This document shows positions 1 to 32,574 of a DNA stretch of 32,574 nt, one piece after another. The notes beneath the pieces were generated by a model. That model made no database searches, was not told where the DNA came from, and saw only the letters and a program-made list of their open reading frames with translations. How positions within the stretch are numbered: position 1 is the stretch's first letter; each line of letters begins with the position of its first letter. The DNA lies in contig JAFWYB010000044.1 in NCBI GenBank assembly GCA_017517865.1, positions 1 through 32,574 on the forward strand, given 5' to 3'. This stretch comes from Clostridia bacterium. Lineage in GTDB: Bacteria > Bacillota > Clostridia > Oscillospirales > Acutalibacteraceae. The translations under genes and the position numbers were made by a program.

Positions 1-22
1 CAGTAAATATCTGCCTTCCTAT
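1..22 (+). repeat. Tail of dispersed repeat R1
   Basis: The first 20 bases match, with one inserted base, the reverse complement of 32361-32380, which follows the R1 repeat copy near the right end. The window therefore seems to begin inside another copy of this repeat. The match is short, so confidence is moderate. Confidence 0.45.
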
Positions 23-52
23 GCGGAATATTTGTAAAAGAAAGATATTATC

Positions 53-195
53 TTTTATCGTTCTGCCGAAACACTTGTTTCGAGGCCAAAGAGCCTTTTG
101 CTTCCTTTGGGGCTCAGGCCAAAGGAAGTGCCCAAGCGGCATGAGCGATGTCGGGTTGTTTTTATACACAGCATATAGAAGAAAAAGCAGAACCC
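53..195 (+). repeat. Structured dispersed repeat R2, copy a
   Basis: This stretch carries a small hairpin at 68-83 (CGAAAC/GTTTCG) and a larger one at 101-128 (10-bp stem, loop GGCTCAGG), followed by a GCCCAAGCGGC block. On the opposite strand, 29320-29470 has the same order of parts: an AAAGAGC box, a long hairpin with loop GCTCAG, a GCCCGAGCGGC block, a TTATACA-like stretch and AAAAAGCAGAACC. Stem sequences differ but pairing is kept. A 71-codon reading frame here is judged spurious. Confidence 0.6.
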
Positions 196-206
196 GCCAA
201 TATAAT

Positions 207-228
207 AAGGACGGCAAAAGCCGTCCTT
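207..228 (-). terminator. Terminator of the left-hand minus-strand operon
   Basis: A perfect 9-bp stem AAGGACGGC/GCCGTCCTT with an AAAA loop lies 20 nt beyond the stop codon of the 169-aa membrane protein gene. The run after it on the minus strand (TTATTATATT) is only moderately T-rich. Confidence 0.6.
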
Positions 229-248
229 GCGATTAGCTGTTAACTTTA

Positions 249-758
249 TCAGAAAACAAACACAGCCACAACAGCAGCCATTGCACCGAAAAAGCTCACC
301 GAATATCTTTCAGCATAAGCACCGACGAAAAGTACCGCGAAAAACGGAGCGAAGATTATTTTCTGAAAAAGGTTGCCCTTGCGATAAATTCTGTCTGCAA
401 GATTAAAGGCATCCTCAACCGAGGGGAAGCAGTTTGACAGAAGTGAAACCGCAAACCATACGGAAAGTCCCGTGAAAACGGTACCCGCAACAGAGGTGGG
501 GCGGAAAACTACGGGACACATCGCCATTAAAAGAGCACCCCAAAGGCAGAGCAGGCAGGGGATAAGGGCAGTGAAAAATGCCGCCGTCGGCCCCTTGATA
601 AGCTCATGCTCAATATGCGAGCTCATTTCGTCGTCTCTTATATATCTGTCATCCTCAACGGGAGTTTTTGTTATTTTAAGCATAATATGCTCATAAAAGC
701 ACCGTATAAATGCACCGGGAAAGGTAACGTAGCGCGTTATTATATATAAAGCTGTCAT
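249..758 (-). CDS. Small multi-pass membrane protein, unrecognised
   Basis: This 169-aa protein is not recognised. A hydrophilic N-terminal third (about residues 27-55, with an acidic patch around VEDDRYIRDDE) is followed by about four hydrophobic segments near residues 58-80, 86-108, 132-148 and 150-169, so it should lie in the cytoplasmic membrane. The start is well supported by GAAGGAGG 7 nt upstream. Its ATG overlaps the stop of the upstream 492-aa gene (ATGA), so the two are probably translationally coupled and may act together. A hairpin terminator follows. No catalytic motif is visible. Confidence 0.75.
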   Translation of the reverse strand: MTALYIITRYVTFPGAFIRCFYEHIMLKITKTPVEDDRYIRDDEMSSHIEHELIKGPTAAFFTALIPCLLCLWGALLMAMCPVVFRPTSVAGTVFTGLSVWFAVSLLSNCFPSVEDAFNLADRIYRKGNLFQKIIFAPFFAVLFVGAYAERYSVSFFGAMAAVVAVFVF

Positions 759-2233
759 GATAATCCTCCTTCCCTGTCGGTAAGAATCTCTTTTACGGAA
801 ATATTGCCCTTTTCATATTCGGTTACGGCATCGCTCAGGCTGAGACCTAAATATTCAAGCTCGGACTTTGCCCATTCGTAGGCCTCGCTGTTACCCGTGT
901 AAACGGCAGCAATCGCATACATATTGAAAATATCCGTTGCACGGGCGTTGCCCTCATAGCTTTCACCGAAAATGTTGATGCTGTCGTAAAGCTGTTGCAT
1001 AAAGGTAAAGGGAAGCTCCCCCTCCTCACCCTTTATCATATATGCAACGGCATAATAATAAAGATAGTCAAAATTATAGCGCTTGCAGGCATAAAGCTCG
1101 GAGCTGACCTCTGACATTCTGTGGCAGATTTCAAGAAGCTTTTCCGCGTCGGGGCTTTCAGCGTATCTTATACTGTTGAAATATCCGCCGTAAACACTCA
1201 TATTCTGAGTGTTTGTTTTCATCATTCTCTTATAGCTTTTTTCAGCGGTTTCACTGTCACCGCAGAGAGCCGCATATTTGCATAAAAGGGGAATATGGTC
1301 AAATTCCTCTCTGCCGTATCTGCCGTCGATTTCCTTAAGCATTTCATAAAGCACGCTTATGTCCTTTTCGGTAGGCACGGTAAAATCAAAAACGAAGATA
1401 TCAATAACGTAATCGGAATAAAGCACCTTGCCGTCGCTGTCGGTTTCACCCTTGAGAGTCTTCATTTCAGAAACTATGCCTTCATAGTCGTAGCCCTCTT
1501 CACCGTAGCTTTTCTGCACAATTTCAACTATGGCATTATAGGTGGTGCCGTAAAGCTCGTTTTTTTCAACAATTTCTATGTATTTTTTGTTTGAAGGAAG
1601 CTTAAGCGCATTTTCATTATAATATTCGTTTATAATTTCAGCCGCGTACGGATACTCACCCATACGGCAGTAGGAATCTATAAGCTGTTCAAGAGCTGTT
1701 GCGGAAATATTTTCGCTGCCCTGCCTTTTATCAAGATAGCTTGAATAATAGGCAGCTGCCGTTACGGGCTTGTTTTCCGCATATGCCGTGTAGCCCTCAA
1801 AAAAGTCCTCGTATTCCGTGGAGCTGCTGTCGTAAAAGTCCATTACCACATCCATTGAGGTTACCATGGAGCCGAAGAAAATAATCACGGCAAGAAGAAT
1901 TGCCGCAAAGCCGCGGAACTTCACCCTTGTGCGGAGCATATTCTTTCTGCAAGACTCACAGTAGCACTCGTTTTCGGCTACCGGTGCACTTTCGCAGCGG
2001 GCACACAGGCGCTCCTCTTCTTCAGAGACAAAAGCTTCCTCAGTCCGGTCCCCGTTTTTTTCTTGCTCTTCATCCTCTTCGGGATTTTCTGCCCTTTCCG
2101 TTTCTTTTCTGAGTGTTTCTTCAAAAAGAACCCTCACCTGCTCAAGCTCCTCATATAAACCTGACTCAGAAGCTTTTTCCTCGGTGAGTTCCTTTTCTTT
2201 TTCGTTTATTTCTTTGTCAGACAAGCTGCTCAT
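755..2233 (-). CDS. Zinc-ribbon, single-TM protein with repeat-like extracytoplasmic domain
   Basis: The 492-aa protein has a very acidic N-terminus (residues 1-75), then a zinc-ribbon-like pair of Cys motifs (C77-x2-C80 and C92-x2-C95), one transmembrane helix at about 108-125, and a long helical C-terminal part (130-490) with regularly spaced Tyr/Ala helices resembling TPR repeats. The last point is inference from composition. The layout suggests a cytoplasmic metal-binding head and an outside-facing protein-interaction domain. The gene overlaps the downstream membrane protein by 4 bases. Start caution: AAGGAG directly abuts the ATG, so the TTG at codon 4 (position 2224), 9 nt from the Shine-Dalgarno, may be the true start. 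The function is unknown. Confidence 0.75.
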   Translation of the reverse strand: MSSLSDKEINEKEKELTEEKASESGLYEELEQVRVLFEETLRKETERAENPEEDEEQEKNGDRTEEAFVSEEEERLCARCESAPVAENECYCESCRKNMLRTRVKFRGFAAILLAVIIFFGSMVTSMDVVMDFYDSSSTEYEDFFEGYTAYAENKPVTAAAYYSSYLDKRQGSENISATALEQLIDSYCRMGEYPYAAEIINEYYNENALKLPSNKKYIEIVEKNELYGTTYNAIVEIVQKSYGEEGYDYEGIVSEMKTLKGETDSDGKVLYSDYVIDIFVFDFTVPTEKDISVLYEMLKEIDGRYGREEFDHIPLLCKYAALCGDSETAEKSYKRMMKTNTQNMSVYGGYFNSIRYAESPDAEKLLEICHRMSEVSSELYACKRYNFDYLYYYAVAYMIKGEEGELPFTFMQQLYDSINIFGESYEGNARATDIFNMYAIAAVYTGNSEAYEWAKSELEYLGLSLSDAVTEYEKGNISVKEILTDREGGLS

Positions 2234-2293
2234 CTCCTTATTTATAAATAAAAAATCATTTTTATCCGGCCTGCAAGCCCGGGCGGTTTACGG

Positions 2294-2908
2294 TTACGAA
2301 TTCTGAACTCTTAAGGAAAATACGCACCCACAATAGTTCTGTCTGTAAAGCTTATGCTCCTTTGACAGCTCTATGGACCTTTTATAGCCGTTTTTCTTTT
2401 TGAAATCCGAGGGCAGGTGCTTAACGGCGTATTTTTCTGCCAGCCTCTCGCCGATTTCGTTTATTTTTTCCGCATTTTTTAAGGGACTTATCGTAAGCGT
2501 GGTTGTAAAATAATCAAAGCCCAGCTCTTTTGCGGTACGGGCGGTTTCTTCAAGTCGCAGTCCATAACAGAGAAAGCATCTTTCGCCGCCCTCTTTTTCC
2601 TTTTCGTACCCCTTGACCGCGTTGTAAAAATCCGACGGGTCAGAATCAGCCTCAAGAAGCTTTACGGGGTGCTTATATTCGCTTTCGGCAATAAGCCTTT
2701 TAATCTCGGATACTCTGTAGCCGTATTCCTCCGCGGGATAAATGTTGGGGTTGTAGCAGAAAACCGTTATATCAAAATATTCCGAAAGGTACTCAAGACA
2801 GTAGCTGCTGCAGGGTGCACAGCAGGCGTGGAGTAATAAGGTTGGTACTCTGCCTGTTTTTTCAAGCTCTGAAATCAGAGCATCAAGCTCTTTCTGATAG
2901 TTACGCAT
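2294..2908 (-). CDS. queH: Epoxyqueuosine reductase QueH
   Basis: This is the non-B12 epoxyqueuosine reductase (DUF208 family), which reduces epoxyqueuosine to queuosine at the wobble position of GUN-decoding tRNAs. The family signature is clear near the N-terminus: LLLHACCAPCSSYCLEYL, with C29, C30 and C33 expected to hold the Fe-S/iron site. CFLCYGLRLEETA (a second CxxC), the TTLTISPLKN segment and the C-terminal YCGC complete it. The frame is open to 2950, but ATG at 2908 is chosen because AGGAAAGGAAAGG lies just upstream. That gives 204 aa, the usual family size. A sigma-A promoter (2941-2969) precedes it, divergent from the MFS gene. It ends 60 bp before the zinc-ribbon gene. Confidence 0.95.
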   Translation of the reverse strand: MRNYQKELDALISELEKTGRVPTLLLHACCAPCSSYCLEYLSEYFDITVFCYNPNIYPAEEYGYRVSEIKRLIAESEYKHPVKLLEADSDPSDFYNAVKGYEKEKEGGERCFLCYGLRLEETARTAKELGFDYFTTTLTISPLKNAEKINEIGERLAEKYAVKHLPSDFKKKNGYKRSIELSKEHKLYRQNYCGCVFSLRVQNS

Positions 2909-2940
2909 AACAGCCTTTCCTTTCCTGAAAATACATTCAG

Positions 2941-2969
2941 ATTTTAACACATTTATATTTCGGGGTCAA
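2941..2969 (-). promoter_or_regulatory. Sigma-A promoter of queH
   Basis: On the minus strand, -35 TTGACC (2964-2969) and -10 TAAAAT (2941-2946) are separated by 17 nt. They sit about 30 nt upstream of the chosen queH start. Confidence 0.7.
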
Positions 2970-2977
2970 GGTTAAAA

Positions 2978-3004
2978 AAGTTGTAACTTACTAAATTGCA
3001 ACTT
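2978..3004. promoter_or_regulatory. Pair of operator-like palindromes
   Basis: AAGTTGTAACTT (2978-2989) is an inverted repeat. AAATTGCAACTT (2993-3004) is a near-identical palindrome 15 bp further on. They lie between the divergent queH and MFS promoters and end 4 bp before the MFS -35 box, as expected for a transcription-factor site. The regulator is unknown. Confidence 0.5.
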
Positions 3005-3008
3005 TAAG

Positions 3009-3037
3009 TTGATTTTTAGAAAATAAAGGGTTATAAT
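3009..3037 (+). promoter_or_regulatory. Sigma-A promoter of the MFS transporter gene
   Basis: TTGATT (3009-3014) and a perfect TATAAT (3032-3037) are separated by 17 nt. The start codon is about 33 nt downstream of the -10 box. Confidence 0.85.
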
Positions 3038-3069
3038 AAGAGAACTACATAACAGAAAGGAGATTTGAC

Positions 3070-4941
3070 ATGGCAGAACAGACCAGACAGGAAAAGCTGA
3101 ATGTCAAAAAAACCATACTGACCGGCTTCGGTTTTATGGCTACCTCAATAGCTTGGGCAATATACGATCCCTACATTACAAAAATACTTAACAAGATACT
3201 TTCTGAAAGCGCTTTGGTAACAAATCTCAGTAACTGGCTTGCAGATAATATCGAATGGATCGGGGATTTCTCCGCATCTCAGGGTCAGAGCACCGTAACA
3301 GCCGCAGGCGGTTTCACTCTCGTACCTCTTTTCATCGGTATTATTATGACCTTCGATAACATCTTCGGCGTTATCTTCCAGCCCACCTTCGGCAAGCTTT
3401 CGGATAACTGCCACTCAAAGCTCGGCAAGCGCCGTCCCTTCATTGTAGGCTGTGCTCCCGTTTCGGCAATTCTGTTTACACTTATTCCCATTGTGGCACT
3501 TAATTCACCCGCCAACCTGCAGCTCCCCCTGACAATGATCACCGTTATTCTTTTCGTTTTCAGCATGTCACTGTGGAGAGCTCCCGTTGTTGCTCTTATG
3601 CCTGACCTTACACCTCCTCACCTTCGCTCTGAGGGTAACGCCATCATCAACCTTATGGGCGGTGTCGGCTCGGCAGTAGGTATGGTCGCAGGTACTCTCG
3701 GTATTTTACTTTGTACTCTCTTAGCAGGTTACAGCAAGGCTGAAATCACCGCAGACGAAACCCTTTCCTTCCCCTATGTTTTTGCAGTAGGCTCACTCGT
3801 TATGATAGTCGGTATGCTCGTGCTTCTCTTCTTCGTTAAGGAAGAGGATACAAGCATCGTGCTCAAGGGCGAGGCAAATCAGTACGCTGACCAGAAGGCC
3901 CTTAAAAAGGCACAGAAGGCTGAGGCTAAGAAAAAGAAGGCTGAGCTTAAGGCTATGAAGCTCACAAAGGGCGAAAGAAAGAGCCTTATCTTCATGCTCG
4001 CAACTCTTTTCTTCCTTTTCTGCGCAGCAAACGCTATTACAACCTTCTTCTCACTCTTCGCTCAGGAAATCCTCCACATGATTACCTCAGAGGCAACTCT
4101 TATTATGCTCATCTTTGCAGTATGCTCAGGTGTTGCCGCTATCCCTGCAGGTAAGTTCGGCAAGAAGTTCGGCAGAAAGAAGACAATCATCGGCGGCCTT
4201 GCAGTATTCCTTGCAGCCTTCGTCGTATTCTTCGGCGTATTCCTCGGCCTCCTCGGCGGAAAGAATCTTTCAATCAGCAACTACGTTACGGTAAACAATG
4301 CATACATCGTCATTGACGAAAACATCAACAGCTACAACGCAGAAAAGAGCGCTCAGGCTCAGCTTGACGGTACGACTCTTGCAGAAGATGAGGTTCTTTC
4401 AATTGAGGGCTACCTTGCATATAAGAACGGTACTCAGACCGAAAAGCTTTCAGGCTACTACGAAGCTTACGAGGCTTATCTTGTTGAAGAAAACGGCGAG
4501 GATGTTTATAGCGACCTTATCGCCGTAGCAAACGATATTCTCGGCACCGAAACCGAGGATTTCGCAACCGCTCTTGCAGCAGTTGTTGATACCGTTGACA
4601 GCGTAACGAAGATTCTGCGCGTTCTCATTTATCCCGTTCTCGTTCTCGGCGGTGCCGCCAATATGTTCATTACCGTTAACACTCTTCCCCTTGTTCTTGA
4701 AATCGGCGGCGTTGAAAAGGTGGGTACCTTCACCGGTTACTATTACACAGCTACCTTCTCAGCACAGATCGCTTCTCCCATCGTATACGGCTTTATAAGA
4801 ATGTTTGCCGGAACCTATATGTCGCTGTTCTATTACAGCCCGATAATGTTCCTGCTGGCAATCATCTTCATTATGTTCGTTAAGCACGGCGAAGCAGTTC
4901 CTCAGGAAATAATAAATAAAATCGAAGAAGAAAATGACTGA
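3070..4941 (+). CDS. MFS sugar transporter, GPH/SLC45-like, with large extracytoplasmic insert
   Basis: A 623-aa membrane transporter of the major facilitator superfamily. The loop after the second helix carries the MFS motif (GKLSDNCHSKLGKRRPF), in the form seen in SLC45/sucrose and glycoside-pentoside-hexuronide carriers. A second copy (GKFGKKFGRKKT) opens the C-terminal half. A lysine-rich cytoplasmic loop at about 280-300 joins the halves. Unusually, about 115 hydrophilic acidic residues (398-512) interrupt the C-terminal half, making the protein longer than the usual ~450 aa. Its start follows AGAAAGGAG. Next on the same strand is glycogen phosphorylase, so an alpha-glucoside or maltodextrin-type substrate is a reasonable inference, not shown by sequence. 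Confidence 0.85.
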   Translation: MAEQTRQEKLNVKKTILTGFGFMATSIAWAIYDPYITKILNKILSESALVTNLSNWLADNIEWIGDFSASQGQSTVTAAGGFTLVPLFIGIIMTFDNIFGVIFQPTFGKLSDNCHSKLGKRRPFIVGCAPVSAILFTLIPIVALNSPANLQLPLTMITVILFVFSMSLWRAPVVALMPDLTPPHLRSEGNAIINLMGGVGSAVGMVAGTLGILLCTLLAGYSKAEITADETLSFPYVFAVGSLVMIVGMLVLLFFVKEEDTSIVLKGEANQYADQKALKKAQKAEAKKKKAELKAMKLTKGERKSLIFMLATLFFLFCAANAITTFFSLFAQEILHMITSEATLIMLIFAVCSGVAAIPAGKFGKKFGRKKTIIGGLAVFLAAFVVFFGVFLGLLGGKNLSISNYVTVNNAYIVIDENINSYNAEKSAQAQLDGTTLAEDEVLSIEGYLAYKNGTQTEKLSGYYEAYEAYLVEENGEDVYSDLIAVANDILGTETEDFATALAAVVDTVDSVTKILRVLIYPVLVLGGAANMFITVNTLPLVLEIGGVEKVGTFTGYYYTATFSAQIASPIVYGFIRMFAGTYMSLFYYSPIMFLLAIIFIMFVKHGEAVPQEIINKIEEEND

Positions 4942-4957
4942 TAAAAGCTCGCTTTAT

Positions 4958-4998
4958 GCCGGATATTCCTATGGGATATCCGGCGGTTTTATTTTTTT
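4958..4998 (+). terminator. Intrinsic terminator after the MFS gene
   Basis: Stem GCCGGATAT/ATATCCGGC, extended by two or three pairs around a short loop, is followed by GGTTTTATTTTTTT. Confidence 0.9.
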
Positions 4999-5077
4999 AC
5001 GATAAAGAGCTCAGGGTGATGTTTTCAGTGCAAATGTAATGAATTTAATGAAAAGTCAATTTTTTTCTCTCTTACTG

Positions 5078-5106
5078 TTGATTTTTATTCAATTTTAGTA
5101 TAAAAT
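5078..5106 (+). promoter_or_regulatory. Promoter of glgP
   Basis: TTGATT (5078-5083) and TAAAAT (5101-5106) are separated by 17 nt; an overlapping TATAAA at 5099 is an alternative -10. The leader is about 50 nt and ends in a TGGAGG Shine-Dalgarno. Confidence 0.65.
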
Positions 5107-5161
5107 AACCATACATATTTAAAAAACAGCACTTTTTCATATACATTTTTGGAGGTTTTAT

Positions 5162-7567
5162 ATGAATTATTCCCTTACAAAAAAGCAAACAAAGGAGCTT
5201 ATCGAAAGTAAGCTCTCACACTATTTCGGTGTCGATTCCAACGAGGCTACCGACGAACAGTATTATAAAGCAGTATCTCTTATCGTAAGAGAGCTTATGA
5301 ACGAGGGCCTTCGCGAATTCAGAAAGGAAAAGGGCAACAAGACTCAGAAAAAGATTTATTATCTTTCAATGGAGTTCCTTATGGGCCGTTCTCTCAAGAA
5401 CAACCTTTACAACCTTAACCTTACAAAGACCTTTGCCGCAGCGCTCAAGGATATGGGCATCAGCCTTGATAAGCTTTATGAGTGCGAGCCCGATGCAGGT
5501 CTCGGTAACGGCGGTCTCGGCAGACTTGCAGCCTGCTATCTCGACGGTCTTGCAACCCAGGGCTACTACGGTATGGGCTACAGCATCCTTTACGAGTGCG
5601 GTATCTTCAAGCAGAAGCTTGTTGACGGCTGGCAGACTGAGCTTCCCGATTTCTGGCTTCCCGGCGGTGAGGTATGGCTCAAGGCAAGAGAAAAGGATAC
5701 CGTTGAGGTTAAATTCGGCGGTGAAATTGTTGATTCATGGGATAATCACTACCACAGCGTTGAGCACAGAAACGCTCAGACAATCGTTGCAGTTCCCTAT
5801 GATATGTATGTAAGCGGTAAGGACGGCAAGGGTATTTCAATTCTCCGTCTTTGGAAGAGCGTTGCCCCTGCACTTGATATGAGACTTTTTGACCAGGGTC
5901 AGTATATGAAGGCTATGGAGCAGCAGGCTATGGCTGAGGTTATCAGCAAGATTCTTTACCCCTCAGACGGTCACTATGAGGGTAAGAGCCTTCGTCTTAA
6001 GCAGCAGTACTTCCTCGTTTCCGCTTCGGTTCAGGATATTGTTGCAAGACATCTGCGCCACTTCGGCACAATGGAAAACTTTGCCGAAAAGAATGCGGTA
6101 CACATCAACGACACACACCCCACCCTCGCAATTCCCGAGCTCATGAGAATTCTTCTCGACGAATGCGGCTACGGCTGGGACGATGCGTGGAATATTGTAT
6201 CAAAGGCCTGTGCTTACACCAACCACACGGTTATGAAGGAAGCACTTGAATGCTGGCCCGAGGACCTTTTCAGAAGTCTTCTTCCCAGAATTCATCAGAT
6301 TGTTAAGGAAATTGATAACCGTTACCGCGCTCACATCTGGGAAATGACCCACGATGCAGGCAAGGTTGAAAATATGGCAGTAACCTCAAACGGTGTTATC
6401 AGAATGGCAAACCTTTGTGTTGCTACCTGCCACAGTGTAAACGGTGTTTCGGCCCTTCACAGCCAGATTCTTAAGGATACAGTATTCAACGATTACTATA
6501 ACCTTACTCCCGACAAGTTCAAGAATGTTACAAACGGTATCGCTCACAGACGCTGGCTCTGTCAGTCAAACCCCGAGCTTACCTCACTTCTCACAGAGCT
6601 TATCGGTGACGGCTTCGTCTATAATGCAGACGAGCTTCTCAAGCTTCAGAAGTTTGCCGACGATAAGAAGGTACTTGACAGGCTTGAAGCTATCAAGCTC
6701 AGCAACAAAAAGAGACTTATAAAGCTTGTAAAGGCAAAGACCGGCATAGAGCTTGACCCCAACTCAATCTTTGACGTGCAGGTAAAGAGACTTCACGAAT
6801 ACAAGCGTCAGCATCTCAATGCACTTCAGATTATTGCAAGATATCTTGAAATCAAGGAAAATCCCGACGGAGATTACGTGCCCCACACCTACATTTTCGG
6901 TGCAAAGGCAGCCTCAGGCTACTTCGTTGCAAAGAAGATTATCTCAATGATATGTGCTCTCAGCGACCTTATCAACAACGACCCGGATATGAGAGGCAGA
7001 CTCAAGGTTGTATACCTCGAGGACTACAACGTATCAATGGCCGAAACTCTTATGCCCGCAGCAGACATCAGCGAACAGATTTCTCTTGCAGGCACCGAGG
7101 CAAGCGGTACGGGTAATATGAAGTTTATGATTAACGGTGCTCTCACCCTCGGCACTCTCGACGGTGCAAACGTTGAAATTCACGAGGCTGTGGGCGACGA
7201 TAATATGTTCCTTTTCGGTATGACTACTCGCGAAGCTGTTGAGCTCAAAAACAGAGGCTATCAGCCTATGAACTATTACAACAACAATGCGGAGCTTCGC
7301 AAGGTTATCGACTTCATTCAGAAGGGTATAAACGGCAAGCAGTTCCCGGAAATCGGCAACACAATCATTCACCACGACCCCTATATGGTGCTCGCTGACT
7401 TTGCCGATTACAGAAAGGCTCAGAAATACATCGACACCGTATGGAAGGACAGAGACCGCTGGAACAGAATGTCTCTTATGAATATCGCAGGTGCAGGCCG
7501 CTTCGCAGCAGACCGTGCAATCAACGATTACGCAAGAGATATCTGGCACACAGGTACAATCAGATAA
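5162..7567 (+). CDS. glgP: Glycogen/maltodextrin phosphorylase
   Basis: This GT35-family enzyme cleaves alpha-1,4-glucans with phosphate to give glucose-1-phosphate in the cytoplasm. At 801 aa it matches bacterial GlgP/MalP. Visible hallmarks are YLSMEFLMGRSL near the N-terminus, EPDAGLGNGGLGRLAACYLD, VHINDTHPTLAIPELMR, VQVKRLHEYKRQ, and the PLP site EASGTGNMKFMINGALTLGT with the Schiff-base lysine at about K654. The start follows TGGAGG at 8 nt. It has its own promoter and terminator, so it is linked to the upstream transporter by position rather than by an obvious shared transcript. Whether it prefers glycogen or maltodextrin cannot be told from the sequence. Confidence 0.97.
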   Translation: MNYSLTKKQTKELIESKLSHYFGVDSNEATDEQYYKAVSLIVRELMNEGLREFRKEKGNKTQKKIYYLSMEFLMGRSLKNNLYNLNLTKTFAAALKDMGISLDKLYECEPDAGLGNGGLGRLAACYLDGLATQGYYGMGYSILYECGIFKQKLVDGWQTELPDFWLPGGEVWLKAREKDTVEVKFGGEIVDSWDNHYHSVEHRNAQTIVAVPYDMYVSGKDGKGISILRLWKSVAPALDMRLFDQGQYMKAMEQQAMAEVISKILYPSDGHYEGKSLRLKQQYFLVSASVQDIVARHLRHFGTMENFAEKNAVHINDTHPTLAIPELMRILLDECGYGWDDAWNIVSKACAYTNHTVMKEALECWPEDLFRSLLPRIHQIVKEIDNRYRAHIWEMTHDAGKVENMAVTSNGVIRMANLCVATCHSVNGVSALHSQILKDTVFNDYYNLTPDKFKNVTNGIAHRRWLCQSNPELTSLLTELIGDGFVYNADELLKLQKFADDKKVLDRLEAIKLSNKKRLIKLVKAKTGIELDPNSIFDVQVKRLHEYKRQHLNALQIIARYLEIKENPDGDYVPHTYIFGAKAASGYFVAKKIISMICALSDLINNDPDMRGRLKVVYLEDYNVSMAETLMPAADISEQISLAGTEASGTGNMKFMINGALTLGTLDGANVEIHEAVGDDNMFLFGMTTREAVELKNRGYQPMNYYNNNAELRKVIDFIQKGINGKQFPEIGNTIIHHDPYMVLADFADYRKAQKYIDTVWKDRDRWNRMSLMNIAGAGRFAADRAINDYARDIWHTGTIR

Positions 7568-7570
7568 AAA

Positions 7571-7597
7571 AATGGGCTGTATTTTACAGCCCATTTT
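7571..7597 (+). terminator. Terminator of glgP
   Basis: A perfect 11-bp stem AATGGGCTGTA/TACAGCCCATT with a TTT loop starts 4 nt after the stop codon and runs into TTTT. Confidence 0.85.
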
Positions 7598-7598
7598 C

Positions 7599-7616
7599 AG
7601 TAGTCAGTAGTCAGGA
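7599..7616 (+). repeat. Heptamer array (CAGTAGT)
   Basis: Two and a half units of CAGTAGT directly follow the glgP terminator. This is the same motif family as the arrays at 8699, 24362, 24820 and 29811. Confidence 0.75.
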
Positions 7617-7646
7617 TTTACCTTATAAATTATGATGATCTGACAG

Positions 7647-7672
7647 CTTCTGTCTTTTCAGGCAGACAGAAG
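7647..7672. other. Hairpin in the glgP downstream gap
   Basis: Perfect 8-bp stem CTTCTGTC/GACAGAAG with a 10-nt loop. It has no T-tract typical of a terminator on either strand, and its role is unclear. Confidence 0.4.
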
Positions 7673-7698
7673 AAAAAGTGAATTTAAGTCTGCAGTAA

Positions 7699-7738
7699 AA
7701 AACCGTTGTAAAGCTTTTTTAGCTTTTACAACGGTTTT
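7699..7738 (-). terminator. Bidirectional terminator between converging genes
   Basis: A perfect 14-bp stem AAAACCGTTGTAAA/TTTACAACGGTTTT ends in a T-run on the minus strand. It lies about 50 nt past the stop of the 284-aa gene and can serve both directions. Confidence 0.85.
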
Positions 7739-7789
7739 GGTATTTTATTTTTAAGGTTTTTCAGATGTTGAGTTTTTTTTACATTCCCT

Positions 7790-8644
7790 TTATATGCAGG
7801 GTGCTGTAAGCCCCGTAAGGCTTTCAAAAACAGGCAGCTCGTAGCTGGGGAAGTATATGCCCCATTCTGCACCGCTGTGCTCAAGCACAAGAATGTGATA
7901 GGGCTTGACGTGAACAAAACCGTTTTTATCAGTTGACAGCTTATACTTCTTGTATTCCCCTTTATTGTGGCTTATTTCCTTATTCCAGCCGGGCAATATA
8001 ATCTTCTTTTTCACCGTGCGGATTTCCTTGATTTCTTCAAGCGGAATTTCGTTTCTGCCGTCAAGGTTTGTAAGGCAGAGACAGCCGTTATGCACATAGG
8101 CTCTGTATATAAGATTATTAAAGGGAGTCATACCGAGTGGCGGTGTTTTGGGAATAATTTCATCATCCTTAATCTTGTATGCAAAGGAAAGAATATCGGT
8201 CTGCACTGCCGTTTCGGGAACGCCAAGCTCGGCAAAAATGTTTTCCATAGCAGTGTCCAGCCTTGAAGAGGTAAGGTTTCCTTCTTCACTCTGATATGTA
8301 TTTTTCGCCTTATTTTTTGAAAGCATATAAAGAATAAACCATACCGCCAGACAAGCTCCGCAAGCCCAGAAAACAGCAGGTGCATTGCCGTATGCTTCAG
8401 TTAACTCAACATCCGATTTAAATATACCGACAAGTAATATGAATCCGACAAAGCCTGTCACGCCCTGAATAATGCGCAAAGGGAGAGGGAGCTTCGCCTT
8501 TTTATCAAGCTCCAGCTGATTTTCTGCCGCTTTCTCAAAGGATTCCGCATAAGCTTCGGAAGGCTTCTCCACAGCAAATTCCTCGCCGTTAAATCGCTCG
8601 TTATTTTTATCTTCTGTAATATCAACACCTAAAAAAGGCTTCAT
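7790..8644 (-). CDS. Two-helix membrane protein, unrecognised
   Basis: This 284-aa protein is not recognised. It has an acidic N-terminus (about 1-50), two transmembrane helices at about 56-75 and 86-108, and a mostly beta-rich cytoplasmic domain. The domain includes a stretch (LDGRNEIPLEEIKEIR) resembling the membrane-anchored PH-like domains of YcxB-type proteins, which is only an impression. The frame extends to 8653, but AAGGAG abuts that first ATG; the ATG at 8644 has 9-nt spacing and is preferred. The gene begins 32 nt after the hairpin at 8677-8697, so it is either expressed by read-through from parA-parB-serS or from a promoter I cannot see. Confidence 0.75.
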   Translation of the reverse strand: MKPFLGVDITEDKNNERFNGEEFAVEKPSEAYAESFEKAAENQLELDKKAKLPLPLRIIQGVTGFVGFILLVGIFKSDVELTEAYGNAPAVFWACGACLAVWFILYMLSKNKAKNTYQSEEGNLTSSRLDTAMENIFAELGVPETAVQTDILSFAYKIKDDEIIPKTPPLGMTPFNNLIYRAYVHNGCLCLTNLDGRNEIPLEEIKEIRTVKKKIILPGWNKEISHNKGEYKKYKLSTDKNGFVHVKPYHILVLEHSGAEWGIYFPSYELPVFESLTGLTAPCI

Positions 8645-8676
8645 TTCATACATCTCCTTAATGAAACAATCGCCAA

Positions 8677-8697
8677 AAACGCCCCATAGGGGCGTTT
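8677..8697 (-). terminator. Hairpin/terminator after serS, array-linked
   Basis: Perfect 9-bp stem AAACGCCCC/GGGGCGTTT with a 3-nt loop. On the minus strand it runs into TTTTT and would end the parA-parB-serS transcript. The hairpin at 24799-24819 has the same stem length, loop and attached array, but three base pairs are exchanged. Confidence 0.8.
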
Positions 8698-8698
8698 C

Positions 8699-8729
8699 CT
8701 TACTACTTACTACTTACTACTGACTACTC
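8699..8729 (-). repeat. Heptamer array (AGTAGTA/AGTAGTC)
   Basis: About four tandem 7-base units, TTACTAC on the plus strand with the last TGACTAC, directly abut the hairpin at 8677-8697 and lie 12 nt past the serS stop. Confidence 0.85.
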
Positions 8730-8741
8730 GTCCTGCCGTTT

Positions 8742-10010
8742 TTATTTAATAATATCAGTTCCCATATAAGGTACGAGTGCCTCGGGAATAGTAACAGTGC
8801 CGTCTGCATTCTGATAGTTTTCAAGAATAGCAGCGGTTGTTCTGCCGACTGCAACGCCTGAGCCGTTGAGGGTGTGAACAAGCTGAGCCTTGTCCTTGGG
8901 GCCGTTCTTGTAACGGATTGATGCACGGCGTGCCTGGAAATCCTCGAAGTTTGAGCAGGAGCTGATTTCAACATATCTGCCGTAGGAGGGCATCCACACC
9001 TCAATGTCGTAGGTTTTTGCGCTCGAGAAGCCGATATCACCGCTTGAAAGAGCAACAACACGGTAGGGAAGACCGAGAAGCTGAAGCACTCTTTCAGCGT
9101 CGTTTGTAAGCTTTTCAAGCTCAGCATAGCTTTCCTCGGGCTTTGTGAACTTAACAAGCTCAACCTTATTGAACTGATGCTGACGGATAAGACCTCTTGT
9201 GTCTCTGCCGGCTGAGCCTGCCTCTGCTCTGAAGCAAGCTGAATATGCGCAGAAGCTCATAGGAAGCTTGTCGCCGTCAAGAATGTCGTCACGGTACATA
9301 TTTGTAACGGGTACCTCTGCTGTGGGGATAAGGAAATAGTCGTTTGTGAGCTTGAAAGCGTCCTCTTCAAACTTGGGAAGCTGGCCTGTACCTGTCATTG
9401 AAGCTCTGTTAACCATAAAGGGAGGGAATACCTCTGTGTAGCCGTGCTCGGTGTGAGTGTTGAGGAAAAAGCTGATGATAGCTCTTTCAAGTCTTGCACC
9501 GAGACCCTTGTAGAAGTGGAAGCGAGTACCCGTTACCTTTGCGGCGGTTTCGGGGTCAAGAATACCAAGGTCTGCACCGATATCCCAGTGAGCCTTTGCT
9601 TCGAAATCGAACTTTCTGGGCTCACCCCAGCGGCGGATTTCAACGTTTTCACTGTCATCCTTACCGATAGGTGTTGATTCTGAGGGCACGTTGGGGAATT
9701 CGTACATCATAGTCTTCTGCTTTGCGGCAAGCTCTGCCTTTTCAGCATCAAGAACCTTTACCTCTTCCTTGATAAGGTTCATTCTTGCCATAATTTCGCT
9801 GATATCGCCGCCTTCCTTCTTTATGCGGGGGATATCCTTGCTTGCGGCGTTCTGCTCTGCCTTGAGAGCATCTGCCTTCTGTGTAAGCTCACGTACCTTA
9901 AGGTCAATTGCAAGAATTTCGTCAACAAGAGCGTCCATATCCTTGTTTCTTGTTTTCATTGCGTCCTTTACCTTCTGAGGATTTTCTCTGATAAGCTTAA
10001 TATCTAACAT
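8742..10010 (-). CDS. serS: Seryl-tRNA synthetase
   Basis: A class II aminoacyl-tRNA synthetase that charges tRNA-Ser with serine in the cytoplasm; 422 aa, normal for bacterial SerRS. The N-terminal antiparallel coiled-coil arm that grips the long variable arm of tRNA-Ser spans about residues 28-100. The catalytic core shows the [13 protein letters not shown] region, motif 2 ([20 protein letters not shown]) and motif 3 ([17 protein letters not shown]). The start ATTAAG...[10 protein letters not shown] follows AAAAAAGGAG. It is the last gene of the parA-parB-serS unit, 34 bp after parB, and ends just before a heptamer array and hairpin. I see no T-box leader; the gene has no leader of its own. 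Confidence 0.97.
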
Positions 10011-10044
10011 TGTTATTACTCCTTTTTTCTTAATTAGAATTATA

Positions 10045-10905
10045 TTATCTTACAAGTGCTTCAAGTATGCTCTGTAAGTCTTCTTTGCTGAAAAACTCTA
10101 TTTCTATTGTACCCTTATTTCCCTTTGCAACGTGAATTTCTGCCTTTCTGCCAAGTTCGGCGCGGATTGCAAGCTCACATTCATCGAAGTAGGAGTCTCT
10201 CTTTGCCTTTTTAGCAGAGGACTTCTCTTTCTTGGGATTCAGAATAGATTTTACTATTCTTTCCGTTTCTCTTACGGATATATCTTTGGAAATTATTTGC
10301 ATAGCCACATTCATTATAACCGCATCATCCTTAAGCGGAAGCAGTGTTCTTGCGTGACCTGCCGAAAGCTTGCCCTGACGTACAAATTCAAGCACTTCCT
10401 CGGGCAGCTCAAGAATTCTCATTGCATTTGCAACCGCGGGTCTTGATTTGCCCACACTTTTTGCAACCTGCTCCTGGGTAAGACTGTAATCCTTCATAAG
10501 CTGAGCATAGCCTCTTGCTTCTTCAAGGGGATTGAGATCCTCACGCTGAAGGTTTTCAATAAGAGCGACCTCGGCAACCTGTCTGTCGCTCATTTCTCTT
10601 ATAAATACGGGTACCTCGGTAAGGCCTGCCATTCTTGATGCACGCCAACGTCTTTCACCGGCTACAAGCTGATAGCCGCCGTCGGATATAGGCCTTACAA
10701 GAAGAGGCTGAATAACACCGTGCTGAGCGATGCTTTCTGCAAGCTCACTGAGGGCTTCCTCGTCGAAATCCTTTCTGGGCTGTTCTCTGTTGGGCTCAAT
10801 ATCGTTTATGTTAACGGTTACGGAGCCGCCCTTTTCTTCTGTTGAATTATCAAGAAAAAGTGCATCAAGTCCTTTGCCGAGACCGCCTTTTTTATTAACT
10901 GCCAT
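10045..10905 (-). CDS. parB: Chromosome-partitioning protein ParB (Spo0J)
   Basis: The parS-binding CTPase clamp loads at parS, slides and spreads on DNA, and works with ParA and SMC to separate origins. At 286 aa it shows the N-terminal CTP-binding ParB core ([25 protein letters not shown] written in pieces; GERRWRAS box; [16 protein letters not shown]), then a helix-turn-helix ([22 protein letters not shown]) and a C-terminal dimerisation region. The C-terminal linker [12 protein letters not shown] is basic. ATG follows TAGGAGGC. It starts 10 bp after parA and precedes serS. Confidence 0.95.
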
Positions 10906-10915
10906 AGTGCGCCTC

Positions 10916-11695
10916 CTATCCTTTCAAGCCTTTATTGTTCTTTTTAAGAAATTCTTTTGCAAGCTCGTCATAGGCAACACTGCCTCTTGAGCTTCTGTCG
11001 TAATAATACACCGGCTTACCGAAGGAAGGAGCCTCGGAAAGACGTACGTTTCTCGGTACAACCGATTTATAAACCTTCTGCGGGAAGAATCTCTTTACCT
11101 CCGAAACAACCTGCTGTGTAAGATTGAGCCTTCCGTCGTACATTGTAAGAAGCACGCCCTCAAGGTCAACAAGCGGATTATATAATCTCTTGACCTGTCT
11201 TACGGTATTCATAAGCTGTGAAAGACCCTCAAGTGCATAATATTCGCACTGAATAGGCACGATGACCGTGTCAACGGCACAAAGGATGTTGACTGTTATA
11301 AGCCCGAGTGACGGCGGACAGTCTATAAAAATAAAGTCGTATCTGTCTTTTACCGGGGCAAGTGCGCTGCGGATTCTGCTTTCTCTTGACTGCATATCAA
11401 CAAGCTCAAGCTCCGCGCCTGCAAGGTCCATATTTGCAGGAAGTATATCCAAACCCTTAAAGGCTGTTGAAAGTATAACCTCATCAGCAGGTGTACCCCT
11501 GACTATCACGTCGTAGGAGGACTTTTTTACGTCCCTTTTATTGACACCGAGTCCGCTGGTGGCATTGCCCTGAGGGTCAGCATCAACAAGAAGCACCTTA
11601 TAGCCGTAACAGCCTATTGCCGCCGCAAGATTGACTGCTGAGGTTGTCTTACCGACTCCGCCCTTCTGATTGACTATTGCTACGGTTTTTCCCAT
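10916..11695 (-). CDS. parA: Chromosome-partitioning ATPase ParA (Soj)
   Basis: A MinD/ParA-type ATPase that forms ATP-dependent dimers on DNA and is stimulated by ParB; in Bacillus subtilis Soj also acts on DnaA. The 259 aa show the deviant Walker A box QKGGVGKTTSAVNLA with signature lysine near the N-terminus, the A' motif DADPQGNATSGLG and the Walker B region FIFIDCPPSLGLIT. The start follows AAAGGAATAAAT. The upstream gap carries an extended -10 promoter and a perfect parS, so ParB binding beside the promoter could feed back on expression. It is followed 10 bp later by parB. Confidence 0.96.
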   Translation of the reverse strand: MGKTVAIVNQKGGVGKTTSAVNLAAAIGCYGYKVLLVDADPQGNATSGLGVNKRDVKKSSYDVIVRGTPADEVILSTAFKGLDILPANMDLAGAELELVDMQSRESRIRSALAPVKDRYDFIFIDCPPSLGLITVNILCAVDTVIVPIQCEYYALEGLSQLMNTVRQVKRLYNPLVDLEGVLLTMYDGRLNLTQQVVSEVKRFFPQKVYKSVVPRNVRLSEAPSFGKPVYYYDRSSRGSVAYDELAKEFLKKNNKGLKG

Positions 11696-11745
11696 ATTTA
11701 TTCCTTTCTTTATATATCAAAGGTGATTTTTAGTCTGTAAATGCT

Positions 11746-11774
11746 ATTATATCACAACAATTTCCCGTTTTAAA
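11746..11774 (-). promoter_or_regulatory. Promoter of parA-parB-serS
   Basis: A perfect TATAAT (11746-11751), preceded by TG for an extended -10, has a weak -35 TTTAAA (11769-11774) at 17 nt. It lies about 50 nt upstream of the parA ATG. Confidence 0.7.
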
Positions 11775-11804
11775 GTCTATGAGCAAAAAATTTTAAAAAA
11801 TATT

Positions 11805-11820
11805 TGTTTCACGTGAAACA
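11805..11820. promoter_or_regulatory. parS centromere site, perfect consensus
   Basis: TGTTTCACGTGAAACA matches the Bacillus subtilis parS consensus at all 16 bases. It sits between the noc terminator and the parA promoter. It is the loading site for ParB. Confidence 0.97.
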
Positions 11821-11831
11821 TTGTTAAAGTG

Positions 11832-11861
11832 AAAAAGACTCCGTCTGAGCGGAGTCTTTTT
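11832..11861 (-). terminator. Bidirectional terminator after noc
   Basis: A perfect 12-bp stem AAAAAGACTCCG/CGGAGTCTTTTT with a 6-nt loop lies 58 nt beyond the noc stop codon. T-runs are present in both orientations. Confidence 0.92.
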
Positions 11862-11919
11862 CGGGGTGTGAAAGAGAAAGATATGATATATGGAAATCAC
11901 CGCAAGCAGTGTAACCAAC

Positions 11920-12741
11920 CTATTTGCTTGCCTTGTCGGCAAATTTATACATTGCCTGTTTCGGAATCTCTATAAGATATATGTAGCTTTCGCCGTTGTC
12001 CTTTCTTTTTATATCTGCCTTTATACCCGCCTTCTGCATAGTATCTACGGCGTGATTTATTGTGTTGAGAAATATTTTTACGTCGCTGAACATTCTTTTC
12101 GTTGTTCTCTTCGGGGCCTTTTTGCTTTCGTTTATCTCTTTTATAAGCTCTTCCGTCTGCTGAATATTCAGCCCTTTGCTTATTATTTTATCAAGAGCGG
12201 GGAGTATATCTGCATTTTCAAGGGAGAGAAGTGCTCTTGCATGTCTTTCGGAAAGACCGTTTTCACAAAGGCTCTTTTTTGCCTGCTCCGGCAGCCCCAA
12301 CAGTCTGAGCTTGTTAGAAACCGTCGAGGGAGCCTTGCCTATACGCCTTGCAACCTCGTCCTGAGACATTGAAAAGTCCCTCATAAGCCTTTCAATTGCA
12401 TACGCCTCCTCAAAATAGCCTAAATCCTGCCTTTGCAGGTTTTCTATAAGAGAGAATACGGCAGACTTCATAGTGCTTGCGTCAATCACAATGCAGGGTA
12501 CTGTTATAAGCCCTGCAATTTTAGCGGCGCGCAGTCTTCTTTCACCCGCCACAAGCTCAAAGCCCTGCTCCGTTTCTCTTACGGTTATAGGCTGCAGAAC
12601 CCCGTTGGCTCTTATACTCAGCGCAAGGTTTAAAAGCTCGCCCTGGTCGAAGGTCTGTCTCGGCTGATTGGGATTGGGCAGGATTTTATCTGACGGTATA
12701 AGTAAAACCTGACCCGCCGTTCTGTTTCTTTCGCTAATCAT
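11920..12741 (-). CDS. noc: Noc-type ParB paralogue
   Basis: A second ParB/Spo0J-family protein of 273 aa with the ParB core (GERRLRAAKIAGL; LIENLQRQDLGYFEEA) and a helix-turn-helix (MSQDEVARRIGKAPSTVSNKL). Its place after mnmG-rsmG and before parA-parB matches Noc in Bacillus subtilis, the nucleoid-occlusion factor that blocks Z-ring assembly over DNA. I do not see the short amphipathic N-terminal membrane helix typical of B. subtilis Noc; the protein begins MISERNRTAGQ, so membrane binding is doubtful. Its GGGAGG site is 13 nt from the ATG, which is long, and a four-codon frame (MFFK) lies between, its TGA overlapping the noc ATG. No Noc-binding site (NBS) was found by eye. Confidence 0.82.
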   Translation of the reverse strand: MISERNRTAGQVLLIPSDKILPNPNQPRQTFDQGELLNLALSIRANGVLQPITVRETEQGFELVAGERRLRAAKIAGLITVPCIVIDASTMKSAVFSLIENLQRQDLGYFEEAYAIERLMRDFSMSQDEVARRIGKAPSTVSNKLRLLGLPEQAKKSLCENGLSERHARALLSLENADILPALDKIISKGLNIQQTEELIKEINESKKAPKRTTKRMFSDVKIFLNTINHAVDTMQKAGIKADIKRKDNGESYIYLIEIPKQAMYKFADKASK

Positions 12742-12769
12742 TTAAAAAACATAACCTCCCTTTGTTCAG

Positions 12770-12798
12770 ATAATACCATAACAAAGAGAGATTGTAAA
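12770..12798 (-). promoter_or_regulatory. Sigma-A promoter of noc
   Basis: On the minus strand, TTTACA (12793-12798) and TATTAT (12770-12775) are 17 nt apart, directly upstream of the GGGAGG site of noc. noc can therefore be transcribed apart from mnmG-rsmG. Confidence 0.75.
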
Positions 12799-12844
12799 CA
12801 AAAACAGTATGCCCTTATTTTACCTAAAACGACAGACGCCGTCA

Positions 12845-13561
12845 TTATACAAGGGGATTTTTTGCGATTTTTGCCGAAGGTCGGGGGAATTTAGTGGGAG
12901 TTGACGAAATCTTTTTGATTAAAATGATATTTCTTTCGCCTGCATTCTCAAGCTCAAAGGTATGCTTTTCACTTACGGCACCGCCGAGAGTCCTTACAGC
13001 CTTCTGTGCCTGCGTGATTTCTTCATCGGCTTTTGCACCCTTCATGGCTATAAAGCTGCCGCCTACCTTAACAAAGGGGAGACAGTATTCGGTTAAATCG
13101 CGAAGATTGGACACGGCCCTTGCCGTTGAAAAGTCATATTTTTCACGGTAAGCCTTATTCTGACCGCCGTCCTCAGCGCGGGAATGTACCACATCAGCGG
13201 TAAGCTCAAGCTTTTCGAGTATATCTTTTATTACGTTGAGTCTTTTATTAAGGCTGTCCATAAGGGTCATTTCAAGGTCGGGACGTGCTATAAGCATAAC
13301 GAGACCGGGGAAGCCTGCTCCCGTACCCACATCAATAATCTTAGCGCCTTTCTTTATTTCAACCTTTGAAAAGACAGTCAGACAGTCGAGGAAGTGCTTT
13401 ATTACTATTTCCTCAGGGTCTGTTATTGCAGTAAGATTTATTTTTTCATTCCATTCAACAAGAAGTCTTGCATATAAATCAAAGCGGCTGAGAGCCCTTT
13501 CATCAAGACTGATGCCGTATTCTTCTGCCTTTTCCTTTAAAAGGTCAAGGGGGATAAACAT
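12845..13561 (-). CDS. rsmG: 16S rRNA (guanine-N7) methyltransferase RsmG
   Basis: RsmG (GidB) methylates N7 of G527 (Escherichia coli numbering) in 16S rRNA; loss gives low-level streptomycin resistance in several bacteria. The 238 aa carry the SAM-binding motif IDVGTGAGFPGLVMLIARPD, the SLNKRLNVIKDI helix and the late motif FVKVGGSFIAMKG. The frame is open upstream to 13720, but the family start MFIPLDLLKEKAEEYG with AAAAGGAAG in front fixes the ATG at 13561. It begins 4 bp after the mnmG stop, so the two are co-transcribed and probably coupled. The C-terminal tail after LIKKISS is basic and looks extended. Confidence 0.95.
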   Translation of the reverse strand: MFIPLDLLKEKAEEYGISLDERALSRFDLYARLLVEWNEKINLTAITDPEEIVIKHFLDCLTVFSKVEIKKGAKIIDVGTGAGFPGLVMLIARPDLEMTLMDSLNKRLNVIKDILEKLELTADVVHSRAEDGGQNKAYREKYDFSTARAVSNLRDLTEYCLPFVKVGGSFIAMKGAKADEEITQAQKAVRTLGGAVSEKHTFELENAGERNIILIKKISSTPTKFPRPSAKIAKNPLV

Positions 13562-13565
13562 ATAA

Positions 13566-15434
13566 TCACTTCCTTTTTGCAAGGTAAATAAGAAGAACCG
13601 ATATATCGGCAGGACTAACACCACTGATTCGTGAAGCCTGGCCGAGATTGGCGGGACGTATTTTATTAAGCTTTTCCTGCGCCTCCATACGAAGACCCAC
13701 CACATCGGTATAATCCTCAATCATATCAAGCCTTCTCACCTCAAGACGGCGCATTTCTTCAACCTGAGCAAGCTGTCTTTTTATGTAGCCCTCATATTTA
13801 ACAGCAATTTCAACCTGCTCAAATATCTCGTAGGGGAGGTCGGGACGGTTTTTATCTGCAATTTTAAGCGACTCATAGTCAAGCTGCGGCCTTTTAAGCA
13901 GCTCAATAAATCTGCAGCCCGTTGTCAGAGGCGATGTTTCACGTGAAACAAGTATTTCGTTTAACGCGTCTGACGGCGGAACGGAAAGAAGTGATATTCT
14001 TTCCTTTTCCTCTTCTATAAGTCGGAGCTTTTCCTGAAGCCTCTGCCACTTTTCTTCAGACACGAGTCCCACGCGGTATCCGTATTCGGTAAGTCTTATA
14101 TCAGCGTTGTCCTGACGGAGTAAAAGTCTGTATTCCGAGCGTGAGGTCATCATACGGTAGGGGTCAGAGCAGCCCTTGGTTACAAGGTCGTCTATAAGCG
14201 TACCTATATATGAAGAGGCTCTGTCAAGCACCAGAGGCTCCTCGCCCTTGATTTTCAGTGCCGCATTCACACCTGCAACGAGACCCTGAGCGGCAGCCTC
14301 CTCGTATCCGCTTGAGCCGTTGAACTGACCTGCACCGTAAAGTCCCTCAAAATCCTTGAATTCGAGAGTAGCCTTAAGTGTAAGCGGATCAACGCAGTCG
14401 TATTCAATAGCGTAGGCGGTACGCATAACCTGAACGTTTTCAAGGCCGGGTATAGTCTTAAGAAAGCGCAACTGAACGTCCTCGGGCAGAGACGACGACA
14501 TACCCTGAAGATACATTTCTTCGGTGTTTTCACCGCAGGGCTCTATAAAAAGCTGATGGCGCTTCTTTTCGGCAAAGCGTACTATCTTATCCTCAATAGA
14601 GGGGCAGTATCGGGGACCGACACCGTCTATTTTACCGCTGTAAAGAGGGGAGCGGTGTATATTTTCGAGAATGACCTTTTTGGTTTCTTCATTTGTGTAG
14701 GTGATATAGCAGGGGAGCTTATTTTCCGGCTTATACTCACCGTCAAATGAAAAGGGGACTACCCTTTCGTCGCCGTCCTGGCGCTCAAGGCCTGAAAAGT
14801 CTATGCTTCTTCTGTTCACTCTCGAGGGAGTACCCGTCTTGAAGCGCCTTGTTATTACGCCGAGACTTCTGAGAGATCCGGTGAGCTCCTTTGCGGCAAA
14901 CATACCGTCGGGGCCGCCGTCATAAACAACATCACCGACATAAATCTTACCGCCGAGAAAGGTGCCCGTTGCGATGATTACACACTTGCAGTTATAGATA
15001 GCCTCAAGCTTCGTTACAACCTGCCATTTTTCATCATCCGTGCGGGTGAGCTCAATAATCTCTGCCTGCACAAGCTCAAGACCCTCCTGCTTTTCCATCA
15101 CATGCTTCATATATTCACTGTAACGGCGGCGGTCTATCTGAGCTCGCAGTGAGTGCACTGCAGGGCCCTTACCCAGATTGAGTATACGGCTCTGCAGAGT
15201 GTTGGCATCTGCCGCCTTGCCCATCTCGCCGCCGAGTGCATCTATCTCGCGCACAAGGTGACCCTTTGAGGTGCCGCCTATCGACGGGTTGCAGGGAAGA
15301 TTACCTACCCAATCCATATTTATCGTAAACACACCGACGCTGACACCGAGCCTTGCCGCAGCAAGACCCGCTTCAATACCAGCATGGCCTGCACCGATGA
15401 CAATCACGTCATATTCCTTTGCAAAATATCTCAT
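13566..15434 (-). CDS. mnmG: tRNA uridine 5-carboxymethylaminomethyl modification enzyme MnmG
   Basis: MnmG (GidA) is the FAD protein that, with MnmE, modifies U34 of several tRNAs. The 622 aa show the Rossmann motif [15 protein letters not shown], the family block [20 protein letters not shown], a second signature [20 protein letters not shown] and the C-terminal helical domain with [11 protein letters not shown] at 15434 is chosen; the GTG at 15443 is only 3 nt from AGAGG, while the ATG is 12 nt from it, so the start is not certain. A perfect parS lies within the coding sequence (13935-13950) and reads VSRET. Its partner mnmE is not in the window. rsmG follows by 4 bp. Confidence 0.96.
13935..13950. 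promoter_or_regulatory. parS centromere site inside mnmG
   Basis: A second perfect TGTTTCACGTGAAACA, 2.1 kb from the first, embedded in the coding sequence of mnmG. Confidence 0.97.
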
Positions 15435-15484
15435 TGTTATCACTTGCCTCTGAACTTCTGTCTTTAAAAGTTTTCAACATTTTG

Positions 15485-15493
15485 TGTGGAAAA
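15485..15493. promoter_or_regulatory. DnaA-box-like site upstream of mnmG
   Basis: TGTGGAAAA (reverse complement TTTTCCACA) differs at one base from TTATCCACA and is identical to the box at 27633. It lies in the 220-bp gap upstream of mnmG, next to GTTTTCAACATTTTG. A single site is weak evidence. Confidence 0.4.
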
Positions 15494-15654
15494 TTTCCTT
15501 GTTTTTTGCCCTTTTTTATTGAATGGAATTACTTTCAACGACCCCTTACACCGTCAGAATAAAATCTATTCAACAGAAAGCAAAAACCTCTGTTTTAATT
15601 CTAATTTATAAATTTAATACAGTTTATAATTCTTATATGGCATTATTTTGCTCT

Positions 15655-16299
15655 TTATACAAGCTTTAATGTCTCGCAGGGCTCTTTTACCGTAAAATCG
15701 GCATCATACTCTCTGAATTCCTCTTGAGAGCCGTAGCCCCAGAGCACGCCGCAGCTTTTTACGCCTGCACCCTTAGCACCTTCGATATCGTAAAGTCTGT
15801 CGCCAACCATAAGCACCTCATTTTTATCCCGGGCACCCATCAGCTCCATCGCTTCAAGAATGAGACCCGTCTTTGTGCTGTGATTGCTGTCGTCCATTCT
15901 AACACCTACAACGGCGTCAAACTTTTCCGTTATACCGAGATGGTCGGCAACGTTGTAAATAAGCCGCAGAGGCTTACTCGACGCGATACCTACCTTTATT
16001 CCCCGGGCCTTGAGTGAATCTATAAGTTCAACTATACCCTTGTATAGCTCGCACTCGTAAATGCCCTTAACGGTGTATCTCTCTCTGTATTTTTTAATAT
16101 ATTCGCCCACCTCAGCCTCGCTCACGTTATAGTAATGAGTAAAGCTGTAATGTATGGGTGGGCCGATAAACTTTTTAAGGTCACTCATATCGGGTACTTC
16201 TCTGCCCATCTGCTCAAAGGAATATTGCAGACTTCTGATTATACCCTCGCCCGTGTCAACCACGGTACCGTCAAAATCAAAAATAACAAAACGGAACAT
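15655..16299 (-). CDS. HAD-superfamily phosphatase, phosphoglycolate phosphatase-like
   Basis: A 214-aa haloacid dehalogenase hydrolase of subclass I. Motif I is DFDGTVVDTG near the N-terminus with the Asp nucleophile at residue 8, followed by a helical cap. Motif II is GIASSKP, with its lysine shortly after, and motif III is VGDRLYDIEGAKGAG. Such enzymes dephosphorylate phosphoglycolate, sugar phosphates or nucleotides; the substrate cannot be read from sequence. The conserved FIGPPI segment in the cap is common in Gph-like clostridial proteins. It follows the thioesterase gene after a 52-bp gap that contains a hairpin. No convincing Shine-Dalgarno is present, so it may be weakly translated. 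Confidence 0.87.
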   Translation of the reverse strand: MFRFVIFDFDGTVVDTGEGIIRSLQYSFEQMGREVPDMSDLKKFIGPPIHYSFTHYYNVSEAEVGEYIKKYRERYTVKGIYECELYKGIVELIDSLKARGIKVGIASSKPLRLIYNVADHLGITEKFDAVVGVRMDDSNHSTKTGLILEAMELMGARDKNEVLMVGDRLYDIEGAKGAGVKSCGVLWGYGSQEEFREYDADFTVKEPCETLKLV

Positions 16300-16312
16300 A
16301 CCAAAGAAACAC

Positions 16313-16340
16313 AGCCGATTTATAAAAATACAAATCGGCT
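16313..16340 (-). terminator. Hairpin between thioesterase and HAD genes
   Basis: Perfect 9-bp stem AGCCGATTT/AAATCGGCT with a 10-nt loop, just after the thioesterase stop. T-runs are poor on both strands, so it may attenuate rather than fully end transcription into the HAD gene. Confidence 0.5.
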
Positions 16341-16351
16341 TTCTCCATAAA

Positions 16352-16741
16352 TTATTTTATTTCTGCTCTCTGCTGAGCCTTTTCGAGGAATTTATCAACC
16401 TTCACGGAAAATCTCGTATGACTTCCCTTGCCGATAAGTCCTGCATTGTCGTAGGCCTCAACGGAAAAATCAAATCTTCTGCCGTCTGTGGCTACAAGCG
16501 TAGCAACGGCCTTTACCTCTACACCGCAGGCCGTAGCCGCAAGGTGCTCAATATTAAGAGCCGTACCGACCGTTGTGAGCCCCTCGGGAAGCTCCGACTG
16601 ACAAAGCTCTGCTGCCGCCTGCTCCATAAGTGCAACCATTGACGGGGTTGCAAAAACCTCAAGGGCGCCCGATTTTACATTCGCCGCCGTAAGCTTATGC
16701 TCAACGGTTACCTTAACCTCGTGCTTCATTCCGATTTCCAT
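16352..16741 (-). CDS. Hotdog thioesterase of the FlK-like family
   Basis: A 129-aa single-domain hotdog thioesterase. It has the arrangement of fluoroacetyl-CoA thioesterase FlK: Thr32 in ATPSMVALME, Glu40 eight residues later and His66 in NIEHLAAT, matching FlK T42/E50/H76 with identical spacing. FlK itself detoxifies fluoroacetyl-CoA, but most family members in gut clostridia have unknown acyl-CoA substrates, so only the fold and triad are claimed. The start at 16741 has GAGG 8 nt upstream; an internal ATG four codons on is less well placed. It lies 14 bp after the LCP gene and probably shares its transcript. Confidence 0.85.
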   Translation of the reverse strand: MEIGMKHEVKVTVEHKLTAANVKSGALEVFATPSMVALMEQAAAELCQSELPEGLTTVGTALNIEHLAATACGVEVKAVATLVATDGRRFDFSVEAYDNAGLIGKGSHTRFSVKVDKFLEKAQQRAEIK

Positions 16742-16755
16742 ATAATATACCTCAC

Positions 16756-17922
16756 TTAAATAAGAGAAAACAACGTCTGGTCGCCTTCGTTTATAACAAT
16801 ATTTGTTGTGCCGTAAATTGCGTTCTGGATTTTCTGTGCCGCCTTGGGGAATTCAATAAACACCACAGAGCTGTTGCCCACATATCCGGTACGGAAAAGC
16901 TCTCTTTCGCTTATGGTCGTCTGAACTATTTCGTAGCTCAGCCAGCCGTAGCCCAGAGCCTGGGTTGCATAGCTCTGAATTTCCTTTACGGTAAGATTGG
17001 TCTTTACATAGGGTAAAAGGGTGTTGAGCATTGTCATAAGCTCAGAAAGCGAGGCACCCTTTATACTGTTTATCAGTGACATAATAACCGAGCGCTGTCT
17101 TCTCGTGCGGCTGACGTCTGAATCTGAGTCGCACTTTCTGATTCGTGAAAACAGCAAAGCCTGCTTACCGTTAAGAGTAACGTTTGTGCCCGAAGGCATA
17201 CTGATTTTTTCTGTTTTTCTGATATACGCCGCCTCATATTCCTGCACCGTTACCGTAAGGCCGCCAAGCTCGTCGATAATATCCTCAAAGGTGGCAAAGT
17301 CAACGGTTACGTAATAGTCGATATCTATCTTGAAATCCCTTTCAAGGGTTTCAATAAGGCAGTCTGCACCGCCCTTTGCATAGGAGGCGTTTATTTTATT
17401 ATAGCTGTTACTGCCGCCCGACTCTATGTTTGTATAGGTATCTCTGAAAAATGAGGTCATATTTATTTTTTTGGTCATCGTGTTAAGAGAGAGGAGTATA
17501 AGAGTATCGCTTCTGCCGCCGTATTGAAGACCCGTTCTGCTGTCAAGACCGATAAGAAGCAGATTTATAACGTAATCGCTTCTCATAGGCTCAATATCGT
17601 TGTGGTACCAGTTATAGACGAACTCTCTTACGCTTCCGGAAATAACCTTGTCCATTTCCTCATCGTCAATATCCTCGTCTTCATCCGGATTAACATTATC
17701 AATCTGCAGCTTTTCATCGCCGCCGTCAACAACGGGCACACCGGTAACAATTGTGGTACTGAGATCTTCACCGGTTGTGAGCATTTCAAAAAGGCTGTTT
17801 GCATAGCCTACTCCCGTGGCAAAAAGCACAAGCACAACCGACAGCAGAAAGCTTATATTCTTAGCTCTTCTTTTCTTGTCAAGCCATATAAAGTTAAGAA
17901 AGGGGTTCCCTTTTTTACTCAT
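16756..17922 (-). CDS. LytR-CpsA-Psr (LCP) family cell-wall glycopolymer ligase
   Basis: LCP proteins attach teichoic-acid or capsule-type polymers to peptidoglycan on the outer face of the membrane. The 388-aa protein has a basic N-terminus, one transmembrane helix at about residues 25-43, an acidic linker (around NPDEDEDIDDEEMD) and an LCP domain. The domain starts at LLIGLDSRTG and includes GRSDTLILLSLN, MTSFFRDTYTNI, YNKINASYAKGG, VDFATFEDIIDELGG, LNGKQALLFSRIR and SRTRRQRSVIMSLI. These supply the conserved Asp and Arg residues of the polyprenyl-phosphate pocket. It starts 26 bp after gyrA with only a weak ribosome site, so it is probably the next gene of the gyrA transcript. Confidence 0.93.
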   Translation of the reverse strand: MSKKGNPFLNFIWLDKKRRAKNISFLLSVVLVLFATGVGYANSLFEMLTTGEDLSTTIVTGVPVVDGGDEKLQIDNVNPDEDEDIDDEEMDKVISGSVREFVYNWYHNDIEPMRSDYVINLLLIGLDSRTGLQYGGRSDTLILLSLNTMTKKINMTSFFRDTYTNIESGGSNSYNKINASYAKGGADCLIETLERDFKIDIDYYVTVDFATFEDIIDELGGLTVTVQEYEAAYIRKTEKISMPSGTNVTLNGKQALLFSRIRKCDSDSDVSRTRRQRSVIMSLINSIKGASLSELMTMLNTLLPYVKTNLTVKEIQSYATQALGYGWLSYEIVQTTISERELFRTGYVGNSSVVFIEFPKAAQKIQNAIYGTTNIVINEGDQTLFSLI

Positions 17923-17948
17923 AGCTACACTTCTTTCGTGAAAGATTA

Positions 17949-20462
17949 TTATTCCTCTGCCTCGGCAGCTTCATTTCCGGCCTCGGTCTCTGAACCGCTT
18001 TCATCGTCCTCGGCTTCCTTTTCTTCCTTGAGGCTGATTGCGGAAACAACCTTTTCACCCTCTGAAAGCTTCATTACGCGCACACCCTTTGAGGTACGTG
18101 AAACAGTGCTTATCTGTGAAGAGGGGATTCTGATAATAATACCGTCAGAGGAAATAAGAATAACGTCATCGTCATCTTCAACCATAACAACTGAGGTAAC
18201 AAGACCGTACTTTTCGATATGGTAGTTGATAACACCCTTACCTGCTCTTGACTGGAGTCTGTATTCGTTATGCTCACTGAGTCTTCCGAGACCTGTTTCT
18301 GAAACGGTGAGTATTTTCTTATTGTCGTCGCCCTCGGCTATGGTACACATACCTATAACCTCGTCGCCTTCCTTAAGCTCAATAGCCTTAACGCCTCGTG
18401 CAGTTCTGCCTATGGGACGGCAATCGTTTTCGTTAAAGCGGATTGACATACCCTGCCTTGTTGCAACAAGAATATCCTCGTTGCCGTCGGTGAGACGTAC
18501 CCATGAAAGCTCGTCGCCCTCGTCGAGGTTAATTGCGATAATACCGCTCTTACGAAGGTTTCTGTACTGCTCAAGCTCAGTACGCTTGATGATACCCTTT
18601 CTTGTAACCATGCAGAGATATTTGGTTTCCTCTCCGCCGAAGTCGGGTACCTTTATCATTGAGCTGATTTTTTCTTCTGCTTCAAGGGGAAGAAGGTTAA
18701 CAACGTTCATACCCTTGCTCTGTCTGCTGCCCTCGGGAATTTCATAGCCCTTGAGACGGTAAACCTTACCCTTGGTAGTAAAGAACATAATAAAGTCGTG
18801 GCTTGAGCAGGTGAACATCGTCTGTGCAACGTCCTCCTCACGTCTTGTCATACCCTTAACGCCTCTGCCGCCTCTTCTCTGAAGAGAATATGCCTGAGCG
18901 GGCTGACGCTTGATATAGCCCATATTGGTAAGAGTGTAAACACATTCCTCCTCGGGAATAAGGTCTTCTATATCAACCTCACCGCTGATTGCGGCTATCT
19001 CGGTTCTTCTTTCGTCTCTGAATTTATCGCCGATGGCCTGAGCCTCGGTTTTAACAATTTCTTTTACCTTTGCTTCGGAAGAAAGAATTTCGTTATATTC
19101 CTCAATCTTAGCCATAAGAGCGGCTAATTCTTCCTCAATCTTAGTTCTTTCAAGACCTGTTAACTGACCGAGTCTCATCTTAACGATAGCATCAGCCTGA
19201 ATTTCAGTTAAGCCGAAGCGGTCGATAAGTGCCTGCTTACCCGTTGCCTGGTCCTTTGATGCACGTAAGATTTTGATAACCTCATCAATGAAGTCGAGTG
19301 CAATCTTGAGACCCTCTAAAATATGAGCTCTTTCCTGAGCCTTTTTAAGGTCATAGCGTGTTCTTCTTACTATAACCTCTTCCTGGAAGCGTACATAATG
19401 CTCGAGCACCTGCTTGAGGGTGAGAATTTTCGGCTCACCGTTTACAAGTGTAAGCATAATAATACCGTAGGAAACCTGCATCTGTGTAAGTGAGAACAGA
19501 TGATTGAGCACTACCTGAGGATTAGCGTCACGCTTAAGGTCAACAACCATTCTCATACCCTCACGGTTTGAGTAGTCGTTGATATCGGCAATACCCTCAA
19601 TTTTCTTATCCTTTACAAGATCTGCGATTGATTCTATAAGACGGCGCTTATTTACCTGATAGGGAAGCTCAGTAACAACGATTGAAAATCTGCCGTTTTT
19701 GTTTTCTACAATTTCTGTTCTTGCACGCACAACAATCTTGCCGCGGCCCGTACCGTAAGCGGCTCTGATACCGCTTCTGCCCATAACAATACCTGCGGTG
19801 GGGAAGTCGGGGCCCTTGATGAACTGCATAAGCTCGTCAAGCTCACAGTCGGGGTTGTCGATATAATAGCACATACCGTCAATAACCTCACCGAGGTTGT
19901 GAGGGGGAATGTTTGTTGCCATACCTACGGCAATACCCGTTGAGCCGTTTACAAGAACGTTGGGGAAGCGTGAGGGAAGTACGGTGGGCTCCTTAAGACG
20001 GTCGTCGTAGTTAGGAGCAAAGTCAACGGTATCCTTGTCAATATCGGTGAGCATTTCCATTGAGATTTTGCTCATCTTGCTTTCTGTGTAACGGTATGCA
20101 GCAGGGGGGTCACCGTCAACTGAACCGAAGTTACCGTGACCGTCAACAAGGATGTATCTTGTTGAGAACTTCTGTGCAAGACGTACCATAGCATCGTAAA
20201 CGGATGCGTCACCGTGGGGGTGGTATGAGCCGAGCACGGAGCCGACGGTATCGGCACACTTACGGTATGCCTTTTCGGGATAAAGACCGTTTTCGTGCAT
20301 GGTGTAAAGAATACGTCTGTGAACGGGCTTGAGACCGTCTCTTACGTCGGGAAGTGCACGGGAAGTAATAACCGACATAGAGTAGTCAAGAAAGGACTTT
20401 CTCATTTCCCTGTTAAGGTCAACGTCGATTATAGTCTGGTTTTCATAATTTAAATTTTCCAT
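17949..20462 (-). CDS. gyrA: DNA gyrase subunit A
   Basis: The breakage-reunion subunit of gyrase, which introduces negative supercoils with GyrB. The 837 aa contain the catalytic tyrosine Y125 in [12 protein letters not shown], a winged-helix domain and the C-terminal pinwheel with a perfect GyrA box (QRRGGRG), which separates it from ParC. An acidic tail of about 25 residues ends the protein. In the quinolone-resistance region, [13 protein letters not shown], Ala86 stands where E. coli has Ser83, while the acidic Asp90 (E. coli Asp87) is kept. The ribosome site is weak. It is separated from gyrB by two YcxB-like genes, an element and a heptamer array. Confidence 0.98.
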
Positions 20463-20482
20463 TTTATCACCGTCTTTTTATA

Positions 20483-20513
20483 AATGCAGAATGCAGAGTG
20501 CAAAATGCAGAAT
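20483..20513 (-). repeat. Heptamer array (TGCAGAA)
   Basis: Four imperfect 7-base units (AATGCAG, AATGCAG, AGTGCAA, AATGCAG) lie just upstream of the gyrA start. The motif is unrelated to the other arrays but has the same period. Confidence 0.75.
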
Positions 20514-20541
20514 TTTATTTTGTTAGTTTTATCAGATAAGC

Positions 20542-21054
20542 TTAAACTGTTGTGTATATACCTGAAAAGCAATTTTCAATAAGGTTTTTTATCATACCGT
20601 ATTTCTCTTCATCAAGCTCTCTTTTAGGTATTGTTATTATGCTTGCCGCCTTTGTGAGAAACCAGATATATTCCTCACTTTCAATAACGCCTGCAATAGC
20701 CTTGAAGCCGAAATGCTTTTCGTTTTTACCCTTGAATCTTCCGCCGGGAAGAAAGGTCTGAACTATGTGGTCGTCATAAAAATCAAGACACATGGGGCGC
20801 AGGATAAACTGTGAGTCTTTCTGTTTTCTTATATATTCTCTGTTTATTATTGCAGGCACAAGAGTAGCGCAGATGAAAAAACTAAGCGCAATTATCGCAT
20901 AATAAACGTCAAACAGAAGTCCCGCAACGGCAATTATACCGAAGGGAATTATCATTCTTTTTGCTCTCAGTGCAAAAACTGCACCCTCGGATTTATTTGC
21001 ATAGCTCACGAAGTCCTCGGGAGTGGGAGTATAGGAAAGTGAAAGATATTTCAT
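20542..21054 (-). CDS. YcxB-like membrane protein (downstream copy)
   Basis: A 170-aa protein with two transmembrane helices at about residues 33-50 and 52-70, followed by a small PH-like cytoplasmic domain. The layout matches the YcxB family: FYDDHIVQTFLPGG, a strand pair leading to EYIWFLTKAASIITIPKREL, where YcxB proteins have the conserved 'IPKR' ending. The family has no settled function. Its ATG overlaps the stop of the upstream gene by one base (TAATG), and the upstream product has the same architecture, so they look like a duplicated or heteromeric pair. They lie between gyrB and gyrA. Confidence 0.75.
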   Translation of the reverse strand: MKYLSLSYTPTPEDFVSYANKSEGAVFALRAKRMIIPFGIIAVAGLLFDVYYAIIALSFFICATLVPAIINREYIRKQKDSQFILRPMCLDFYDDHIVQTFLPGGRFKGKNEKHFGFKAIAGVIESEEYIWFLTKAASIITIPKRELDEEKYGMIKNLIENCFSGIYTTV

Positions 21055-21590
21055 TATAAGCGCACCTCCTCAGAAACAAATCTTGAAGTAAGGCGGCTTT
21101 TTAAAATATCGCATACCGCAGAGTAATTGCCCTTTTTTATTGATATACTGCTTATGCTCAGCGGAGCAACCGACTCGTCAACAACAACCGTCAGAGTACC
21201 GTTTTTTTCATAACAGCAGCAAAGCTCATCATAGTAATATTCGCTTTTGCTGTAGGGCATTGTAACAATAAGCCTGTCATCGTAAAAAACTATCTGAATA
21301 TCGCTCTTTTGTCTTAATTGCTCAGCCGTACTTTTTATGCTTGTGGTTTTCATCACCGAATAAACAATGGCGGCTGTTGCAAAAAACTGCAGCAGATAAT
21401 AAAGAAGATAGCTTTTATCCTTTAATATCACTGCCGCAAGTGCATAAACAACGGCTAAAATTACGTTTATGATGAGGGTTGTTTTTACAAGCTGTGATAT
21501 TTTCATTACTCCGAATTTTTTTTGCCATATGTTTACCGACTGCTCAAAGGAATAAGCACCGTCGGTATATATAATTCCGTATGGAGCCAT
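21054..21590 (-). CDS. YcxB-like membrane protein (upstream copy)
   Basis: A 178-aa protein with two transmembrane helices at about residues 37-56 and 62-81. A PH-like domain follows with the same landmark (IVFYDDRLIVTMPYSKSEYYY, split here as IVFYDDR then LIVTMPYSKSEY) as the neighbouring YcxB-like protein. The final IPKR-type motif is degenerate. Start at 21590 with AAGGATTTG upstream. The leader is the left array of the element at 21612-21836, so that insertion must have reset this gene's promoter or leader. Function unknown. Confidence 0.7.
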   Translation of the reverse strand: MAPYGIIYTDGAYSFEQSVNIWQKKFGVMKISQLVKTTLIINVILAVVYALAAVILKDKSYLLYYLLQFFATAAIVYSVMKTTSIKSTAEQLRQKSDIQIVFYDDRLIVTMPYSKSEYYYDELCCCYEKNGTLTVVVDESVAPLSISSISIKKGNYSAVCDILKSRLTSRFVSEEVRL

Positions 21591-21611
21591 AATATCAAAT
21601 CCTTGTTATTG

Positions 21612-21836
21612 AATTCGCAATTCGCAATGCGCAATGCGCAATCGCGGACAAGGTTTTGCAAACAAAAACCATATATTCCGCCCGATTTACGAAATTTTAT
21701 TATTTAAATTAAAATGATTTATATTCTTAAAGAATGCCTTTATTATATTTTTTACAAAAACATAAAAACGGCGGGATGCACATTTAAGTTTCCGCAAGCT
21801 TTAAGCGCGATTGCGCATTGCGAATTGTGCATTGAC
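21612..21836. mobile_element. MITE-like element 1, bounded by heptamer arrays
   Basis: A non-coding element of about 225 bp. Its left end (21612-21646) and right end (21804-21834, inverted) are tandem CAATTCG/CAATGCG units finishing in CAATCGCG. Inside the left end is a block (hairpin GGTTTT/AAAACC, then TATTCCGCCCGATTTACGAA) shared almost word for word with element 2. The right end abuts the gyrB stop codon. No transposase or convincing reading frame is present, and no clear target duplication was seen. Confidence 0.7.
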
Positions 21837-23837
<2,001 letters not shown>

Positions 23838-23838
23838 T

Positions 23839-24072
23839 CAATTCGCAATTCACAATGCGCAATGCGCAATCGCGGGTAAGGTTTTATTAAACATAAACCT
23901 TATATTCCGCCCGATTTACGAATTTTTTATTTATATTAAAGTTTAATATTAACTGATTTGTAAGCTTGATTTATGAAGTATTTCTTATTCTAACCTGACG
24001 GGGCGGAATAAAGCCTCTCTGTTTTAGTTTTTTCCCCCGCGATTGCGAATTGCGAATTGCGAATTGCGAATT
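23839..24072. mobile_element. MITE-like element 2, bounded by heptamer arrays
   Basis: A non-coding element of about 234 bp between remB and gyrB. The left array (23839-23874) and inverted right array (24039-24072) are CAATTCG/CAATGCG repeats finishing in CAATCGCG. Further in, both ends carry TATTCCGCCC, giving imperfect terminal inverted repeats of about 60 nt. Its left 90 bp match element 1. The right array supplies bases directly after, and overlapping, the remB stop codon. Confidence 0.72.
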
Positions 24073-24331
24073 ATTTAAAGGGTTCTTCCGTTCTTTTTAA
24101 AAGTGTTGTGGTTGATATCTGCGAAAGATAAACTATTATCTTACCCTCTTTGTCGTTACAGACGATGAAGCTTTTCGGGAGCTCATTTGAAACCTCAATA
24201 ACTCTGCCTTCCTTTTGTGCAAGGGAAAGATAGTCCCTTGTTTTTTTTGCAACGGTGGTATTATCAAGGTCGAATATTCCTATTATTTCGTCAAAGGTGA
24301 TAACGGTGTTCTGACCGAGGTGTAGATACAT
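24071..24331 (-). CDS. remB: DUF370 regulator RemB (YaaB)
   Basis: A small 86-aa protein of the DUF370/RemA-RemB family. In Bacillus subtilis YaaB, renamed RemB, is encoded between recF and gyrB, and affects extracellular-matrix gene expression. Recognisable features are MYLHLGQNTVITFDEIIGIF, the FDLDNTTVAKKT segment and KSFIVCNDKEGKIIVYLSQIS. The frame is open to 24400, but that extension reads through a heptamer array; ATG at 24331 with AAGGAGAAATACA in front is the start. It should be co-transcribed with recF, but a cassette with the four-helix-bundle gene now separates them. Confidence 0.92.
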   Translation of the reverse strand: MYLHLGQNTVITFDEIIGIFDLDNTTVAKKTRDYLSLAQKEGRVIEVSNELPKSFIVCNDKEGKIIVYLSQISTTTLLKRTEEPFK

Positions 24332-24361
24332 TGTATTTCTCCTTTTATACTTACTGCTTAA

Positions 24362-24411
24362 AGTAGTAAGTAGCAAGTAGTAAGTAGTAAGGGAATGCAC
24401 CTTCGTGCATT
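24362..24411 (+). repeat. Array-plus-hairpin module, left flank of the four-helix-bundle gene
   Basis: Four AGTAGTA-type heptamers (24362-24390) lead through AAGGG into hairpin AATGCAC/GTGCATT (24394-24411, loop CTTC) and a T-run. In the plus orientation this has the same order (array, AAGG, hairpin) as the right flank has on the minus strand, so the gene lies between inverted copies. The hairpin plus T-run could also terminate plus-strand transcripts. Confidence 0.75.
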
Positions 24412-24429
24412 TTTAATATCCCTCAGCAC

Positions 24430-24786
24430 TTATTTTTCTGTATTATTTTTAATTAGCTTACTTATTATTCTCTGTATTTGATTACAAAGATTAAAAGCAT
24501 TTTCTGCTTGTACCTGATTCAGATAATTCTGACGCAGACAAATATATAGCTGTGTTTCAAGTTCAGCCCGTGAGCCTCTTGCAATACAAAAAAAATTTAT
24601 ATACTCTTTCGTTGAATGCCTTTCATATCCTTCTGCAATATTAGAAGGAATAGAAACTGCCGCTCTTTTCATCTGATCTGAAAGAGCATAGGTTTCTTCT
24701 TTAGGTAAAAATTTTACCAACTTATAAATTTCATCTACTAAATCCATAGATTTTTGCCAAACAATCAAATCTTTATAACCATTCAT
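24430..24786 (-). CDS. Four-helix-bundle protein (S23 / 23S rRNA intervening-sequence type)
   Basis: A 118-aa all-helical protein of the family first found in 23S rRNA intervening sequences. The N-terminus (YKDLIVWQKSMDLVDEIYKL), the middle (YALSDQMKRAAVSIPSNIAEG) and the third helix (SRAELETQLYICLR) are family hallmarks. Molecular function is not established; a related fold serves as the Avd accessory protein of diversity-generating retroelements, but no reverse transcriptase is nearby. Codon use is plainly more AT-rich than in recF or remB, and the gene is flanked by inverted array-hairpin modules, so it looks transferred. It interrupts the conserved recF-remB pair. The ribosome site is AAAGG at 8 nt, 12 nt past a hairpin. 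Confidence 0.9.
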   Translation of the reverse strand: MNGYKDLIVWQKSMDLVDEIYKLVKFLPKEETYALSDQMKRAAVSIPSNIAEGYERHSTKEYINFFCIARGSRAELETQLYICLRQNYLNQVQAENAFNLCNQIQRIISKLIKNNTEK

Positions 24787-24798
24787 TTTTATACCTTT

Positions 24799-24846
24799 AA
24801 ATGTGCCATAGGCACATTTCCTTGCTACTTGCTACTTACTACTTTT
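24799..24846 (-). repeat. Array-plus-hairpin module, right flank; supplies the recF stop
   Basis: On the minus strand the last recF codons read into AGTAGTAAGTAGCAAGTAG, giving the C-terminal VVSSK and the TAG stop. This array then leads through CAAGG to the hairpin AAATGTGCC/GGCACATTT (24799-24819, 3-nt loop), 12 nt before the four-helix-bundle start codon. Confidence 0.8.
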
Positions 24847-25925
24847 CCCTCGGATACCTCAAAAGCAGTTCCTGCCTTAAGGTTTGAAACCGCAGAGGGG
24901 TCACAGCAGGTGATAAAAACCTGCCAGTCCTTTATGTGGTTGAGAATGTAGTTCTGCCTTGAAACGTCAAGCTCGCTCATAACGTCGTCAAGAAAAGCTA
25001 TGGGCTGCTGTGATGAAAAATCTTTTATAACTGCCGCTTCGCCCAATTTAAGTGCAAGGGCCGCCGACCTTTGCTGACCCTGAGAGCCGTAGTTTCTGGC
25101 AGGCAGTGAATCTATTTTTATTGAAAGATCGTCTCTGTGGGGGCCTACCGAGGTAAAGCCGTTTATAATATCGTTTCTGCGGGACTGATAAAGCTGGTTT
25201 TTCATATTTTCATAAAGCTCCTGCTTATCTGCGCCGTAAACAACGGTCTGCTGACTGTATTCTATTTTTAGCTTTTCACGGTCTGATGAAAGACCTGAAT
25301 AAATTTCATCGGTAAAAAGTGAAAGCTTATTTATATATCCTAATCTCTGCCTTATAATTTCCGAAGCAAAAAATGCAATTCTTTCTTCCCAAATATCAAG
25401 GGTATCATAAAGCTCCGAATGAAACTGAACGTCTTTAAGAAGTACGTTTCTCTGAGCCACCGCCTTGTTATACTGTGAAAGAGTAACGCCGTATTTTGGC
25501 TTGAGCTGACTTATGGCAATATCGAGAAATCTGCGCCTTTCATAAGGTCCGTCTTTAACAAGGGAAAGATGCTCGGGAGAAAATACAACCGCAAGAAGCT
25601 CACCCATAATTGCTGTTGCACTTTTAAGCTTAACACCGTTGAGTATGAATTTTCTTCCCTCGCCTATTTCAAGTGAAGCACTCTGATCTCTGCCGTAGGC
25701 GTTGAAATCCATATAAAGGTTTGCTTTGGTGCTGTTGAAATTTATCAGCTCCGCATCCTTTGAGGAGCGGAAGGATCTGCAGCCGGTAAAAAGCCACATA
25801 CCCTCAAGCAGATTTGTCTTGCCCTGAGCGTTTTCACCGTAGATTATGTTTATACCCTCGCAGGGCTCTATATTTATATGTGAAATGTTACGGAAGTTTT
25901 TAACCTCCAGCTGTTTTATATACAT
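24825..25925 (-). CDS. recF: DNA repair protein RecF
   Basis: An SMC-like ATPase that, with RecO and RecR, helps load RecA at gaps. The 366 aa show Walker A GENAQGKTNLLE, the ABC signature region GSQGQQRSAALALKLGEA and Walker B PIAFLDDVMSELD. The start MYIKQLEVKNFRN follows GGAGGATCT. The order dnaA-dnaN-yaaA-recF is standard for Firmicutes. Odd feature: the final residues after EVSEGK come from a heptamer array, whose TAG ends the gene, so the native C-terminus or stop was probably replaced by the cassette carrying the four-helix-bundle gene. All catalytic motifs lie upstream of this and are intact. Confidence 0.96.
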   Translation of the reverse strand: MYIKQLEVKNFRNISHINIEPCEGINIIYGENAQGKTNLLEGMWLFTGCRSFRSSKDAELINFNSTKANLYMDFNAYGRDQSASLEIGEGRKFILNGVKLKSATAIMGELLAVVFSPEHLSLVKDGPYERRRFLDIAISQLKPKYGVTLSQYNKAVAQRNVLLKDVQFHSELYDTLDIWEERIAFFASEIIRQRLGYINKLSLFTDEIYSGLSSDREKLKIEYSQQTVVYGADKQELYENMKNQLYQSRRNDIINGFTSVGPHRDDLSIKIDSLPARNYGSQGQQRSAALALKLGEAAVIKDFSSQQPIAFLDDVMSELDVSRQNYILNHIKDWQVFITCCDPSAVSNLKAGTAFEVSEGKVVSSK

Positions 25926-25933
25926 AGATCCTC

Positions 25934-25968
25934 CGGGAATTATGAGTTATGAATTATAAATTCATAAT
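25934..25968 (-). repeat. Heptamer array (AATTATG type)
   Basis: Tandem imperfect 7-mers GAATTAT/GAGTTAT/GAATTAT followed by an inverted TTCATAATT fill the short gap between the yaaA stop and the recF ribosome site. They can fold into a weak AT-rich hairpin. Confidence 0.6.
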
Positions 25969-26220
25969 TTACTTAACGATTTCGTATATAACCCTTTCAA
26001 ATTCAAAGGTATCGCCCTCTCTGAGCTTTTTTCCTCTTGAAAGGCAGACTTCATCATTAACTCTTACAAGACCGTCTAAAATGACCATTTTTGCCTGTCC
26101 TCCGGTAGAAACGGCAGAGGAAAACTTAAGTGCGGCATCAAGACGTATGTTTTCGGTGGTTATTGCTACGGGTATCTTCTTTTTTTCGGGTACTGATTTT
26201 ACTGTAACTTTTATTTTCAT
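25969..26220 (-). CDS. yaaA: S4-domain RNA-binding protein YaaA
   Basis: A short 83-aa protein with an S4 RNA-binding domain in its conserved slot between dnaN and recF. The S4 core is visible as IRLDAALKFSS, GGQAKMVILDGLVRVNDEV and SRGKKLREGDTFEFE. In Bacillus subtilis YaaA (RlbA) has been linked to ribosome assembly. This copy has about 20 extra N-terminal residues (MKIKVTVKSVPEKKKIPVAI) before the domain. ATG follows CGGAGAATCTT. It is probably part of the dnaA-dnaN-recF transcript. Confidence 0.9.
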   Translation of the reverse strand: MKIKVTVKSVPEKKKIPVAITTENIRLDAALKFSSAVSTGGQAKMVILDGLVRVNDEVCLSRGKKLREGDTFEFERVIYEIVK

Positions 26221-26313
26221 AAGATTCTCCGAAAAATCCGGAATCAGAAATCCGTGCTTCGGTGTTTTTCCTCTTTCACAAATTCCTTTTCCAAAAATTT
26301 TTTTAAATAATAA

Positions 26314-27417
26314 TCAGATTCGTACGGGAAGAACAAGGAAGAAAAATCCGTCTCCCTCAAGCGGTGAGAAGGTTATGGGCTGATTTGAGGACGACATTTC
26401 AATCTTTATCGTTTCAGCATCGCATGCCTTGAGACAGTCAAGAACGAAGCGGTTGTTGAAGCCTATTTCAATAGTCTTACCCTCAATGTCTGCTGCCATC
26501 TTGTCGCTTGCCGTACCGATAGCCGTAACAGAAGAAAATTTCATAATACCGTTATCAACTATGCAGCGCACGGGGCTTGATTTATCTGTGATAATAAGAG
26601 ATGTTCTTTCGATACATTCAATAAGGCGCTTTGTATCAACAATTATCTTTGTTCCCCATGTAAGAGGAATTGCGCTCTTGTAGTTAAGGAAATTACCTTC
26701 AAGAAGTCTTGAAATAATTTCGTATTCTTCAATTTTGAAAATTATGTGTCTGTCGCCGACTTTTATTTCTATTTCCTTCTCATCGTCTCCGGAAAGCTTG
26801 ATTATTTCGTTAAGGGTTTTTGCGGGTACAACGAATGAAAGCTCGGGCTTTTCCTCAGAAAAATAGCTTACCTCCTCGCGTCTTATTGCAAGTCTTGCAC
26901 CGTCAACGGCAACGAGAACTATTCTGTTTTCTGAAATTTCAAACTTTACACCGGTATGTACCGGGTTTCTTTCACCCGTTGAAACCGAAAAAATGGTTTT
27001 CTTTATCATATCCTTAAGCACAGACTGCTTGATTTTAATATCAGAAAACTTGTTGATGGTGGGAAGCTCGGGATAATCGTCAGCTGAGGTGCCTATAATT
27101 GAATATTCGGTTTCACCGCTCTTTATTTTACTGATATTTCTTTCGTCGCAATCAATGGATACTACGTCCTCGGGTACCATTCTTAAAATATCACAGAGAT
27201 TTTTTGCGTTTAAGACAACCTTTCCTGACTCATAAACATCACAGTCAAGAAGCACAACAGAGCCTACCTCAAGGTCGTAGCCCGTAAGCTTTACCTTACC
27301 CTCTGCCGCTTCAATAAGAATACCCTCAAGAGCAGGGATTGTAGATTTGCCTGAAACTGTTCTCTGAACATTCATACAGGCCTTTGAAAGCTCTGCACTG
27401 TCACAAATTATTCTCAT
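26314..27417 (-). CDS. dnaN: DNA polymerase III beta sliding clamp
   Basis: The ring-shaped processivity clamp of the replicative polymerase; 367 aa, the normal length. It begins MRIICDSAELSKACMNVQRTVSGKS and shows the three-fold clamp domains, with PALEGILIEA, LAIRREEVSYF and the C-terminal FSPLEGDGFFFLVLPVRI ending, where the pocket that binds client peptides lies (compare the classic 'MPMRL' end, here LPVRI). The frame extends seven codons upstream, but ATG at 27417 with ACGGAGG at 8 nt is the better start. The 224-bp gap to dnaA carries candidate DnaA boxes. Confidence 0.96.
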   Translation of the reverse strand: MRIICDSAELSKACMNVQRTVSGKSTIPALEGILIEAAEGKVKLTGYDLEVGSVVLLDCDVYESGKVVLNAKNLCDILRMVPEDVVSIDCDERNISKIKSGETEYSIIGTSADDYPELPTINKFSDIKIKQSVLKDMIKKTIFSVSTGERNPVHTGVKFEISENRIVLVAVDGARLAIRREEVSYFSEEKPELSFVVPAKTLNEIIKLSGDDEKEIEIKVGDRHIIFKIEEYEIISRLLEGNFLNYKSAIPLTWGTKIIVDTKRLIECIERTSLIITDKSSPVRCIVDNGIMKFSSVTAIGTASDKMAADIEGKTIEIGFNNRFVLDCLKACDAETIKIEMSSSNQPITFSPLEGDGFFFLVLPVRI

Positions 27418-27538
27418 AAAAAAACCTCCGTTTTTCAAATCATATAAATCATTTATTTAGTAGTAGTAGTAGGTGGTGTTGAAATTGCGGAAAACCGTAA
27501 AAAAGTGAGAATATATGCGGTTTTTTGCCTTTTTTTAC

Positions 27539-27641
27539 TGTGGATGAAAATGTTGATATTTTCTTGTTTTCAACACGGCCCTTTTTCAAAATGTTTAATA
27601 AGTGGAAAATGTGTGTGGAATGTTATAAACTGTGTGGAAAA
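27539..27641 (-). promoter_or_regulatory. DnaA-box cluster, candidate oriC segment
   Basis: In the dnaA-dnaN gap, four boxes point the same way on the minus strand: TCATCCACA (27539-27547), TTTTCCACT (27601-27609), CATTCCACA (27614-27622) and TTTTCCACA (27633-27641). They differ from TTATCCACA by one to two bases. An AT-rich run with TTGATATTTTC lies between the first two. In Bacillus subtilis, DnaA boxes also occupy this gap. Confidence 0.6.
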
Positions 27642-28946
27642 TTACTGTTCGTTTATGTTCTTTATTATGTCGTCTACGGTAGCCTTGAGAGCTATATCCT
27701 TTTCAAGCTTGTTCTTGATTTCCTTAAGGGCATAAATTATTGTTGAGTGGTGCTTGTTGCCGAATTCGTTACCGATAGCCTTAAGTGAAAGACCGGTTAC
27801 CTGGTCAACAATGTAAATTGCAACCTGTCTTGCAAGTGATATGTTTGAGCTTCTCTTATCTGAGCGTATATCTGAAGGAGTTACGTCAAAGGTACGTGAA
27901 ACCTCGCTGATAATGTTTTCTACCGTTACGGGAAGAGGCTGATTGTCGTTTATTATATCGCTTATTGCTTTCTTAGCTACGCCGAGAGTGGGCTTTGAGC
28001 CCTCCATATCCTGGTAAGCCTTGATTTTCTTTACCGCACCCTCAAGCTGACGGATATTTTTCTTGATGTTATCTGCAATAAATTTTATTACCTCGTCGCT
28101 TAATTCAAGGTTAAGGTCGTCAGACTTTTTCTTTACAATCGCCATTCTTGTTTCAAGAGAGGGAGGCTGAATATCTGCTATGAGACCCATTTCAAAGCGG
28201 GTACGGAGTCTTTCTTCAAGAGTCATCATTTCCCGCGGGGGTCTGTCTGAGGTGAGAACAACCTGCTTGTCGTTTGAGGTAAGAGCGTTGAAGGTGTGGA
28301 AGAATTCTTCCTGTGTTGTTTCTGCTCTTGCTATAAACTGAATATCGTCAACGAGAAGCACGTCGCACTTTCTGTATTTTTCGTGAAAGGCGTAGGTGTT
28401 ATGATTACCGATGTAATAAACAAGCTCGTTTGTAAAAAGCTCACCGCTTGTATAGATAATATCCGCGTTGGGATTATTCTGCTTTATTTCGTTCATTATA
28501 GCCATAAGAAGATGGGTTTTTCCCAGACCGGAATGGCCGTAGATGAAAAGGGGGTTATATGCCTTGCCGGGGTTTGCCGCAACATTGATGGCGGCAGCAT
28601 GTGCAAACTTGTTTGAAGAGCCGGTGATAAAATTTTCAAAGGTGTAATCGTATTCCGGGTCGGATTTTTTTTCTTCGCCCTCTGCTTCGTTTTTTATAAG
28701 ATCGCCGGGAACGACGTATTCAACCGTCACGGGGAAGCCGAGAACATTTTCAAAGGCTGTGTTTACAACTATTGAAAATTTATCGACTATTATTTTTTTC
28801 TTGAAGTCGCTTATTGAAAGATAAACAGTATCGTTTTTAAAGCTCACAAATTCCAGAGGGGAAAGCCAGACGTTATATGCAACCTCTGCAACGGAGCATC
28901 TTATTTCTTCTTTGACCAATGTCCAGATTTCATCGAATGAATCCAT
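27642..28946 (-). CDS. dnaA: Chromosomal replication initiator DnaA
   Basis: An AAA+ initiator that binds DnaA boxes and melts the origin; 434 aa. Domain I is at the N-terminus (MDSFDEIWTLVKEEI). The AAA+ module shows Walker A GHSGLGKTHLL, Walker B LLVDDIQFIA, sensor 1 TSDRPPREM and the arginine-finger region RLRTRFEMGLIADI. Domain IV ends with GNEFGNKHHSTIIYALKEI, the signature that reads DnaA boxes. The frame is open to 29060, but the extension is low-complexity Tyr/Ile; ATG at 28946 with ACAGGAGG in front is the start. A sigma-A promoter lies about 120 nt upstream. The last bases of a DnaA-like box touch its stop codon. Confidence 0.98.
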   Translation of the reverse strand: MDSFDEIWTLVKEEIRCSVAEVAYNVWLSPLEFVSFKNDTVYLSISDFKKKIIVDKFSIVVNTAFENVLGFPVTVEYVVPGDLIKNEAEGEEKKSDPEYDYTFENFITGSSNKFAHAAAINVAANPGKAYNPLFIYGHSGLGKTHLLMAIMNEIKQNNPNADIIYTSGELFTNELVYYIGNHNTYAFHEKYRKCDVLLVDDIQFIARAETTQEEFFHTFNALTSNDKQVVLTSDRPPREMMTLEERLRTRFEMGLIADIQPPSLETRMAIVKKKSDDLNLELSDEVIKFIADNIKKNIRQLEGAVKKIKAYQDMEGSKPTLGVAKKAISDIINDNQPLPVTVENIISEVSRTFDVTPSDIRSDKRSSNISLARQVAIYIVDQVTGLSLKAIGNEFGNKHHSTIIYALKEIKNKLEKDIALKATVDDIIKNINEQ

Positions 28947-29065
28947 AATTTTCCTCCTGTGTTTTATATATTTTTCTTTTTTTGCGGTTTGTAATATATA
29001 TAAATATATATATAAGTAAGTCAGATAATTTAAATAAACATAGATAATATAATATCTCACTTTTT

Positions 29066-29094
29066 ATTGTAACACAGAATTTTGGCTTTTTCAA
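29066..29094 (-). promoter_or_regulatory. Promoter of dnaA
   Basis: On the minus strand, TTGAAA (29089-29094) and TACAAT (29066-29071) with a 17-nt spacer give an untranslated leader of about 110 nt. Confidence 0.8.
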
Positions 29095-29239
29095 GTGTTT
29101 TTTAAAAATAGTGATAAGAGGCGCTAAAAAGGAATAAACGGCTTAAAGGGTGTGTTTTGTGAAAAATAGAGCTAAAGTGTTTTAATTTATATTTTTTGAT
29201 GAATAAAGAAGATAAATTTTTTGAATTTTATGTTGTTTG

Positions 29240-29330
29240 AAAAAATAACTCGATCTCCGCTCAAGCCGCGGGGAGGGTACATTTAATGCCTCGCCTGAAA
29301 GGAGAGGTGTCCGAAGGACGGAGAGGTTCT
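29240..29330 (-). repeat. Structured repeat R2, partial copy c
   Basis: On the minus strand GCGGCTTGAGCGGAGATCGA matches the corresponding block of copy b, GCGGCTCGAGCGGAGAGCGA. The upstream hairpin has been replaced by a GAGGTGTCC/GGACGGAGAGG-type stem region. Confidence 0.5.
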
Positions 29331-29470
29331 GCTTTTTCACCTTTATGATGTATAAGTTAATTTACTCGCTCTCCGCTCGAGCCGCTCGGGCTCATACTTT
29401 GTCCTGAGCGACAAAGTATGCAAAGCGCTCTTTGTAGCAAGGAGTCCGAAAGTGCTAAGTGTCCCTCTTA
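29320..29470 (-). repeat. Structured dispersed repeat R2, copy b
   Basis: Its core is a perfect 11-bp hairpin at 29393-29420, CATACTTTGTC/GACAAAGTATG, with loop GCTCAG when read on the minus strand. It is flanked by AAAGAGCGCTTTG on one side and GCCCGAGCGGCTCGAGCG on the other. It aligns with 53-195 in the opposite orientation. Confidence 0.7.
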
Positions 29471-29574
29471 AGTAAGCTTAATAAAACCTTTTTTCGCCAG
29501 ACTCTTAAAAAGCTTTAATCTTTATCTTCACTCACGCCGCGTTTCTCCCCGTCTGCTTTGCCGCGGCTCGGGAG

Positions 29575-29760
29575 TTTCACAGCTCAGCTTACTTGAAAAT
29601 TTAATAAAACCGCCCGCTTGGCTGTACTGTTCCGTCAGCTTGTTAAACTTGTCTGATACTCTCGTCTGCTGTTTAACTGCCGTATATTCCGACATTCGCT
29701 GACCGCTAAAGTGAGATTTAAGTTAGAGAATGCCTCTATACCTTCTGCAAGTTATATCAA
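29575..29760 (+). repeat. Dispersed repeat R1, copy 1
   Basis: It starts TTTCACAGCTCAGCTTACTT, continues through TTTAATAAAACCGCCCGCT and a CTCGTCTGCTG block, and ends with GAATGCCTCTATACCTTCTG then CAAGTTATA. The same series of blocks occurs, inverted and diverged between the blocks, at 32380-32574. Confidence 0.7.
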
Positions 29761-29810
29761 CATATAATTTCGCGGGGATAACCTTACAGTTTTATCACAC
29801 GGCGGCGCGT

Positions 29811-29838
29811 GACTACTGACTACTGGCTACTGACTACT
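29811..29838 (+). repeat. Heptamer array (GACTACT)
   Basis: Four tandem units, GACTACT GACTACT GGCTACT GACTACT, sit between two R1 copies. Confidence 0.85.
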
Positions 29839-29912
29839 CAACCTACGACATTCGCCGACCGCTACCGTAGTGGTTTCAGTCAGAGAATGCCTCTATACCT
29901 TCTGCATTTTTT
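29838..29912 (+). repeat. Dispersed repeat R1, partial copy 2
   Basis: ACATTCGCCGACCGCTA and CAGAGAATGCCTCTATACCT then TCTGCA repeat the end of copy 1 (29690-29750) in direct orientation; the first half of the repeat is missing. Confidence 0.7.
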
Positions 29913-29923
29913 GTGCCTTTAAT

Positions 29924-29950
29924 AAAAAAATGGAGGGCATATAGCCCTCC
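29924..29950 (-). terminator. Terminator of ogg-nth
   Basis: Perfect stem GGAGGGC/GCCCTCC with a 5-nt loop, followed on the minus strand by ATTTTTTTATT, about 70 nt past the nth stop. A weaker GGTTAAAA/TTTTAACC hairpin lies between (about 29974-29999). Confidence 0.85.
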
Positions 29951-30021
29951 TTACATAAAAAATATAAATTTTTGCGGTTAAAACCGTTTAATTTTAACCC
30001 ACATTTGTTTAATGATACCGA

Positions 30022-30651
30022 CTACTTACTGCTGTTTTTACAAAATTCCCTCATGCAGCATTTAGTGCAGTCCGGTCGTCTTGCCACACAGACCGCTCTT
30101 CCGTGAAGAACGATACGGTGGCAGAAGTCGTTGCTTTTTTCGGGCTCAAGCAGCTTTTTCAGCTGCATTTCAACCTTAAAAGGGTCCTTTGAATCGGTAA
30201 GACCGAGCAGGTTGGTTATTCTTATAAGATGAGTATCGGCAACAACGGCAGGCTGCTTATAAACGTCACCAATTATGAGGTTTGCCGTTTTTCTTCCCAC
30301 TCCGGGCAGAGACGTCAGCTTTTCAATTGTATCCGGTACCTGACCGCCGAAATCGTCTCTTATTTTTATTGCCATTCCGATAATATCCTTTGCCTTGGCT
30401 CTGTAAAAGCCGCAGGAATGGATAATTTTTTCAATATCCTTAACATCTGCGTTACAGTAATCCTCAAGTGTGGGATACTTTTCAAAAAGTGCAGGAGTAA
30501 CAAGATTTACTCTTGCGTCGGTACACTGTGCCGAAAGCCTTGTAGCAATGAGCAGCTCAAGAGGGTTTGAGGCTGTAAGCGAACAAAGCGCATCGGGGTA
30601 TTCTTTTTCAAGTGCTTCTGTACATAGCAGAGCTCTTTGTTTTTTCGTCAT
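30022..30651 (-). CDS. nth: Endonuclease III
   Basis: A bifunctional DNA glycosylase/AP lyase that removes oxidised pyrimidines in base-excision repair. The 209 aa contain the helix-hairpin-helix LPGVGRKTANLIIGD with the catalytic lysine, the catalytic aspartate in VVADTHLIRI and the C-terminal 4Fe-4S cluster C-x6-C-x2-C-x5-C (CVARRPDCTKCCMREFC). ATG at 30651 is preferred over GTG at 30660 because AAGGGTG sits 6 nt in front. It begins one base after the ogg stop codon, so the two glycosylases are one operon, covering oxidised pyrimidines and purines. Confidence 0.96.
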   Translation of the reverse strand: MTKKQRALLCTEALEKEYPDALCSLTASNPLELLIATRLSAQCTDARVNLVTPALFEKYPTLEDYCNADVKDIEKIIHSCGFYRAKAKDIIGMAIKIRDDFGGQVPDTIEKLTSLPGVGRKTANLIIGDVYKQPAVVADTHLIRITNLLGLTDSKDPFKVEMQLKKLLEPEKSNDFCHRIVLHGRAVCVARRPDCTKCCMREFCKNSSK

Positions 30652-30652
30652 A

Positions 30653-31489
30653 TCAATCACCCTTAAATTCCTTACTGTTTCTTCTCCAGTGAAAAAGGTA
30701 CTGCTGAGCTATACCCTCGTAATTTTTTGTACACTCGGGAAGACCGTCAGCATACATTTCAGCCATTATTCTTTTTACCCACACATCGACGGGAAAGGCT
30801 TCGAGTCTGCCGAAGCCGTAAAGAAGGGTACATTCAGCGACCTTTGGACCCACGCCTTTTATTTTCATAAGCTCAGTCCGTGCCTGTTCAATAGGCATTG
30901 AAGTTATTTTTTCAAGGCTTATTTCACCCGAAGCAACCTTTTTTGCCGCATCAAGCAGATATTTATTCCGAAAGCCGGCCCTGAGCACGGAAAGGTCCTT
31001 TTCGGAAAGACGGCTCATAGCTTCTGCATCGGGGAAGCTGTAATCTCCGCCGGCGGTAGGTGTGCCGAAGCTCTGACAAAGGCGCTCTATAATTCCGCAT
31101 ATACGGGGAATATTATTGTTCTGTGAGATGATAAAGGAACAGAGAGCCTCCCAGGGCTCCTGATGAAGAATTCTTATACCGTAAAACTCATCCAGGGCAG
31201 AAGAAATATATTTATCGCTGCGGAAGCCGTCGGTAATTTTACCATAATCTCTTTCAAGGTCAAAATAGGGTACCCAGATGCTTCTGAAGCTTTCTTCGTC
31301 GGTATTTCTGAATATAATTGCGTTATTTTTCTCTGATATGCAAAGAGTATTGCCGCGGACTGTTCCTGTGAAGGTACCGGGCCCGGTTTCCTTCCAGCGG
31401 AAGGCCTGACCGCAAAGAAGTGTGTTTTTAAGGTTGAGACAGTCGAAGTCCTTTAAAATTATATCTCCGTTTTCCGAAATACAGTTCAT
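30653..31489 (-). CDS. ogg: 8-oxoguanine DNA glycosylase (OGG1-type)
   Basis: A 278-aa helix-hairpin-helix glycosylase that excises 8-oxoguanine. The N-terminal domain has LCGQAFRWKETGPGTFTG, typical of OGG1-type enzymes, then FIISQNNNIPRICGIIERL. The active site is KIKGVGPKVAECTLLYGFG, with the Schiff-base lysine, and FPVDVWVKRIM, with the conserved aspartate. The frame is open to 31564, but AAGGAGG before the ATG at 31489 sets the start. It has its own promoter (31515-31543) and leads directly into nth. An AlkA-like role is possible but the lysine makes a bifunctional OGG more likely. Confidence 0.92.
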   Translation of the reverse strand: MNCISENGDIILKDFDCLNLKNTLLCGQAFRWKETGPGTFTGTVRGNTLCISEKNNAIIFRNTDEESFRSIWVPYFDLERDYGKITDGFRSDKYISSALDEFYGIRILHQEPWEALCSFIISQNNNIPRICGIIERLCQSFGTPTAGGDYSFPDAEAMSRLSEKDLSVLRAGFRNKYLLDAAKKVASGEISLEKITSMPIEQARTELMKIKGVGPKVAECTLLYGFGRLEAFPVDVWVKRIMAEMYADGLPECTKNYEGIAQQYLFHWRRNSKEFKGD

Positions 31490-31514
31490 AAAAGCCTCCT
31501 TGTGTTTTTTAAAT

Positions 31515-31543
31515 ATTCTATCAGAAAAGGCGGTTTTTTTCAA
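31515..31543 (-). promoter_or_regulatory. Promoter of ogg-nth
   Basis: On the minus strand, TTGAAA (31538-31543) and TAGAAT (31515-31520) with a 17-nt spacer, about 25 nt upstream of the ogg start. Confidence 0.75.
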
Positions 31544-31551
31544 GTAAAAGA

Positions 31552-31585
31552 AAAAGCACCGCACTTTTACTCAAAGCACGGCACC
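31552..31585 (-). terminator. Terminator of the 30-codon gene
   Basis: On the minus strand GTGCCGTGCTTT and AAAGTGCGGTGC can pair over about 12 bp (four G-U pairs), followed by TTTTTCTTTT. It lies 20 nt beyond the small gene's stop codon and upstream of the ogg promoter. Confidence 0.65.
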
Positions 31586-31603
31586 GCAGTAGTTTTCGTG
31601 AAA

Positions 31604-31696
31604 TTATTCTTCGTTTCTGACAAAGCTTAAAAGCTTTTCAAAAAAGACCTGAATGAAATAAATCATATCCGAAAAGGCTGCAATAAAATACATCAT
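31604..31696 (-). CDS. 30-aa hydrophobic small protein
   Basis: A short gene with a complete set of signals: promoter TTGACT-17-TATTAT, leader of about 44 nt, GAGG 8 nt before ATG ATG, and a hairpin plus T-run after the stop. The product starts MMYFIAAFSDMIYFIQVFFE and ends in KLLSFVRNEE. It is dominated by Phe, Ile, Tyr, Val and Leu, with polar residues (S9, D10, Q16, E20, K21, S24) spaced as on one face of a helix. A single membrane-lying or membrane-spanning helix is likely. It resembles type I toxin peptides, modulin-like peptides or small regulators of membrane proteins only in general character. No homologue is recognised. Without translation data the coding claim rests on the signals. 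Confidence 0.6.
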   Translation of the reverse strand: MMYFIAAFSDMIYFIQVFFEKLLSFVRNEE

Positions 31697-31746
31697 AAAA
31701 ATTACCTCACATCAATATAAATCCCAACAAAACGCCCAACATAAAA

Positions 31747-31775
31747 ATAATAGCAAATCTGAAGTGATAAGTCAA
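31747..31775 (-). promoter_or_regulatory. Promoter of the 30-codon gene
   Basis: On the minus strand, TTGACT (31770-31775) and TATTAT (31747-31752) are 17 nt apart, close to the sigma-A consensus. Confidence 0.8.
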
Positions 31776-31849
31776 TACTTTTTAGTAATGTTATATATTT
31801 TCTACTTTTTATGTTAAAAACTTAAGTTAACTTTGTACAAAATTACATA

Positions 31850-31878
31850 TTGCAATTTACGTTTTTCTGTGTTATATT
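31850..31878 (+). promoter_or_regulatory. Promoter of the right-end small transcription unit
   Basis: TTGCAA (31850-31855) and TATATT (31873-31878) with a 17-nt spacer. The -35 lies in ACATATTGCAATTTACGTT, which resembles the palindromic ATTGCAACTTTAAGTT upstream of the MFS gene. Confidence 0.7.
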
Positions 31879-31884
31879 ATAGAC

Positions 31885-32230
31885 ACAGAAAGGAAAAGGT
31901 GATACCAATGAACAGGTAAATACCGAAAGCACTTTTAAAAAGGGATAAACAAAAACGAGGTAAAAAAGTACCGGAACCAATAAACTTTTAACATAAAAAT
32001 TAACCAAAAAAAGACCCTTTAAAAAGTGCGAAGAAAAAAGACCTGAAAAGAGCTTATCTTTAAAAAAAAGAAAAAGAAAGAATTATATGAAAAAGAAAGC
32101 TTTGAAAAGGTCTCCAATCTGTAGAAAGCGAGGAGTAAAAATGATGTTAGATACTAAGAGTTCACAGAAATAACCCCCCGACCAAAAAAGATGTGTGAAG
32201 AAACATCGGTCCGGGGGTTATTTCTATTTT
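31885..32230 (+). ncRNA. Candidate small RNA or leader with mini-ORFs
   Basis: A strikingly A-rich, T-poor segment between a good promoter and a 16-bp terminator stem. A Shine-Dalgarno (AAAGGAAAAGG) precedes a three-codon frame ATG AAC AGG TAA (31908-31919). Then GCACTTTTAAAAAGGG (31929-31944) can pair with CCCTTTAAAAAGTGC (32015-32029), enclosing about 70 nt. Near the end AGGAG precedes ATG ATG and ten codons, MMLDTKSSQK (32141-32173), nested in a 28-codon basic frame from 32087. The terminator stem overlaps its stop codon. It could be a small RNA, a peptide gene or an attenuator; I recognise no Rfam family. Confidence 0.5.
32168..32230 (+). terminator. Very strong intrinsic terminator
   Basis: AAATAACCCCCCGACC (32168-32183) pairs with GGTCCGGGGGTTATTT (32208-32223), 16 positions with one mismatch. 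An inner GATGT/ACATC stem and a downstream CTATTTTATATACTTTTT tract follow. Confidence 0.93.
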
Positions 32231-32249
32231 ATATACTTTTTGTCTGCAG

Positions 32250-32271
32250 TCCCGAAGGGGGCTTTTTTTTA
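32250..32271 (+). terminator. Second terminator-like hairpin
   Basis: AGTCCC/GGGGCT stem with a GAAG loop followed by TTTTTTT, about 25 nt after the first terminator. Confidence 0.6.
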
Positions 32272-32360
32272 TGTGTAATCCTCAGCGCTCACCAAGTGCC
32301 GACGCGGCCCCTATTTGATTTTTTTATCAAGAAGTGAAGATACTTTTTCAACGACCTTTC

Positions 32361-32574
32361 GAGGAAGGAGATATTTACTGTTTTAACACACGTAGCTATA
32401 ACTTGCAGAAGGTAAAAAGGCATTCTCTGACTGAAACAGCCTTGTAGCGTGAGCGCGGTGCGTACTACCCGTAAAGCTGCGAGCAGACGATAATGGTGGG
32501 GGCTCGGGCGTTCGGGATGGGTGAAAAGGTAGCGGGCGATTTCATTAAACATATAAGTAAGCTGAGCTGTGAAA
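32361..32574 (-). repeat. Dispersed repeat R1, copy 3, running off the window
   Basis: Read on the minus strand it begins TTTCACAGCTCAGCTTACTT at the last base of the window, continues with GAAATCGCCCGCT, ATCGTCTGCTC, CAGAGAATGCCTTTTTACCT, CTGCAAGTTATA and then CAGTAAATATCTCCTTCCTC. These blocks match copy 1 (29575-29760) and the window start. Confidence 0.7.

Follow-up and report, generated by a model that had tools for sequence, protein, structure and literature searches.

Why does a gene for a four-helix-bundle protein stand between recF and remB, and why is it enclosed by arrays of a single heptamer in inverted orientation? The locus lies in a stretch of 32,574 nucleotides (here, the window) from contig JAFWYB010000044.1 of a Clostridia bacterium (assembly GCA_017517865.1). 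An earlier note, made from the letters of the window, had read the gene and its flanks as a mobile unit and had suggested a link between the protein family and the arrays. To our knowledge, the S23 family to which the gene belongs has no known function, though it is widely annotated as four helix bundle protein; we likewise know of no agreed role for intergenic heptamer arrays, which we understand to be overrepresented in bacteria. Our analysis indicates that the locus probably holds a transposase-free element with the architecture of an rRNA intervening sequence (IVS), set in a gap between co-directional genes (overlapping the recF 3′ end), with inverted heptamer arrays, usually of four to five units, as its ends and an S23 gene as its sole gene.

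The S23 gene (positions 24430 to 24786, minus strand) encodes 118 amino acids. Its membership in the S23 or 23S_rRNA_IVP family follows from profile searches, in which both matches exceed the curated cut-offs (PF05635, 23S_rRNA_IVP, E=4.1e-41, 139.9 bits against 33.8; TIGR02436, four helix bundle protein, E=2.4e-39, 133.9 against 24). Its PDB relatives 2gsc (protein XCC0516) and 2rld have five chains each. The host genes recF (24825 to 25925, minus strand; TIGR00611, E=3.7e-103) and remB (24071 to 24334, minus strand; NF046065, E=4.9e-18) both run in the same direction as the S23 gene. On the remB side, the terminal array occupies positions 24361 to 24391 (plus strand; AAGTAGT in 4.4 units, 31 bp), and on the recF side its reverse complement occupies positions 24821 to 24844 (minus strand; 3.4 units), so placed that the recF stop codon and the last recF codons lie inside it. 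Each array adjoins an inner hairpin, AATGCACCTTCGTGCATT at 24394 to 24411 on the remB side and AATGTGCCATAGGCACATT at 24800 to 24818 on the recF side (neither assigned a strand), and the 14-mer AGTAGTAAGTAGTA has 11 matches in the window with at most two mismatches, whereas 100 shuffled sequences average 0.25. When the 504-nt stretch is folded as RNA (z = −8.5), the two arrays pair as the closing stem. The gene had been described as AT-rich compared with its neighbors, and it is: its GC content is 29.7%, against 37.9% for remB, 42.4% for recF, 46.8% for gyrB, and 43.4% for the whole window. The description of its flanks as inverted AGTAGTA modules with hairpins needs a correction. Inverted arrays and, in the window, where they were checked, the hairpins are indeed present, but AGTAGTA as such is not the module, the ends being period-7 arrays of varying sequence.

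We surveyed 34 genomes of the genus, in which 30 recF loci were read. Because remB is present in 29 of these loci, and 21 of the 29 junctions are tight (a gap of ≤80 bp between aligned ends) and free of arrays, the two genes can be regarded as normally adjacent, and the empty sites that a mobile unit calls for exist. An intact S23 gene occupies the junction in two genomes (the window's own and G012), and a shortened copy, sitting between arrays of another heptamer, occupies it in a third (G003). The remaining five junctions, judged by eye, hold gene-less inverted arrays (L134 and L152), a single array (L125 and L136), or another ORF with arrays (L140). A reading of L134 and L136 as one orthologous gene-less element with swapped heptamers was dropped; their internal match is short and L136 has no clear left array. 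The genome nearest by RecF (G018, 91%) has no S23 gene at recF-remB and carries there one lone 30-bp array of a different heptamer (L125). Its pgk-tpiA junction (L294) is similar, with a solitary array of 30 bp whose heptamer differs from that of the S23 element present there in the window's own genome; these lone arrays are possibly a minimal form of the element or mark an insertion hot spot.

Two further junctions, where the other two heptamer-flanked S23 genes of the window's own genome sit, are likewise filled in few genomes, with the reservation that S23 was sought there with a single query and distant members may escape: pgk-tpiA (n=28) has S23 in 2, arrays alone in 7, and neither in 19, and tpiA-gpmI (n=29) has S23 in 3, arrays alone in 3, and neither in 23. 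Elements at one site can carry different heptamers, as do the S23 elements of the window's own genome and G012, and also those of G032, G017, G008, and G029. Of the four S23 genes in the window's own genome, three lie between inverted heptamer arrays, each of a different heptamer, and the fourth (L004, see below) has none, so that flanking arrays are a feature of most copies there and not of all. Plasmids offer comparable sites. The nrdB-nrdA gap holds an S23 element in Nostoc edaphicum, but in Calothrix NIES-4105 it measures 40 bp and is nearly empty, the flanks being 85% identical. At cas6-cas4, Anabaena 90 and Pseudanabaena galeata each carry an element, the two differing in heptamer, and the gap measures only 36 and 23 bp in two other plasmids; a strain with 99% identical flanks has an unrelated repeat in place of the S23 element. 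In Dolichospermum UHCC 0315A (L285), the cas6-cas4 gap that holds the S23 element in Anabaena 90 is occupied by another repeat, whose inverted ends resemble GTAGGTTGGGTTG.

To put the association of S23 with arrays in numbers, we defined an inverted pair as two period-7 arrays, one on each side of the gene, of which one is the reverse complement of the other with at most one mismatch. The genus yielded 109 S23 matches in 32 of the 34 genomes; nine short or low-scoring rows were dropped, and 89 of the 100 analyzed have at least 300 bp on both sides. Inverted pairs flank 36 of these 89 S23 genes and 7 of 496 control ORFs of the same loci (Fisher p=4.5e-26); at a strict threshold, the counts are 20/89 and 2/496. 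No pair was found around the 89 genes at periods 5, 6, 8, 9, or 10. The picture is the same in named genomes, sampled as the best 80 of 578 confirmed matches by query similarity: 30 of the 80 loci have inverted period-7 pairs, none has one at periods 5, 6, or 8 to 12, and the loci of this sample without an inverted partner show a left array in 19 cases and a right array in 10, one locus having both. When both flanks of at least 300 bp were required, 28 of 73 loci from this sample had inverted pairs, compared with 6 of 268 neighboring ORFs, and re-pairing the flanks among these loci gave a mean of 2.8 inverted pairs and a maximum of 5. Two-sided inverted placement of the same heptamer is thus about 29 times (genus) and 17 times (named genomes) as frequent around S23 genes as around the ORFs used for comparison.

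The 30 inverted loci from named genomes span at least nine phyla, as assigned from record titles (Bacillota, Bacteroidota, Kiritimatiellota, Planctomycetota, Chloroflexota, Acidobacteriota, Cloacimonadota, Hydrogenedentota, and Pseudomonadota). S23 occurs in 33 plasmid records, of which nine were read, a nonrandom choice (the best hits plus H12 and H20). All eight intergenic cyanobacterial S23 genes among them have inverted arrays by alignment; because L277 and L278 are 97.5% identical, the eight represent seven independent cases, and a stricter detector found arrays in six of the seven. Viral contigs contributed 23 S23 loci, of which 19 were tested after four near-duplicates had been left out; seven have inverted arrays of period 7 and one of period 8, the latter being the only inverted pair at any non-7 period tried. 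A search of 50,697 phage records gave no S23 match. The supposed link between this protein family and heptamer arrays is supported, and the pattern is general beyond the window. Our searches of the open-access literature gave no earlier statement of it.

Does the unit also move? Nine related element pairs were aligned. In two of them (G018_C108/G012_C53 and G026_C98/G029_C2), the match ends exactly at the outer edges of the two arrays, and the flanks beyond are unrelated. Two more pairs (G003_C6/G009_C41 and G003_C24/G018_C141) begin to match at the array on the left side only, and in the remaining pairs similarity ends inside the element or the members belong to a clade without heptamers (clade C, see below). 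The S23 proteins of G003_C6 and G009_C41 are 94% identical, compared with 61% for RecF, which indicates transfer. S23 genes mostly follow the direction of their tandem neighbors (45 of 52 cases in the genus, 22 of 24 genus cases with arrays, and 46 of 53 in named genomes), and the reading frames of the genus matches are mostly open. No target-site duplication was found; the 23S rRNA gene of Azospirillum swaps 19 nt for 473 nt, and the other empty sites are too diverged to tell. Taken together, the two clean pairs bounded by arrays at unrelated flanks and the filled and empty sites support the note's mobile unit without a transposase of its own, and joint movement of the S23 gene and its arrays is well supported by these comparisons.

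The ends follow a common plan. The heptamer differs from element to element, yet it is the same at both ends of one element. Among 138 arms of 69 elements (a set that keeps L193/G004_C51, which look like one record with the same arrays, and the near-duplicates L272/L274), 82 have 4.0 to 4.99 units, with a median of 4.5; in the genus, the commonest arm lengths are 31 and 32 bp (32 of 68 arms). A scan of 206 kb of genus sequence shows 21 arrays of period 7 and no more than one at any of periods 5, 6, and 8 to 11, and 11 of the 14 stronger period-7 arrays, gene-less ones included, measure 29 to 34 bp. An arm slightly longer than four units presents any short core five times, and the S23 protein of Xanthomonas is described in the accessible part of PMC4990558 as a homopentamer. 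Across the 69 elements, the inward polarity of the heptamer is kept (mean mismatch of 3.06 in the same versus 3.72 in the opposite polarity). Heptamer distance correlates with S23 distance in 38 genus elements (r=0.63; 0 of 2,000 permutations), in genus pairs below 70% identity (r=0.54), and in the 69 elements (r=0.44; 0 of 2,000 permutations). Co-inheritance on one element would account for part of this correlation, which therefore does not prove recognition. Single elements seem to show perfect mirroring of variant units between the arms (L180, L192, and G007_C247), and strict mirror copies were considered as a general rule. This was set aside, because mirrored order did not beat permutation over 32 elements (15 better, 14 worse; p=0.10); the arms thus share a consensus and are not strict copies.

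S23 genes are also found in 23S rRNA IVSs. On plasmid AZO_p2 of Azospirillum lipoferum 4B (L289), the one IVS examined, a 23S rRNA gene contains an S23 frame between inverted C[AG]GA[GT]GA arrays, and the RNA folds with these arrays as the closing stem (z = −9.7). The rrn copy on AZO_p3 of the same strain has no insert, with flanks 100% identical over 534 and 594 nt; the insert comprises 473 nt in place of a 19-nt hairpin tip. For the Coxiella IVS, the accessible text of PMC4990558 describes tandem heptameric direct repeats just upstream of the S23 frame, their number varying between strains, and argues that the S23 protein is probably not expressed, the RNA mattering more. The window element shares with rRNA IVSs an S23 ORF, terminal inverted repeats that close a long RNA stem, and a patchy distribution, and with that of Azospirillum also the inverted period-7 arrays. 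rRNA IVSs, however, sit in rRNA, whereas the window element, like most others in this study, has protein genes on either side, and the ends are treated here as one general class of heptamer arrays. Since the window element lies between recF and remB and not inside an rRNA gene, as its relative L289 does, we call it IVS-like and do not file it as an rRNA IVS. The comparison supports an IVS architecture for it, and we think it somewhat likelier than the alternatives taken together that it is a mobile element of the IVS type, located outside rRNA and terminated by heptamer arrays.

Gene-less forms exist as well. Inverted pairs of heptamer arrays without a gene flank gyrB on both sides in the window, one of CGCAATT at positions 23839 to 24072 in the gyrB-remB gap (arms 23839 to 23870 and 24042 to 24072) and one of AATGCGC at 21612 to 21834 adjoining gyrB (arms 21612 to 21642 and 21805 to 21834, only the first of which passes the stronger threshold); neither is assigned a strand. 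Other heptamer arrays in the window (7597 to 7614, 8699 to 8728, 20483 to 20513, and 29810 to 29838) stand alone, with no inverted partner nearby. A different kind of repeat, 40 bp long and in 2.4 direct copies, adjoins dnaA at 29153 to 29245 and, we presume, may be part of the replication origin. At L107 (G031:C22:30184), a full inverted TTATCTA pair stands on either side of the S23 gene, giving the impression that the gene lies between two gene-less elements.

Whether gene-less arrays are confined to genomes with a matching S23 gene has a mixed answer, in counts that take genomes as independent and ignore kinship. Arrays of the AATGCAG type occur in 15 of 34 genomes, 10 of which have an AATGC[AG]A-type S23 gene with two-sided arrays (counting the GCAAAAC case of G009 and a one-sided case in G005 raises this to 12), against none of the other 19. 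For the AGTAG type, found in 7 of 34 genomes, a cognate S23 gene is present in 3 of 7 versus 0 of 27. AATTCGG-type arrays occur in 20 of 34 genomes, with a cognate S23 gene in 3 of 20 versus 0 of 14, which is not significant (p=0.19), and can be abundant where no cognate S23 gene was detected (121 matches in G011).

Not all S23 genes fit this plan. The 100 genus genes form three clades, A (14), B (49), and C (37), with inverted arrays detected in 8, 32, and 0 genes, respectively; 23 of the 63 genes of clades A and B have no detected inverted pair, and heptamer arrays are absent from all 37 genes of clade C. Seventeen of these 37 lie downstream of a tRNA gene of the same strand, 150 to 322 bp away; the tRNAs involved are diverse, and no nearest tRNA gene within 600 bp is downstream or in opposite orientation. 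The tRNA-S23 spacers inspected contain hairpin arrays. L004 of the window's own genome (G000:C49:10203-10502) is one of the 17; its spacer is a hairpin array in which the linkers GATGAAATC/GATTTCATC are complementary, and S23 is preceded by a TATAAT-like box. Clade C is thus a second S23 architecture, without heptamers.

Several known systems resemble parts of this picture. Heptamer tandem repeats of cyanobacteria, Beggiatoaceae, Xanthomonas, and Nostoc (STRR-like, TAACTGA, and GGGAATC) are, like those here, intergenic period-7 arrays, and inverted heptamer pairs in Xanthomonas, where the repeat is GGGAATC (PMC4692102), and TAACTGA arrays of two to six copies (PMC4679880) have been described; unlike here, the accessible parts of these two reports do not tie them to S23 genes or to the ends of mobile elements. 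MITEs are similarly short and intergenic, with inverted ends and gene-less forms, and the gene-less forms of the window are short, nonautonomous, and bounded by terminal inverted repeats. Unlike MITEs, however, the elements here end in tandem heptamers that change between elements, and no cognate transposase is known for them; no target duplication was found either, at sites of which most are too diverged to show one. The Avd proteins of diversity-generating retroelements form a related four-helix-bundle family, whose profiles the window protein does not match above the cut-offs (NF033474, 28.1 bits against a cut-off of 80; bAvd PF22296, E=6.6e-7, below its cut-off), and no reverse transcriptase is among the identified window neighbors (recF, remB, gyrB, yaaA, and dnaN). 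Finally, PMC3936711, in the portion available, counts 18 S23 (23S_rRNA_IVP) genes within cas loci, frequently in the vicinity of cas4 or cas6, the placement also seen here at cas6-cas4, and reads them as having a CRISPR-linked function. Insertion is the better explanation here, because two other plasmids have a short cas6-cas4 gap with nothing in it.

How might such an element work? The S23 protein, a pentamer if the solved relatives are a guide, may recognize the array of its own element in RNA or in single-stranded DNA, with about five heptad-spaced cores available, one to a subunit. Such recognition would keep both arms matched and could assist in copying or moving the element to sites that are transcribed and in many cases structured; the S23 protein would serve gene-less copies in trans. 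That S23 reads its own array is a plausible proposal. A wider one, which we advance tentatively and hold to be a little short of probable, is that the elements form a pan-bacterial, transposase-free class with self-matched heptamer ends of free sequence, whose pentameric S23 reads about five cores and which spread through 23S rRNA hairpins, operon gaps, and, in one subfamily, sites downstream of tRNA genes. If pentameric S23 does read heptad-spaced cores, protein and array would coevolve, and rRNA IVSs and part of the unexplained intergenic arrays would be two faces of the same class.

There are other ways to read these data. The array-stem RNA or its DNA hairpin might be the true mobile unit, moved by other machinery (a cellular reverse transcriptase or hairpin recombination), with S23 as a frequent passenger. 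Gene-less inverted-array elements at the same junctions and in the window would fit this, as would arms that pair as a long stem with or without an rRNA context, the strong co-direction with host operons, which suggests action at the RNA level, and the suggestion, in the part of PMC4990558 at hand, that the S23 protein is dispensable in the Coxiella IVS. We nevertheless consider it rather unlikely, in that the cargo gene is repeatedly S23 across phyla, the heptamer follows S23 relatedness, and S23 frames are mostly open. Still less probable is an expression or addiction module, in which S23 would bind the arrays and regulate its own or a neighboring mRNA, the cassette being retained for that reason, and movement would amount to occasional homologous or illegitimate recombination between arrays. 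The position of the cassette within operons in the host direction, the overlap of a window array with the recF stop codon, and the short gene-less arrays in many gaps agree with such a module, but its sites are mostly empty in relatives, heptamers differ between sites, and the bulk of gene-less copies need no addiction.

A further alternative is that the arrays are ordinary local tandem repeats and S23 merely lands in the same spacers. In its favor, heptamer arrays are common in genomes of the genus, and 53 of 496 control ORFs have an upstream array at the strict threshold. It is already contradicted by the enrichment of two-sided inverted pairs reported above, by the array being the element edge in the two clean pairs, and by the narrow range of arm lengths, and we give it almost no weight.

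We return to the reading of S23 and the arrays as the gene and the ends of one element. If it is true, many unexplained repeats would be the footprint of a mobile element class, and the rRNA IVS would gain relatives, its terminal repeats being explained as well. Where S23 genes occur in operons, those of CRISPR included, they would then be insertions and not functional partners, and the biochemical question raised would be that of the binding of the S23 pentamer to its own heptamer array.
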